A stretch of DNA of 64,000 nt from Actinacidiphila sp. DG2A-62 (GTDB lineage: Bacteria > Actinomycetota > Actinomycetes > Streptomycetales > Streptomycetaceae), in assembly GCF_035825295.1 (NCBI RefSeq), contig NZ_JAYMGI010000002.1:1776001-1840000 (forward strand). The letters run 5' to 3'. Each line of letters begins with the position of its first letter. Positions within the stretch are counted from its first letter, which is position 1. The translations under genes were made by a program, and so were the position numbers. The notes beneath the pieces were generated by a model. It ran no database searches and was not told the DNA's origin. It saw only the letters and a program-made list of their open reading frames with translations. Below are positions 1 to 64,000 of the stretch, one piece after another.

Positions 1-434
1 CATCTGCTGTTCGCCGCCGGACATGGTTCCGGCGGCCTGCTTGCGGCGTTCCCCGAGGATGGGGAAGAGGTCGTAGGCGCGCTGGATGTCCTGGGCGATG
101 CCGGCGGCGTCCTTGCGGAGGTACGCGCCGAGCTTGAGGTTCTCCTCGATGGTGAGCCGGGGAAGATGTGCCGGCCCTCGGGCGAGTGCGCGAGTCCGAG
201 TGCGACGATCTTGTGCGCGGGGACGCGGGCGAGGGGTTTGCCGTCGAAGACGATGCGGCCGCCGATGGGCTTGAGCAGTCCTGACAGGGTGCGCAGGGTG
301 GTGGTCTTGCCGGCGCCGTTGGTGCCGATCAGGGTGACGACCTGGCCGGCCTCGACGGAGAAGGAGATGCCTTTGACGGCCTCGATCTTGCCGTAGGCGA
401 CCCGGAGGTCCTCGACTTCCAGGAGTGCGGTCAT
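1..434 (-). CDS. livF: Branched-chain amino acid ABC transporter ATP-binding protein LivF (partial, frame-broken)
   Basis: One of the two cytoplasmic ATPases of a LIV-type importer; the C-terminal part lies beyond the left edge. From the ATG at 434 it reads a Walker A (GTNGAGKT, residues 37-44) and continues to SPEGRHIFP. The homologous continuation LTIEENLKLGAYLRKD, and then the ABC signature SGGEQQM at the edge, is in another frame. The break is at 159-162, where the coding strand has four C and five would restore the frame. The start overlaps the livG stop by 4 nt (ATGA), as expected for coupled LivG/LivF. A one-base sequencing loss is more likely than a pseudogene, because both sides of the break read as normal LivF. 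Family assignment is firm. Confidence 0.88.
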   Translation of the reverse strand, partial: MTALLEVEDLRVAYGKIEAVKGISFSVEAGQVVTLIGTNGAGKTTTLRTLSGLLKPIGGRIVFDGKPLARVPAHKIVALGLAHSPEGRHIFPGSPSRRTSSSARTSARTPPASPRTSSAPTTSSPSSGNAASRPPEPCPAANSR

Positions 435-1387
435 CGGTCGTTCTCCTGCCCGGGCTGTTCCTGCTGTTCTTGCGGCTCCGGTTGTTCGCGCTGCTCCGCC
501 CGGCCCGGTTGCTCGGGCTGTTCCTGCGGCTGGGCGAGTTCCTGCCGGACCTCCGCGTCGGCCTCGTCGGCGGGTGCGCCCTCGAAGGGTTCGCCGAGGT
601 AGGCGGCGATGACCCGTTCGTCGTTCTGTACGACGTCGGAGGTGCCCTCGACCAGTTTCTCGCCCTGGACGAGGACGGCGACGCGGTCGCAGAGGTTGAA
701 GATGAACCGCATGTCGTGCTCGATGACCAGGACGGCGATGCCCTGGTCGCGGATGGCGAAGACGAGTTCCTCGGTGGCCCTGGTCTCCTGCGGGTTCATG
801 CCGGCGGTGGGCTCGTCGAGCAGCAGCAGTCCGGGCTCGCTGGCCAGTGCACGGGCGATCTCCAGCTTGCGCTGTTCGCCGTAGGGCAGGTTGCGGGCGA
901 GGTGCTCGGCCTTGTCGGCCAGGCCGGTGAACTCCAGGAGTTCCATGGCCCGGGCGCGGGAGGCGGCTTCGGCCTTGTGGTAGCCGGGGCCGCGGACGAG
1001 CGCGGACAGCAGGCCCTGCTTGGTGCGGGTGTGCCGGCCGACCAGGACGTTCTCCAGCACCGTCATGTTGGCGAAGAGCCGGATGTTCTGGAAGGTGCGG
1101 GCGATGCCGGCCTTGGTGACCAGGTGCGGCTTGGGCGGGAGCACGGTGCCGCGGTAGGTGACGGTGCCCTCGGTGGGCACGTAGAGGCCGGTGAGGCAGT
1201 TGAAGAAGGTCGTCTTGCCGGCGCCGTTGGGGCCGATGAGGCCGACGATCTCGCCGCTGCCGACGGTCAGGGAGACGTCGCGGACGGCGGTGAGGCCGCC
1301 GAAGCGCATGATGACGCCGCTGGCCTGGAGCAGGGCGGACGGTTCGGCGGCCGGGGCCGGTCCTGGCTGGTGTGTGGTGGTGGTCAT
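431..1387 (-). CDS. livG: Branched-chain amino acid ABC transporter ATP-binding protein LivG
   Basis: Second ATPase of the LIV importer, 318 aa. Walker A is GPNGAGKT at residues 52-59, followed by the LivG-typical GIARTFQNIRLF segment, a signature region around NLPYGEQRKLEIARAL, and the Walker B/D-loop LLLLDEPTAGMN. I chose the ATG at 1387 because it begins 8 nt after the livM stop and opens the reading MTTTTHQ. The last 40 or so residues, after the usual YLGEPFEG end, form an unusual Gln/Glu/Pro-rich tail (QPQEQPEQPG, then QEQQEQPGQENDR) that is not part of the ATPase fold. The gene lies between livM and livF in one operon. Confidence 0.93.
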   Translation of the reverse strand: MTTTTHQPGPAPAAEPSALLQASGVIMRFGGLTAVRDVSLTVGSGEIVGLIGPNGAGKTTFFNCLTGLYVPTEGTVTYRGTVLPPKPHLVTKAGIARTFQNIRLFANMTVLENVLVGRHTRTKQGLLSALVRGPGYHKAEAASRARAMELLEFTGLADKAEHLARNLPYGEQRKLEIARALASEPGLLLLDEPTAGMNPQETRATEELVFAIRDQGIAVLVIEHDMRFIFNLCDRVAVLVQGEKLVEGTSDVVQNDERVIAAYLGEPFEGAPADEADAEVRQELAQPQEQPEQPGRAEQREQPEPQEQQEQPGQENDR

Positions 1388-1395
1388 GGTGTCTT

Positions 1396-3282
1396 TCACG
1401 CCCCTGCCGTGCCGGCTGCCGGGACCGTGTCGTCGCCCATCGGGCGCTGGTCGGGTGCGGTGGCCTCGTCCTGGTGGAACTCCAGCTGCCGGCGCTTGTT
1501 CGCGATGATGCCCTCGGGCCGGAAGCGCATGATCAGGATCAGCGCGAGGCCGAAGGCGAACAGTTCGTAGCGGGACAGGAAGTCCAGCTTCTGGGGGATC
1601 AGGTAGAGCAGGGCGGCGCCGAGGATCGGGCCGCTGACGGTGCCCATGCCGCCGAGGACGACGGCGGCGAGCAGGAAGGCGGAGTTGGGCGGTTCGGCGC
1701 CGGAGAACTGGTACGGGCTGGGCACCACGCTGTAGGTGACGTGGGCGCTGACGGTTCCGGCCAGGCCGGCGAGGGAGGCGCCGAGGGCGAAGGCGACGAG
1801 TTTGACGCGGAAGCCGTTGACGCCCATGGCGGTGGCGGCGGTCTCGTCCTCGCGGATGGCGATCCAGGACCGGCCGATGCGGGAGTCGGCGGCGCGGGTG
1901 AAGACCAGCACCACGATGACGGTGATGAGCAGCATCAGCAGGTAGTAGTTGCCGTAGCGGCCGAGGGTGACGGAGCCGACCTCGTGGGAGTCGCCGAGGT
2001 TGTATCCGAAGATCGACAGGTCGGGGATCTGGGAGATGCCGTTGGGTCCGTTGGTGACCTTGGGGCCGCTGACGCCGTCGAGGTTGTTGACGACGATCCG
2101 GAAGATCTCTCCGAAGCCGAGGGTGACGATGGCCAGGTAGTCGCCGCGCAGCCGCAGGGTCGGGGCGCCGATGAGGACGCCGAAGACGAGGGCGGCGGCC
2201 ATGCCGGTGAGCGCGGCGGCCCAGAACGGGAACTGGACGCCGGACCAGATGGAGAACTGGGAGCCGGAGACCAGGGCGGCGGCGTAGGCGCCGACGCCGA
2301 GGAAGGCGACGTAGCCGAGGTCGAGCAGGCCGGTGAGGCCGACGACGATGTTGAGGCCGAGGGCGACGGTGCCGAAGATGAGGATGTTGACGCCGAGGTT
2401 GGCCCAGTGCTCGTTGTTCTGGGCGAACGGGTAGGCGATGGCGGCGAGGACGCCGACGACGCCGGCGAAGGCCCGGTTGTCCTGGGTGATCTGGCGGAAC
2501 TGCCGGGTCAGGCCGGCGGCGCCGAGGCCCAGGAAGCTGAAGGTGACGATGATCAGGAAGCCGATGAAGATGTCGCTGTAGTCGGTGGCCAGGCCGTAGG
2601 TGAAGACCTTCACGCCGACGGCGAAGACGACGACGATGGCGAGCCACTGCAGCGCGCGGTGCAGTTTGCGCGGGTCGGAGACCGGCAGGTCGGCGTGGGC
2701 GAGGCGCAGTTCGCGCAGCAGCCGCCAGCCGCGGGCGGTCAGGCCGAAGGCGGCGAACCGGCCCAGCTCGTAGTACTCGTGGTCGTCGGGGTCCTTGGGC
2801 TGCCGGGTGATGGGCAGGGCGAGGGCGCCGAGGAAGAGGACGAGGCTGCCGACGGCGGCGACGACGCCGCCGGGGTCGAGGTTGGCGAAGCCGCCGAGTT
2901 TGGCGGCGATGTCGATGACGGTGTACCAGGTGGTGCCGATGGTGCCGAGCGCCAGCAGCAGGACGGAGTTGTTGCTGCGGCTGGGGTTGAGCCAGCGCAG
3001 GCCCTTGGTGCCGAAGGCGCCGAGGGCGACGACTCCGGTGAGGATGCCGCCGATGAGGGTGAGGACCTGCAGGCCGCCGGGGTAGCCGCTGACCGTGAGG
3101 TCGCCGGGGAAGGCGGTGGTGTAGGTCCAGGACATGAACGTCGAGGCGATCGTGACGACCGCGCCGACGATGACGGCGATGCGGGCGACGTTGGTGGGCA
3201 GCGGGATGAAGGGGGCGTTCCTGCGGCCTGCGACGGTTGCTTCGTCGGCGGCCTGCGCGGTGGCGAGGGGGATGTCGGTCAT
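1396..3282 (-). CDS. livM: Branched-chain amino acid ABC transporter permease LivM
   Basis: Integral membrane permease, 628 aa. This is long for LivM, because an N-terminal part of about 230 residues carries extra hydrophobic segments (AVVTIASTFMSW, then GGILTGVVALGAF) and a linker before the canonical permease half. The canonical half includes NIVVGLTGLLDLGYVAFLG and the EAA-like region around GIIANKR near the C-terminus. The ATG at 3282 follows the livH stop by 5 nt. Related actinobacterial LivM proteins are also extended, as far as I recall. It forms the transmembrane pore with LivH, and the ATPases are encoded directly downstream. Confidence 0.92.
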   Translation of the reverse strand: MTDIPLATAQAADEATVAGRRNAPFIPLPTNVARIAVIVGAVVTIASTFMSWTYTTAFPGDLTVSGYPGGLQVLTLIGGILTGVVALGAFGTKGLRWLNPSRSNNSVLLLALGTIGTTWYTVIDIAAKLGGFANLDPGGVVAAVGSLVLFLGALALPITRQPKDPDDHEYYELGRFAAFGLTARGWRLLRELRLAHADLPVSDPRKLHRALQWLAIVVVFAVGVKVFTYGLATDYSDIFIGFLIIVTFSFLGLGAAGLTRQFRQITQDNRAFAGVVGVLAAIAYPFAQNNEHWANLGVNILIFGTVALGLNIVVGLTGLLDLGYVAFLGVGAYAAALVSGSQFSIWSGVQFPFWAAALTGMAAALVFGVLIGAPTLRLRGDYLAIVTLGFGEIFRIVVNNLDGVSGPKVTNGPNGISQIPDLSIFGYNLGDSHEVGSVTLGRYGNYYLLMLLITVIVVLVFTRAADSRIGRSWIAIREDETAATAMGVNGFRVKLVAFALGASLAGLAGTVSAHVTYSVVPSPYQFSGAEPPNSAFLLAAVVLGGMGTVSGPILGAALLYLIPQKLDFLSRYELFAFGLALILIMRFRPEGIIANKRRQLEFHQDEATAPDQRPMGDDTVPAAGTAGA

Positions 3283-3287
3283 CGCGA

Positions 3288-4217
3288 TCACGCCCTGTCC
3301 GCGACGCGCTCGCCGAGCAGGCCCTGGGGCCGGACGAGCAGCACGATGATGAGGAGTACGAAGGCCCACACGTTGGCCCATCCCTGGCCGCCGAGCTGCT
3401 GCATGCCGGGGATGTCGGAGATGTAGGCGGAGGCGCAGGCCTCGGCGATGCCGAGGACGAGGCCGCCGAGCATGGCGCCGTAGATGTTGCCGATGCCGCC
3501 GAGGACGGCGGCGGTGAACGCCTTGAGGCCGGCCTGGAAGCCGATGTCGTACTTGATCTGGCCGTATTTGAGGCCGGAGGCGAGGCCGGCGACGGCGGCG
3601 AACAGGCCGCCGATGGCGAAGGCGATGATGATGATGCGGTTGGTGTCGACGCCCATGAGCTGCGCGGTGTCGGGGTCCTGTGCGGTGGCCTGCATGGCGC
3701 GGCCGGTGCGGCTGGTGCGGACGAAGGCGGCCAGCGCGATCATGCAGACGACGGCGGCGACGAGCAGGAAGATGTCGCCGGTCTGGATGTCGATGTCGCC
3801 GACGTGGTAGGGGCCGCCGGGCAGCTGGGGGAACTTCTTGCCGCTGGTGGCGTCGGGGTACCACAGGAAGACGGCCTGCTGGAGGGCGAGTGAGAGGCCG
3901 ATGGCGGTGATCAGTGGTGCCAGGCGGGGGGCGTTGCGCAGTGGCCGGTAGGCCAGCCGCTCGGCGCCCACGGCTATCAGGACGGACACGACGGCGCCGC
4001 CGGCCAGCATCAGTGGCAGTGCGGCCCAGATGGACATCCCGTCGGGGAGATTGGTGTAGACGGCCAGCGCGCCGAAGGCGCCGGTCATGTAGATCTCGCC
4101 GTGGGCGAAGTTGATGAGCTGGACGATGCCGTACACCATCGTGTAGCCGATGGCGATGAGCCCGTACATCGAGCCGATGAACAGCCCGTTGGCCAGCTGT
4201 TGCGGCAGGGTGTGCAC
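3288..4217 (-). CDS. livH: Branched-chain amino acid ABC transporter permease LivH
   Basis: Integral membrane permease, 309 aa, a normal length for LivH. The N-terminus LANGLFIGSMYGLIAIGYTM and the following INFAHGEIYMTGAF are characteristic of the family. The later segment FTAAVLGGIGNIYGAMLGG is the expected cytoplasmic EAA loop. Start is GTG at 4217, preceded by GGAGG about 8 nt upstream; the ATG five bases further upstream is out of frame. The gene follows the substrate-binding lipoprotein gene by about 150 nt and is followed by livM, livG and livF on the same strand. Confidence 0.93.
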   Translation of the reverse strand: MHTLPQQLANGLFIGSMYGLIAIGYTMVYGIVQLINFAHGEIYMTGAFGALAVYTNLPDGMSIWAALPLMLAGGAVVSVLIAVGAERLAYRPLRNAPRLAPLITAIGLSLALQQAVFLWYPDATSGKKFPQLPGGPYHVGDIDIQTGDIFLLVAAVVCMIALAAFVRTSRTGRAMQATAQDPDTAQLMGVDTNRIIIIAFAIGGLFAAVAGLASGLKYGQIKYDIGFQAGLKAFTAAVLGGIGNIYGAMLGGLVLGIAEACASAYISDIPGMQQLGGQGWANVWAFVLLIIVLLVRPQGLLGERVADRA

Positions 4218-4370
4218 CGCATGGCCTCCATGTCGCTGGGAGCAGTGGGGAGTGGGGACGGTGGGTCGGGGCCGGTGGGGCCGGGGTGTTTCGTGCGGAG
4301 GGCCGCGCGGTCGGGGTGTCCGACCGCGCGGCCCTGGTGCTGGAACGGCGACCGTGGTGGGGCGCCGGCG

Positions 4371-5615
4371 TCAGCCGGTGTACGTGCCGGTCTTCACCGC
4401 GGCCCAGGCGCCGTTCTTGACCTGGTAGACGGTGAGCTGCTTGTTGGTGGTGTCGCCGAACTCGTCGAACGAGATGTGGCCGGAGATGCCTTCGAAGTCG
4501 GCCTTCTGGACCTGGGCGACGACCTGGCTGCGGGCGTCGGTGGGCAGCTTGCCGCCGTTGGCGTCCATCACGGCCTTGACGGCGTTGATGATCGCCATGG
4601 CCGCGTCGTAGGAGTAGGTGCCGTAGGTGCCGTAGTCGCCGGGGTAGCCCTTGGACTTGTAGGTGCTGATGAAGTCCTTGGCGGCCGGCAGGGTGGTGGC
4701 CGGGACGCCGACGGAGGTGGCCAGGTCGCCCTCGGCGGCCTTGCCGGCGGTCTTGATGTAGGTGTCGGAGAACATGCCGTCGCCGCCCATCAGCGGGATG
4801 TTGACGCCGGCCGCCTTGAGCTGCTTGGTGATCAGCTCGGACTCGTCGTACTGGCCGCCGTAGTAGAGCATGTCGGCGTGCGAGTTCTTGATCTTGGTGA
4901 CCAGGGTCGAGTAGTCGGTGTCGCCGGTGTTGACGTGGTCGGAGCCGGCGATCTTGCCGCCGAGCGCGGCGAACTTCTGGTGGAAGATGCCCGCGAGGCC
5001 GGCGCCGTAGGTCTGCTTGTCGTCGACGACGAAGGCGTTCTTCTTCTTCAGCGTGTTGTAGGCGTAGTCCGCCGCGAAGCCGCCCTGGTTGGCGTCGGTG
5101 GTGGCGGTGCGGAAGTAGGTCTTGAAGGGGCGGACCTTCTTGCCGGTCGCCCAGTCCTTGCCCTGGGTGAGGGTGGGGTTGGTGTTGGCGGGCGAGATCT
5201 CGACCATGTTGGCGGAGGCGAACACCTGCTGCATCGACTGGGCGACGCCGGAGTTCAGCGGGCCGACGGCGCCGATGACGTCGCTCTCCTGGACCAGCGC
5301 GGTGGCGTTCTGCTGGCCGGTGGCGGGCAGCGCCTTGTCGTCGAGGGCCTTGACCGCGAAGGTGACGCCCGGGACGAGGTTCTTGGCGTTGGCGTCGTCC
5401 ACGGCGATCTTCGTGCCGTACTGCAGGCCGAGGCCCGTGGAGGAGTTCTGGCCGGTGAGGGGGGCGTCGACGCCGATCACGACCGTCGTCTTGGCACCAC
5501 CGGTGTCGCTGCCGCCGCTCTTCTTGCTGTCGTCGCTGCGCGACCCGCAGGCGGTGAGGGTGAGAGCTCCGGTGGTGAGCACGGAGGTCAGAATCAGCAA
5601 GGAACGCTTTCGCAC
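4371..5615 (-). CDS. livK: Branched-chain amino acid ABC transporter substrate-binding lipoprotein
   Basis: Periplasmic-binding-protein-like lipoprotein (type I fold, Peripla_BP_6 family), 414 aa, anchored outside the membrane to deliver leucine, isoleucine, valine or similar ligands to LivHM. The N-terminus (RKRSLLILTSVLTTGALT) is a signal peptide ending in the lipobox LTAC, with the acylated Cys near residue 23. The mature protein reads VVIGVDAPLTG and later VIGAVGPLNSGVAQ, typical of the ligand-binding lobe. I chose the GTG at 5615 because AAGGA lies about 7 nt upstream and the start sits directly before the basic n-region. It is the first gene of the liv operon. Exact ligand specificity cannot be read from the sequence. 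Confidence 0.92.
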   Translation of the reverse strand: MRKRSLLILTSVLTTGALTLTACGSRSDDSKKSGGSDTGGAKTTVVIGVDAPLTGQNSSTGLGLQYGTKIAVDDANAKNLVPGVTFAVKALDDKALPATGQQNATALVQESDVIGAVGPLNSGVAQSMQQVFASANMVEISPANTNPTLTQGKDWATGKKVRPFKTYFRTATTDANQGGFAADYAYNTLKKKNAFVVDDKQTYGAGLAGIFHQKFAALGGKIAGSDHVNTGDTDYSTLVTKIKNSHADMLYYGGQYDESELITKQLKAAGVNIPLMGGDGMFSDTYIKTAGKAAEGDLATSVGVPATTLPAAKDFISTYKSKGYPGDYGTYGTYSYDAAMAIINAVKAVMDANGGKLPTDARSQVVAQVQKADFEGISGHISFDEFGDTTNKQLTVYQVKNGAWAAVKTGTYTG

Positions 5616-6128
5616 GATCAGTCCTTTCCCTGGCGCGGCCGTCTCTGCTGAGAGGCCGAGTCGCGCGCTGGCAGCCGAACTGACAAATCCGGTGGCGCGG
5701 TGACTGGCCGTGACTCTAGGCGCGGTTTGGGGGGTAAGGCAGAGGTGTGGGCGAGAGTGTGACTGTCTTGTTATGCCGATCGGAAACTCTTGAGGTTCCG
5801 CTGAGGTTGTCTGCGGGGTTTGGGCGCTTTGCGCAGCCGTCCACATGATGAGAACGTGCACTTCCGGCAGTGCGCGCGGGCCTTTGGGGCAACCGGGCCG
5901 GGCCGTCCGCCCGATGAGACGGCGGAGGGTCGAAATCCGCTGCCCGTCCGTACCCGGACAGGGGAACGTGCGAACCGGGCAACGGCCGTGGCCGGTTCCA
6001 ATGAATTATTGCGTTTGCGTTACGCAGGGTTATTCGGCGCCCGGCGTCTTTACCCAAACAAGACCCCCGCCCGGCAACCGCCGGGCGGGGGTGCGTTGCT
6101 TCGACAGGAGCAAAAATGCGAATGCCCG
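5616..6128. other. Intergenic region upstream of the liv operon
   Basis: 513 nt with no gene I can support. It holds the promoter side of the livK gene (5616 to about 5800), with a less GC-rich stretch near 5760-5800, and the pyk terminator at 6064-6091. An AT-richer patch at about 6000-6055 contains the near-palindrome TGCGTTACGCA (about 6016-6026), a possible operator. Short reading frames here lack good coding periodicity and run into the pyk antisense, so I do not call them. Confidence 0.5.
6064..6091 (-). terminator. Rho-independent-type terminator of pyk
   Basis: Perfect 12-bp stem CCCCCGCCCGGC / GCCGGGCGGGGG with the 4-nt loop AACC. It lies about 38 nt downstream of the pyk stop codon. 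On the minus strand it is followed by a T-rich stretch (TTGTTTGGG), so it should end pyk transcription before it reaches the livK promoter region. Confidence 0.8.
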
Positions 6129-7571
6129 TTACGAACGGGGGCGCGGCGAGTCGTCCTCGCCGATGCGGTGCACCCGCACCATGTTGGTGGTACCGGGCAT
6201 TCCGGGCGGCGAGCCCGCGGTGATGACGACGGTGTCGCCCTTCTTGCAGCGGCCGATGCGCAGCAGTTCCTCGTCGACCTGCTGGACCATCTCGTCGGTG
6301 GTCTGCACGGTCGGGCCGAGGAAGGTCTCCACGCCCCAGGTCAGGGTGAGCTGGGAGCGGGTGGACTGCTCGGGGGTGAAGGCGAGCACGGGGATCGGCG
6401 AGCGGTAGCGGGAGAGCCGGCGCACGGTGTCGCCGGACTGGGTGAAGGCGACCAGGAAGCGGGCGCCGAGGAAGTCGCCCATCTCGGCGGCGGCGCGGGC
6501 CACCGCGCCGCCCTGGGTGCGGGGCTTGTTGCTCTCGGTCAGCGGCGGCAGCCCGGCGGCGAGGATGTCGGCCTCGGCGGCGGCCACGATCCGCGACATC
6601 ACCTTGACCGTCTCGATGGGGTACTTGCCGACGCTGGTCTCGCCGGAGAGCATCACCGCGTCGGTGCCGTCGATGACCGCGTTGGCCACGTCGCTGGCCT
6701 CGGCGCGCGTCGGCCGGGAGTTGTCGATCATCGAGTCGAGCATCTGGGTGGCGACGATGACCGGCTTGGCGTTGCGCCGGGCGAGCGCGACCGCGCGCTT
6801 CTGCACCAGCGGCACCGCCTCCAGCGGCATCTCCACGCCGAGGTCGCCGCGGGCGACCATGATGCCGTCGAAGGCGTCGACGATCTCGTCGAGGTTCTCC
6901 ACCGCCTGCGGCTTCTCGATCTTGGCGATGACCGGGACCCGGCGGCCCTCCTCGGCCATGATCCGCAGCACGTCGTCCACGTCCCGTCCGCTGCGCACGA
7001 AGGACAGCGCGATCACGTCGGCGCCGGTGCGCAGCGCCCAGCGCAGGTCGCGTACGTCCTTGTCGGACAGGGCGGGCACCGATACGGCCACACCGGGCAG
7101 GTTGAGGCCCTTGTGGTCGGAGATCATGCCGCCCTCGATGCACATGGTGTGCACCCGCGGCCCCTCGACGTCGGTGACCTCCAGCGTGACCCGGCCGTCG
7201 TCGACCAGGATGCGCTCGCCGCGGGCGACGTCGGCGGCCAGCCCCTTGTACGTGGTGCCGCAGATCTGCTGGTCGCCCTCGATGTCGTCGACGGTGATGG
7301 TGAACTCGTCGCCGCGTTCAAGGAGTACCGGGCCCTCGGCGAAGCGGCCGAGCCTGATCTTCGGGCCCTGAAGGTCGGCGAGCACGCCCACGCTGCGGCC
7401 GGTCTCGTCGGCCGCCTTGCGGACCCGTCGGTAGCGGTCCTCGTGCTCGGCGTAGGAGCCGTGGCTCAGGTTCAGGCGTGCCACGTCCATGCCGGCCTCG
7501 ACCAGTGCCTTGATCTGGTCGTACGACTCGGTGGCGGGGCCCAGGGTGCAGACAATTTTGGCTCGGCGCAT
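6129..7571 (-). CDS. pyk: Pyruvate kinase
   Basis: Converts phosphoenolpyruvate and ADP to pyruvate and ATP, the last step of glycolysis; cytoplasmic. 480 aa, the usual bacterial length. It begins RRAKIVCTLGPAT, the classic N-terminal Arg/Lys segment, and has LNLSHG (substrate binding), VIAKIEKPQAVENLDEI with the catalytic lysine, and MVARGDLGVEMPLE, which binds the divalent metal and the substrate. The C-terminal allosteric domain is present. The start ATG at 7571 has no clear Shine-Dalgarno sequence but sits 6 nt after a TACGCT hexamer, so the mRNA may be leaderless. It is monocistronic, with a strong terminator downstream. Confidence 0.97.
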   Translation of the reverse strand: MRRAKIVCTLGPATESYDQIKALVEAGMDVARLNLSHGSYAEHEDRYRRVRKAADETGRSVGVLADLQGPKIRLGRFAEGPVLLERGDEFTITVDDIEGDQQICGTTYKGLAADVARGERILVDDGRVTLEVTDVEGPRVHTMCIEGGMISDHKGLNLPGVAVSVPALSDKDVRDLRWALRTGADVIALSFVRSGRDVDDVLRIMAEEGRRVPVIAKIEKPQAVENLDEIVDAFDGIMVARGDLGVEMPLEAVPLVQKRAVALARRNAKPVIVATQMLDSMIDNSRPTRAEASDVANAVIDGTDAVMLSGETSVGKYPIETVKVMSRIVAAAEADILAAGLPPLTESNKPRTQGGAVARAAAEMGDFLGARFLVAFTQSGDTVRRLSRYRSPIPVLAFTPEQSTRSQLTLTWGVETFLGPTVQTTDEMVQQVDEELLRIGRCKKGDTVVITAGSPPGMPGTTNMVRVHRIGEDDSPRPRS

Positions 7572-7577
7572 GTGTCG

Positions 7578-7583
7578 AGCGTA
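7578..7583 (-). promoter_or_regulatory. Candidate -10 box for leaderless pyk mRNA
   Basis: Minus-strand hexamer TACGCT, separated by exactly 6 nt from the pyk ATG. This is the spacing that places the transcription start on the start codon. No clear -35 box and no Shine-Dalgarno sequence is visible. Inferred from geometry only. Confidence 0.5.
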
Positions 7584-7838
7584 TGACCTACTCGTTGGTA
7601 GGTGACTCGACGACGGCAACTGTCCAACGACGTCTGGATTAAAGGTTGTTGACAAGTGTCGAACTGTGCGGGGGTCCGCTCCGATGAGCGCGTCACCGGC
7701 GGGAAACCCGCCCGTCACGCGCGGGGGGGTGTCGCCGCGGCGGGCCGGTGGTCCAGAATCTACGCGCGTCGCCGACCCGGGCGACGAGGACGTCGGACCG
7801 CCGCAGCACCCGGACCGACCGCACCGCGAGGAGAACAG

Positions 7839-9668
7839 ATGCCGCTCAACCGCAGGGACTTCATCAACCGCTCGGCCGCCACCGGCGCGGGCGTCGCGCT
7901 CGCCGGGGCGGCCGGCGCGGTGGCGGCGCCCGGCGCCCAGGCGGCCGACGCCCACGCCGGTGGCCGCGGCCAGCACGGCCCCCGCACCTTCTCGCTGCGC
8001 GTGCTGGGCACCACCGACCTGCACGGGCACGCGCTGAACTGGGACTACTTCACCGACGCCGAGTACGACGACGCGACCCACAACGACGTCGGCCTGGCCA
8101 AGGTGGCCACGCTGGTGGAGGCCGCGCGCGCCGAGAAGGGCCACGACCGCACCCTGCTGATCGACGCCGGCGACATCATCCAGGGCACCCAGCTGTCGTA
8201 CTACTACGCCCGGGTCGAGCCGATCACCGGCGACCGCAAGGGCCCGCGGCACCCGATGGCGCTGGCCATGAACCACATGCGCTACGACGCGGCGGCGCTG
8301 GGCAACCACGAGTTCAACTACGGCATCCCGCTGCTGCGCGCCTTCCAGGAGCAGTGCGACTTCCCGCTGCTGGCCGCCAACGCCGTCGACGCCACCACCT
8401 TGAAGCCGGCCTTCCCGCCCTACCTGGTCAAGGAGCTGCGGGTGCCCGGCCACCCGCCGGTCAAGGTGGGCGTGCTCGGGCTGACCAACCCCGGCATCGC
8501 GGTGTGGGACAAGGCCAACGTGCAGGGGCGGATGGCCTTCCCCGGCCTGGTGGAGCAGGCGAAGGTGTACGTGCCGAAGCTGCGCGCGCTCGGCTGCGAC
8601 GTGGTGATCTGCACCGACCACTCGGGGCTGGACGGCGGCACCTCCTACGGCGACGCGGTCCCCTACCCGGAGAACGCCTCCTCGCTGGTGGCCGCGCAGG
8701 TGCCGGGCATCGACGCGATCCTGGTCGGCCACACCCACGTGGAGCGCCCGCAGACGCTGGTGGTCAACGAGCAGACCGGCCGGACCGTGGTGCTCTCCGA
8801 GCCGCTGATGTGGGGCATGCGGCTGAGCGTGTTCGACATCGACCTGGTGCGCGAGCGGGGCCGCTGGCAGGTCGCCTCGGTGACCGCCGAGGTGCGCAAC
8901 GCCAACACCGTCGAGGAGGACCCGGTGGTGGCGAAGCTGGTGCGCGCGGAGCACGAGAAGGTCGTGGCGTACGTCAACCAGGTCGTCGGCACCTGCACCG
9001 CGGCGATGTCGGCGGCGGAGTCCACGTACAAGGACACCCCGATCATCGACTTCATCAACCTGGTGCAGTCCGACACGGTGACGGCGGCGCTGGCCGGCAC
9101 CCAGTACGCCGACCTGCCGGTGCTCTCCGAGGCGTCGCCGTTCTCCCGCACCGCGGCCATCCCGGCCGGGCAGGTCAGCCTGCGCGACGTGGCGGGTCTC
9201 TACGTCTACGAGAACACCCTGGACGCCAAGATCCTCACCGGCGCGCAGGTCAAGGACTACCTGGAGTGGTCGGCGCGGTACTTCGCGCAGACCGCGCCGG
9301 ACGCGCCCGTCGACCCGGCCGAGCTGACCAACGCGGGCAACATCCCCGACTACAGCTACGACGTGCTCAGCGGGGTGTCGTACGACATCGACATCGCGCA
9401 GCCGGCCGGCTCGCGCATCGTGAACCTCACCCACGACGGGAAGCCGGTCGACCCGGCCGCCCGGTTCGTCCTGGCGGTGAACAACTACCGTTCCAGCGGC
9501 GGCAGCAACTACCCGCACGTGGCCGCCGCGCAGTCGGTGTGGTCCAGCTCCGACGAGATCCGCAACACGATCATCGCCTGGGTGCAGGCGCACGGCACGA
9601 TCGACCCGTCGACGTTCGGCGCCGACCAGTGGCGGCTCACCCGTGCCGGGGTGCCGCTGTTCCAGTAG
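7839..9668 (+). CDS. Exported 5'-nucleotidase / 2',3'-cyclic-nucleotide phosphodiesterase family protein
   Basis: Secreted metallophosphoesterase, 609 aa, expected to release phosphate from extracellular nucleotides. The N-terminus LNRRDFINRSAATGAG is a twin-arginine signal peptide, with a hydrophobic region and AQA-type cleavage sites by about residue 35. The dinuclear metal site is visible as GTTDLHGH, DAGDIIQGTQ, LGNHEFNYG and GHTHVERP. The C-terminal 5'-nucleotidase domain follows (residues about 350-590), with YVYENTLDAKILTGAQVKDY. The ATG at 7839 has GAGGAGA upstream. Its last 32 nt overlap, tail to tail, the end of the N-hydroxylase gene on the other strand. Substrate range is inferred from the UshA-like family. 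Confidence 0.9.
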   Translation: MPLNRRDFINRSAATGAGVALAGAAGAVAAPGAQAADAHAGGRGQHGPRTFSLRVLGTTDLHGHALNWDYFTDAEYDDATHNDVGLAKVATLVEAARAEKGHDRTLLIDAGDIIQGTQLSYYYARVEPITGDRKGPRHPMALAMNHMRYDAAALGNHEFNYGIPLLRAFQEQCDFPLLAANAVDATTLKPAFPPYLVKELRVPGHPPVKVGVLGLTNPGIAVWDKANVQGRMAFPGLVEQAKVYVPKLRALGCDVVICTDHSGLDGGTSYGDAVPYPENASSLVAAQVPGIDAILVGHTHVERPQTLVVNEQTGRTVVLSEPLMWGMRLSVFDIDLVRERGRWQVASVTAEVRNANTVEEDPVVAKLVRAEHEKVVAYVNQVVGTCTAAMSAAESTYKDTPIIDFINLVQSDTVTAALAGTQYADLPVLSEASPFSRTAAIPAGQVSLRDVAGLYVYENTLDAKILTGAQVKDYLEWSARYFAQTAPDAPVDPAELTNAGNIPDYSYDVLSGVSYDIDIAQPAGSRIVNLTHDGKPVDPAARFVLAVNNYRSSGGSNYPHVAAAQSVWSSSDEIRNTIIAWVQAHGTIDPSTFGADQWRLTRAGVPLFQ

Positions 9669-11055
9669 CCGCGGCGGGCGTCCGGGCGCCCGCGCCGGCC
9701 AGGCCGAAGGTGGTGAACGCGGTCCTGGCCGGCAGCGGGTAGGGCTCGTCGCCGGTCAGCAGGCCGGTCAGGTCGTTGAGGATCACCGCGGAGCGCCAGG
9801 CCGCGAGCCCGAGGTCGGGGGCGCCGACGCCGTGGGTGTGCCGCTCGGCGTTCTGCACGTAGACCCGGCCGGTGACACGGCGGTCCAGCTCCAGCCGGTA
9901 CCGCGCGTCGACGGCCGGCCGCCCGGCGGCGTCGGTGCGCAGGTACGGCCGCAGCGGCTCCAGCAGCCGGTCCAGCGGGCGCTCCCGGTACCCGGTGGCG
10001 AGCACCGCGGCGCCGGTCACCAGCCGGGTGCGGGTGCCCTGTTCGACGTGCTCCAGGTGGAGTTCGACGCCCTGCGCGCCGAGGCCGGCGGTGCGCACCG
10101 CGACGCCCGGGGTGAGCACCGCGTCCGGCCAGCCGCCGTCCAGGGTGCGCCGGTACAGCTCGTCGTGGATCGCGGCCATCGTCTCGGCGTCGATGCCCTT
10201 GTGCAACTGCCACTGCCGCGGCACCAGTTCGTCGCGGACCTGCTCGGGCAGGCCGTGGAAGTAGCGGGTGTAGTCGGCGGTGAAGTGCTCCAGGCCCAGT
10301 TTGCTGTACTCCATCGGCGCGAAGGCCGGGGTGCGGGCCAGCCAGGTCAGCCGCTCGCGGCCGGGCGGGCGGTTCCTGAGCAGGTCGAGGAAGACCTCCG
10401 CGCCGGACTGTCCCGAGCCGATCACCGTGACGTGGTCGGCGGCCAGCAGCCGGGCGCGCTCCTCCAGGTAGCGCGAGGAGTGCACCACCGGCACCGTCGG
10501 CGCCTCGGCCAGCGGGCGCAGCGGACCGGGCACGTACGGCTCGGTGCCGACGCCGATCACCAGGTGCCGGGCGTGGGTGCGGGCCAGCGCCTCGGCCTCG
10601 CCGTGCGCGTCCAGCTGGGTGTGGTCGACCTCGAAGCGGCCGCGGTCGGCGTCCCAGCGCACGGTGTCGACCTGCTGCCCGAAGCGGGTGCTGGGCAGCG
10701 ACCGCGCGACCCAGCGGCAGTAGGCGTCGTACTCCGCGCGGTGCACGTGGAAGCGCTCGGCGAAGTAGAACGGGAAGAGCCGCTCGCGGGACTTGAGGTA
10801 GTTCAGGAACGACCAGGGGCTGGCCGGGTCGACCAGCGTCACCAGGTCGGCCAGGAACGGCACCTGCAAGGTGGCGCCCTCGAGCAGCAGTCCCGGGTGC
10901 CAGGAGAAGCCGGGCCGCTGGTCGTAGAAGACGGCGGTGAGCCCGGGGACGCGGTCGGCGAGCGCGGCGAGCGAGAGGTTGAACGGGCCGATGCCGATGC
11001 CGAGCAGGTCGAACGCCTCGGGGTCGGGGGCGGCGGGGTCCCGGTCTGCGGTCAT
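9637..11055 (-). CDS. Lysine/ornithine/diamine N-monooxygenase (siderophore type, DesB/IucD/SidA family)
   Basis: FAD- and NADPH-dependent flavoprotein that hydroxylates a primary amine, 472 aa. The FAD motif GIGIGPFNLSLAALAD is at the N-terminus, the substrate-side segment SWHPGLLLEGATLQVPFL follows, the NADPH-binding VIGSGQSGAEVFLDLL is central, and the conserved ATGYRERP lies near the C-terminus. The start ATG at 11055 overlaps the decarboxylase stop by 4 nt (ATGA), so the two are made together. By analogy with desAB the substrate may be the diamine made by that decarboxylase, giving a hydroxamate precursor. No acyltransferase or NIS synthetase gene lies beside it in this window. Confidence 0.87.
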   Translation of the reverse strand: MTADRDPAAPDPEAFDLLGIGIGPFNLSLAALADRVPGLTAVFYDQRPGFSWHPGLLLEGATLQVPFLADLVTLVDPASPWSFLNYLKSRERLFPFYFAERFHVHRAEYDAYCRWVARSLPSTRFGQQVDTVRWDADRGRFEVDHTQLDAHGEAEALARTHARHLVIGVGTEPYVPGPLRPLAEAPTVPVVHSSRYLEERARLLAADHVTVIGSGQSGAEVFLDLLRNRPPGRERLTWLARTPAFAPMEYSKLGLEHFTADYTRYFHGLPEQVRDELVPRQWQLHKGIDAETMAAIHDELYRRTLDGGWPDAVLTPGVAVRTAGLGAQGVELHLEHVEQGTRTRLVTGAAVLATGYRERPLDRLLEPLRPYLRTDAAGRPAVDARYRLELDRRVTGRVYVQNAERHTHGVGAPDLGLAAWRSAVILNDLTGLLTGDEPYPLPARTAFTTFGLAGAGARTPAAATGTAAPRHG

Positions 11056-12439
11056 GGTGCGGTGGTGCCTTCCGTGTCCGGTGCGGTGAGCCGTACCAGC
11101 GCGTCGAGGTCGTCGGGGCGCAGGTAGGGGTTGAGCAGGGTGGCCTTCAGCCACAGCCTGCTGCTGGCGCGGGCCCGGCCGAGCACCGCGCGCCCGTCCC
11201 GGGCCAGGCGCCGGCGCAGCTCGGCGACCTGCTCGTCGTCGGCGCCGGCCGGGCGGAACAGCACGGTGGAGATGACCGGCGGCGCGTGCAGGGTGAGCCC
11301 GGGGTGGGCCTCGATCCGGTCGGCGAGGCCGGCGGCGAGGTCGCAGACCGCGTCGACCAGCGTGGCCATGCCCTCGCGGCCCAGCGCGCGCAGGGTGACC
11401 GCGACCTTCAGCACGTCCGGCCGGCGGCTGGTGCGCAGCGAGCGGCCGAGCAGGTCGGGCAGTCCCGCCTCGGTGTCGTCGGCGGCGTTGAGGTAGTCCA
11501 CGCGGTGCTCCAGCGGGCGCAGCGCGGCGCGGTCGGGCACCGCGAGCAGGCCCGCGGCGACCGGCTGCCAGCCCAGCTTGTGCAGGTCGAGGGAGACCGA
11601 CACCGCGGACTGCAGGCCGTCGAGCTTGGCGGCCTCGCGCCGGCTGAACAGCAGCGGGCCGCCGTAGGCGGCGTCCACGTGCAGGTCCGCGCCGTGCCGC
11701 GCGACGGCCCGGGCGATCCGCGGCAGCGGGTCGATCGCGCCGGTGTCGGTGGTGCCGGCGGTCGCCACCAGCAGCGGGCGGCCGGGCAGTTCGTCCAGCG
11801 CGGCGTCCACGGCGGCCGGGTCGAGGACGCCGGCGGGGGTGTCCAGCACGACCGGTTGGGGCAGGCCGAGCAGCCAGGCAGCGCGCCGCACGCTGTGGTG
11901 GGCGTTGGCGCCGCAGACGGTCTGCACGCGGGGGCCGCCGGCCGCGCGCTCCCGGGCCAGCAGCAGGGCGAGCTGGTTGGACTCGGTGCCGCCGGTGGTG
12001 ACCAGCGCGTCCGGCGCCGGCAGGTCGGGGTAGACCAGTCCGGCCAGCGCGGCGGTCATCCGCGCCTCCAGCTCGCTCGCGGCCGGCGCCTGGTCCCAGG
12101 AGTCCAGCGACTGGTTCAGCGCGGAGGCCGCGAGGTCCGCGGCGGCGGCGACCGCGAGCGGCGGGCAGTGCAGGTGGGCGGCGACGCGCGGTTCCGCGGG
12201 GTCGGCGGCGCCGGCGGCCAGGGCGTGGACCAGGGTGGCCAGGGCCTCGTGCTCGCCGGTGCCGGTGTGCGGCAGCACGTCGCCGAGGGCGGCGTCGAGG
12301 CGGCCGGCGACCTCCCGCGGGCCGCCGGACGGCAGGGCGCCGGCCCGGCGCCGGCGCCCTCGGCGAGGGCGGTGCACACGGTCTCCACGAGCGGACGCAG
12401 TTCCTGTGCGCCGTGGCGTCCGCCGGCGAGTCCGGGCAT
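11052..12439 (-). CDS. PLP-dependent group II decarboxylase (DesA / diaminobutyrate decarboxylase-like), frame-broken near the 5' end
   Basis: Pyridoxal-phosphate amino acid decarboxylase, about 462 aa once the frame is restored. Visible features are TTGGTESNQLALLLARE, the cofactor Asp in HVDAAYGGPLL, and SLDLHKLGWQPV with the PLP lysine. The ATG at 12439, with GGGAGG about 7 nt upstream, begins MPGLAGGRHGAQELRPLVETV, but the body beginning LPSGGPREVAGRLDA is in another frame. The switch is at 12335-12337, where three C are read on the coding strand and four would restore the frame. Paired with the overlapping N-hydroxylase it resembles desAB, so the likely product is a diamine such as cadaverine. 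The substrate is not certain. No iron-box palindrome is visible upstream. Confidence 0.82.
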
Positions 12440-12636
12440 GGCGTGACCTCCCGTCGCCCCCCACCCCGGGGGTCCCTCCCCCTCAACGAGCCCGCGTCGC
12501 CTTGGGCACGCTCCCGGCCCGTCCCGAAGGGGTGGTCCCCTCATCCCCGAACTCGACGTCCGGCGTCGCGGCGCGGGGCGCTCGACGCGAGCGGCCGACG
12601 CTCGGCGTCGCGTCGGACCCGGGGTTGCCGGGGCCG

Positions 12637-15134
12637 TTACTGGGAGGCGCGGACACGCACGGCGCGAGCGAGGTCGTCGAGGTGGTCGGTGAGGGCGCGG
12701 CGCAGCGCCGGAGTGGGCGCGTCGTCGGCCAGGCAGGCGCGGGCGACGGCCAGGTGCGCGGAGTCGACCACCACCGTGGGGAAGCCGTGCCGGCTCAAGC
12801 CCTCGGCGATCGCCGCTCCCCGCCGCGCGGCCAGCGCCACCGCGTCCGGGTAGAAGCGCGGCACGTAACCGGTCAGCAGGTCCAGCTGCTCGGCCTGCCA
12901 GAAGCCCTGGGCCGTCGCCGTGAAGAGGTAGTTGGACACCGTGTCGTCGTGGAAGAGCGCCTGCCACGCCGCCTCCTTCGCCGCGGCCTCCGGCAGCGCC
13001 GCCCTGCACCGGGCCGCCCCCTCGCGCCCGGCCGCACTCGGATCGCGGACCAGCTCCGCGTCGATGTCGCCGGCCCCGCCGCCCCCAGCACCGACAGCCG
13101 CAGCAGCATCCGCCAGCGCAGCTCGGGGTCCAGCCGCGGCGCGCCGGGCGCCGCCCCCTGGTCGTACCACTCGCGCAGCGCCGCCGCGTCGGCCTCGCCC
13201 AGCGCCGAGTCGACGACCGTGCGCAGCGCGGTCAGCCGGACCTCCTCGGGCCCGTTCGCTATCAGCGCGCGCCCGACCTCGGCGAGCCCGGCGAGCGCCG
13301 CCGGCCGCAGCTCGGGGGCGAGCAGCCGGTCGGCGACCGGTCCGCGGGCGAACGCGAGCACGCCGTCGATCAGGAACGGATCGCTCTCGCCGGGCAGGTG
13401 GCGGCCCACCAGGTCCAGGTACGCGGCCGGCGCGATCCGCCCGTCGCGCACCAGGTCGCGCGCCGCGTTCCAGGCGACCGCGCGGGCGAGCGGGTCCGGC
13501 AGCCCGCCGACGGCGTCCACGACGGTCTCCCAGGAGTGCTCGTCGAAGCGGATCTTGGCGAAGGTGAGGTCGCCGTCGTTGAGCAGGATCAGATCGGGCC
13601 GCGGCCCGGGCAGTTCGCGCCGGTCGACCACCGAGGTCGCGGCGATGTCCAGGGTCACCCGGTCACGCGGCACCAGCCGTCCCGGCCGGTCCGCCGCGCG
13701 GTCGTAGAGCCCGACGGTGATGCGGTGCGGGCGCTCGCCGGTGTGCGTGACGGCCAGCTGCCAGCCGCTGGGCGCGGGCGAGGCGGCCGGGGCGAGGGTG
13801 TCGACGCCGCTGGTGCGCAGCCAGGCCGAGGCCCAGGCGTGCACGTCGCGGTCGGTGGCGCCGGCCAGCGAGTCGAGGAAGTCGGCGAGGGCGGCGTTGC
13901 CGAAGCGGTGCCGGGCGAAGTGCTCGTTGATGCCGGCGAAGAAGTCCTCGCGGCCCAGCCACGCGACGAGCTGGCGCAGCGCGGACGCGCCCTTGGCGTA
14001 GGAGATGCCGTCGAAGTTGGTGAGCGCGGAGGCGGTGTCGGGCACCGCCTGCGGGTCGGGCGCGACGGGGTGGGTGGAGGGCCGCTGGTCGGCGTCGCTG
14101 CCCCACGCCTTGCGGACCACCGCGAAGTCGTTCCAGGTGCCGGTGAAGCGGGTGGCCTCGGCGATCACCTGGTAGCCCATGTACTCGGCGAACGACTCGT
14201 TCAGCCAGATGTCGTCCCACCAGCGCAGCGTGACCAGGTCGCCGAACCACATGTGGGCCATCTCGTGCGCGACGACCACCGCGCGGAACTGCTCCTCCGC
14301 GGGGGTGACCGCGGAGCGGAAGACGAACTCGTCGCGCAGCACGACCAGTCCGGGGTTCTCCATGGCGCCGGCGTTGAACTCCGGCACGAACACCTGGTCG
14401 TAGGAGTCGAACGGGTAGGGCTCGGTGAACAGTTCGTGGTAGCGGTCGAAGCAGCGTCTGGTGAGGTCGAACAGGTCCTCGGCGTCGCGGTCCAGGTAGG
14501 GCGCGAGCGAGCGGCGGCAGTGCAGTCCGAACGGCAGCCCGGCGTGCTCGGTGCGCACCGAGTGGTACGGGCCGGCGGCGACCGCGAGGAAGTACGTGGC
14601 CAGCGGCCGCGTGGGGGCCAGCCGCCAGCGGCCGGGCGCGGTCCGGGTGGCGAGGGTGTTGCCGAGGACCGTCCACTGCTCGGGCGCGGTGACCTCGACG
14701 TGGAAGACGGCCTTGAGGTCGGGCTGGTCGAAGGCCGCGGCGACCCGCTGGACGTCGTCGAGGAACAGCTGGGTGTAGACGTACGTCTCGCCGTCCGCGG
14801 GGTCGGTGAAGCGGTGCATGCCCTCGCCGGTCCTGGAGTAGCGCATGTCGGTCTCGACCCGCAGTTCGTGCGCGCCCTCGGCCAGGCCGGTCAGCGGCAG
14901 CCGGTTGCCGTCCAGCAGCGCCGGGTCCAGCGCGGCGCCGTCCAGCCGGACGCGGTGCAGCGCGGCGGGCTTCAGCTCCACGAAGGTGTCGCAGGCGCGG
15001 TGGACCGTGAAGCGGATCACGGTGGTCGAGCCGAAGAGGTCCGCGCCGCGGGTCAGGTCCAGGTCGATCGCATACGTCTGGACGCTCAGGTCGCGGGCGC
15101 GGGTCTCGGCTTCGTCGCGGGTCAGAACATACAT
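12637..15134 (-). CDS. pepN: Aminopeptidase N (M1 family), frame-broken in the C-terminal part
   Basis: Zinc aminopeptidase that removes N-terminal residues from peptides; cytoplasmic; about 832 aa once the frame is restored, near the usual 850. It carries the exopeptidase motif GAMEN (NAGAMENPGLV), the zinc site HEMAH and the downstream glutamate in NESFAEYMG, followed by the C-terminal ERAP1-like region. After LRLSVLGAAG the protein resumes in another frame with GDIDAELVRDPSAAG and ends at 12637 with VRVRASQ. The break lies at 13074-13077 (four G read on the coding strand, five expected). The ATG at 15134 has no Shine-Dalgarno sequence but lies 6 nt after TAAGTT, suggesting a leaderless message. 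Confidence 0.9.
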
Positions 15135-15140
15135 GCGGCC

Positions 15141-15146
15141 AACTTA
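15141..15146 (-). promoter_or_regulatory. Candidate -10 box for leaderless pepN mRNA
   Basis: Minus-strand TAAGTT ending 6 nt before the pepN ATG, with no Shine-Dalgarno sequence between them and no clear -35. It lies about 80 bp from a similarly arranged hexamer for the divergent gene at 15235. Confidence 0.5.
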
Positions 15147-15222
15147 CGCGGCTCTCGCCCCGCCCTCCCCTCCACCTCGGCTCCGCGCCGGGCGCTGAGA
15201 GCAGGGGCGCGGCGCCCGGCGC

Positions 15223-15228
15223 TAGGCT
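15223..15228 (+). promoter_or_regulatory. Candidate -10 box for leaderless metalloprotease-like mRNA
   Basis: TAGGCT, a near-consensus streptomycete -10 hexamer, ends 6 nt before the GTG at 15235. No ribosome binding site is visible, apart from AAGG directly against the start codon. Confidence 0.5.
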
Positions 15229-15234
15229 CGAAGG

Positions 15235-16140
15235 GTGGCTGAGGTCGGGGAGGACAGCGGGGGGATCGTCCACGGGTTCCCGCACGTGGACACGGTGCGG
15301 GCGTCGCTGACCGCACTGTACCGGCGGCTGTCCGCCGACGGCGTGGAGCGCTACGCGACGAGCATCCGGCCCGAACTCGTCGATTTTCCCGAAGCCGAGG
15401 ACCTTTACCTCGGCGCCCAGCGTGTGGCCCGGGTGATGGTGCAGCACTTCCGGCTGCCGGACGCCCGGATGGTCGTCGGCTTCCGCGACATGGTCCACGC
15501 CGGCAATGTGGAGCTGGCCGCCGGCCCGGAGTACTTCATCGAGCTGCACTCGCGGTTCAGGACCGACCGCCGCGACGTCGGCGCCGCGCTGGCCCACGAG
15601 GTGATGCACGTGTGGCTGCACCGGCTCGGCCTGGAGTTCGCCGGCACCCGGGACAACGAGATCCTCACCGACACGGTGACCACGTACCTCGGCGCGGGCT
15701 GGCTGCTGCTGGACGCCTACCGCGAGGAGGCGGCGATCCGCGGCGAGCGGCTGATGATGTCGGCGTACAAGCTGGGCTATCTGACGCCCGAGGAGTTCGG
15801 GTACGTGCTGGCCAAGCGGGCGCTGGCGTTCGGCGACGACATCGAGCCGTGGTTCCGCAGCCCCCAGGCCCGCGACGCGTACCGCGCCGGGCTGGACAGG
15901 GCCCGGCAGGACCTGCGGCGGGCGCCGCTGGCCGCGGCCGGCTGGTCGGCCAGGCGCCGCTACCTGCGCGACCGCCGGATGCTCGCCGCGGCGCCGGACT
16001 ACTCCTTCGCCGAGGGACCGGGCGGCGTCCGCGTCGCGTTCTCCTGCCCGGTGTGCCACCAGCGGCTGCGGGTGCCGTGCCGGGGGCGGGTCCGGGTCCG
16101 GTGCGCGCTGTGCCGTACGGAGCTGGACTGCGACACCTGA
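15235..16140 (+). CDS. Putative zinc metalloprotease-like protein with C-terminal zinc ribbon
   Basis: 301 aa, predicted cytoplasmic. The centre carries ALAHEVMHVWLHRLGLEF, an HExxH metal site, and about 20 residues on DNEILTDTVTTYLGAG supplies acidic residues that could complete it, an arrangement reminiscent of SprT/M48-like minimal proteases. The C-terminus is a treble-clef or zinc-ribbon signature, CPVCHQRLRVPC followed by CALCRTELDC. Start is GTG at 15235, 6 nt after a TAGGCT hexamer. It is divergent from pepN with about 100 bp between starts, so the two may share a control region. The family is not one I can name with certainty, and the substrate is unknown. Confidence 0.75.
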   Translation: MAEVGEDSGGIVHGFPHVDTVRASLTALYRRLSADGVERYATSIRPELVDFPEAEDLYLGAQRVARVMVQHFRLPDARMVVGFRDMVHAGNVELAAGPEYFIELHSRFRTDRRDVGAALAHEVMHVWLHRLGLEFAGTRDNEILTDTVTTYLGAGWLLLDAYREEAAIRGERLMMSAYKLGYLTPEEFGYVLAKRALAFGDDIEPWFRSPQARDAYRAGLDRARQDLRRAPLAAAGWSARRRYLRDRRMLAAAPDYSFAEGPGGVRVAFSCPVCHQRLRVPCRGRVRVRCALCRTELDCDT

Positions 16141-16241
16141 CCCCCGGCCGCCCCGGGCCGCCGCCACGGGAGCAGCCGTCCCGGGAAGGGCGCAGCGCCC
16201 GCCTCCTTGGTCGGGGAGTGGCGAGCGCTGCGGTGTTACCG

Positions 16242-16298
16242 CCCGCACCTCGTCGTGCGGGACGTCTCACGGGGCGCCGGACACGGGGTCCGGCGCCC
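16242..16298 (-). terminator. Double hairpin after gltD, also reached by the convergent gene
   Basis: Perfect 11-bp stem GGGCGCCGGAC / GTCCGGCGCCC at 16272-16298, starting 7 nt past the gltD stop. A second hairpin, CCCGCAC / GTGCGGG, lies at about 16242-16261. It separates the convergent metalloprotease-like gene and gltD and probably ends transcription from both sides. Confidence 0.65.
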
Positions 16299-16304
16299 GG
16301 GGCC

Positions 16305-17760
16305 TCAGACCGTCAGCGGGCGGTCGGTCGGCCGGATGGGCGCGGGCAGCTGCGAGGGCAGCCCGGTGAGGTACTCGTCGACCGCGCGCGCGGCCGAGCG
16401 CCCCTCGGCGATCGCCCAGACGATCAGCGACTGGCCGCGTCCCGCGTCGCCGGCCACGAACACGCCGTCGACGTTGGTGGCGTAGGAGGCGTCGCGGGCG
16501 ATGTTGCCGCGCGCGTCCAGCTCCAGGCCGAGCTGCTCGACCAGGCCGTTCTTCTGGTCGGTGCCGGTGAAGCCCATCGCGAGGGTGACCAGGTCGGCCG
16601 GGATGACCCGCTCGGTGCCCTCCTGCGGCACGAACGCGCCGCCCTCGAACACCACCTCGACCAGGTGCAGTTCGCGCACATGGCCGTTCTCGTCGCCGGT
16701 GAAGCGGACGGTGTTGACGGCGTAGACCCGCTCACCGCCTTCCTCGTGCGCGGAGGTGACCTTGTAGACCATCGGCATCGTCGGCCAGGGCTGGTGCGCG
16801 GGCCGGTCGTCGGCCGGGCGCGGCATGATCTCCAGCTGGGTGACGGACCGGGCGCCCTGGCGGTGCGCGGTGCCGACGCAGTCCGCGCCGGTGTCGCCGC
16901 CGCCGATGACCACGACGTGCTTGCCCTCGGCGGTGATCGGCGGCGCGACGAAGTCGCCCTCCTGCACCTTGTTGGCCAGCGGGAGGTACTCCATGGCCTG
17001 GTGGATGCCGTCGAGCTCGCGGCCCTCGACCGGCAGGTCCCGCCACTGGGTGGCGCCGGCCGCGACGACCACCGCGTCGTACCGCTTGGTGAGCGTGGCG
17101 GCGTCCAGGTCGGTGCCGATCTGCACGCCGGTGCGGAACTTGGTGCCCTCCGCGCGCATCTGCTCGATGCGCCGGTTGATGTGCCGCTTCTCCATCTTGA
17201 ACTCGGGGATGCCGTAGCGCAGCAGCCCGCCGATCCGGTCGGCCCGCTCGTAGACGGCGACGGTGTGCCCGGCGCGGGTGAGCTGCTGGGCGGCGGCCAG
17301 TCCCGCCGGTCCGGAGCCGATCACCGCGACGGTCTTGCCGGACAGCCGCTCCGGCGGCTGCGGGGTCACGTCGCCGCTGTCCCACGCCTTGTCGATGATG
17401 GTGACTTCGACGTTCTTGATGGTGACCGGCGGCTGGTTGATGCCGAGCACGCACGCGGACTCGCACGGCGCCGGGCACAGCCGCCCGGTGAACTCCGGGA
17501 AGTTGTTGGTGGCGTGCAGCCGCTCGGAGGCGGCCCGCCAGTCCTCGCGGTAGGCGTAGTCGTTCCACTCGGGGATGAGGTTCCCCAGCGGGCAGCCGTT
17601 GTGGCAGAACGGGATGCCGCAGTCCATGCAGCGGCCGGCCTGCTTGGTGATGATCGGCAGCAGGCCGCCGGGGACGTAGACCTCGTTCCAGTCCTGCTTG
17701 CGCTCCTCGACCGGGCGGGTCGGCGCGGTCTCGCGGCCGGTGGTGAGGAAGCCCTTGGGG

Positions 17761-17768
<8 letters not shown>
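16305..17768 (-). CDS. gltD: Glutamate synthase (NADPH) small subunit
   Basis: Beta subunit of GOGAT, 487 aa. It passes electrons from NADPH to the large subunit for glutamate formation from glutamine and 2-oxoglutarate. N-terminal cysteine clusters [17 protein letters not shown] and [12 protein letters not shown] are the iron-sulfur ligands. [17 protein letters not shown] is the FAD site and [14 protein letters not shown] the NADPH site. The ATG at 17768 overlaps the end of gltB by 8 nt, so the subunits are translationally coupled. Downstream is a strong hairpin terminator. Confidence 0.97.
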
Positions 17769-22308
<4,540 letters not shown>

Positions 22309-22390
22309 GGCTCTCCCGTCGTCGTCATTGTGGCTGGTATGCATCGCCTGTCATAGGCATGCGCAACAGGGACGACGCTGGCCCTCTGCG

Positions 22391-22406
22391 ATTTCGTGCA
22401 GGTTAC
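22391..22406 (-). promoter_or_regulatory. GlnR-like half site upstream of gltB
   Basis: On the minus strand GTAAC-N6-GAAAT, matching the a-site/b-site pattern GTnAC-N6-GAAAC known for GlnR in streptomycetes. It lies about 83-98 nt before the gltB ATG. Only one pair is present, whereas strong GlnR operators usually have two, so this is tentative. Confidence 0.4.
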
Positions 22407-22433
22407 ATGATGGCCGAGTGTTCGAGACGCGGA

Positions 22434-22447
22434 TATGTGATTCCACA
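22434..22447. promoter_or_regulatory. Inverted repeat ATGTG-ATTC-CACAT
   Basis: Two 5-bp arms with a 4-nt spacer, in the gltB upstream region. It resembles a helix-turn-helix operator. The regulator is unknown. Confidence 0.3.
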
Positions 22448-22542
22448 TGGTGGACACTCGGCGGGTCTCGCGCGATGGGTTCCGGCCAGCCGCGGGCGGG
22501 CCGGAGGGGTGCTGGACAAGCTGATGAGGGGGGTGCTCAAAG

Positions 22543-22580
22543 GTGGTGCGGAAACGTGGTGCGGAATGTGGTGCGGAGGG
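22543..22580. repeat. Three direct repeats of GTGGTGCGGA upstream of gltB
   Basis: The 10-bp word GTGGTGCGGA occurs three times in a row with 12-13 nt periods, and GTGGTGCGG recurs once more at about 22615. It lies about 240-270 nt upstream of gltB. The roughly helical period is compatible with cooperative protein binding, but no known operator matches. Confidence 0.5.
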
Positions 22581-22648
22581 TCGTGACAAGGGGGCAAGGA
22601 AGGAGTGGTGCGGTCGCGGTCTGGCGGCTCTGCCGACGCGTTACCGAG

Positions 22649-22693
22649 TGATGCCCCGCCCGGGGCTCGCTGAAACGAGCGGGAAACACATGC
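22649..22693 (-). terminator. Hairpins after the VIT-family gene
   Basis: Two adjacent hairpins: GCCCC / GGGGC with loop GCCC, and GCTCG / CGAGC with loop CTGAAA. They lie about 30-70 nt past the stop of the VIT-family gene on the minus strand, so they probably separate it from gltB. Confidence 0.5.
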
Positions 22694-22721
22694 TTCCGGT
22701 CGATCCCCGACCCGTCACGGA

Positions 22722-23456
22722 TCAGTTTACGGCTGTCCCGATCGCGGCGCCGATGCCGAAGGTCACAGCGGCCGCGGCGCCGCCCAGCGCCAGCTGCCGC
22801 AGCCCGCTGAACCACCACGAGCGGGCGGTGACGCGGGCCACCGCGGCGCCGCAGCCGAACAGCCCGGCGAGCGCCAGCAGCAGCGCCGGCCACAGCGCCC
22901 GGGCGCCCAGCAGGAACGGCAGCACCGGCAGCAGCGCGCCGAGCGCGAAGGAACCGAACGAGGAGACCGCCGCGACCAGCGGCGAGGGCAGGTCGTCCGG
23001 GTCGACGCCCAGCTCCTCGCGGGCGTGGATCTCCAGCGCCTGCTCCGGGTCGGCGGACAGCTGCCGCGCCACCTCGTGGGCCAGCTCGGGCTCCACGCCG
23101 CGGGCGACGTAGAGCGCGGCCAGCTCGCGCAGCTCGTCCTCGGGGTGCCGGTCCAGCTCGATCCGCTCGACCGCCAGCTCCGCCTCGACCAGCTCGCGCT
23201 GGGAGGCCACCGAGGTGTACTCGCCCGCGGCCATCGAGAAGGCGCCCGCCGCGAGCCCGGCCAGGCCGGTCACGACCAGGGTGCGGGTGCCGACCGAGCC
23301 GCCGGCCATGCCGGTCATCAGGGCGAGATTGGAGACCAGGCCGTCCATGGCGCCGAAGACCGCGGGCCGCAGCCAGCCGCCGCTGACGTCGCGGTGCGTG
23401 TGGTGCGGTACGTGGTACGGGTTCGCCGGCGCGGTGTCCTCGACGACGGTCGTCAT
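22722..23456 (-). CDS. VIT1/CCC1 family membrane transporter (iron/manganese-type)
   Basis: Integral membrane protein, 244 aa. The first transmembrane segment region, LRPAVFGAMDGLVSNLALMTG, is the hallmark of the family that transports Fe2+ or Mn2+. AAGAFSMAAGEYTSVASQRELVEAELAVER joins transmembrane segment 2 to the cytoplasmic acidic helices thought to bind metal (HPEDELRELAAL). Three further hydrophobic segments follow. The ATG at 23456, opening MTTVVEDTAPANPYHV, is preferred; GAGGGG lies about 10 nt upstream, and a second in-frame ATG three codons earlier is also possible. The ion carried here cannot be determined from the sequence. Confidence 0.85.
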   Translation of the reverse strand: MTTVVEDTAPANPYHVPHHTHRDVSGGWLRPAVFGAMDGLVSNLALMTGMAGGSVGTRTLVVTGLAGLAAGAFSMAAGEYTSVASQRELVEAELAVERIELDRHPEDELRELAALYVARGVEPELAHEVARQLSADPEQALEIHAREELGVDPDDLPSPLVAAVSSFGSFALGALLPVLPFLLGARALWPALLLALAGLFGCGAAVARVTARSWWFSGLRQLALGGAAAAVTFGIGAAIGTAVN

Positions 23457-23641
23457 GCTCCGCATCCCCTCCCCCGGACCCCGTCCCAGGCCCGCTCCAG
23501 CCGCATCCCGGCCGTCCTCACAGCCGGACAACGCTTCGACGGTAACGGGGATTCCGGCCCGCCGCCAGCAAGGCCAGGCTGCCCTGACCTGGGGATACGG
23601 GTCCGGTCCGGCTCACGGAGCCGGTCGCGGAGGGGCCCGGG

Positions 23642-24733
23642 CTAGTGGGGGTTGGCCGCGGCGGAGGGGCCGCCGGCGGCGGAGCGCTCGGCCTTGGCGT
23701 CGCCGTCGTCCCGGGCCTCGCCGTCGGGCTCGGCGTGGTCGTCTTCCCGGGCGTCACGATCGGCGTCGGCGTCGGCGGAGCCGGCGCTCGCGTCGGAGGC
23801 GTCGTCCGCGTCGGAGGCGTCGTCCGCGTCGGAGGCGTCGTCCGCGTCGGAGGCGGCGGCCTGGTCGGCCCCGGCGTCCTGGTCGGCCCCGGCGTCACCG
23901 GTCGCGCCCGCGGCGCCCGCTCCGGGCTCGACGGTCAGCTCGCGGCCCGGCCGCAGCCGGTTGCTGAGCACGAAGTAGGCCACGGCCGCCAGGAAGACGA
24001 TCAGCGCGGTCCAGTCGTTCAGCCGCAGGCCCAGGATGTGGTGGGCGAAGTCGGAGCGCATGTGCTCGATCCAGGCCCGGCCCACGCAGTACGACGCGAC
24101 GTAGAGGGCGAAGGCCCGGCCGTGGCCCAGCTGGAAGCGGCGGTCCGCCCACAGCACCAGCAGCGCGACGCCGACGCACCACAGCGACTCGTACAGAAAG
24201 GTCGGCTGGTAGATGCCCGGGACCCGGTCGCCCGCGTCACTGGTGATCTTCAGGCCCCACGGCAGCGACGTGTGGTCGCCGTACAGCTCCTGGTTGAACC
24301 AGTTGCCCCAGCGGCCGATGGCCTGGGCGAAGGCGATGCCCGGCGCGATCGCGTCGGCGTAGGCGGGCAGTGCGATGCCGCGGCGGCGGCAGCCGATCCA
24401 CGCGCCCAGCGCGCCCATGGCGATGGCGCCCCAGATGCCGAGGCCGCCCTGCCAGATCTTGAAGGCGTCGACCCAGTCCTTGCCGTCGGTGAAGTACAGC
24501 TCGTAGTCGGTGATGACGTGGTAGAGCCGCCCGCCGACCAGGCCGAAGGGCACCGCCCACACGGCGATGTCGGCCACCGTGCCGGGCCGGCCGCCACGGT
24601 CCACCCAGCGCTTGCCTCCCAGCCAGACGGCCACGAAGACACCGATGATGATGCAGAAGGCGTAGCCGCGCAGCGGGATCGGTCCGAGGTGGACCACCCC
24701 GTGCGAAGGGCTGGGAATGTATGCGAGGTCCAT
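23642..24733 (-). CDS. lgt: Prolipoprotein diacylglyceryl transferase
   Basis: Membrane enzyme that transfers diacylglycerol from phosphatidylglycerol to the lipobox cysteine, 363 aa. Seven hydrophobic segments are visible. GLVGGRLYHVITDY and the family signature FAQAIGRWGNWFNQELYG are present, together with LYESLWCVGVALLVLW. The ATG at 24733 lacks a clear Shine-Dalgarno sequence. After the last transmembrane segment (about residue 270) the protein has a hydrophilic tail of about 90 residues rich in Ala, Asp and Ser, with three ASDADD repeats encoded by an 18-bp tandem repeat. Such variable acidic tails occur in actinobacterial Lgt. LspA, which acts next on lipoproteins, is encoded at 63015. 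Confidence 0.95.
   Translation of the reverse strand: MDLAYIPSPSHGVVHLGPIPLRGYAFCIIIGVFVAVWLGGKRWVDRGGRPGTVADIAVWAVPFGLVGGRLYHVITDYELYFTDGKDWVDAFKIWQGGLGIWGAIAMGALGAWIGCRRRGIALPAYADAIAPGIAFAQAIGRWGNWFNQELYGDHTSLPWGLKITSDAGDRVPGIYQPTFLYESLWCVGVALLVLWADRRFQLGHGRAFALYVASYCVGRAWIEHMRSDFAHHILGLRLNDWTALIVFLAAVAYFVLSNRLRPGRELTVEPGAGAAGATGDAGADQDAGADQAAASDADDASDADDASDADDASDASAGSADADADRDAREDDHAEPDGEARDDGDAKAERSAAGGPSAAANPH
23790..23861. repeat. 18-bp tandem repeat within lgt
   Basis: GCGTCGGAGGCGTCGTCC repeated three times exactly, then once in degenerate form. It encodes the ASDADD repeats of the Lgt tail. The unit is a multiple of three, so length changes would keep the frame. Confidence 0.85.
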
Positions 24734-24753
24734 GGCACCACTGACGCTACCCT

Positions 24754-24784
24754 GCCGGGCGGGAAAGAGGCAACCCCGCCCGGC
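24754..24784 (-). terminator. Hairpin between the DsbA-like gene and lgt
   Basis: 10-bp stem GCCGGGCGGG / CCCGCCCGGC with an 11-nt loop, about 60 nt past the DsbA-like stop and 20 nt before the lgt ATG on the minus strand. It fits a terminator of the upstream gene, or an attenuating leader of lgt. Confidence 0.6.
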
Positions 24785-24845
24785 TACGTATGGATAACAC
24801 CGGGGCCGGGCGGCCGGGCGGGCGGGCGGCGCCGGGGCGGCCGGG

Positions 24846-25667
24846 TCAGGACGGCGACGCGGTGGCGGTGGCGGTGCCCTTGGGCTTGCCCTTGTTCGCG
24901 TCGGCGACCATCTGCTTCAGCGAGTCCGGCGTGAGGTTGCTGTCGGCGCCGTAGACGCTCTTGCCGTTCAGCAGGATGGTGGGCGTGGAGTCGTAGCCCG
25001 AGCGGTTGAAGGCGTCGTTGGACTTCTTCACCCAGTTGTCGTGGGTGCCGTTGTTCACGCAGGCGGTGAAGGCGGGGGTGGTCAGGCCGTCGACCTTGCC
25101 GGCCAGCTGCAGCAGGGTCTTCTTGTCGCCGAACCTGTCGTCCTGCTCGTCGGGCTGGTTGGCGTACAGCACGTCGTGGAAGGCGCGGAACTTCCCCTGG
25201 TCCTGGGCGCAGGCCGCGGCGTTCGCCGCGTTCAGCGAGCCGGTGCCGCCGAGGTTGCCGTCGATGAGCAGCACCAGGCGGTACTCCGTGCGGACCTGGC
25301 CGGAGTCCTCCAGCTGGTGGATGGTCGGCGTGAAGGTCTTCTCGAAGGCGTCGCAGGCCGGGCAGCGGAAGTCTTCCCACACGGTCAGCGTCGAGGGCGC
25401 GTCGCTCGCGCCGACCGGGATGACCAAATTGTCCTTCCCGACGGCGCCCTTGGGCGCGGCGACCGGCGCGGAGGAGTCGCTGCTGGTCTTGTTGCTGTTG
25501 TGGTCGGCCACCAGCACGCCGACGACGGCCGCCACCGCCAGCACGGCCACCACGCCGCCGGCCACCACCGCGGTCCGCTTGCGCCGGGCGCGGGCCTCCT
25601 CCTTCGCACGCTGCTGCCTGAGCGCCTCGCGGGCGCTGCGCTTTCCGTCTCGGTTCTTCTCGCTCAC
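24846..25667 (-). CDS. Membrane-anchored DsbA-family thiol:disulfide oxidoreductase
   Basis: 273 aa. A basic cytoplasmic stretch rich in Arg/Lys (residues 1-30) precedes one transmembrane helix (about 31-54, TAVVAGGVVAVLAVAAVVGV). A Ser/Asp-rich linker and a thioredoxin-like domain follow, with the active site CPAC in VWEDFRCPACDAFEKTF. The late segment STPTILLNGKSVYG contains the cis-proline expected near the active site. It should form or exchange disulfides in exported proteins. The GTG at 25667 is the first plausible start; upstream is a 14-bp minisatellite. A second gene of the same design lies at 57592. It resembles the Vitamin K epoxide/DsbA_4 group (thioredoxin_4). Confidence 0.87.
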   Translation of the reverse strand: MSEKNRDGKRSAREALRQQRAKEEARARRKRTAVVAGGVVAVLAVAAVVGVLVADHNSNKTSSDSSAPVAAPKGAVGKDNLVIPVGASDAPSTLTVWEDFRCPACDAFEKTFTPTIHQLEDSGQVRTEYRLVLLIDGNLGGTGSLNAANAAACAQDQGKFRAFHDVLYANQPDEQDDRFGDKKTLLQLAGKVDGLTTPAFTACVNNGTHDNWVKKSNDAFNRSGYDSTPTILLNGKSVYGADSNLTPDSLKQMVADANKGKPKGTATATASPS

Positions 25668-25780
25668 GACCGGGCAACGGCGCGGGGCGGCGCTGAGCGC
25701 CTCCCCGCACCGTTTTTCGCCCTTCGGAGTGACAAGAATCCGCCGCCCGGGTGACCCCCGCGGCCCGCGTGCCCGGCCCG

Positions 25781-25892
25781 GCGCGCGCGGGCCGGCGCGC
25801 GCGGGCCGGCGCACGCGGGCCGGCGCGCGCGGGCCGGCGCACGCGGGCCGGCGCACGCGGGCCGGCGCACGCGGGCCGGCGCACGCGGGCCG
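25781..25892. repeat. 14-bp GC-rich tandem repeat, eight units
   Basis: Eight consecutive units of GCGC(A/G)CGCGGGCCG, varying only at one A/G position. They fill most of the space between the end of trpA and the start of the DsbA-like gene. Each junction contains the palindrome GCCGGC. A unit of 14 is not a multiple of three, so this is not coding repeat expansion. Confidence 0.9.
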
Positions 25893-25924
25893 CCCAGCCG
25901 CGGGCGGCCCGGGGCGGCCCCCGG

Positions 25925-26739
25925 TCAGCCGCGCTTGCGGACGCCCTCGGCCAGCTCCGCGGCCAGTGCCCGAACCGCGGCCAGGCCCGCCGCCTCGTCA
26001 TCGCGGTGGTCCAGCAGCCGCTTGACGAAGGCCGAGCCGACGATGACGCCGTCGGCGAAGGACGCCACCTCGGCGGCCTGCGCCGCGTTGGACACGCCCA
26101 GGCCCACGCAGACCGGCAGCTCGGTGGTGTCGCGGGTGCGGCGCACCAGGCCGGCGGCCTGCTCGCCGACGCTGGCACGGGTGCCGGTGACGCCCATCAG
26201 CGAGGCCGCGTAGACAAAGCCGCTGCCGGCCGCGGTGATCCTGGCCAGCCGTTCGTCCCGGCTGGACGGCGCGACCACGAAGACGGTCGCCAGGCCCTGC
26301 TGCTCGGCCGCCTTGCGCCACGCCTCGGACTCCTCGACCGGCAGGTCGGGCAGGATGCAGCCGGCGCCGCCGGCCTCTGCCAGCTCGGTGGCGAAGCGCT
26401 CGGCGCCGTACCGGTCGACGGGGTTCCAGTACGTCATCACCAGCACCGGCTTTCCGGTGGCGGCGTGCGCCTCGCGGACCGTGCGCAGCACGTCGGCGAT
26501 CCGCACGCCGTTCTTCAGCGCGATGTCGTCGGCGGTCTGGATGACCGGGCCGTCGAGCACCGGGTCGCTGTGCGGCAGGCCGACCTCGACGATGTCCGCG
26601 CCGCCGTCCAGCGCGGCCCGGACCGCGGCGATGCCGCCGTCGACGGTCGGGAAGCCGGCCGGCAGGTAGGCGATCAGCGCGGCCCGGTCCTCGGCCCTGG
26701 CCGCCGCGATGGTCTGCTCCAGAAGGGTGATCTGCCCGC

Positions 26740-26743
<4 letters not shown>
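25925..26743 (-). CDS. trpA: Tryptophan synthase alpha chain
   Basis: Cleaves indole-3-glycerol phosphate to indole and glyceraldehyde 3-phosphate; partner of TrpB. 272 aa, normal length. The TIM-barrel landmarks are [15 protein letters not shown], the catalytic Glu in [20 protein letters not shown], the active-site Asp in [12 protein letters not shown], and the phosphate-binding [10 protein letters not shown] and [12 protein letters not shown]. Start is GTG at 26743, overlapping the trpB stop by 4 nt (GTGA), so the subunits are translationally coupled. It is the last gene of the trp cluster. Confidence 0.97.
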
Positions 26744-28003
<1,260 letters not shown>

Positions 28004-28094
28004 GGGTGTCCCTTGCAGATGATGGGGGCCTCACCGCGGGCGGCGTGCCGAGCGTCGCCGGGCGCCGCGTTCGCGGGAAGGGGGGGCGCGGGGG

Positions 28095-28238
28095 TCAGGC
28101 CCGGCGCCATCGCCTGCCGTTCACCTGGCCGGGTTCGCAGCCGATCACGTAGCGTACGCGGCGGCCCAGCACGCGGCGCGCCGGCGCGCGGCAGCCGCGC
28201 GGGCGGCATCCGGGACCCAGTCGCGCAGCCAACTCCAC
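28095..28238 (-). CDS. trpM: Small arginine-rich protein of the trp cluster, TrpM/TrpX-like
   Basis: 47 codons between trpC and trpB, starting GTG at 28238 and ending TGA at 28095. It begins ELAARLGPGCRPRGCRAPAR and ends with the block RRVRYVIGCEPGQVN. As I recall, streptomycetes have a small gene at this place (trpX/trpM in S. coelicolor), where TrpM is reported to modulate tryptophan synthesis and differentiation. An in-frame TAG four codons upstream fixes the start within this GTG, which has no Shine-Dalgarno sequence but is preceded by TAGACT with 6-nt spacing. Position, size and composition support the call; the identity rests on memory of the family. Confidence 0.72.
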   Translation of the reverse strand: MELAARLGPGCRPRGCRAPARRVLGRRVRYVIGCEPGQVNGRRWRRA

Positions 28239-28244
28239 GCGCCG

Positions 28245-28250
28245 AGTCTA
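28245..28250 (-). promoter_or_regulatory. Candidate -10 box for leaderless trpM(-BA) mRNA
   Basis: Minus-strand TAGACT ends exactly 6 nt before the trpM GTG. The best -35-like word (TTGAGC, 28271-28276) is 20 nt away, longer than usual. It would let trpM-trpB-trpA be transcribed independently of trpC. Confidence 0.5.
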
Positions 28251-28286
28251 TCCCGGCTCCGCGGCCGCCAGCTCAACGCTGAGCGC

Positions 28287-28429
28287 TGCCCCCCAGGGGC
28301 GCGGGGAACGGCGCGACCAGCCCATCCGCGGCCCGCAGATCGCCACCGCCCAGAAGGGGCAGCCCAGTCCGCTCCGGACCACCCGCCGGTGGGGGCTGAG
28401 CGCGCAGTTCCCCGCGCCCCTGGGGGCTG
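28287..28429. repeat. Intergenic inverted-repeat element, copy A
   Basis: About 143 bp bounded by inverted arms of about 28 bp around CCCCAGGGGCGCGGGGAAC. The middle is not symmetric but is shared with copy B (51191-51344): on the minus strand GGTGGTCCGGAGCG, then CTGCGGGCCGCGGATGGGCT leading into the far arm. It lies between the end of trpC and trpM. No reading frame. It may act as a terminator or processing hairpin. Confidence 0.8.
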
Positions 28430-28497
28430 ACGTCCAGCGTCACGGCGCCCCGCGGAGGGGGAAGGGCTCGACCTCGGGCGTTGACCCGGACCGGAGG

Positions 28498-29307
28498 TCA
28501 GTCGCGGGGGGTGCGCAGCGCCGGATGCGCCCCGGCGGCGACCAGATCGGCGACGGCGCCGCGCGGATCGCGCCCGGTGACCAGCGACTCGCCGACCAGG
28601 ACCGCGTCGGCCCCGTCGTGCGCGTAGGCGATCAGGTCGTGCGGCCCGCGCACCCCGGACTCCGCGACCTTGACGATCCGGTCCGGGATCTCCGGGGCGA
28701 CCCGGGCGAACGTGCCCCGGTCCACCTCCAGCGTCTTGAGGTTGCGCGCGTTGACCCCGATCACACGCGCGCCCGCGTCGACCGCCCGCGCCGCCTCCTC
28801 CTCGTCGTGCACCTCGACCAGCGGGGTGAGTCCGATCGACTCGGCCCGCTCGATCAGCGACACCAGCGCCGGCTGGTCGAGCGCCGCGACGATGAGCAGC
28901 GCGATGTCCGCGCCGTACGCCCTGGCCTCCCACAGCTGGTACGCGGTCACGATGAAGTCCTTGCGCAGCACCGGGATGTCGACCTTGGCCCGGACCGCCT
29001 CCAGGTCGGCGAGCGATCCGCCGAACCGCCGCTGCTCGGTGAGCACGCTGATCGCCGCCGCGCCGCCGGCCTCGTAGTCCGCGGCGAGCCCGGCCGGATC
29101 GGCGATCGCGGCGAGCGCGCCCTTGGAGGGGCTGGACCGCTTGACCTCGCAGATGACCGTGACGCCCTCGCCGCGCAGCGCCGCCGCGCCGTCCTTGGCG
29201 TCACGCGCCCGCGCGGCCCGCTCCTTGAGCTCGTCGAGGGTGACCCGGGCCTGTCGCTCGGCGAGGTCAGCGCGGACACCGTCGATGATCTCGTCGAGCA
29301 CGCTCAC
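28498..29307 (-). CDS. trpC: Indole-3-glycerol phosphate synthase
   Basis: Ring closure of carboxyphenylaminodeoxyribulose phosphate to indole-3-glycerol phosphate; 269 aa. The catalytic residues sit in [13 protein letters not shown] and [22 protein letters not shown], and in [13 protein letters not shown] and [11 protein letters not shown], all in the usual order. Start GTG at 29307 has GGGGAG about 8 nt upstream; longer in-frame extensions upstream look non-coding. It is the first of the trpC-trpM-trpB-trpA group, although a repeat element and a possible internal promoter separate it from trpM. Confidence 0.96.
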
Positions 29308-29467
29308 GCGAGAACTCCCCTTACGTCCGGGTGGAGCAGCGAAATGATCAAGCCAGCGGTGCGGACCGGCGGCTCCTTCGATGGTATCGGGCGAAGCTCC
29401 CGGAATCCGCATCCGGTGATCCGCGCCCGCGCCACCTGGACGAACGCCGCCGCGTGACCGTCCGCAC

Positions 29468-30043
29468 TCACGGTGCGAGCACCGATCCGAAGGGCAGGTT
29501 CCGGACAACGCCGAAGCCGATCAGCAGCCCCCAGATCGCCCAGCGGTGGCCGCGGCCGAGGGCCGGGCGGAAGGGCAGGCCGCGCACCGACCGCCAGCAC
29601 CACACCGCCCAGACCACGGCGAACAGCGCGTATCCGGCCACGGCCAGCGCGTTGCAGCCCAGTGCCGTGCCGAACCGCCCGTGCGCGACCGCGTAGGCGC
29701 TGCGCAGCCCGCCGCAGCCGGGGCAGTACAGGCCCGTGTAGTGCAGCAGCGGGCAGACCGGATAGTGCCCGGGGGTGTTGGGGTCGACCGCGCCCACGAA
29801 ACAGAAGGCCGCCACGACGCCGCCGAGCACGCCCAGCGGCACGGCGGCCCCGCGCAGCCCGGCGGCGGGTGCGGGTGCGAGTGCGGACGCGGGGTCCGCG
29901 GGGGCCGCAGAAGCTGCGGGTGCCACAGGAGCTGCGGGTGCCGCGGGGGCTACGGAGGCCGCGGGCGCCATGGAAGCCCCCGGCGCCGCGGGGGCCGGTT
30001 CGGTGCCCGGCGCGACGGGGGCCGGTTCGGTGCTCGGCGTCAC
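29468..30043 (-). CDS. DUF2752 family membrane protein
   Basis: 191 aa. The first 60 or so residues are a low-complexity Ala/Pro-rich cytoplasmic stretch. Three to four hydrophobic helices follow, with the DUF2752 signature [19 protein letters not shown] between the first and second. The conserved cysteines could bind metal or form disulfides; the role of the family is unknown. The GTG at 30043 is the first start of the frame. The gene lies between trpC and two other small membrane-protein genes, all on the minus strand, and is plausibly cotranscribed with the trp-associated genes. Confidence 0.82.
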
Positions 30044-30136
30044 GCCTTCGATTCTGGCCCCGGACGCACGAAGGCGCAGCCCGCGGACCCGGGGCTCTGC
30101 CCCAGGGGTCCACGGCTGCGCCCGCCGATCAGCGGA

Positions 30137-30406
30137 TCACGCGTTCGCGTGCGCCCGCGGCTCGCCCTCGGTCTGCTCGGACTCCAGGTCGGAGGTCCGC
30201 ACCAGCGGCTCCTCCTTCTTGCCCAGGCCGAGCGCGCTCATCGCACCGCCCACGATCGCGCCGAGCAGCACGAGGGCCATGCCCGCCCAGAAGCCGACCG
30301 GCTTCGCGGCGACGATGAAGACGCCGCCGACGCAGAAGCCGACGAAGGCGATGATCACGCCGGTCCAGGCGGCGGGCGTGTGTCCGTGGTCGTGCTGGGC
30401 CGCCAT
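30137..30406 (-). CDS. Small two-helix membrane protein of the trp region (HGxxPAAW type)
   Basis: 89 aa, ATG at 30406 with AGGAG 5 nt upstream. It opens AAQHDHGHTPAAWTGVIIAF, a short histidine-containing segment before two transmembrane helices (about residues 16-33 and 38-58), and ends in a charged tail (KKEEPLVRTSDLESEQ). Such proteins recur next to trp genes in streptomycetes as far as I recall, but no function is known to me. Confidence 0.8.
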   Translation of the reverse strand: MAAQHDHGHTPAAWTGVIIAFVGFCVGGVFIVAAKPVGFWAGMALVLLGAIVGGAMSALGLGKKEEPLVRTSDLESEQTEGEPRAHANA

Positions 30407-30629
30407 CAGTGCTCCTAGAGGTTCTCGGTCGGTTGCCGCGTCTGCTGTTGTCGCTGTTGCCTGCTGCCGTCGCGTGGTCGCGCCTGCGTGTCGCAGGGCC
30501 GGCGCGTCCCGCGTCGTGCTCGGTGGCCGCGGGCCGGCGGGATGCCGTCCGCTTCCTCCCCCATTGTTGCGCGCGGGACCCGCGGACCGCGCACGGGGGT
30601 CCCGCGCGCCGGTCCGGCGCGGAGCGCCG

Positions 30630-31388
30630 TCAGCCGGTCGGGTCCTCGCCGCGGTCGAGCGCCTTCCACAGGTCCTCGGGGCGGTCCGGGTCGACCGGCG
30701 GCGCGGCGCGGCGGACGGCGGGCGCGGGACGGCCGCCGCGTTCGTAGCGTCCGGTGCCCGACATGGCCGGCCAGTGCCGGCCGAAGCCCAGCGCGAGCAG
30801 GCCGGCGGCGAGCAGCAGCACACCGCCGGCCGCGGCGACCAGCGGCCACGCGGTGACGGTCACGTGCTCGGCGGCGGCCCGGCTGAGGCCGGTGGCGCGC
30901 GCGGCGGCTTCGTCGAGGGCGTGCCGGTCGTCCCGCCGGGCCAGCGCGGTGGCCACGGTGCCCAGGCCGCTGAGCGCGAGCAGCGCGGAGACGACGGTCC
31001 GCGCGGCGCGGCGGACGGCGAAGACGGCGACCAGCGAGGCCAGGCCGACCAGGGCGAGCGCGCCGGGCAGCGCGGTGGTCTGGCTGCCGCCGGCGTGCAC
31101 GGGCAGCGCGGCCCCGCCGAAGCTCGCGGTGCCGTGGCTCCACGTCTTGCCCGCGGCCAGCAGCACCAGGCTCGCGCCGATCACGCCGAGCGCCAGCGCC
31201 GCGGCGAGCGCCCGCGTCGCGCTCCGCGGCCGCCCGCTCCCCCGCGCCACCACCGTCGCCGCGGCGGCGGCTTGCCCGGCGGTGGCCTGCCCTGCGGCGG
31301 CCGGGTCGGGCTCGACGGCCTCCGGCGCGGCGGACGCGGCGGATTCGGCGGCCTGCTGCTGGGCGCGGGGCGGCGGGACGTGGCTCAC
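30630..31388 (-). CDS. Trp biosynthesis-associated membrane protein (TIGR02234-like)
   Basis: 252 aa. An Ala-rich cytoplasmic N-terminus of about 55 residues is followed by four transmembrane helices (around ALAAALALGVIGASLVLLAA, ALPGALALVGLASLVAVF, TVVSALLALSGLG and WPLVAAAGGVLLLAAGLLAL). The C-terminal tail ends DPDRPEDLWKALDRGEDPTG, a tail I associate with the actinobacterial trp-operon membrane protein. Start GTG at 31388. GGAGGG is too close to serve well as a ribosome binding site, but GATAGT ends 6 nt upstream. In related genomes the gene directly follows trpE; here a secreted peptidase gene lies between them. Confidence 0.8.
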   Translation of the reverse strand: MSHVPPPRAQQQAAESAASAAPEAVEPDPAAAGQATAGQAAAAATVVARGSGRPRSATRALAAALALGVIGASLVLLAAGKTWSHGTASFGGAALPVHAGGSQTTALPGALALVGLASLVAVFAVRRAARTVVSALLALSGLGTVATALARRDDRHALDEAAARATGLSRAAAEHVTVTAWPLVAAAGGVLLLAAGLLALGFGRHWPAMSGTGRYERGGRPAPAVRRAAPPVDPDRPEDLWKALDRGEDPTG

Positions 31389-31394
31389 CCCTCC

Positions 31395-31400
31395 ACTATC
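31395..31400 (-). promoter_or_regulatory. Candidate -10 box for the TIGR02234-like gene
   Basis: Minus-strand GATAGT ending 6 nt before the GTG at 31388, consistent with a leaderless or near-leaderless transcript starting downstream of the peptidase insertion. Confidence 0.4.
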
Positions 31401-31569
31401 GCCTGCCGACCGCGGCGCCCCGCTCCCGGGGTCCGTTCCGCGCCGTCCGCACCACGCTTGTCGAGGCGCGGCGACACGCCGCGATACCGCCGCGACACCC
31501 CGCGATACCGCCGCGATACGCCGGTGCGTTACCGCCGTCGCACCTGCGGCGGACCACGGGCGATGTGCA

Positions 31570-31583
31570 GGAAATCCATTTCC
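31570..31583. promoter_or_regulatory. Palindrome GGAAAT-CC-ATTTCC
   Basis: Perfect 6-bp arms around a 2-bp centre, in the AT-richer part of the divergent region between the peptidase and the TIGR02234-like gene. It is a plausible operator for an unknown dimeric regulator. Confidence 0.35.
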
Positions 31584-31699
31584 CGCACACAACCCTGCAC
31601 ACAACATCTACACGCGTCCCCATGCTGCGATGACCTGCGGGAAAAGCAATTCACGCATCGTCGGAAAGTAAAGCGGAGGTATAGATTCCGGCGCCGTTC

Positions 31700-31728
31700 T
31701 TGTTGACGTGCGCTCGTCACAATACGGT
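31700..31728 (+). promoter_or_regulatory. Candidate promoter of the S53 peptidase gene
   Basis: TTGTTG (31700-31705), a 17-nt spacer and TACGGT (31723-31728). This would give a leader of about 80 nt before the TTG at 31817. Visual match only. Confidence 0.4.
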
Positions 31729-31816
31729 CGCCCGGTCACTTTGCTCACCGAATGCATCAGTGGCATCACACAACCCGCACGCACCATGCCCTTACCCCAC
31801 ACATGGAGGCATCAGC

Positions 31817-33135
31817 TTGCGATCGACCCTCACTCCGCGCGGCATACGCCGCGCCGGACTCGCCCTCACGGCAGCGGCGGCGGTGGCCGCGGCCGGGTTC
31901 GCCCTCTCCCCGCCGCGGGCGCGGCTCCCACCGCCCCCTCCACCGGTTCCTCCACCGGTTCCTCCACCGGTTCCTCCACCGGTTCCTCCGCCTCCTCCGC
32001 CCAGGCCGCGGCGTCCTCCGCGCACGGCCTGACCACCGAGCGCTCCTGCGCCGTGGCCACCGCGCCCGGCCAGATGGCCTGCAAGGCGCTCAAGGTCACC
32101 AGCGGGGTCGACTCGCTGGCCGTGTCGGCGCGCTCCAAGCACCCCGCGGCCACCCCCTCCGGCTACGGGCCCTCGGACCTGCGGAGCGCCTACGGCCTGC
32201 CCTCCTCCGGCGGCTCCGGCGCGACCGTGGCGATCGTCGACGCGTACGACGACCCGAACGCCGAGCAGGACCTGGCGACGTACCGCTCCACGTACGGGCT
32301 GCCGGAGTGCTCCACGGCCGACGGCTGCTTCCGGAAGGTCGGCCAGAGCGGCACCTCCTCGCTGCCGAGCGCCGACGCCGGCTGGGCCGAGGAGATCTCG
32401 CTCGACCTGGACATGGTCAGCGCGACCTGCCCGCAGTGCCACATCCTGCTGGTCGAGGCCGACTCCTCCTCGATGGGCGATCTCGGCGAGTCGGTGAACA
32501 CCGCCGTCTCGCTCGGCGCGAAGTACGTCTCCAACAGCTACGGCGGCGGCGAGTCCTCCGCGGACTCCTCCTACGACAGCTCGTACTTCGACCACCCGGG
32601 CGTGGCCATCACGGTCAGCTCCGGCGACAGCGGCTACGGCCCCGAGTACCCGGCCGCCTCGCGGTACGTCACCGCGGTCGGCGGCACCTCGCTGACCAAG
32701 GACTCCTCCAGCCGCGGCTGGACCGACGCGGTGTGGAGCGGCGCCGGCTCCGGCTGCGCGGCGTACGACGCCAAGCCGAGCTGGCAGACCGACGGCGACT
32801 GCGCCGAGCGGACCATCGCCGACGTCTCCGCGGTCGCCGACCCGGCGACCGGCGTCGCGGTCTACGACACCTACGGCTCGGACTCCGGCTGGGAGGTCTT
32901 CGGCGGCACCAGCGCCTCGTCGCCGATCATCGCCTCGGTCTACGCGCTGGCCGGCACTCCGTCCGCCGGCTCCTACCCGGCGTCGTTCCCGTACGCGCAC
33001 ACCGGGTCGCTCAACGACGTGACCAGCGGCTCGAACGGCTCCTGCTCGGGTTCGTACCTGTGCGGCGGCGCGAGCGGCTACGACGGCCCGAGCGGTCTGG
33101 GCACGCCGAACGGCACCGACGCCTTCGCCGGCTGA
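31817..33135 (+). CDS. Secreted S53-family (sedolisin-like) serine peptidase, frame-broken after the signal peptide
   Basis: Secreted peptidase, about 439 aa when the frame is restored. TTG at 31817 with GGAGG 8 nt upstream starts a signal peptide (LRSTLTPRGIRRAGLALTAA, then AAAVAAAGFALS). The body then continues in another frame with AAPTAPSTGSSTGSS. The break is at 31908-31911, where four C are read and five are needed. Catalytic elements of the Glu-Asp-Ser type are AEEISLDLDM (Glu and Asp), VSSGDSGYG (oxyanion Asp) and GGTSASSPI (Ser). A Ser/Thr/Gly repeat follows the signal peptide, and no full pro-kumamolisin domain is evident. The gene lies on the opposite strand inside the trp gene block. 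Confidence 0.85.
31941..31990 (+). repeat. 12-bp tandem repeat in the peptidase gene
   Basis: CACCGGTTCCTC repeated four times, encoding a (T-G-S-S) linker after the signal peptide. It keeps the reading frame. Confidence 0.8.
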
Positions 33136-33140
33136 CACGC

Positions 33141-33172
33141 CGTCGACACCGTCGACACCGTCGACGCCGCCG
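33141..33172. repeat. 9-bp repeats ACCGTCGAC after the peptidase gene
   Basis: Several copies of (C/A)CCGTCGAC in succession directly after the peptidase stop, each containing the palindrome GTCGAC. No function is evident. Confidence 0.6.
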
Positions 33173-33210
33173 ATGCCGTCGACTCCCACCCGCGTCGTCC
33201 GACGCGCACG

Positions 33211-33243
33211 GCGGGGCCGCCCCTTTCCCGGGGCGGCCCCGTC
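33211..33243. terminator. Bidirectional terminator between the S53 peptidase and trpE
   Basis: Long GC stem GGGGCCGCCCC / GGGGCGGCCCC with a short TTTC-containing loop, placed between two convergent genes (stops at 33135 and 33265). It should block read-through from both sides. Confidence 0.7.
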
Positions 33244-33264
33244 CGCGGGTCGGCGCGCCCGCGG

Positions 33265-34782
33265 TCAGCGGGCCGCCGCGCTCATCTCGCCCGCGACGGC
33301 GACCGCGCGCAGCACCGCCGCCGCCTTGTTGCCGCACTCGGTGTTCTCGGCCTCCGGGTCGGAGTCGGCGACCACGCCCGCGCCCGCCTGGACATAGGCG
33401 GTGCCGTCGCGCAGCAGCGCGGTGCGGATCGCGATCGCGGTGTCGGCATCGCCGGCGAAGTCCAGGTAGCCGACGCAGCCGCCGTACAGGCCGCGCTTGG
33501 TCGGCTCCAGCTCCTCGATGATCTGCATCGCGCGCGGCTTGGGCGCGCCGGACAGCGTCCCGGCCGGGAAGCAGGCGGTGAGCACGTCGAAGGCGGTGCG
33601 GCCGGGCGCGACCCGGCCGGTGACCGTGGAGACGATGTGCATCACGTGCGAGTACCGCTCGACCGACATGAAGTCGACCACCTCGACGCTGCCGGGCGCG
33701 CAGACCCGGCCCAGGTCGTTGCGGCCGAGGTCGACCAGCATCAGGTGCTCGGCGCGCTCCTTGGGGTCGGCGAGCAGCTCCTCGGCGAGCGCCGCGTCGG
33801 CCTGCGGGGTCGCGCCGCGCGGCCGGGTGCCGGCGATGGGGTGCAGCATCGCATGCCCGTCCTCGACCTTGACCAGCGCCTCCGGGCTGGAGCCGACGAC
33901 GTCGAAGCCGCCCTCGGGGCCGCCGTCCTCGCCGGGGAAGCGCAGCAGGTACATGTACGGGCTGGGGTTGGTGGCCCGCAGCACCCGGTAGACGTCGAGG
34001 GCGGCGGCCTCGCAGGCCATCTCGAACCGCTGCGAGGCGACCACCTGGAAGGCCTCGCCCGCCCTGATCCGCTCCTTGATGTCCTCGACCGCCGCCTTGT
34101 ACTCGTCGCCGCCGAAGGAGGCGCTGACGCCGAAGGACACGGTGGTCGGCAGCGCGGCGGGCGCGGTCGGGACCGGCCGGGACAGGTCCGCCTCCATCGC
34201 GTCGAGCCGGGCGACGGCGTCGGCGTACGCCTCGTCGACGCCGGTGTCCCGGTCGTTGTGGTTGATGGCGTTGGCGATCAGCAGGACGCTGCCGTCCCAG
34301 TGGTCCAGCACCGCCAGGTCCGAGGTGAGCATCATGGTCAGCTCGGGCAGCCGCAGCGAGTCGTAGGTGCTGTCCTCGATCCGCTCCAGCCGGCGGACGA
34401 TGTCGTAGCCCAGGTAGCCGACCATGCCGCCGGTGAACGGCGGCATGCCGGCGGTCAGGTCGCGCGGGGTGTGCAGCGCCTCCACGGTGGCGCGCAGCGC
34501 GGCCAGCGGGTCGCCGTCCACCGGCACGCCGACCGGCGGGGTGCCCAGCCAGTGCGCCTGCCCGTCGCGGACGGTGAGGGTGGCGGCGGAGCGGACCCCG
34601 ACGAAGGAGTAGCGGGACCAGCTCTTGCCGGTCTCCGCGGACTCCAGCAGGAAGGTGCCGACGCGCTCGGCCGCGAGCTTGCGGTAGAGGCCGACGGGGG
34701 TGTCGCCGTCCGCGAGGAGGCGGCGGCTGACCGGGATGACCCGCCGGTCGACCGCGAGTTTCCTGAAGGTGTCGAGGTCCAT
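33265..34782 (-). CDS. trpE: Anthranilate synthase component I
   Basis: Forms anthranilate from chorismate with glutamine amide nitrogen, the first step to tryptophan; 505 aa. The N-terminal domain contains FLLESAETG, the LLES motif that binds feedback-inhibiting tryptophan, and [19 protein letters not shown]. The chorismate domain shows [37 protein letters not shown], and the C-terminal [19 protein letters not shown]. The ATG at 34782 lies 11 nt after the hisI stop with AAGG upstream, so it is probably cotranscribed with hisI. There is no room for a leader peptide or attenuator. The glutaminase partner trpG is not in the window. Confidence 0.96.
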
Positions 34783-34793
34783 GGCCGCAGACC

Positions 34794-35186
34794 TTACTGC
34801 GCGGCGGGCCGCTGCGGCCCGGCCGTCCCACCGGCCGGCGCGGGCAGCAGCACGTCGGCGTCGAAGCAGGTGCGGTCGCCGGTGTGGCAGGCCGCGCCGA
34901 CCTGGTCGACGCGGACCAGCACGGTGTCGCCGTCGCAGTCCAGCGCCACCGACTTGACGTGCTGGACGTGCCCGGAGGTGTCGCCCTTGACCCAGTACTC
35001 GCCGCGGCTGCGGCTCCAGTACGTGCAGCGGCCGGTGGTCAGGGTGCGGTGCAGCGCCTCGGCGTCCATCCAGCCGAGCATGAGCACCTCCCCGGTGTCG
35101 TACTGCTGGGCGATGGCGGGGACCAGGCCGTCGGCGTTCCGCTTCAGGCGGGCGGCGATGGCGGGGTCGAGCGATGCGGCGGACAT
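34794..35186 (-). CDS. hisI: Phosphoribosyl-AMP cyclohydrolase
   Basis: Third step of histidine synthesis, zinc dependent, 130 aa. [33 protein letters not shown] and the metal ligands in [21 protein letters not shown] and CF are all in place. No fused phosphoribosyl-ATP pyrophosphohydrolase domain is present, so hisE must be elsewhere. Start ATG at 35186: GGAGG is only 1 nt away, while CAGAAT ends 6 nt upstream, so a leaderless mRNA is possible. It forms a unit with trpE and is divergent from the septum-formation-type gene at 35343. Confidence 0.94.
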
Positions 35187-35192
35187 GCCTCC

Positions 35193-35198
35193 ATTCTG
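35193..35198 (-). promoter_or_regulatory. Candidate -10 box for hisI-trpE
   Basis: Minus-strand CAGAAT separated by 6 nt from the hisI ATG. The intervening GGAGGC sits too close to the ATG for a normal ribosome binding site. Confidence 0.4.
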
Positions 35199-35342
35199 CC
35201 GCCGCCGCGCGGGCCGGGGACAACGCGTTCCCGGCCCGCGAACATGCCGATAACCGGCAAAGAGGACCCGGGAGTTGTGGTGAAGGTGTCCGACATCCGG
35301 TGTTCACTCGCCGATGTCACCCGTATGGGGCATCCTGCCTCC

Positions 35343-36302
35343 ATGGGTTTTCCTCCACCTCCGCCGAACGGTCCCACTCCACCCCCTGACCAGGGCGGAG
35401 GCTTCGGGCCGCCGCAGGGTTTCGGCCCTCCCCCGCCGCCTCCGCCGTCCGGCGGCGGCTACGGCTACCCGCAGCAGGGCGGCGGTGACCCGTACGGCTA
35501 TCCGCAGCAGCCGGGCGGCTACGGTCCGCCCGCCCCGCCCGGCCCCCCGATGCCGCCCGGCGGCGGCTACGGCGGTTACCCCGGTGGTCCGGCGGGCCCC
35601 GGCGGCTACCCGGGCGGTCCGGCGGGTCCGGGCGGCTACCCGCCGCCGCCCCCGCCGCCGAACAACAAGAAGCGCAACACCTGGATCGCGGTCGGCGTGG
35701 TCGTGGTGGTCGGCGCGATCATCGGCGTCGCGGTGGCGAGCAGCGGTGGCGGCGACGACAAGAAGGACGACGCCAAGCCGAAGAACTCGATCAGCGGCCT
35801 GCCGTCCGGCTTCCCCACCGGTCTGCCGACCGACCTGCCGTCGTCCGACGACTCACTGCCCTCCGACGACCCGTCGCTCGACGTGCCGACGATACCGAGC
35901 TTCACCGAGCCGGAGACCGAGCCGACGCCCACCTCGACCGAGAAGATCGTGCCCTACGTGGTGCTCTCGCCCGGCCAGTGCTTCGACGCGCCGACGCTGA
36001 CGCCCTCGGTGGACAAGGTGACGACCCGCTCGTGCAGTTCCGCGCACGACGCGCAGGTGGTGGCGAACGAGACCCTGTCCGGCTCGTTCACCAGCGACGA
36101 GGAGATCCAGCAGAAGGCGCTGGAGCTGTGCACGGTGGACGCGAAGAAGCACCTGCCGCACGACAGCCGCACGTACTACCCGTACGCGCTGTTCCCGAAG
36201 CTGGTCACCTATCAGCTGCAGAACCGCAAGACGGTCACCTGCTCGCTGACCCGCAACAACGGCACCACCGGCACGAAGTTGTACAGCACTCTCGGCCAGT
36301 GA
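35343..36302 (+). CDS. Pro/Gly/Tyr-rich membrane protein with septum-formation-type extracellular domain
   Basis: 319 aa. Residues 1-105 are a disordered Pro/Gly/Tyr-rich cytoplasmic region with repeats such as GGYGYPQQ and GGYPGGPAGPGGYPGG. A single transmembrane helix follows (about 112-132, TWIAVGVVVVVGAIIGVAVA). Outside is an acidic Ser/Pro linker and a domain with VVLSPGQCFDAPTL, TTRSCSSAHDAQVVANE and LELCTVDAKKHL, resembling the septum formation family. The paired cysteines probably form disulfides. I chose the ATG at 35343; a second ATG six codons upstream is possible, and neither has a good ribosome binding site. Role unknown. Confidence 0.78.
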   Translation: MGFPPPPPNGPTPPPDQGGGFGPPQGFGPPPPPPPSGGGYGYPQQGGGDPYGYPQQPGGYGPPAPPGPPMPPGGGYGGYPGGPAGPGGYPGGPAGPGGYPPPPPPPNNKKRNTWIAVGVVVVVGAIIGVAVASSGGGDDKKDDAKPKNSISGLPSGFPTGLPTDLPSSDDSLPSDDPSLDVPTIPSFTEPETEPTPTSTEKIVPYVVLSPGQCFDAPTLTPSVDKVTTRSCSSAHDAQVVANETLSGSFTSDEEIQQKALELCTVDAKKHLPHDSRTYYPYALFPKLVTYQLQNRKTVTCSLTRNNGTTGTKLYSTLGQ

Positions 36303-36328
36303 GCCCGCCGGGCGGCGGACCGGCGGCC

Positions 36329-36334
36329 TACGCT
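36329..36334 (+). promoter_or_regulatory. Candidate -10 box for leaderless TIGR03085-like mRNA
   Basis: TACGCT ends 6 nt before the ATG at 36341, the same hexamer and spacing seen before pyk. The intervening bases GGGGGC are not a well-placed Shine-Dalgarno sequence. Confidence 0.5.
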
Positions 36335-36340
36335 GGGGGC

Positions 36341-36973
36341 ATGTCGACTCATGCGCTGCGTGAACGCCTGCTGCTCGCCGACCTGCTGGAGCAGTCGGGG
36401 CCCGACGCGCCGACGTTGTGCGAGGGGTGGACGACGCTGGACCTGGCCGCGCACCTGGTGGTGCGCGAGCGCCGCGGCGACGCGGCGGCCGGCATCGTCA
36501 TCCCGCAACTGGCCGACCGGCTGGAGCGGGTGCGCCGGGAGTACGCCGCCCGGCCGTACGCGGAGCTGGTCCGGCTGTTCCGGTCCGGGCCGCCGCGGCT
36601 GTCGCCGTTCGCCCTCAAACAGGTCGACGAGGCGGCCAACGGCGTGGAGTTCTACGTGCACGGCGAGGACGTCCGGCGCGCGGCGAAGGACTGGACCCCG
36701 CGGGTCGTGGACCCGGTCTTCGCCGACTCGATCTGGTCCCGCCTGGAGCGCACGGCCCGGCTGCTGGCCCGCCGCTCCCCGGTGGGCCTGGTGCTGCGCC
36801 GCCCCGACGGCCAGACCGTGGTCGCCCACAAGGGCTCGCCGGTGGTGACGGTCACCGGCGAGCCCGCGGAGCTGGCGATGTTCGTCTCCGGCCGCCAGTC
36901 GGTGGCCCGGGTCGACCTCCAGGGCGAGGACGCGGCGATCGCCAAGGCGACCGGCGCGCGGCTGGCGCTCTAG
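36341..36973 (+). CDS. TIGR03085/maleylpyruvate-isomerase-like family protein
   Basis: 210 aa, cytoplasmic. The opening RERLLLADLLEQSGPDAPTL and CEGWTTLDLAAHLVVRERRGD matches the four-helix DinB/mycothiol-dependent maleylpyruvate isomerase N-terminal fold, in which a helix-borne HLVVRE histidine contributes a metal site. FYVHGEDVRRA in the middle supplies another conserved histidine. The C-terminal half resembles the sterol-carrier-like part (VTVTGEPAELAMFVSGRQSV). It may use mycothiol, but no substrate can be inferred. Confidence 0.75.
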   Translation: MSTHALRERLLLADLLEQSGPDAPTLCEGWTTLDLAAHLVVRERRGDAAAGIVIPQLADRLERVRREYAARPYAELVRLFRSGPPRLSPFALKQVDEAANGVEFYVHGEDVRRAAKDWTPRVVDPVFADSIWSRLERTARLLARRSPVGLVLRRPDGQTVVAHKGSPVVTVTGEPAELAMFVSGRQSVARVDLQGEDAAIAKATGARLAL

Positions 36974-37009
36974 CTCTGCCGCGCGCCGGCCGGTGGGCGG
37001 TACCGTCCG

Positions 37010-37717
37010 GTGACGCTGGCGATGCAGGCGTGGTTCGGCGGTGGAGCCCTGGCCGTCGGCATGGCCGCCGGTGTGGCCGTCGGCACGTGGTGGCCCCTGG
37101 CGGTGGCCGTCGTCGTGGCGGTCGCGGCCGGGATCGCCTACGGGCGCCTGGCGCCGGTCCAGGGCCTGCAAGCAGTGCTGGTGTATCAGGGCGGCCTGCT
37201 CCTCGCCGCCCAGGCAGGGCCCGATCGGGTCATCCCCTGGGACGACATCCGGGCCACCGAGTACGCCCCGGAGAGCTACCGGGACGAGCGTCTGGGTGCC
37301 GCCCAGACCCGGACCACTCGCACCTACGAGCGGGGCACGATCTGGACGGCGGGGGCCGCCGGGCCGGTCACTCTGCTGCACGTGCGGCGCATGACCCGGC
37401 TGTTCGAACAGATCGACGACCGGATCGTTCCGGCCATCCAGGTCGACCTCGAGGAGACGCTGCGTGCCGAGGGACGGGTCGAGTTCGATCGAGGTCGGCT
37501 CACCGTCACCCCTGCCGGGCTCGTCCACACGCCGCCGTACGGGGAGGGCGGGGAGTTCACGTGGTCGCAGGTGCGGTCCGTGAAGGCGTCGAGCCACGGC
37601 GAGCTGGAGATCAAGGTGACGGGCGGGCCTCCCATCGGACTCGGACTGTTGAACGCCCGGGCGACCGCGGAATTCATCGAGGAGCTGCGCTCGGCGGGCC
37701 ACGGCGACAGGCCCTGA
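37010..37717 (+). CDS. Hypothetical membrane protein with PH-like domain
   Basis: 235 aa from the GTG at 37010; an in-frame ATG at 37022 is an equally possible start, and neither has a clear ribosome binding site. Two hydrophobic helices (about residues 8-45) precede a mostly beta-strand soluble region, beginning VLVYQGGLLLAAQAGPDRVIPWDDI and containing a second half-repeat GGEFTWSQVRSVKASSHGELEI. The pattern of a tryptophan in PWDDI and TWSQV suggests a duplicated PH-like (DUF6585-like) fold. I do not recognise a specific family. It is flanked by genes on the same strand without tight coupling. Confidence 0.65.
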   Translation: MTLAMQAWFGGGALAVGMAAGVAVGTWWPLAVAVVVAVAAGIAYGRLAPVQGLQAVLVYQGGLLLAAQAGPDRVIPWDDIRATEYAPESYRDERLGAAQTRTTRTYERGTIWTAGAAGPVTLLHVRRMTRLFEQIDDRIVPAIQVDLEETLRAEGRVEFDRGRLTVTPAGLVHTPPYGEGGEFTWSQVRSVKASSHGELEIKVTGGPPIGLGLLNARATAEFIEELRSAGHGDRP

Positions 37718-37873
37718 CAGCCGGGGCCGGAGCCCCCTGTCGTGCACCGCGTCACGGGCCGCTGACCACGCGGCGCGGACCGCATCGGTCGGCGACCTTC
37801 TTCGTGTATCTCTCAGGTCGCGATCCGGGGTGATCGGGTCCCTGGCGGGCCGGGGCCCGGCAGGATGGCGGGC

Positions 37874-38500
37874 ATGTCCTACGACGGCACCCGCGCGCAT
37901 CTGACCGGGCCAGGGGATCTGCCGCCCCTGGTGGAGCGCGCCGCGCGGACCGCGCGGCATCTCGGCTTCCCGTATTCGTGCCGGCCGGAGCAGGGGCGAC
38001 TGCTGCGGGCGCTGGCGGCCGGGGCGCGGCGGATCGGCGAGACCGGTACCGGGTGCGGCGTGGGGCTGGCCTGGCTGGTCTCGGGGATGCCGCGGGGCGC
38101 GACCGCGGTGAGCGTCGAGCGCGACGAGACGCGGGCCGCGACCGCCGCGGCGCTCTTCGCCGAGCTGGCGCCCGCGGTCGCCGTGGAGTGCGCCGACTGG
38201 ACCGCGATCGCCGCCCACGGCCCCTTCGACCTGCTGGTCCTGGACGGCGGCGGCCGGCACAAGACCGCGGCGGAGGCCGGAGCGGGGCCCGACCCCGCCG
38301 ACCTGCTGCGGCCGGGCGGCGTGCTGGTGATCGACGACTTCACGCCGTCCCCGGCCTGGCCGCCGCGGTACGACGGCGGGCCCGACCAGGCCCGCATGCA
38401 CTGGCTGGGCCACCCGGCGCTGCGCACCGTGGAGCTACCGCTCGCGCCGGACCTGGCGGTCCTGGTCGCGACCCGCCGTCTGGAGGGCGACGCACCCTGA
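37874..38500 (+). CDS. Class I SAM-dependent methyltransferase (O-methyltransferase-like)
   Basis: 208 aa. The SAM-binding motif I is GETGTGCGVGLAWL, followed by the acidic residue at the end of strand 2 (VSVERDE), an acidic pocket in AHGPFDLLVLDGGG, and LLRPGGVLVIDDFTP as the post-motif strand. The layout resembles catechol/caffeoyl-CoA O-methyltransferases (YrrM-like). I prefer the ATG at 37874; the ATG at 37865 has no usable ribosome binding site. Its stop lies 10 nt from the convergent hisF stop, with no terminator hairpin between them. Confidence 0.8.
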   Translation: MSYDGTRAHLTGPGDLPPLVERAARTARHLGFPYSCRPEQGRLLRALAAGARRIGETGTGCGVGLAWLVSGMPRGATAVSVERDETRAATAAALFAELAPAVAVECADWTAIAAHGPFDLLVLDGGGRHKTAAEAGAGPDPADLLRPGGVLVIDDFTPSPAWPPRYDGGPDQARMHWLGHPALRTVELPLAPDLAVLVATRRLEGDAP

Positions 38501-38510
38501 CGGCGGTGGG

Positions 38511-39266
38511 TCAGCGGACCGGGTGGCCCGCCTCCCGCAGCGCGGACTTGACCTCCGCGATGCGCAGATCGCCGAAGTGGAAGACCGACGCCGCGAGCAC
38601 CGCGTCCGCGCCCGCCGCGATGGCCGGGGCGAAGTCCTCCCGGCGGCCCGCGCCGCCCGAGGCGATCACCGGGACGCCGACGTGCTCGCGGACCGCCGCG
38701 ATCATCTCGGTGTCGTAGCCGTCCTTGGTGCCGTCCGCGTCCATCGAGTTGAGCAGGATCTCGCCGGCGCCCAGCTCCGCGGCCCGGTGCGCCCACTCGA
38801 CCGCGTCGATGCCGGTGCCGCGCCGGCCGCCGTGCGTGGTGACCTCGAAGCCGCCGGCCGGGGTGCGCCGGGCGTCCACCGAGAGGACCAGCACCTGGCT
38901 GCCGAACCGCTCGGCGATCTCCCGGATCAGCTCGGGCCGGGAGATCGCCGCGGTGTTGACGCCGACCTTGTCCGCCCCGGCCCGCAGCAGCCGGTCCACG
39001 TCGTCCGCGCTGCGCACCCCGCCACCCACGGTCAGCGGGATGAAGACCTGCTCGGCGGTGCGCCGCACCACGTCGTACGTGGTGGCGCGGTCGCCGGAGG
39101 AGGCGGTGATGTCCAGGAAGGTCAGCTCGTCCGCGCCCTCCGCGTCGTACAGCTTGGCCATCTCGACCGGGTCGCCGGCGTCCCGCAGGTTCTGGAAGTT
39201 GACGCCCTTGACCACCCGCCCGGCGTCCACGTCCAGGCAGGGGATGACTCGGACCGCGAGGCTCAT
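38511..39266 (-). CDS. hisF: Imidazole glycerol phosphate synthase cyclase subunit
   Basis: Uses ammonia delivered by HisH to form imidazole glycerol phosphate and AICAR; 251 aa TIM barrel. The half-barrel repeats and catalytic Asp residues are visible in [18 protein letters not shown] and [16 protein letters not shown]. Phosphate sites are VGGGVRS, GVNTAA and VIASGGAG. The ATG at 39266 overlaps the RidA-family gene by 4 nt (ATGA). It is the last gene of the his operon. Confidence 0.97.
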
Positions 39267-39745
39267 CGCGCGCCCTCCCCTTCATCGGCTCCGTCGGCTC
39301 CGTCGGCGTCATCGGCTCCGTCGGCTCCGTCGCGGCCCGCGCCGCCGCCCGCGCCCGCCCACGCCTCGATCTCCACCTCGACCAGCACCCGCGAGTCCAC
39401 GAAGCCGGCCACCAGCACCGTCGTCGCGGCCGGCGGGGCCGCGCCGAACAGCTCGCGGTGCGCGCGGCCCACCTCGTCCGCGTCCCGGGCATGGGTCAGA
39501 TACATCCGGGTGCGCACCACGTCGGCGGCGCCGAGCCCGAACGGCTCCAGCGCGGCCAGCGCCGCGCCGAAGGCGCTCAGCGCCTGCTCGTACGGCTCGT
39601 CCTCGCCTGCGCCGATGCCGCCGGGCGCCGGCTTCGTCCCCGAGACGATCACCCGGTCCCCCGCCGCCACCGCGCGCGCAGCGCCGATCGCCTCTTCCCA
39701 CGGGCTGTCCGAGCGCTGACGGCGTACTTCCCGGCTGGACGTCAT
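39263..39745 (-). CDS. RidA/YjgF/YER057c family protein within the his operon
   Basis: 160 aa. The core reads [34 protein letters not shown] and [10 protein letters not shown], and ends [12 protein letters not shown] with the conserved Glu of the family. Enamine/imine deaminases of this family clear reactive PLP-derived intermediates. The ATG at 39745 overlaps hisA by 4 nt, and its stop overlaps hisF by 4 nt, so it is fully embedded in the operon. The last 28 or so residues are a Gly/Ala/Asp low-complexity tail. A conserved arginine equivalent to RidA Arg105 falls in VVRTRMYL, but I cannot confirm catalytic competence. Confidence 0.85.
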
Positions 39746-40467
39746 GCTGACACTGCCTCCAGGGCTTCTTCGAGGGTGAAAGCCTTCGCATAGAGGGCCT
39801 TTCCGACGATCGCGCCCTCCACACCCGACGGGACCAGCGAGGCGATGGCCCGCAGGTCGTCGAGGCTGGAGACGCCGCCGGAGGCCACCACCGGGCGGTC
39901 GGTGGCCGCGCAGACGTTGCGCAGCAGTTCCAGGTTGGGACCCTGCAGGGTGCCGTCCTTGGCGATGTCGGTGACCACGTAGCGGGCGCAGCCCTCGGCG
40001 TCCAGGCGGGCCAGCGTCTCGTAGAGGTCGCCGCCGTCGCGGGTCCAGCCGCGGCCGCGCAGCGTGGTGCCGCGCACGTCGAGGCCGACCGCGATCCGGT
40101 CGCCGTGCTCGGCGATGACCTTGGCGACCCACTCCGGCGTCTCCAGGGCGGCGGTGCCGAGGTTGACCCGGGTGCAGCCGGTGGCCAGGGCGGCGGCGAG
40201 GGTGTCGTCGTCGCGGATGCCGCCGGACAGCTCGACCTTGATGTCCATGGAACGGGCCACCTCGCCGATCAGCCGGCGGTTGTCGCCGGTGCCGAAGGCC
40301 GCGTCGAGGTCCACCAGGTGCAGCCACTGCGCGCCGGCCTGCTGCCAGGCCAGGGCGGCGGCGAGCGGGTCGCCGTACGACGTCTCGGAGCCGGATTCGC
40401 CGTGCACCAGGCGGACGGCCTGGCCGTCGCGGACGTCGACGGCGGGGAGGAGTTCGAGCGTGCTCAT
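39742..40467 (-). CDS. priA: Bifunctional phosphoribosyl isomerase (HisA/PriA)
   Basis: 241 aa. It isomerises ProFAR for histidine and, in actinomycetes, also phosphoribosylanthranilate for tryptophan. The two catalytic aspartates are in [15 protein letters not shown] and [17 protein letters not shown], with [10 protein letters not shown] and [13 protein letters not shown] as phosphate loops. The conserved RG in [17 protein letters not shown] matches the PriA loop. No trpF gene is present beside the trp cluster, which supports dual use. It overlaps the RidA-family gene by 4 nt. About 160 nt separate it from hisH. Confidence 0.95.
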
Positions 40468-40627
40468 CGGATGCGGGTTCCTCGGGCGTAGGCGGCGGGC
40501 ACGGGCGTGGACGGGGGCGGAGGCGTTGATCGGGGCGCTGATACGAGCGTTGCGGGTGGGTCGCAGGCGGGTCGGGGGCCGGGCGGGCAGAGGCCGGGCG
40601 CGGGGCCCGGCGCGCGGGCCGCGCGGC

Positions 40628-41263
40628 TCAGAGCGTGTCGAGCCAGTTGGCGAGCAGGTGGGAACCCGCGTCGCCGGACTTCTCCGGATGGAACTGGGTG
40701 GCCCACAGCGGGCCGTTCTCCACCGCGGCCACGAACGGCTCGCCGTGGGTGGTCCAGGCGACCCTGGGCGCGCGGATCACGCCGCCGGAGGTCTCCATCT
40801 CCCAGTCGCGGACCGCGTAGGAGTGCACGAAGTAGTAGCGGGTGTCGGCGTCCAGGCCGGCGAACTGCCGTGAGTCCTCGGGGGCCTTGACGGTGTTCCA
40901 GCCCATGTGCGGGACGACCGGCGCGCGCAGCGGCCCGACCGTGCCGGGCCACTCGTCCAGGCCCTCGGTCTCCACGCCGTGCTCGATGCCGCGGGCGAAG
41001 AGGATCTGCATGCCGACGCAGATGCCCATCACCGGGCGACCGCCGGACAGCCTGCGGCCCACGATCCAGTCGCCGCGCACGCCCTTCAGGCCGGCCATGC
41101 ACGCGGCGAACGCGCCGACGCCGGGCACCAGCAGCCCGTCGGCGTTCATCGCCTTGTCGTAGTCGGCGGTGATCTCCACCTCGGCGCCGAGCCGGGCGAG
41201 CGCGCGCTCCACCGAGCGCACGTTGCCGAACCCGTAGTCGAGGACGACGACGCTCTTGGTCAC
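40628..41263 (-). CDS. hisH: Imidazole glycerol phosphate synthase glutaminase subunit
   Basis: Class I amidotransferase that supplies ammonia to HisF, 211 aa. The nucleophile is in [10 protein letters not shown], and the His/Glu pair in [12 protein letters not shown] completes the triad. GVGAFAACM is the oxyanion-side loop. Start GTG at 41263 has GGGAGG 6 nt upstream. It lies 16 nt past the small membrane protein gene; hisF is encoded after priA and the RidA-family gene. Confidence 0.97.
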
Positions 41264-41279
41264 GACGTGCCTCCCGTGC

Positions 41280-41432
41280 CTAGAGCTGGAGGAAGCCGGC
41301 CGCGAGCGACATCACCGATCCGATGGCGAGGATCGCGATGAGGCTCCGGGACTGCTTCTGCTTCCAGAACGAGTAGACCCCTCCGGCCAGGAACAGTCCG
41401 AGCAGGATGAAGAGGGACGATCCCTTGTTCAC
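41280..41432 (-). CDS. 50-aa membrane protein in the his operon
   Basis: 50 codons, GTG at 41432, overlapping the hisB stop by 4 nt (GTGA), then ending TAG 16 nt before hisH. It reads [20 protein letters not shown], then [17 protein letters not shown], then [12 protein letters not shown]: two short hydrophobic helices joined by a basic loop. The tight coupling to hisB and hisH argues that it is a real translated gene. I do not know its function. Confidence 0.75.
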
Positions 41433-42022
41433 AGCGCGCCCTTCGTCGACGGCAGGATTCCCGCGGCGCGCGGATCGCGCTCGCTCGCGTAGCGCAGCGC
41501 CCTGGCCAGCGCCTTGAACTGGCACTCCACGATGTGGTGCGCGTTGCGCCCGTAGGGCACGTGGACGTGCAGCGCGATCTGCGCCTGCGCCACGAAGGAC
41601 TCCAGGATGTGCCGGGTCATCGTGGTGTCGTACGTGCCGATCATCGGCGCCATGCCCTCGGGCTCGGTGTGCACCAGGTAGGGGCGGCCGGAGAGGTCGA
41701 CGGTGACCTGGGCGAGGGACTCGTCCAGCGGGACCGTGCAGTTGCCGAAGCGGTAGACGCCCACCTTGTCGCCGAGCGCCTGCCGGAAGGCGGCGCCCAG
41801 GGCGAGGGCGGTGTCCTCGATGGTGTGGTGGGTGTCGATGTGCAGGTCGCCCTCGGTCTTGACGCTGAGGTCGAACAGGCCGTGCCGGCCGAGCTGGTCG
41901 AGCATGTGGTCGTAGAAGCCCACTCCGGTGGACACCGAGACCTGCCCGGTGCCGTCGAGGTCGATCTCGACGACGACGGACGTCTCCTTGGTGGTGCGCT
42001 CCACGCGTCCCACGCGGGTCAT
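41429..42022 (-). CDS. hisB: Imidazoleglycerol-phosphate dehydratase
   Basis: Manganese enzyme of histidine synthesis, 197 aa, the monofunctional form without the phosphatase half. Metal-binding motifs are [35 protein letters not shown] and [17 protein letters not shown]. The ATG at 42022 overlaps the hisC stop by 4 nt (ATGA), and its own stop overlaps the following 50-codon gene. Confidence 0.97.
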
Positions 42023-43263
42023 GCGGACTCCTCGCTGGTGCTGTTCTCGGTGCTGCCGGGCCCGCCGGCCGCCTGCTCGACGCTGCCGGGAGCGTCACCG
42101 CCGGGCCCGGTGACGGCGTGCTCCTTGTACACGGCCTCCGCCGCGGCCAGGAACGCGTCGTTCTCGGCCGGGGTGCCGATGGACACCCGCAGCCGGCCGG
42201 GCACGCCGTTGTCCCGGATCAGGACGCCGCGGTCGAGGACCGCCCGCCAGGCCGCGCGGCTGTCGGCGAACCGGCCGAACTGCGCGAAGTTGGCGTCGGA
42301 CTCGGTGACCTCGTAGCCGATGGCCCGCAGGCCCTCCACCACCCGGTCGCGCTCGTCCTTGAGCTGCTGGACGTAGCCGAGCAGGGTGTCGGTGTGCTCC
42401 AGCGCGGCCAGCGCGGTCGCCTGGTTGACCGCGGACAGGTGGTACGGCAGCCGGACCAGCCGGACCGCGTCCACCACCGCGGGGTCGGCGGCCAGGTAGC
42501 CCAGCCGCAGCCCCGCCGCGCCGAACGCCTTGGACATCGTGCGGGTCAGCACGAGGTGGGGCCGGCCCTCGATCAGCGGCAGCAGCGACGGCCGGTGCGA
42601 GAACTCGCCGTACGCCTCGTCCACCACGACCAGCGAGGGCCGGGCGGCCTGCGCGGCCTCGTAGAGCGCGACGACGGTCGCGGCGTCCACCGCGGTGCCG
42701 GTCGGGTTGTTCGGCGAGCAGACGAACACCACGTGCGGGCGGCGCTCGGCGATCGTGCGGACCGCGGCGTCGGTGTCGATGGTGAAGTCCTCGGTGCGCG
42801 GCCCGGAGATCCAGCCGGTGCCGGTGCCGCGGGAGATCAGCGCGTGCATCGAGTACGAGGGCTCGAAGCCGATCGCGGTGCGGCCGGGCCCGCCGAACGC
42901 CTGCAGGAGCTGCTGGATGACCTCGTTGGAGCCGTTGGCCGCCCACACCTGGTCGACGCCGACCGGGTGACCCGCGGTGCGGGTCAGGTACGCGGCCAGT
43001 CCGGCGCGCAGCTCCACGGCCTCCCGGTCGGGGTAGCGGTTGAGCCCGCGGGCGGCCTCGGCGACCCGCTCGGCGATCCGCGCGACCAGCGGCTCGGGCA
43101 GCGGGTACGGGTTCTCGTTGGTGTTCAGCCGCACCGGAACGTCGAGTTGCGGGGCGCCGTAGGGGGACTCGCCGCGCAGCTCGTCGCGGATGGGCAGGTC
43201 GTCCACGCCCAGCGGCCGGGCGGCGGTGCCGGGGGCGGCGGGGGCGCCGTCGGTGCGGGTCAC
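42019..43263 (-). CDS. hisC: Histidinol-phosphate aminotransferase
   Basis: Class II PLP aminotransferase, 414 aa, slightly long. [55 protein letters not shown] and the PLP lysine in [16 protein letters not shown] are all present, as is the C-terminal [12 protein letters not shown] further 25 or so Ser/Glu/Gly-rich residues extend the C-terminus. Start GTG at 43263 overlaps the hisD stop (GTGA). Confidence 0.96.
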
Positions 43264-44588
43264 CGCGGCTCCCCGTCGCCGGCCGCCTCAGCGAAGCGCA
43301 CGGACACCGCGGAGCCGTGCGCGGGCAGGTCCTCGGCCCGCGCGAGCGTCACCACGTGGTGGGCGACCTCGGCGAGCGCGTCGCGGGAGTAGTCCACGAC
43401 GTGGATGCCGCGCAGGAAGGACTGCACGGACAGGCCCGAGGAGTGGCAGGCGCAGCCCCCGGTGGGCAGCACGTGGTTGGACCCGGCGCAGTAGTCGCCG
43501 AGCGAGACCGGGGCGTGCGGGCCGACGAAGACGGCGCCGGCGTTGCGCACCCGGGCGGCGACGCCGGCGGCGTCCGCGGTCTGGATCTCCAGGTGCTCGG
43601 CGGCGTAGGCGTCGACCACGGCCAGGCCCTGCTCCAGGGTGTCGACCAGCACGGTCGCCGACTGGCGGCCGGCCAGCGCGGTGGTGATGCGCTCGCGGTG
43701 CTTGGCCGCGGCGACCTGGACGGCCAGCTGCGCGTCGACCTCGTCGGCCAGCTCCGGGGAGGTGGTGACCAGCACCGCGGCGGCCAGCGTGTCGTGCTCG
43801 GCCTGGCTGATCAGGTCGGCGGCGACGAAGGCGGGGTCGGCGGTGGCGTCGGCGAGCACCGCGATCTCGGTGGGCCCGGCCTCGGCGTCGATGCCGATGC
43901 GGCCCTTGAGCAGGCGCTTGGCGGCGGCCACGTAGACGTTGCCCGGGCCGGTGACCAGGTCGACCGGGCGGCACTCGTCGGTGCCGTAGGCGAACATCGC
44001 GACGGCCTGGGCGCCGCCGGCGGCGTACACCTCGTCGACGCCGAGCAGGGCGCACGCGGCGAGGATGGTGGGGTGCGGCAGGCCGCCGAAGGCGCTCTGC
44101 GGCGGCGAGGCGACCGCGACCGCGGTGACGCCGGCCTCCTGGGCGGGCACCACGTTCATCACCACGGACGACGGGTAGACCGCGAGGCCGCCGGGGACGT
44201 AGAGCCCGACCCGGGAGACCGGCACCCAGCGCTCGGTGACGGTGCCGCCCGGCACGACCTGCGTGGTGGTGTCGGTACGGCGCTGGTCGCGGTGGACGGC
44301 CCTGGCCCGGCGGATCGACTCCTCCAGCGCGGCCCGCACCTGCGGGTCGAGGGCGGCGAGCGCGTCGGCGAGCGCCTGCGCGGGCACCCGCAGTCGCTCC
44401 ACGCGCACCCCGTCGAACTTCTCGCCGTACTCGATCACCGCCGCGCCGCCGCGATGGCGGACGTCCTCGCAGATCGGCCGCACCGTCTCCAGCGCGGCCT
44501 CCACGTCGAACTCGGCACGGGGCAGCAGGTCGCGGTCGATGCCGTCCTCGGGGAAGGCGTCGCCGCGCAGATCGATTCGGGAGATCAC
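43260..44588 (-). CDS. hisD: Histidinol dehydrogenase
   Basis: Zinc- and NAD-dependent oxidation of histidinol to histidine, 442 aa. [39 protein letters not shown] and [18 protein letters not shown] cover the NAD region. [13 protein letters not shown] and [17 protein letters not shown] carry the metal/catalytic histidine, and the C-terminal [20 protein letters not shown] is family-typical. Start GTG at 44588 is 7 nt after TACACT with no Shine-Dalgarno sequence. It is the first gene of the hisDCB...HAF unit. Confidence 0.97.
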
Positions 44589-44595
44589 GCTGCCA

Positions 44596-44601
44596 AGTGT
44601 A
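44596..44601 (-). promoter_or_regulatory. Candidate -10 box for the his operon
   Basis: Minus-strand TACACT, 7 nt before the hisD GTG. It would give an essentially leaderless his mRNA, without room for an attenuator of the enteric kind. Confidence 0.5.
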
Positions 44602-44846
44602 GAGACCCGGGCATGGGGGACGTTCCCGAGTTCCATTCCGTGATACGGGCGGCGGGCGCTGCGGGTGGGGGCACGGGTGACGGTACGGGTAACGGCGCGG
44701 CCTGCGCGGGGAGACATGCGGCGCGACGGCCGTCCGGGGACGTGCGACGGCGTGTGACAGCCCGGGTACGGGCCGGGCACGGCGTCGGGACACCGGGGCG
44801 CTAGCGTTGCCGCCGCGACCACAGCGGCGCCACGGGGAGGGGCGGG

Positions 44847-46538
44847 ATGGCCGAGCGGGACGGGGACGCCGGACGGAACGGGAGCCCGGCCGGGGGCGGG
44901 GACGCCGGGCGTGCGGCGGCGCGGGCGGCGGACCCGCACGTGCCGCCGGAGGACTGGACGGCGACCGAGCGGCGGATGTGGTGGCTGTTCCGGGCCGGCC
45001 GCACCTGCGACCTGCGCCCCGGCGGCCGGCCGCGCGGCGGGTCGCAGGCGCGGGCGCCGGAGGACGACGCGCTTCAGGGCCCGCCGTGGCCGCGGGAGCG
45101 GACGGTGCGCGCCCAGGCGATCGCGGAGCTGCTGCTCAATCCGCCGCCGCCGCAGCCGGGCCGGGTGGCCGCGCTGAAGCTGGCCGGGGTGCGGATCAGC
45201 GGCCGGCTGATGCTCTCCGGCGGCGTCATCACGCCGTACCTCCAGCTGGACGACTGCCGCTTCGACGAGCAGCTGATGCTGCAGGAGTGCCACGCCGGCA
45301 GCATGCGGCTGGTGCGTTGCCTGATACCCCGGCTGGAGGCGGCCCGCCTCCAGGTCACCGGCGACCTGCACCTGCCGCAGTGCCTGATACCCGGCGGCAT
45401 CCGGATGACCGACGCGCAGATCGGCACCGACCTGCTGCTCAACCAGCTGACCGTGCGCCGCGACCGGGCGGGTCGGGCGATGACCGCGGACGGCCTCCAG
45501 GTCGGCCAGGACGTGGATGCCGAGCTGATGGACGTCACCGGCGAGCTGAGCCTGCGCAGCGCCCGGATCGGCGGCCGGCTCAGCCTGCGCGGCAGCACCC
45601 TGCGCAACCCCTACGGCCACTACGCGCTGAACGCCGCGCGGGTCCAGGTCGAGCACACCCTGTACCTGACCGCGGGCTGGGACGTGATGTCCGCGACCGG
45701 GACGGCCGGCGCGGCCGGCGACACCCGGCCGCCGCCCGGCACGCCGACCCGGGACTTCGTCTGCGAGGGCGGCCTGCGGCTGGACGACGCACGGGTCGGC
45801 AACGCGGTGATCGTCGGCCACGCGGACTTCCGCCTCGACGGCGACCAGCAGGTGTCGCTGCGCCGGCTGGTCACCCCGAAGCTGCGCTTCCTGCCCGGCG
45901 CGCCGGCCGACGGCATGGTCTCGCTGTCCGGTGCGCGGGTCGGCCAGCTCGTGGACGCCCCGGAGAGCTGGCCCGGTCCCGGGCTGCTGTCGCTGCGGGA
46001 CTTCGTCTACGAGGCGGTGACGCCGCTCGCGGAGTTCCCGCTGCGGGACCGGATCGCCTGGCTGAGCGCGGCGACGCCGGAGTTCCGCCCGGAGCCCTAC
46101 GAGCAGCTGGCGAACGCGCTGCGGGCCGCCGGCGAGGACGCGGAGGCCCGCGAGGTCCAGCTGGCCCGGCAGCGCCGCAGGCGCGAGACGCTGCCGCCGG
46201 CCGGGCGGATCTGGGGTTGGCTGCAGGACGTGACCGTCGGCTACGGCTACCGGCCGGGGCGCGCCGCGGTGTGGATGGCGGTGCTGTGGGCGCTCGGCGC
46301 GGCGTACTTCGCGGCGAACCCGACGCCGCCGCCGACCGACAGCGGTTACGTCCCGCACTGGAACCCGGTCCTGTACGCGCTGGACCTGCTGCTGCCGGTG
46401 ATCGACCTGGGCCAGGACAACGCGTGGCGGGAGACCGGCGTCGGGCAGTGGGTGGCCTCGGGGCTGATCGTGCTGGGGTGGACGCTGGCGACGACCGCGG
46501 CGGCGGGCGCGTCCCGGCTGCTGCGGCGCGGGGTGTGA
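44847..46538 (+). CDS. Repeat-type (beta-helix-like) protein with C-terminal membrane helices, unknown function
   Basis: 563 aa, ATG at 44847 after a GGGGAGGGGCGGG stretch. After a disordered Gly/Ala/Asp start, residues about 85-390 form short repeats: [77 protein letters not shown]. This is a solenoid pattern like pentapeptide or bactofilin-type beta-helices. A charged helix ([20 protein letters not shown]) then leads to two or three C-terminal hydrophobic segments. Similar actinobacterial proteins are often labelled membrane-associated oxidoreductase, but I see no cofactor motif. Divergent from hisD. Confidence 0.7.
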
Positions 46539-46691
46539 GGCGGGGGCGTGAGGCGGGAGGGCGTGAGGCGGGGGCGCGGGGCGTGAGGGCGGGGGCGGGA
46601 GGGGGCTGAGGGGCGGCCGGGCGGGCGGACACGTGTGCCCCGTCACCCCCGAAGTGCGCACAGTGGGTGACGAAGGGGGCCGCCCTGCCCG

Positions 46692-46697
46692 TACCCT
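46692..46697 (+). promoter_or_regulatory. Candidate -10 box for the Lon-N-like gene
   Basis: TACCCT, 8 nt before the GTG at 46706. No Shine-Dalgarno sequence is visible between them. Confidence 0.35.
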
Positions 46698-46705
46698 GGC
46701 TCACT

Positions 46706-47425
46706 GTGACCGATCGCCTTCCGCTCTTCCCGCTCAGTTCGGCGCTGTTCCCCGGCCTGGTCCTCCCGCTGAACGTCTTCGAGGAGCGGTACCGCGCGCT
46801 CGTCGGCGATCTGCTGGCGCTGCCCGAGGACGCGCCGCGGCGGTTCGCCGTGGTGGCCATCAGGAACGGCCAGGAGGTCGCGCCGACCGGCCACGAGGGC
46901 GGCGGCGACCCCGGCCCGCTGGCCGGCCTGGGCGACGACCCGATGGCCGCGCTGTACGGCTACGGCTGCATCGCGGACGCCGCGGGCATCGCCGAGCGTG
47001 ACGGCGGCGGCTACGAACTGGTCGCGACCGGCATCATCCGCGTCAAGCTGGTGTCGGTGGACGCGAGCGGCCCCTACCTGACCGCGGAGGTCGAGGAGGT
47101 GCCGGAGGAGACCGGCGCCGGCGCGGGCGCGCTGGCCCCGGAGGTGATCCGGCAGTTCGCGACGTACCAGAAGCGGCTGGCCGGGGCGAGCGAGCGCTCG
47201 CTGACCGGCCAGGAGTTCCCGGACGACCCGACGGTGCTGTCCTACCTGGTGGCGGCGGCGATGATCGCCGAGACGTCGCGGAAGCAGGTGCTGCTGGAGG
47301 CGCCGGACACCGCGGCCCGGCTGACGGCGGAGCTGAAGCTGCTGCGCCACGAGACGTCGATCATCGACAAGCTGCCGTCGCTGCCCGCGGTCGAGCTGAC
47401 CCACCAGGCGGTCTGCGCCAACTGA
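46706..47425 (+). CDS. Lon substrate-binding-domain (LON_substr_bdg) protein
   Basis: 239 aa. It begins RLPLFPLSSALFPGLVLPLN, then VFEERYRALVGDLLA, the standard opening of the N-terminal domain of Lon. Here it is a stand-alone protein without the ATPase or protease domains. GYGCIADAAGIAERDGGGYEL and LVATGIIRVKLV complete the PUA-like half, and a helical part (SYLVAAAMIAETSRKQVLLE) follows. It may act as a substrate adaptor, but the function is not established. Start GTG at 46706. Confidence 0.82.
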   Translation: MTDRLPLFPLSSALFPGLVLPLNVFEERYRALVGDLLALPEDAPRRFAVVAIRNGQEVAPTGHEGGGDPGPLAGLGDDPMAALYGYGCIADAAGIAERDGGGYELVATGIIRVKLVSVDASGPYLTAEVEEVPEETGAGAGALAPEVIRQFATYQKRLAGASERSLTGQEFPDDPTVLSYLVAAAMIAETSRKQVLLEAPDTAARLTAELKLLRHETSIIDKLPSLPAVELTHQAVCAN

Positions 47426-47427
47426 CG

Positions 47428-47449
47428 GCGGGCGGGTACGTACGCCCGC
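47428..47449 (+). terminator. Hairpin after the Lon-N-like gene
   Basis: GCGGGCG / CGCCCGC stem with an 8-nt loop (GGTACGTA), a few nt past the stop at 47425. It is weak, because no T-run follows, and could also be a leader element of the YbaK gene. Confidence 0.4.
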
Positions 47450-47490
47450 GGCGCGCCCCGAGACCCGATCCCCGAGAGCGGAACCACCCG

Positions 47491-47988
47491 ATGGCCAAGA
47501 AGTCCCGCGGCGGCGGGGGCACCCCCGCGACCGTCGCGCTGGAGAAGGCGGGCGCCGCCTTCACCGTGCACGCCTACGACCACGACCCGGCGTCCGAACT
47601 GTCCTACGGCGAGGAGGCCGCGCGGGCGATGGGCGTGCCGCCGGACCGCGTCTTCAAGACGCTGGTGGCCGAGGTGGACAGCGCGCTGACCGTCGCGGTG
47701 GTGCCGGTCTCCGCCAGCCTGGACCTCAAGGCGCTGGCCGCGGCGGCGGGCGGCAAGCGCGCGGCGATGGCGGATCCCGCGGCGGCGGAGCGCACCACGG
47801 GCTATGTGCGCGGCGGCATCTCGCCGCTCGGCCAGCGCAAGGCGCTGCCGACCGTGGTGGACGCCTCGGCGCAGGGCTTCGACACGGTCTTCGTCTCGGC
47901 GGGCAAGCGCGGCCTGGAGGTCGAACTGGCCCCCGCGGACCTGGTGTCCCTCACCCGGGCGGCCGTCGCGGGGATCGCGCGGCGGTAG
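47491..47988 (+). CDS. ybaK: Cys-tRNA(Pro)/Cys-tRNA(Cys) deacylase YbaK
   Basis: 165 aa, the family length. It hydrolyses mischarged aminoacyl-tRNA. FTVHAYDHDPASELSYGEEAARAMGV contains the entry helix, VFKTLVAEVD has the catalytic Lys of the YbaK fold, and TTGYVRGGISPLGQRKALPTVVD is the invariant glycine-serine-like loop. FVSAGKRGLEVELAPADLV ends the fold. ATG at 47491 with a GAGCGGAA-like ribosome binding site. Confidence 0.92.
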   Translation: MAKKSRGGGGTPATVALEKAGAAFTVHAYDHDPASELSYGEEAARAMGVPPDRVFKTLVAEVDSALTVAVVPVSASLDLKALAAAAGGKRAAMADPAAAERTTGYVRGGISPLGQRKALPTVVDASAQGFDTVFVSAGKRGLEVELAPADLVSLTRAAVAGIARR

Positions 47989-48157
47989 CGCGCCCGGGGG
48001 CGGGGGCGGACGGGCCGCGCACGGGGCGGGCGAGCGGAGCGGCCGGTCGTAGCCGCGGCGCGGGCCGGGCGGCGTACGGGCTCTCGGTCTCCGGCGTACG
48101 CTCACGGCCGGCGCGCGGCTCCCAGCCGGCGGCGGGCGGCTCCCAGCCGGCGGCGCG

Positions 48158-48922
48158 CTAGTCGGTGTGCGGGGGCGGCGGCGAGGTGCCGCCGGGAGGC
48201 GGTGCGGGCCATTCGGCGGCGGGGGGCGCGGGGTGGGACCCGGTGCGGGGCGCGTCGGGGGCGGGCGTGCCGTTCTGGGGGCCTGGCCGGGTCTGCGGCG
48301 CGCCCCACGCGCCCCAGGGCGCGGGCGGCGGCGCGGGCGCGGGCTCGCGCGGCCCGAACGCCGCGGTCAGGCACAGGTGGGCGAGCATCGCCGCGGCGGA
48401 CCAGGCGACCAGGGCGCTCTTGGCGCGCAGGTCCAGCGGCCCGTCGAAGACCTTCTTGGGGCCGACCGCCTTGGCGTGCGCGACGATGTCGGTGGTCGGG
48501 CCGAGCGCCACGCCGATCCGCCAGCCGACCACCGAGGCCAGCACGCCGCCCGCGGCCAGGCCCAGCACCACCGCGACGCCGCCCCTGCGGAACCGCCAGA
48601 AGACCAGCGCGGCGGTCACGACGCCCAGCGCGGCGGCGATCAGCACGAAGGTGCCGTCGCCGCCGATCGCCTCCTCGCCCTCGGTGTCCTTGAGGTAGAC
48701 CGCCTGGCCGTCGGAGATCATCGGCACCCGCGGCGCCAGCCACACCCACAGCAGCCCGAGGACCACGCCGCAGACCGTCACCAGCGCCGCGATCAGCAGA
48801 CCGCGGCCGATCTCGCGCGGGACGGACGCGGACCCGCCGCCGTCCCCTGCGGAATCGTCCTTGCCGCCCGGGTACGGCGGCAGGTGCGGCGGCTGTTCGT
48901 GCGGAGTCAGGGGAGCGGTCAC
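48158..48922 (-). CDS. DUF2567-like membrane protein
   Basis: 254 aa. A Pro-rich cytoplasmic start is followed by a first transmembrane helix (LLIAALVTVCGVVLGLLWVWLAP). An extracellular stretch beginning RVPMISDGQAVYLKDTEGEE, then EAIGGDGTFVLI, leads to a cluster of three more helices, and the protein ends in a Pro/Gly-rich tail of about 60 residues. The arrangement matches actinobacterial DUF2567 proteins as I know them. Start GTG at 48922, 6 nt after CACGAT, without a Shine-Dalgarno sequence. Function unknown. Confidence 0.75.
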   Translation of the reverse strand: MTAPLTPHEQPPHLPPYPGGKDDSAGDGGGSASVPREIGRGLLIAALVTVCGVVLGLLWVWLAPRVPMISDGQAVYLKDTEGEEAIGGDGTFVLIAAALGVVTAALVFWRFRRGGVAVVLGLAAGGVLASVVGWRIGVALGPTTDIVAHAKAVGPKKVFDGPLDLRAKSALVAWSAAAMLAHLCLTAAFGPREPAPAPPPAPWGAWGAPQTRPGPQNGTPAPDAPRTGSHPAPPAAEWPAPPPGGTSPPPPHTD

Positions 48923-49015
48923 CAGCCCATCGTGCCAGGTCTCCCTGTCAGCCGCGGCACTGACCGGTCCGCGCGGCGGCGTCCGGGTGCGTCAGCGCAC
49001 CGCGGCCCAGCGGAG

Positions 49016-49879
49016 TCAGCGCACCGCGGCCCGGCGGTAGGCCCAGGTGGCCACGCCCAGCGAGGCCACGCCGACCGCGGCGCACACCGACAGGTCGCCG
49101 AGCACCGCGGCCCAGCGCACCGCGCCGGCGCCGGCGAAGGTGCGGGCGTACGCCTCCACGCCGTACGTGGACGGCAGCAGGTCGCGCACCCAGCGGATCG
49201 GCGCGGGCATGTGGGAGGCGGGCAGCACGCCGAGCAGCAGCGCCGCGGACATGCCCAGCTGGCCGAAGAGCGTGGCGATCTCCAGCCGCGGCGCGAGCAG
49301 CCCGAGCGCGGCGCCCAGGCCCGACAGCGCGGCCCCGGCCAGCGGGATCACCAGCAGCAGCACCCACAGCCCGGCGAAGGTCAGGTGGAACAGCGCGCAG
49401 CCGGCGACCGCGGTGACCAGCGTGCCGGGCACGGTGAACGACGCGTACGCCGCGGCCGTGCCCAGCACGACCGAGGCGGGCGGCACCGGCAGCGTCGCGT
49501 AGTGGTCCAGGCCGCCGGAGGCGCGCAGCTGGCCGAAGTACTGGGCGAGCAGGTTCAGCGCGACGAAGGCGACGACCAGCACGCTGGAGCCGGCCACCAC
49601 CGAGCGGGCGGCCTCGCCGTCACCGGCGTGCACCACGCCGCGCATCATGATCATGATGCCGATGGACTGGAAGGTGGCCACGAACAGCAGCGGCACGCGG
49701 GCGACCCGGGCGCGCGAGAGCTGGGCGCGGTAGACGGCGGCGAAGGCGGGCAGCAGCCGGGCCCGGGGCGCGAGCGGCCGCGGTTCGCCGACCGGGGCCG
49801 CGGGCGGGGCCGCGCGGCCCGGTGCGGCGTGGTCCTGGTGTTCCGGGCGTTCCGGCCCGGCCGGTGCGACGACGGTCAC
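49016..49879 (-). CDS. ABC-2 type transporter permease
   Basis: Six-helix membrane subunit of an exporter, 287 aa. Hydrophobic segments lie at VPLLFVATFQSIGIMIMM, VVAGSSVLVVAFVALNLLA, ASFTVPGTLVTAVAGCALF, LWVLLLVIPLAGAALSGLG, LFGQLGMSAALLLGVLPA and the C-terminus. MPAPIRWVRDLLPSTYGVEAYA is the ABC-2 signature region. Start GTG at 49879 has GGGGAGG 6 nt upstream. It lies 148 nt downstream of the matching ATPase gene, on the same strand. The substrate is unknown; such pairs often export drugs, lipids or antibiotics. Confidence 0.87.
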   Translation of the reverse strand: MTVVAPAGPERPEHQDHAAPGRAAPPAAPVGEPRPLAPRARLLPAFAAVYRAQLSRARVARVPLLFVATFQSIGIMIMMRGVVHAGDGEAARSVVAGSSVLVVAFVALNLLAQYFGQLRASGGLDHYATLPVPPASVVLGTAAAYASFTVPGTLVTAVAGCALFHLTFAGLWVLLLVIPLAGAALSGLGAALGLLAPRLEIATLFGQLGMSAALLLGVLPASHMPAPIRWVRDLLPSTYGVEAYARTFAGAGAVRWAAVLGDLSVCAAVGVASLGVATWAYRRAAVR

Positions 49880-50027
49880 CGGCTGCCTCCCCTGTGTGCG
49901 ACCCGGCGGGCGGACCCGCGGACGGCCTGGCGTACGGCCGGGCGTACGGCCGGGCGCGCGGGCCTGCGGACGGCGGCGGGTCCGCGTCCGGCCCGCGTCC
50001 CCGGCGGCTGCGGCCGCAGTGCCCGCG

Positions 50028-51083
50028 TCATGCCTTCACCAGTCCCTCGCCGCTGCCGCCGAGCGCCAGGTAGACGTCCTCCAGGCTGGGGACGGTGAGC
50101 GTGAAGTCGTCCAGCGCCGCGAAGGCGGGGCCGCCGGTGATCTCGGCGACGGCCGCGCGGGCCTGATCCTGCGGCAGCCGCAGCGTCCAGCGGCGGCCGG
50201 ACACCTCGGCGAGCGGGCGCAGCGCGGCGAGCGCGGGCAGGGCGGGCGGCTCGCGCCGCCACACCAGGTCCAGGCGGACGTCGCCGGCGACGAGGGCGCG
50301 CAGCGCGGCGGGGGTGTCGCAGGCGATCACCTTGCCGCGGTCGAGGACCGCGACGCGGTCCAGGACGGTCTCGGCCTCTATGACGTTGTGGGTGACGAGC
50401 AGGACGGTGACGCCGTGTTCGGCGCGGCGGCGGTCGACCGCGGACCACACCGCGCGGCGGGCGACCGGGTCCATGCCGGTGGTCGGCTCGTCCAGCACCA
50501 GGACGGGGCGCTGGCCGACCAGGGCGGCGGCCAGGCAGGCGAGGCGGCGCTGGCCGCCGGAGAGCTTCTTCAGCGGCAGGCCGGCCAGCGGGCCGAGGCC
50601 GAGTTCGTCGAGGACGGCGTCGCGGGCGGCGCGGGCGGCGGGCGCGTCCAGGCCGCGGAGCCGGCCGGTGGTCTCGGCGGCCAGCGCGACGGTCAGCTCG
50701 TCCAGGGCGGTGGACTCCTGGCCGAGGTAGCCGATCAGGCGGGAGGCACGGTCCGGGTGGCGGACCAGGTCGTGGCCGAGGACGTCGATGCGGCCGGCGT
50801 CGGGGCGCAGCAGGCCGGTGATCTGGCGGACCAGGGTGGTCTTGCCGGCGCCGTTCGGGCCGAGGATGCCGAAGAGTTCGCCGGTGCGGACGTCGAGGTC
50901 GATGCCGTCGTTGGCGCGGACGGCGCCGCCGGCGGGGCGCGCGGCGCGGCGGGCCAGCGGGCGGCGCGGCCGCGCGCTGCCCGCGGGGTAGGTCCGCACC
51001 AGGGCGCGGACGCGGACCGCGCACGCCGGGTCCGCGGGCGCGGGGGGCCGCGTGGCCGTCGTCTGCTGCGTGCCCGTCCTCAC
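50028..51083 (-). CDS. ABC-2 type exporter ATP-binding protein
   Basis: 351 aa. Walker A is GPNGAGKTTL (about residue 75), the signature KLSGGQRRLACLAAALVG, and Walker B VLVLDEPTTGMDP, followed by the H-loop VLLVTHN. This is the DrrA/CcmA-like export type. The C-terminal extension of about 100 residues is common in drug and lipid exporters. Start GTG at 51083 is 8 nt after TAGGCT, so the leader is 1-2 nt or absent. With the permease at 49016 it forms a two-gene exporter. Confidence 0.9.
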   Translation of the reverse strand: MRTGTQQTTATRPPAPADPACAVRVRALVRTYPAGSARPRRPLARRAARPAGGAVRANDGIDLDVRTGELFGILGPNGAGKTTLVRQITGLLRPDAGRIDVLGHDLVRHPDRASRLIGYLGQESTALDELTVALAAETTGRLRGLDAPAARAARDAVLDELGLGPLAGLPLKKLSGGQRRLACLAAALVGQRPVLVLDEPTTGMDPVARRAVWSAVDRRRAEHGVTVLLVTHNVIEAETVLDRVAVLDRGKVIACDTPAALRALVAGDVRLDLVWRREPPALPALAALRPLAEVSGRRWTLRLPQDQARAAVAEITGGPAFAALDDFTLTVPSLEDVYLALGGSGEGLVKA

Positions 51084-51091
51084 GCCGCCCG

Positions 51092-51097
51092 AGCCTA
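51092..51097 (-). promoter_or_regulatory. Candidate -10 box for the ABC exporter
   Basis: Minus-strand TAGGCT, 8 nt before the GTG at 51083, giving an almost leaderless transcript. Confidence 0.4.
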
Positions 51098-51190
51098 CGC
51101 GATGCGCTCCGGGCGGCGTTCACCCCTTCCCCCTCAACCCCTGCGACAGGCGTCACGCCGCCCCGGCGGCACCCGGTCCTCGCGGCGCTG

Positions 51191-51344
51191 GACGTGCACC
51201 CCCGGGGGCGCGGGGAACTGCGCCACAAGCCCAGCACGGGCCGGTGGTCCGGAGCGATCCGAACAGCCCCTTTGGCCCGGTGACGACCTGCGGGCCGCAG
51301 ATGGGCTTGTCGCGCAGTTCCCCGCGCCCCTGGGGGTGCACGTC
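51191..51344. repeat. Intergenic inverted-repeat element, copy B
   Basis: About 154 bp with inverted arms of about 42 bp (GACGTGCACCCCC, then GGGGCGCGGGGAACTGCGC) that differ at only about two positions. The asymmetric centre, GGTGGTCCGGAGCG followed by CTGCGGGCCGCAGATGGGCT, is shared with copy A at 28287-28429. No reading frame. It lies between the NYN gene and the ABC exporter. Confidence 0.85.
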
Positions 51345-51427
51345 GAGCGCCGAGCCGGCCCGGGGGGCCGTACCGCGCAACGTCCGGCGTCGACGTAGCG
51401 GGGTCGGGGGATGGCTCAGCGCCGGCG

Positions 51428-52605
51428 TCACGTGTCGAACTCGCGCCAGAACCCCGCACGGATGGCGTAACGATCGTGCTCGTCGATCTGGTCGTCCTTG
51501 TGCGCGAGCAGCCCGAACCTCGCGGCGTACCGCAGCAGCTCCCCGTCGATGCGGTGCGGCACCCGCGGATAGTGCGCGGACATCTGCTGCCGCAGCGCGG
51601 GGTCGGCGACCCGCGCGATCCAGCGCCGGGCGAAGACCTGCCCGACCTCGTACGGATCGCCGCTCACCGCGGTGATGTCCGCCTCCCGGTCGGCCCACCG
51701 CTGCTCCGCCGTGGTGAGCTGCGCGAGCGTCGGCAGGCCGCTGGTGTCGGACTGGTCCGCGCGCTCGGCCCAGCCCTTCTCCGAGGACCAGCGCAGCGTC
51801 GCGCCGGCCGGCGACTGCGGGGCCGCCGGCGCGTGCGGGCGGCCGAGGCCGGCCAGGTCCTTGGGCGTCGGGACGCCCTTGCCGGACGCCGCGTGCGGCT
51901 CGTCCCGGTGCTCCTCGTCGGCCGGCGCGGAGCCGTTCTTCGCCGGGTGCGGCTGCCCCGGCGCGGGCGCGCCGGTCTCCGGGAGCGGCGCGGACAGGAT
52001 CGCGGCGATCTCCGGCCTGATCTCGGGCCGGCTGGCGGCGGGCAGGCGCCGGGGACGTCCCGGGCCCTGATCGCCGCGGTGATCCACTCCCGGTCCAGCA
52101 CGCGCCGTTCGTCCGCCTCGGCGACCAGGTCCTCGGACTGGTTGTAGTCCCCGTCGGCGGCCTGCACGGCCCACAGGTGCACGGCCACCCCGTGCTCCTT
52201 GGCCGACATCATGCCGGGCAGCAGGTCGCCGTCGCCGGTGACCAGCACCACGTCCGAGCAGGCCCGGTTCCTGGCCAGTTCGGACAGCTCGGCGTGCATC
52301 GCGGCGTCGACGCCCTTCTGCGCCCAGCGGCCGTCCGTACGGGTGAGCGCGCCGAGCCGCACCGTCACCCGGGGCATCACCCGCAGCCGGCGGTGCTCGG
52401 GTTGCGGAACGCGGTCGGGCGCTCCGTCGAACCAGTAGATCCGCAGCAGCGGCTGCCCGGTCTCGCGTTCCGCGCGTTCGCGCAGGCCAGCGACCACGGC
52501 GGCATGATCGACGACGATGCGGGAGCGCGAGGGCTCGCCGGCCAGCAGGCTCGCCGCTGCGCCCAGCAGGTACCCGGCGTCCACCAGGACGACGCAGCGG
52601 TCCAC
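51428..52605 (-). CDS. NYN-domain (PIN-like) putative ribonuclease, frame-broken
   Basis: About 392 aa once the frame is restored. Acidic metal-binding positions of the NYN fold are seen in DRCVVLVDAGYLLG, QKGVDAAMHAELSELA and VVLVTGDGDLLPGM. The frame breaks after WITAAIRARDVP at 52051-52054 (four C read on the coding strand, five needed) and resumes as RRLPAASRPEI. After an Ala/Pro linker, a C-terminal domain appears (DPYEVGQVFARRWIARVADP, then IDGELLRYAARFGLL). Start GTG at 52605 with AGAGG 7 nt upstream. The target RNA, if any, is unknown. Confidence 0.8.
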
Positions 52606-52826
52606 GTTGCACCTCTTCCGGTCGCCCCCCAGCACGGATGTCCCCCGAGTCTGCCCGAAGCACCGGGGCTTATGACCCCGAACGCGATCTTCGGCGTGGC
52701 GGTTTGTGCGATCGTGCATGCCACCCAGCCGCCAACTGCCCGAAATGCGCGCTTTGTCGCCTCGTGCAAATCTGATGGCGGCCCTTCGGCCACACGATTA
52801 CCTCACTTCACCAGGAAGGCACGATC

Positions 52827-53003
52827 GTGGCGAAGAACAAGAACCAGAACCGTCAGCAGCGCGCGCAGCAGGACGAGCGGTCCGGCGCCCCGGCGATGGA
52901 GTCGCAGGAGCACGCCCCGCGCGCCACGGCGGCCGACGACCACGGCATGCCGGCGGCGAGCCGGGTGGCGCGCAAGCAGCAGAAGAAGTTCGGCCACAAC
53001 TGA
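52827..53003 (+). CDS. 58-aa basic hydrophilic protein, unknown function
   Basis: 58 codons, GTG at 52827 with GGAAGG about 8 nt upstream. It reads AKNKNQNRQQRAQQDERSG, then MESQEHAPRATAADD, and ends SRVARKQQKKFGHN: very polar, rich in Gln, Lys, Arg and Asn, with no hydrophobic stretch. It is followed by a perfect terminator hairpin, which supports expression as a unit. Divergent from the NYN gene (222 nt apart) and convergent with dnaE. I recall similar short proteins in streptomycetes but no assigned role. Confidence 0.72.
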   Translation: MAKNKNQNRQQRAQQDERSGAPAMESQEHAPRATAADDHGMPAASRVARKQQKKFGHN

Positions 53004-53030
53004 TCGCGCCGCGCGCGCACTTCCACACGA

Positions 53031-53064
53031 CGCGGGGGCACCCTTCGGGGCGCCCCCGCGTCGG
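53031..53064. terminator. Strong terminator between the 58-aa gene and dnaE
   Basis: Stem GACGCGGGGGC / GCGCCCCCGCGTC with a TTCGGG-type loop, between convergent stops at 53003 and 53119. It can serve both strands. Confidence 0.8.
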
Positions 53065-53118
53065 CGTCGGAGCCGGACCGCGCCCCGCGCGGCGTCCTCC
53101 GCCCGGGCCGCGCCCGGG

Positions 53119-56100
53119 TCAGCCGGCCTGCTGGCCCGCGGCCAGGCACGCGGGGCCGAGCAGCGCCTTGAGATCGCCGAACAGCGACGGATCGGCGGTC
53201 ACCCGGTGCCGGTCCAGCCGCAGCACCGTGGTGCTGCGGGCGCCCTGGAGCCTGACCCGCACCTCGGTGTTGCCCTTGTGGCTGTCCAGCACCTCGCCGA
53301 GCCGGGCCACCAGCGGCGGAGTGACCTTGACGGTCGGGATGGACAGCACCACCGGCGCGTTGGCGCCGACGTCGGTGAGGTCGGGGACCATCAGCTCCAT
53401 CGCCACCAGCCGCGGGATGTCCTCGCGCTTGTCCAGCCGCCCCTTGACGAACACCACCGCGTCCTCGACCAGTTGGGTGGACACCAGCTGGTAGGTGGCG
53501 GGGAAGAACATGCAGTCGACCGAGCCGGCCAGGTCCTCCACGGTGGCGATCGCCCACGCGTTGCCCTGCTTGGTCATCTTGCGCTGCAGGCCCGAGATGA
53601 TGCCGCCGATGGTGACGATCGCGCCGTCGGCGTAGTCGCCGGCCAGCGCCGCGATCGCCGCGTCGGTCTTGTCGTTGAGGATGTGCTCGATGCCGAACAG
53701 CGGGTGGTCGGAGACGTAGAGGCCGAGCATCTCGCGCTCCTGGGCGAGCAGGTAGCTCTTGTCCCACTCGATGTCGGAGAAGACCACGTCCATGCCGAAG
53801 GCCGGGCCGGAGTCGTCGTCCTCGTCGCCCATGCCGCCGAAGAGGTCGAACTGCCCCTCGGCCTCCTTGCGTTTGACCTGCACCACGTTGTCGATCATGG
53901 ACTCGAAGTGCTCGGTCAGACCGCGCCGGGTGTGCCCCAGTTCGTCGAACGCGCCGGCCTTGATCAGCGACTCGACGGTCCGCTTGTTGCAGACCACCAC
54001 CTCGACCTTGTCGAGGAAGTCCGGGAAGGTGGCGTAGCGCCCCTTGGACTTGCGGCACTTGACGATCGACTCGACCACGTTGGTGCCGACGTTGCGGACC
54101 GCGGTGAGGCCGAAGACGATCGTGTCGTCGCCGCGCGGGGTGAAGTTCGCGTTGGACTCGTTGACGTCCGGGGGAAGCACCTTGATGCCCATCCGGCGGC
54201 ACTCGTTGAGATAGAGCGCCATCTTGTCCTTGTCGTCCTTCACCGAGGTGAGCAGGCCCGCCATGTACTCGGCCGGGTAGTTCGCCTTCAGGTACGCGGT
54301 CCAGTACGACACCAGGCCGTACGCCGCGGAGTGCGCCTTGTTGAAGGCGTAGCCGGCGAAGGGGACCAGCACGTCCCACACCGCCTGGATGGCCTCGTCG
54401 GAGTAGCCCCGCTCCCGCATGCCGGCCTGGAAGGGGATGAACTCCTTGTCGAGGACCTCCTTCTTCTTCTTGCCCATCGCGCGGCGCAGCAGGTCGGCCT
54501 GGCCGAGCGAGTAGCCGGCGAGCACCTGGGCGGCCTTCTGCACCTGCTCCTGGTACACGATGAGGCCGTAGGTGATGTCCAGGACCTCCTTGAGCGGCTC
54601 TTCCAGCTCGGGGTGGATCGGGGTGATCTCCTGCTGCTTGTTCTTGCGCAGCGCGTAGTTGATGTGCGAGTTCATGCCCATCGGGCCCGGCCGGTACAGG
54701 GCCGAGACGGCGGAGATGTCCTCGAAGTTGTCGGGCTTCATCATGCGCAGCAGGGAGCGCATCGGGCCGCCGTCGAACTGGAAGACGCCCAGGGTGTCGC
54801 CGCGGCTGAGCAGCGCGTAGGTGTTCGGGTCGTCCAGCGGCAGCGCCAGCAGGTCGATGTCGATGCCCTTGTTGGCCTTGATCGACTTGACCGCGTCGTC
54901 CATGATCGTCAGGTTGCGCAGGCCCAGGAAGTCCATCTTCAGCAGGCCGAGCGACTCGCAGCTCGGGTAGTCCCACTGGGTCACCACGGCGCCGTCGTTC
55001 TTCGGCGAGAAGATCGGCACGTGGTCGATGAGCGACTCGGACGACATGATCACGCCGGCCGCGTGCACGCCCATCTGCCGGACCAGGCCCTCGATGCCGC
55101 GCGCGGAGTCGATCACCTTGGTGACGTCCGGCTCGTTCTCGTACATCGCGCGGACCTCGGCGGCCTCGCTGTAGCGCGGGTGGTCCTTGTCGGTGATGCC
55201 GGACAGCGGGATGCCCTTGCCCAGGACGTCGGCGGGCATCGCCTTGGTGATCCGGTCGCCCATGGAGAACGGGTAGCCGAGCACCCGGGCCGAGTCCTTG
55301 ATCGCGGCCTTGGCCTTGATGGTGCCGTAGGTGGCGATCTGGGCGACCTTGTCGGAGCCGTACTTCTCGGTGACGTACCGGATGACCTCGCCGCGCCGAC
55401 GCTCGTCGAAGTCGATGTCGACGTCGGGCATGGAGATGCGCTCGGGGTTGAGGAAGCGCTCGAAGATCAGGCCGTGCGGGACCGGGTCGAGGTCGGTGAT
55501 GCCCATCGCGTAGGCGACGATCGAGCCGGCCGCGGAGCCGCGGCCGGGGCCGACCGCGATGCCGTTGTTCTTCGCCCACATGATGAAGTCGGCGACGACC
55601 AGGAAGTAGCCGGGGAACCCCATCTGGATGATGGTGTCCATCTCGTACTCAGCGAGCTTCTGGCGGTCCTCGGGGATGCCGCCGGGGAAGCGCCGGGCCA
55701 TGCCGCGGGCGACCTCCTCGCGGAACCAGGACACCTCGTCGTACCCCTCGGGCACGTCGAACTTGGGCATCAGGTTCTTGAACTGGAACATGCCCTCGGT
55801 GTCGACCCGGTCGGCGATCAGCAGCTGCGTGTTGCGGCAGCCCTCCTGCCAGGCGTCCGAGGAGTCGATGGCGTACATCTCGGCGGCGGACTTCAGGTAG
55901 TAGCCGGAGCCGTCGAACTTGAACCGGTCGGGGTCCGACATGTTCGAGCCGGTCTGGATGCACAGCAGCGTGTCGTGCGCGCTGGCCTCCTCGGCATAGG
56001 TGTAGTGCGAGTCGTTGGTGACGACGAAGGGCGCCTTGAGCTTCTTGCTGATCTCCATCAGGCCGTCGCGGGCCCGGCGGTCGATGTCGATGCCGTGGTC

Positions 56101-56673
56101 CATGATCTCGACGAAGAAGTTCTCCTTGCCGAAGATGTCCTGGTACTCGGCGGCGGCCTTCAGCGCCTCGTCCATCTGCCCGAGCCGGATCCTGGTGGAG
56201 ACCTCGCCCGAGGGGCAGCCGGTGGTGCCCATCAGGCCCTCGGCGTACTCGCTGAGCAGTTCGCGGTCCATCCGGGGCTTGCGGAAGTAGCCCTCGAAGG
56301 AGGCCCGGGACTGGGCCCGGAAGAGGTTGTGCAGGCCGGTCTTGTTCCGCGCCCAGATGGTCATGTGGGTGTACGCGCCGGCGCCCGAGACGTCGTCGTT
56401 CTTCTGGTGCGGCGCGCCCCACTTCACCGGCTTGTTGTAGCGCCGGGACTCCGGCGCCAGATACGCCTCGATGCCCATGACCGGCGTCACACCCGCGGCC
56501 TTGGCCTGGTGGAAGAAGTCGTACGCGCCGTGCAGGTTGCCGTGGTCGGTGATGGCGACGTGGGACATCCCCATCTCGTTGCACGCCTTGAACATGTCCT
56601 TCAGCCTCGCCGCTCCATCCAGCAGCGAGTACTGGGTGTGGACGTGCAGGTGAGTGAAGGGCTGGTCGGTCAC
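53119..56673 (-). CDS. dnaE: DNA polymerase III subunit alpha
   Basis: Replicative polymerase, 1184 aa from the chosen start. It opens with the PHP domain (FTHLHVHTQYSLLDGAARL). The palm carries PDVDIDFDERRRGEVI, where aspartates bind the catalytic metals. VGPGRGSAAGSIVAYAMGIT and MGVHAAGVIMSSESL are typical of the family. An OB-fold follows, with FVKGRLDKREDIPRL and VTIGGIISGLQRKM. I prefer GTG at 56673 (VTDQPFTHLHV), with GGAGG 11 nt upstream; GTG at 56685 or TTG at 56694 are in-frame alternatives. No frame break is seen across 3.5 kb. Confidence 0.97.
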   Translation of the reverse strand: MTDQPFTHLHVHTQYSLLDGAARLKDMFKACNEMGMSHVAITDHGNLHGAYDFFHQAKAAGVTPVMGIEAYLAPESRRYNKPVKWGAPHQKNDDVSGAGAYTHMTIWARNKTGLHNLFRAQSRASFEGYFRKPRMDRELLSEYAEGLMGTTGCPSGEVSTRIRLGQMDEALKAAAEYQDIFGKENFFVEIMDHGIDIDRRARDGLMEISKKLKAPFVVTNDSHYTYAEEASAHDTLLCIQTGSNMSDPDRFKFDGSGYYLKSAAEMYAIDSSDAWQEGCRNTQLLIADRVDTEGMFQFKNLMPKFDVPEGYDEVSWFREEVARGMARRFPGGIPEDRQKLAEYEMDTIIQMGFPGYFLVVADFIMWAKNNGIAVGPGRGSAAGSIVAYAMGITDLDPVPHGLIFERFLNPERISMPDVDIDFDERRRGEVIRYVTEKYGSDKVAQIATYGTIKAKAAIKDSARVLGYPFSMGDRITKAMPADVLGKGIPLSGITDKDHPRYSEAAEVRAMYENEPDVTKVIDSARGIEGLVRQMGVHAAGVIMSSESLIDHVPIFSPKNDGAVVTQWDYPSCESLGLLKMDFLGLRNLTIMDDAVKSIKANKGIDIDLLALPLDDPNTYALLSRGDTLGVFQFDGGPMRSLLRMMKPDNFEDISAVSALYRPGPMGMNSHINYALRKNKQQEITPIHPELEEPLKEVLDITYGLIVYQEQVQKAAQVLAGYSLGQADLLRRAMGKKKKEVLDKEFIPFQAGMRERGYSDEAIQAVWDVLVPFAGYAFNKAHSAAYGLVSYWTAYLKANYPAEYMAGLLTSVKDDKDKMALYLNECRRMGIKVLPPDVNESNANFTPRGDDTIVFGLTAVRNVGTNVVESIVKCRKSKGRYATFPDFLDKVEVVVCNKRTVESLIKAGAFDELGHTRRGLTEHFESMIDNVVQVKRKEAEGQFDLFGGMGDEDDDSGPAFGMDVVFSDIEWDKSYLLAQEREMLGLYVSDHPLFGIEHILNDKTDAAIAALAGDYADGAIVTIGGIISGLQRKMTKQGNAWAIATVEDLAGSVDCMFFPATYQLVSTQLVEDAVVFVKGRLDKREDIPRLVAMELMVPDLTDVGANAPVVLSIPTVKVTPPLVARLGEVLDSHKGNTEVRVRLQGARSTTVLRLDRHRVTADPSLFGDLKALLGPACLAAGQQAG

Positions 56674-56827
56674 GGGCTGCGACACCTCCGGCAAGCGGTC
56701 CTCTGACGGCGTGGGGAAGTCTACGACCAGGCTCCGACAACGCCCCCGGACGCCGCCCGCGCCGGGGCGGCCGAATTCTCATCGGACTCTGAGGTTCCGC
56801 ACGTCACCACGTGGCACACTGTGGCCC

Positions 56828-57526
56828 ATGGTCGGCGTCGGACGAGGACTGAGGGCGGTGCGCGCGGCGGTGTTCGCCGCGCTGTGCGTCGTCATGTCCG
56901 GCACCACGCACGTCCTGCTGTCCCGGGAGCCGCTGCCGCTGCCGGTGATCGCCGCCGTGGCCGCCTCGGTGTTCGCGGTGGCCTACGCGCTCGGCGGCCG
57001 CGAGCGCGGCTACACGGCCATCGCCGCCGTGCTGATCCCGCTGGAGCTGGCCTCGGACACCCTGTTCAACGCCGGGCAGCGCACCTGCTACGGCCCCGGC
57101 GGCGGCCCGGTCACCGGCTCGTGGCGGTCGCTGCACGAGGCGATCGTCTGCCAGGGCGGCGGCGCGGGTGCTTCGCTCACCCGGGGCACGATCCCCGGGA
57201 ACACGCTCGCCGGCAGCGGCTCGCTGGCCGCGCGCACCACCGCCTCCGCCGCCGCGGGCCTGTCGGTGAGCCCCTGGCTGCTGCTCGCCGCCCACGTCGC
57301 GGTGGGCCTGGCCGCGGCCCTGCTGCTGCGCTCCGGCGAAGCCTGGCTGCACCGCAGCCTGCGCACCGTCTTCCGGCCGCTGCTGGTCGCGCTCGCCGCG
57401 CTGGCGGCCCGGCTGCCCGAGCGCCGCCCCGCGCGGCCCGCGGCCCCGCAGGCGCGGCTGCTGCCCGCGCTCCCCCTGCTGCTGCACTCCTTGGTGCGCC
57501 GGGGTCCGCCCGTCCTCGCCGCCTGA
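56828..57526 (+). CDS. Hypothetical multi-pass membrane protein
   Basis: 232 aa, ATG at 56828. Four hydrophobic segments are visible: AVFAALCVVMSGTTHVLL, PVIAAVAASVFAVAYALGG, IAAVLIPLELASDTLFNAG and, further on, PWLLLAAHVAVGLAAALLL, with a fifth possible. A Gly-rich loop between the third and fourth contains two cysteines (RTCYGPGG and AIVCQGGG). The C-terminal 50 or so residues are Arg/Ala/Pro-rich and cytoplasmic. I do not recognise a named family. It lies 65 nt before the DsbA-like gene and may be cotranscribed with it. Confidence 0.72.
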   Translation: MVGVGRGLRAVRAAVFAALCVVMSGTTHVLLSREPLPLPVIAAVAASVFAVAYALGGRERGYTAIAAVLIPLELASDTLFNAGQRTCYGPGGGPVTGSWRSLHEAIVCQGGGAGASLTRGTIPGNTLAGSGSLAARTTASAAAGLSVSPWLLLAAHVAVGLAAALLLRSGEAWLHRSLRTVFRPLLVALAALAARLPERRPARPAAPQARLLPALPLLLHSLVRRGPPVLAA

Positions 57527-57591
57527 CCGCGGCACCCGACGAGCGTTTCCTCTTCGCCCTTTTCCACCCGTTTCACCTCGGAGAATCCACC

Positions 57592-58392
57592 ATGAGCAGC
57601 AGGAACAGCAAGACCGCCAAGGCCGCCGCGCGGGAGCGGCTGCGCGCGCAGCGCGAGAAGGAGGCCAAGCGCGCGAAGATCCGCCGCCAGGTCACGGTGG
57701 CCGTCGGCATCGTCGTGGTGCTCGGCGCCGCGGCCGGCATAGCCGTCGCCGTGAACCAGTCGAACAAGCCCGGCTATTGGGAGGACGCCGCCAAGAAGAA
57801 GCTGGTCGCCCCCGCGAACACCTCGGGCAAGAACGGCACGATCATCGTCGTCGGCGACAAGAACAACAAGAACGTCGTCCACGAGTACGAGGACCTGCGC
57901 TGCCCGATCTGTGCGGCCTACGAGCAGGCCGCCGGCGATGCGGTGCTCCAGGGCGCCAAGGACGGGAAGTACCAGATCGACTACTCGTTCGCGGCGTTCA
58001 TCGACAACAACGGCGGCACCGGCTCCAAGAAGGCCCTCAGCGCGATGGGCGCGGCGGTGAACGTCTCCACGGAAGCCTTCGAGCAGTACCACAAGCTGCT
58101 CTACTCCAAGGCCGTCCACCCGGACGAGACCGACGACGCGTTCAGCAGCAGCGACAAGCTGATCTCGCTCGCCCAGCAAGTGCCGGCGCTCAAGGGAAAC
58201 GCCAAGTTCTCCGACGCGGTGAAGAACGGCACGTTCGACAAGTGGGCGCTGACCGTGCGCGACGCGTACAACAATGACCCGGCGTCGAGCAAGGGGACCC
58301 CGTACGTGCTGGTCAACGGCAAGCAGGTGCAGGTCATCGGCCAGACCGCGGACCAGGTGACGGCCGCCTTCGCCGCCCAGCTGAAGAAGTAG
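57592..58392 (+). CDS. Membrane-anchored DsbA-family thiol:disulfide oxidoreductase (second copy)
   Basis: 266 aa, the same layout as the gene at 24846. A Lys/Arg-rich cytoplasmic head comes first (SSRNSKTAKAAARERLRAQ, then KEAKRAKIRR), then one transmembrane helix (VTVAVGIVVVLGAAAGIAVAV) and a thioredoxin-like domain with the active site CPIC (HEYEDLRCPICAAYEQ). The cis-proline region is SKGTPYVLVNGKQV. ATG at 57592 with GGAGA about 8 nt upstream. Unlike the first copy, the active site has Ile instead of Ala at the third position. A 12-bp-stem terminator follows. Confidence 0.87.
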   Translation: MSSRNSKTAKAAARERLRAQREKEAKRAKIRRQVTVAVGIVVVLGAAAGIAVAVNQSNKPGYWEDAAKKKLVAPANTSGKNGTIIVVGDKNNKNVVHEYEDLRCPICAAYEQAAGDAVLQGAKDGKYQIDYSFAAFIDNNGGTGSKKALSAMGAAVNVSTEAFEQYHKLLYSKAVHPDETDDAFSSSDKLISLAQQVPALKGNAKFSDAVKNGTFDKWALTVRDAYNNDPASSKGTPYVLVNGKQVQVIGQTADQVTAAFAAQLKK

Positions 58393-58403
58393 CCGGTACG
58401 CGA

Positions 58404-58433
58404 CGGCCCGCCGCGCGGAACCGCGGCGGGCCG
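58404..58433 (+). terminator. Terminator after the second DsbA-like gene
   Basis: Perfect 12-bp stem CGGCCCGCCGCG / CGCGGCGGGCCG with a 6-nt loop, 12 nt past the stop codon. Confidence 0.75.
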
Positions 58434-58610
58434 GAGGCGGGGGACGGGAACGACTCCCCCGGTTTTCCACGGCGCCGCCCCTTCTCACGATCTCCCACCG
58501 CCCCCGGCCTCTTCCGGACCACGCGACCCTCGTCACAGGGCTGCCCCTGGCGGGTTCGGGTACGCGACCATCGCATGAGGCCGGGAACCCGGGCGAAGGA
58601 GAGGTGAGTG

Positions 58611-59717
58611 ATGGAGAGCGCGCTGCGCCCGGTGCTGGTGATCGGCTCCGCGGTGCTGGTGACGCTGGTCGTCGGGTGGATCGGCGACAAGCTGATGCAG
58701 GCGGCCGACGCACGGCATCCGGAGACGCCGCTGTGGCAGCTGCTGCGACGCTGCCGGATACCGCTGCAGACGGTGCTGTGCGTGGCGATGCTGCGCGGCG
58801 GCTACCGCGCCACCCGGATCTGGCCCGAGCACGCCGCCGCGGTGGAGCAGGTCCTGGTCCTCGTGCTGATCGCGGCGTCGGCCTGGCTGGTGGTACGGGT
58901 GGCCGCCGCCGTCATCGACGCCTCCTACGCCCGGTACGCGGCGACCTCGCGCAACGTCCCCAAGGTGCGCCGGCTGCGCACCCAGCTGACGCTGATCCAG
59001 CGCACCTTCACCGCCGTCGTCGGCGTGATCGCGGCCGCCTCGATGCTGTTCACGTTCCCCGAGATGCGCACCGTCGGCGCCTCGATGCTGGCGTCGGCCG
59101 GTCTGATCGGCATCGTGGCCGGCGTCGCCGCGCAGTCCACCCTGAGCAACCTGTTCGCCGGGCTGCAGATCGCCTTCGGCGACATGGTGCGGATCGGCGA
59201 CACCGTGGTGGTGGACGGCGAGTGGGGCGAGGTCGAGGAGATCACGCTGACCTACCTGAGCGTCCGCACCTGGGACGAGCGGCGGATCACGATGCCGGTG
59301 TCGTACTTCACCAGCAAGCCGTTCGAGAACTGGTCCCGCGGCGACCCGCGGATGACCGGCACGGTCTTCTTCCACCTGGACCACTCGGCGCCGGTGGACG
59401 CGATGCGCAAGCGGCTGCTGGAGATCCTGGAGCAGACCTCGGAGTGGGACCGCAGGGCCTGGGGCCTGGTGGTGATCGACACCACGCCGACCACCATCCA
59501 GCTGCGCGCGCTGGTCACCGCCAAGGACTCCGGCGACATCTTCAACCTGCGCTGCATCGTGCGCGAGCAGCTGATCGACTGGCTGCGCTGCGAGCACCCG
59601 TACGCGCTGCCGCGGATCGCCACCGCGCCCGCGCCCGGCCGGCACGACGACCGGGCCCCCGAGGCCGCGCCGATGCCCAACCCCGACCACCTCGGCCCCG
59701 GCCCCGGCCCGCAGTAG
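58611..59717 (+). CDS. Mechanosensitive ion channel (MscS family)
   Basis: 368 aa. Three or four N-terminal hydrophobic helices are followed by the pore/TM3-like segment ASMLASAGLIGIVAGVAAQS, then TLSNLFAGLQIAFGDMVRIG. This is the MscS signature, with Ala/Gly packing and the Gln after the pore. The beta domain DTVVVDGEWGEVEEITLTYLSVRTWDERR comes next, then an alpha/beta domain and a Pro/Gly-rich tail. It should release solutes on hypoosmotic shock. I chose ATG at 58611 (GGAGAGG 6 nt upstream) over the adjacent GTG. Confidence 0.9.
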   Translation: MESALRPVLVIGSAVLVTLVVGWIGDKLMQAADARHPETPLWQLLRRCRIPLQTVLCVAMLRGGYRATRIWPEHAAAVEQVLVLVLIAASAWLVVRVAAAVIDASYARYAATSRNVPKVRRLRTQLTLIQRTFTAVVGVIAAASMLFTFPEMRTVGASMLASAGLIGIVAGVAAQSTLSNLFAGLQIAFGDMVRIGDTVVVDGEWGEVEEITLTYLSVRTWDERRITMPVSYFTSKPFENWSRGDPRMTGTVFFHLDHSAPVDAMRKRLLEILEQTSEWDRRAWGLVVIDTTPTTIQLRALVTAKDSGDIFNLRCIVREQLIDWLRCEHPYALPRIATAPAPGRHDDRAPEAAPMPNPDHLGPGPGPQ

Positions 59718-59721
59718 CCGG

Positions 59722-59785
59722 ACGCGAGGGGCCCCGTACGCGAGGAGACCCGCACGCGAGGAGACCCGCACGCGAGGGGACCCCT
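59722..59785. repeat. 16-bp tandem repeat between mscS and the antiporter
   Basis: Four consecutive units close to ACGCGAGGAGACCCGC, directly after the MscS stop. The two inner units are identical and the outer ones differ at three or four positions. It lies between convergent genes. Confidence 0.8.
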
Positions 59786-59789
59786 ACGC

Positions 59790-61382
59790 TCACACGCCCC
59801 TTATCGACCGCAGGTCCAGATGCCGCAGCACCCGGTCGACGATCTCCGGGTCGGAGCCGGGCTCGCTGCGCGCGGACAGCACCTCGTGGCGGGCCGCCGA
59901 GAGCATGTCCTCCTGGATGCGGCGCATCGCCTTGACGCGCTGCACCCGGCGGGCGTGGCTCTCCCGCCGCTCCTCGTCGATGATGTCGGGGGAGATGCGC
60001 GCGCCGAGGTCGACGGCCCGGTGGTGCAGTATCTCGGCGAGGTCCTCGTCGAGCGTCTCGGTCGCCTCGATCTCCTTCAGCCGGGCCCGGGCGGCCTTCA
60101 TCGCGCGCACGGCGAGGGCGCGTTCGAGGTCGTGCTCGGAGGCCGAGTCGCCCTGCACGCCCAGCCGCCTGACCAGGAACGGCAGCGTCAGCCCCTGGAC
60201 GACCAGGGTGGCCAGCACCACCACGAAGGCGATGAAGAGCAGTTCGGTGCGGGCCGGGAACGGGTCGCCGTCGTCGGTGGTCAGCGGGATGGCCAGGGCC
60301 AGCGCCACCGAGGCCACGCCGCGCATCCCCGACCACCACATGACCACGGTCTCCCGCCAGCTCAGCGGGATGTCCTCGTCCATGTCGCGCAGCTTGTGCA
60401 GCTTCTTGGCGATCCACGCCGCGGGCAGCAGCCACAGCAGCCGCAGGCCCACCACGACCGCGACCACCAGTCCGGCGTGCCGCAGCATCGGCCCCCAGCT
60501 CGCCCGGCCGACGCTGAAGACGTGGTGCAACTCCAGGCCGATCAGCCCGAACGCGATGCCGGTGACCAGGGTGTCGACGATCTCCCAGAAGGTGTTGCCG
60601 GCCAGCCGCGCCTTGACGTCGTCGGCCTCGAAGGCGTACTCGGCCAGGAACAGCGCGGTGGTCAGCACCGCCAGCACGCCGGAGCCGTGGAACTCCTCGG
60701 CCAGCGCGTAGGAGGCGAACGGCACCAGCAGCGACAGACCGATCTGCAGCGTGGCGTCCCCCACCACGCCCATCAGCTTGTTGGCGCCCCAGCCCAGGGC
60801 CAGGCCGACCGCGACGGCGACGACGGCCGACAGCACCAGTTCCAGCGCCGCGTGCGAGGCGGAGAAGTGCCCTGAGACAGCGGCGGCCACCGCGACGTGG
60901 TAGAGCACGATCGCCGTGACGTCGTTGAACAGGCCCTCGCCCTCCAGGATGGAGATCATGCGCCGGGGCAGGCCGAGGCTGCCGGCCACCGCGGTCGCGG
61001 CGACCGGGTCGGGCGGCGCGACGAGCGCGCCCAGCGCGCAGGCGGCGGCCAGGCCGACGCCGGGCACCACCGCGTCGGCGACCGCGGCGACCGCGGCGGT
61101 GGTGACGAAGACCAGCGCGACCGCGAGCAGGAAGATCGCCCGCCGGTTGGCGGCGAACTGCCGCCAGGAGGTGCGCTGCACCGAGGCGTAGAGCAGGGGC
61201 GGCAGCAGCAGCGGCAGGATCAGGGAGGGGTCGATCCGGACGTTCGGGACCTGCGGCACGGCCGCGAGCACGCCGCCGAAGAGCGTCATGAGCACCGGCG
61301 ACGGCAGGCCGATCCGGTCGGCCACGGGCACCATGACGATGGCCGCGAGCATGAGCGAGAAGAAGAGGGCGAGCTGGTCCAC
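59790..61382 (-). CDS. Na+/H+ antiporter (CPA1 type)
   Basis: 530 aa. About 12 hydrophobic segments, then a charged C-terminal domain of about 130 residues. Family marks are LGALVAPPDPVAATAV with the conserved Asp-Pro, ILEGEGLFNDVTAIVLYHVA carrying the essential acidic pair, and VMWWSGMRGVASVALALAIP. The tail (RALAVRAMKAARARLKEIEA and onwards) is a helical regulatory region. It exchanges Na+ or other monovalent cations for H+ at the cytoplasmic membrane. Start GTG at 61382, 6 nt after GACGCT, without a clear ribosome binding site. Confidence 0.92.
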   Translation of the reverse strand: MDQLALFFSLMLAAIVMVPVADRIGLPSPVLMTLFGGVLAAVPQVPNVRIDPSLILPLLLPPLLYASVQRTSWRQFAANRRAIFLLAVALVFVTTAAVAAVADAVVPGVGLAAACALGALVAPPDPVAATAVAGSLGLPRRMISILEGEGLFNDVTAIVLYHVAVAAAVSGHFSASHAALELVLSAVVAVAVGLALGWGANKLMGVVGDATLQIGLSLLVPFASYALAEEFHGSGVLAVLTTALFLAEYAFEADDVKARLAGNTFWEIVDTLVTGIAFGLIGLELHHVFSVGRASWGPMLRHAGLVVAVVVGLRLLWLLPAAWIAKKLHKLRDMDEDIPLSWRETVVMWWSGMRGVASVALALAIPLTTDDGDPFPARTELLFIAFVVVLATLVVQGLTLPFLVRRLGVQGDSASEHDLERALAVRAMKAARARLKEIEATETLDEDLAEILHHRAVDLGARISPDIIDEERRESHARRVQRVKAMRRIQEDMLSAARHEVLSARSEPGSDPEIVDRVLRHLDLRSIRGV

Positions 61383-61485
61383 AGCGTCAGCGTCTCAGAC
61401 GCCCCGGCCTCGGCCCGGCACCCGGCCCCCGGCGTGACCTGCGCCGCGGCGGGCCGCACCGGGGTGCGGCGCCCGCGCGGCGGGT

Positions 61486-61920
61486 TCACAGCAGGCGGGT
61501 CATCGCCCGGTGCGGAATGCCGGCGTCCATGAACTGCGGGCCGTGCGCGGTGTATCCGAGCCGTTCGTAGAAGCCGACGGCGTGCGCCTGGGACTCCAGG
61601 TACACCCCGCGCAGACCGAGCCGCTCCGCCTCCCCTTCCAGCGCGCGGACCAGCCGGCCGCCGGTGCCGCTGCCGCGGGCGGAGGCCAGCACCGCGAGCC
61701 GGCCGAGCACGGCCAGACCCGGGTCGCCGCCGTTCTTGCCGGCCGCGTCGTCGCCGAGCAGCAGCCGGCCGGTGCCGGCCCCCTCGGCCAGCACGTGCAC
61801 CGCGCGGGCGTCCTTGCCGTCCCACTCCAGCTCGGCCGGCACCCCCTGCTCGACCACGAAGACCGCGTGCCGTATCGCGTGCACGGCCGCCATGCCCTCG
61901 GCGTCGTCGGCGGCCACCAC
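61486..61920 (-). CDS. GNAT family N-acetyltransferase (5' end uncertain)
   Basis: At least 144 aa from GTG at 61920. HAIRHAVFVVEQGVPAELEW opens the fold. The acetyl-CoA loop is LAVLASARGSGTGGRLVRAL (Arg-x-x-Gly-x-Gly type), and FYERLGYTAHGPQFMDAGIPH is the standard end. This is an ElaA-like acyltransferase. The natural start may be the GTG at 62018, which overlaps the rluD stop (GTGA) as is usual here. That start is one frame away, and adding one C to the four-C run at 61945-61948 would join them, giving about 177 aa. The substrate is unknown. Confidence 0.82.
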   Translation of the reverse strand: MVAADDAEGMAAVHAIRHAVFVVEQGVPAELEWDGKDARAVHVLAEGAGTGRLLLGDDAAGKNGGDPGLAVLGRLAVLASARGSGTGGRLVRALEGEAERLGLRGVYLESQAHAVGFYERLGYTAHGPQFMDAGIPHRAMTRLL

Positions 61921-62014
61921 CCGGACCGCGGGGCCGCCGGGCTCGGGGCCGGCCGCGCCGCGGACGGGGCCGACCGCGCCGCGGACGTCGCGAGCCCCGC
62001 CGGGCCGTCCCCGC

Positions 62015-62956
62015 TCACTGGCTGTCCTCCCGCACGGTGTCCAGCGCCTGCTGGAGGTCGGCCGGGTACGCGCTCTCGAACTGCGCCCAGGAGCCGTCCC
62101 CGGGGTGTTCGAAGCCCAGCCGCACCGCGTGCAGCCACTGCCGGGTCAGGCCGAGCCGCTTGGCCAGCACCGGGTCCGCGCCGTACGTGAGGTCGCCCGC
62201 GCAGGGGTGCCGGTGCGCGGACATGTGCACCCGGATCTGGTGGGTGCGGCCGGTCTCCAGCTTGATGTCCAGCAGGCTGGCCGCGCGGAACGCCTCGACC
62301 AGGTCGTAGTGGGTGACCGAGGGCTTGCCGTCGGCGACGACCGCCCACTTGTAGTCGTGGGTGGGGTGGCGGCCGATCGGCGCGTCGATGGTGCCGCTCA
62401 GCGGGTCGGGGTGGCCCTGCACCAGGGCGTGGTAGCGCTTGTCCACCGTGCGGTCCCGGAACTGCTGCTTGAGCAGGGTGTACGCCCGCTCGGACTTGGC
62501 CACCACCATCAGGCCCGAGGTGCCGACGTCGAGGCGGTGCACGATGCCCTGGCGCTCGGCGGCGCCCGAGGTGGAGATGCGGTAGCCGGCCGCGGCGAGA
62601 CCGCCGATCACGGTCGGCCCGGTCCAGCCGGGGCTGGGGTGGGCGGCGACGCCGACCGGCTTGTCGACCACCACCACGTCCTCGTCGTCGTGGACGATCT
62701 CCATGCCGGCGACCGGCTCGGCGACGATCCGCACCGGCGCGGCCGGCGCGGGCATCTCGACCTCCAGCCACGCCCCGCCGTGCACCCGCTCCGACTTGCC
62801 CGCGGCCGCGCCGTCGATCGAGACCTTGCCCGCGGCGGCCAGCTCGGCGGCCTTGGTCCGGGAGAAACCGAACATACGGGCGATGGCGGCGTCGACGCGC
62901 TCGCCTTCCAGGCCGTCGGGGACCGGCAGGGAACGGACTTCGGGAAGCGTACTCAC
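62015..62956 (-). CDS. rluD: RluA-family 23S rRNA pseudouridine synthase (RluD-like)
   Basis: 313 aa. An N-terminal S4 RNA-binding domain ([20 protein letters not shown] and SKSERV-like) precedes the catalytic domain. The catalytic Asp is in [18 protein letters not shown], with [15 protein letters not shown] before it and [20 protein letters not shown] after it. It makes pseudouridine in 23S rRNA, perhaps also other RNAs. GTG at 62956 is 7 nt after CATACT with no Shine-Dalgarno sequence. It lies directly downstream of lspA on the same strand, an order found in many bacteria. Confidence 0.94.
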
Positions 62957-62963
62957 CTGGTCG

Positions 62964-62969
62964 AGTATG
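62964..62969 (-). promoter_or_regulatory. Candidate -10 box for rluD
   Basis: Minus-strand CATACT, 7 nt before the rluD GTG, in the 58-nt gap after lspA. It would allow an rluD transcript separate from lspA. Confidence 0.35.
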
Positions 62970-63014
62970 CCGGACGGGAGCGGCCCCCGGCCCGGCCCCT
63001 GTGGACGGCGGGCG

Positions 63015-63608
63015 TCAGTCCTGGTGGCGGGTGCCGTCGGGGTCCACACCGCGGAAGGACAGCAGCACGATGAGGGCGCCGCCGACGCAGATCGCGGAGT
63101 CGGCCAGGTTGAAGACCGCGAAGTGCTCGGGCGCGATGAAGTCCACCACCCGGCCCTGGAAGCCGCCGGGCGCGCGGAAGACCCGGTCGGTGAGGTTGCC
63201 GAAGGCGCCGCCGAGCAGCAGGCCGAGCGCGATCGCCCACGGCACGCTGTACAGCCGCCGGGACAGCCGGGCGATCACCACGATCACGCCGACCGCGATC
63301 ACCGTGAAGACGATCGTCATGCCCTGCCCGAAGCCGAAGGCCGCGCCGGCGTTCCTGATCGCGTCCAGCCGGAGGTAGTGGCCGAAGACGTCGACCGCGT
63401 CGTGATGCTCCAGGCTGTGCACGACCCAGATCTTCGACAGCAGGTCGAGGGCGTACGCCAGCGCCGCCACGCCTATCAGCACCACGATCCGGCGCCGCCG
63501 GCGGGCGGGGTCGGCCGGGGCCGCCGCGGGGACGCCCTCGTCAGGGGAGTGCGCCGCGGGGTCCTCCGGGGTGTCCGGCGTGGTGATGGTGCGCTCCGCT
63601 TCCGTCAC
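63015..63608 (-). CDS. lspA: Lipoprotein signal peptidase (signal peptidase II)
   Basis: Membrane aspartic protease that cuts before the lipid-modified cysteine, 197 aa. An unusual hydrophilic start of about 40 residues precedes four transmembrane helices. The catalytic aspartates are in [15 protein letters not shown] and [15 protein letters not shown], and the conserved [12 protein letters not shown] is present. Start GTG at 63608 with GAGGGA about 8 nt upstream. It works after Lgt (encoded at 23642) on lipoproteins such as the Liv binding protein. Confidence 0.95.
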
Positions 63609-63671
63609 GTGAGTCCCTCAGCCCTTGTGCTCCGTGCCCGCCAGGCCGAATTCCTGACTGAAGACGAGGGT

Positions 63672-63703
63672 ACGGCACACCCGCCGCGGGGCGGGTGTGC
63701 CGT
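63672..63703 (-). terminator. Perfect 14-bp hairpin after the TraR/DksA-type gene
   Basis: ACGGCACACCCGCC / GGCGGGTGTGCCGT with loop GCGG, between the TraR/DksA-type stop (63828) and the lspA start (63608) on the minus strand. It probably ends the TraR/DksA-type transcript. Confidence 0.75.
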
Positions 63704-63747
63704 GACGCCTCGGGACGAGGACGGGCGGGGGTACCGGCGGCCGGGTC

Positions 63748-63799
63748 GGGGGCTGCCGGCGGGCGGGGGCTGCCGGCGGGCGGGGGGCTGCCGGCGGGC
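63748..63799. repeat. 17-bp tandem repeat before lspA
   Basis: GGGGGCTGCCGGCGGGC twice, then a third unit with one extra G, lying between the TraR/DksA-type gene and its terminator. Confidence 0.8.
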
Positions 63800-63827
63800 G
63801 GGGTCCGTGCCCAGGTCGGCGGCCGGC

Positions 63828-64000
63828 TCAGCGGCGCTCCTGCTTCTGCTTGTCGTCCAGGCAGAGGGTGGCCCGGGGAAGGCCTGCATCCTGGCCTTGC
63901 CGATCGGGTTGCCGCACACCTCGCACAGGCCGTACGTGCCCTCGTCGAGCCGGCGCAGCGCGCGGTCGGCCTGGCTGAGGGTCTCGCGGGTGTTGGCGGC
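63828..64000 (-). CDS. TraR/DksA-family zinc-finger protein (partial, frame-broken)
   Basis: C-terminal part of a DksA/TraR-type regulator; the rest lies beyond the right edge. ANTRETLSQADRALRRLDEG and then TYGLCEVCGNPIGKARMQAFP carry the first two zinc cysteines. After AFP the frame breaks at 63875-63878 (four C read on the coding strand, five needed), and the restored reading RATLCLDDKQKQERR supplies the next cysteine and the normal end at 63828. Such proteins bind RNA polymerase near the secondary channel. It lies upstream of lspA, as I recall for other streptomycetes. Confidence 0.85.
   Translation of the reverse strand, partial: RQHPRDPQPGRPRAAPARRGHVRPVRGVRQPDRQGQDAGLPRATLCLDDKQKQERR

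Follow-up and report, generated by a model that had tools for sequence, protein, structure and literature searches.

The BIMEs of E. coli are doublets of two unit types with a preference for 3′ ends and convergent gaps, and they are a precedent for repeats that are bound by a host chromosome protein (e.g., gyrase, or a nucleoid protein). REP sequences and REPINs, as they are described in two papers on these elements, are very numerous and extragenic, form inverted doublet hairpins and tandem clusters, and vary greatly in copy number among relatives (PMC3116915; PMC3686654). By the definition given there, a REP starts with a 5′-terminal GT(A/G)G, which is followed by a palindrome, and has a cognate RAYT (Y1 transposase) (PMC3686654; PMC3116915), and the spread of REPINs is currently attributed to RAYT transposases (PMC3116915). 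Small structured interspersed repeats have also been described in pneumococci (BOX, RUP, and SPRITE), and were judged to be parasitic by the authors (PMC3049150). In Streptomyces clavuligerus, bidirectional transcript ends defined by term-seq include stable hairpins, one class of which lacks a U-tract (PMC8269248), whilst for S. coelicolor and E. coli, short abundant RNAs have been reported at palindromes, many lying within 3′ UTRs, and were taken to be probable intermediates of decay (PMC4681348).

The repeat described here came to our attention as “copy B” in a 64,000-nt stretch of the Actinacidiphila sp. DG2A-62 genome (hereafter, the window). It resembles REP/REPIN, as portrayed in the sources above, in being numerous, almost wholly intergenic, arranged in hairpin-forming inverted doublets and tandem clusters, and uneven in copy number. 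It is unlike them in that its core is shared across the Streptomycetaceae, rather than being species-specific, and in that Y1 is missing from its own genome and shows no family-wide tie to the repeat. Moreover, GT(A/G)G at the 5′ end is absent from the position profiles of the copies; the “a” tails of the own genome do contain GTGG (CCGGTGGTCC), whereas the “b” tail box and the consensus of units across species both lack it. Because both GT(A/G)G and RAYT fail, we use the name REPIN-like, and not REPIN. Our favoured reading, which we hold to be probable but well short of certain, is that copy B belongs to a non-autonomous, REPIN-like family of mobile elements of the Streptomycetaceae. With the E. 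coli BIMEs, the repeat shares doublets of two unit types and the preference for 3′ ends and convergent gaps, but not the sequence. It is also small, structured, and interspersed like BOX, RUP, and SPRITE, but has a different host, and both the sequence and the modular layout of those repeats are different. Stable hairpins and a U-tract-free class are likewise what is described for the S. clavuligerus ends, but those were defined by term-seq, and their description draws no link to this repeat.

Copy B and its setting

Copy B is located after the stop codon of a gene with an NYN domain (PF01936) and before the hexamer TAGGCT at the start of an ABC ATPase gene (PF00005), which is accompanied by an ABC-2 permease gene; both flanking genes are on the minus strand, and the domain matches bear out the NYN gene and ABC exporter named as neighbours in the earlier note. 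TAGGCT (51092–51097, minus strand) resembles a −10 hexamer and stands just before the GTG of the ABC gene. By comparison with the −10 consensus TANNNT, as given in PMC8780764, it would be a candidate promoter with a leaderless start at that GTG. The NYN gene (51428–52719, minus strand) is split over two frames, with the N-terminal NYN domain in one and a conserved C-terminal part in the other, which may reflect either a frameshift present in the strain itself or one introduced by the assembly.

The arms of copy B had been put at ~42 bp with two differences, and we measured 43 bp with exactly two differences between the left arm (51191–51233, plus strand) and the right arm (51302–51344, minus strand). 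The entire inverted repeat (51172–51363) has 71-nt arms (51172–51242 and 51293–51363) that are 83% complementary, with 50 nt between them. In the left unit, the conserved core GGCGCGGGGAACTGCGC (51207–51223, plus strand) is followed by an “a”-type tail containing GCCGGTGGTCCGG (51224–51259, plus strand). The right unit has its core at 51312–51328 (minus strand) and a “b”-type tail box, TGCGGCCCGCAGGTCGTCACCG, at 51278–51299 (minus strand), which served as a core-free query for copies. Folded as RNA, copy B has a predicted minimum free energy of −154.9 kcal/mol (z −10.2), and as DNA a z of −11.1; in each case, none of 200 shuffles was as stable. No Rfam family matched the window above its gathering score.

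A second doublet of the same repeat family, copy A, lies at 28276–28440 and has arms of 48 nt at 81%. As had been proposed, the two copies are in opposite orientations, with tails in the order b-a in copy A and a-b in copy B, both in gaps of minus-strand genes. Across the window, the 17-mer GGCGCGGGGAACTGCGC has nine matches with up to three mismatches (three perfect, one with one mismatch, and five with three), compared to a mean of 2.9 in shuffled sequence, where none of 100 shuffles reached nine.

A constant core with changing tails

In its own genome, the core GCGCGGGGAACTGCGC is present in 157 copies (76 + 81) with at most one mismatch, versus 2 (1 + 1) for a reversed control. Copy neighbourhoods were taken around the perfect cores listed, which extend up to 8.09 Mb of contig C2 and include two inside the window. 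With up to two mismatches allowed, the non-CDS copies around them fall into 65 clusters, namely 19 singletons, 34 doublets, and 12 larger groups. Neighbouring copies make 70 pairs (27 +−, 16 −−, 14 −+, and 13 ++), such that 29 of the 70 are direct, with 21 of these spaced at 79–86 bp and three at 120 bp. The +− pairs fall almost entirely (24/27) into two tight spacing classes of 103–105 (12 pairs) and 130–132 (12 pairs). All 24 of these doublets combine an “a” tail with a “b” tail, where the label given is the nearer of two 14-mers and the “b” label of eight doublets rests on 4–6 mismatches in 14. By eye, the 130–132 class is consistent with an additional palindrome within the tail.

Positions −4 to +15 of the core are conserved at 0.85–1.00 over 137 copies, with the minimum at +11, whereas the flanks drift. 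The same was seen in the stretches from four genomes (G003, G004, G012, and G001), in which the core is constant and the tails differ. Retrieval with the “b” tail alone gave 28 places, of which 23 have the core (up to three mismatches of 21) and five do not; the conservation of the core is thus not merely a matter of ascertainment. One of the five coreless places (L300) is at a known copy, from which that end has seemingly been lost, and the other four, which are three-mismatch matches, are perhaps due to chance. The basic unit would be an element of ~50–90 bp, in which the near-invariant core CAGGGGCGCGGGGAACTGCGC is joined to a variable tail rich in GC and, in many cases, to a 5′ hairpin that is also variable. 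Units are found alone, repeated in direct tandem, or paired in inverted doublets of fixed length, of which copy B is an example.

The 5′ hairpin was recognized mostly by eye, and the excess of folding on that side is weak (mean z of −0.8, versus −0.1 downstream). That the single unit has a conserved RNA structure was considered and rejected: RNAalifold on 133 distinct units pairs only GCGCG(6 nt)TGCGC within the core, with a covariation term of ~0, and the mean z of the first 60 units is −0.37. Since most of the 133 units were found via a match to the core, covariation inside the core would barely be detectable.

Some units also contain a second palindrome of ~30 bp (CCCCCAGACTCCGTCCGGGAGGTACCCCCA, with variants such as CTGGGGGTGCCTCCCAGGCGAAGCTCTGGGGGAGG) nested within them, which sometimes splits or replaces the ends of the core (e.g., G000:C2:5200411, 5644228, and 3459933; L034 and L042). 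It has the appearance of a separate, smaller family of repeats.

Position relative to genes

The position of the copies was assessed with gene calls from a home-made caller, at loci picked by core matches, in three sets: the own genome, 120 loci of named genomes (four under 3 kb were skipped), and 19 stretches from four genomes. Gaps with copies were distributed as 20 convergent, 35 codirectional, and 7 divergent in the own genome (other gaps, 57/198/90), as 41/62/9 at the named loci (other gaps, 50/291/115), and as 10/18/2 in the 19 stretches (other gaps, 3/31/18). Copies are therefore enriched in convergent gaps and depleted in divergent gaps in all three sets (Fisher p = 0.0012, 8e-11, and 1.6e-4, respectively). 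Only 2/126, 8/190, and 1/64 copies are within a called CDS and, together with the conserved core, these counts are far from the random placement within genes, or lack of arm conservation, that the earlier note had named as grounds for abandoning its interpretation. In codirectional gaps, copies are nearer to the upstream stop than to the downstream start, with median distances of 126 and 183 nt, 58 and 117 nt, and 101.5 and 199.5 nt, respectively. The suggestion that the element is not a directional regulator also held: 16 of the 24 a/b doublets are in codirectional gaps, divided into eight a-b and eight b-a along the direction of the genes, and single copies in the codirectional gaps of the named loci are on the same strand in 23 cases and on the opposite strand in 19.

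Taken alone, this bias in position would also fit a 3′-end function maintained by the host. The hairpins would then be bidirectional terminators, or 3′-end stabilizers, kept to end or protect transcripts from both sides, an explanation that we regard as unlikely. Enrichment in convergent gaps and closeness to the upstream stop speak for it, as do the very stable fold and the T-runs before CAGGGG. At least four T in the 8 nt before CAGGGG were found in 26/126, 29/212, and 22/66 copies, versus 1.6–2.9% of intergenic positions, so that the frequency of a T-run just 5′ of CAGGGG exceeds background by ~5- to 13-fold, although only a minority of copies have one. However, copy B gave no U-tract terminator in a scan, the sequence of the core, and not pairing alone, is conserved even in single units, the exact 19-mer is missing from 10 of 35 genomes of the genus, and no core was marked in the NYN-ABC gap of 24 of 30 genomes. 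The terminator-like role that had been suggested for copy B fits as regards position and hairpin, but the U-tract terminator was not found.

If copy B and its relatives are instead REPIN-like elements, a unit in a 3′ UTR would be transcribed into a highly stable hairpin in the RNA, which might obstruct 3′ exonucleases or assist termination; on position and fold, such a terminating or mRNA-protecting effect is plausible, but it would be a side effect and not the reason for the element's existence. Some strains carry as many as hundreds of these highly stable hairpins close to the ends of genes, and the repeat bears on how Streptomyces 3′ UTRs, term-seq data, and small-RNA predictions are read; the palindrome-associated RNAs reported in PMC4681348 would be a natural place to look for its hairpins.

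In S. scabiei and relatives (L153, L185, L187, and L192), CAGGGG is often immediately preceded by a palindrome of the form AAA…GC-hairpin…TTT; in several cases, this palindrome has a core on either side, head to head, and resembles a ready-made bidirectional terminator.

Distribution and probable mobility

The exact 19-mer is present in 25 of 35 genomes of the genus and, over the Streptomycetaceae, in 230 of 394 genomes and 9 of 17 genera, at 0 to 542 copies each. A class-wide sample, also of 394 genomes, gave 22 matches, all among its 40 family members and none among the 354 Actinomycetes sampled outside the family. A 29-mer scan of named genomes found at least 120 stretches and, among the 80 matches listed, 79 are from Streptomyces and one is from Actinacidiphila. 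On plasmids, the core was found in 11 of 72,556 records, all of them from Streptomyces. A phage or virus origin is argued against by the lack of any phage match at an E value of 0.01 and of any exact 20-mer in viral contigs. Literature text searches gave no match for the 16-mer core in either orientation (most subscription journals being outside their scope), nor for shorter strings from the core, whether combined with “Streptomyces” or with one another, and topic searches returned nothing on the repeat, as judged by title and start of abstract among the matches listed.

This distribution bears on a further alternative, modelled on the E. coli BIMEs, in which the core is a putative binding site for a host chromosome protein (e.g., gyrase, or a nucleoid protein) and was spread by gene conversion. 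A near-invariant core within divergent flanks, and restriction to one family among the sampled genomes, speak for such a site, but the copy number across the family is very uneven (0 to 542), and we think it very improbable.

Presence and absence of units in orthologous gaps supports the transposable behaviour that had been proposed. Of the 35 genomes searched for the NYN-ABC gap, 30 gave a locus and six of these have cores in it, in differing arrangements; the remaining 24, which include one that stops at a contig edge (L044), had no core marked. Three plasmid gaps are occupied in some relatives and empty in others (L274/L282 versus L280/L281, L277 versus L287/L288, and L279/L284 versus L283/L285/L286/L289), the clearest difference being one unit of ~84–90 bp. 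Overlapping loci of sister species have further unit changes with untidy edges. At neither the plasmid gaps nor the sister-species loci is a target-site duplication evident, but divergence of the flanks there prevents edges from being set to the base. No base-exact empty site was found, the relatives of G003 being too distant. We infer gain rather than loss, and hence movement of units.

Movement of this kind could also be that of a MITE of a DDE-type insertion sequence, with the doublet arms acting as terminal inverted repeats for a transposase supplied in trans. Doublets do have long inverted arms and fixed lengths, but single units themselves are present or absent and appear to be mobile, direct neighbours are common (the 29/70 pairs above), there is no clear target duplication, and no parental transposase was found; by eye, the eight intervals between or beside copies have no transposase-like gene. 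We consider this origin very doubtful. The same eight intervals hold ordinary-looking host genes, and an autonomous, gene-carrying copy was rejected on that basis.

The REPIN-like reading raises the question of the mobilizer. The own genome has no match to Y1_Tnp (RAYT), with controls positive in 5/14. Within the genus, Y1 was found in 1/25 copy-bearing and 6/10 copy-free genomes (Fisher p = 0.0008), but this anti-association was dropped since it is absent family-wide, where 71/230 copy-bearing and 57/164 copy-free genomes have Y1 (p = 0.45). Among the genomes that have 200 or more copies (22, counted by eye), seven have Y1. We rejected Y1/RAYT as a present requirement, given its absence from the own genome and the lack of association in the family; it could nonetheless have had a role in the past, or in some lineages. 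Reverse transcriptase (RVT_1) was rejected as well, being found in 13/35 genomes of the genus (8/25 copy-bearing and 5/10 copy-free, p = 0.44), as was IS110, which is present in 32/35 but missing from G004 (478 copies), G011 (123 copies), and G017 (94 copies). G004 and G011 have no match to Y1, RVT_1, or IS110. Y2_Tnp was silent in all 35 genomes, and its control was equally silent. Thus, no candidate emerged for the transposase recognizing the arms that the earlier note had envisaged, with Y1, RVT_1, and IS110 each missing from some high-copy genomes. For all four enzymes, loss after amplification could have occurred.

Under the REPIN-like reading, units would have multiplied within genomes by copying via a hairpin-forming single-stranded intermediate, with a DNA-binding or nuclease function recognizing the core, and would have built up nearly exclusively between genes, mostly close to stop codons, as selection cleared insertions out of genes and promoters. 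More tentatively, there is some possibility that this is a RAYT-independent, family-wide system of the REPIN type, in which another nuclease, or a host replication or recombination factor, recognizes the ~20-nt core CAGGGGCGCGGGGAACTGCGC and copies the hairpin-flanked units. If true, this would explain why the core is fixed across the Streptomycetaceae despite lineage-wise turnover of the flanks. That the main antibiotic-producing genus carries a family of comparable size, with an unchanging core and unlinked to Y1, would imply a second route to REPIN-like amplification.

On C2 (8.56 Mb), no perfect core lies in 1–1,081,965 among the matches listed (57 clusters; p ~0.0005 if uniform). Similarly, none is listed in 7.21–8.09 Mb, where a decayed copy with three core mismatches is found at 7.73 Mb (L306). 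Judged by the perfect copies listed, the repeat may avoid the chromosome arms. Elsewhere on C2, two clusters located 3.6 kb apart (G000:C2:1629516–1629707 and 1633292–1633562) have the same unusual 5′ flanks, placed in opposite orientation, as though one cluster were a copy of the other.
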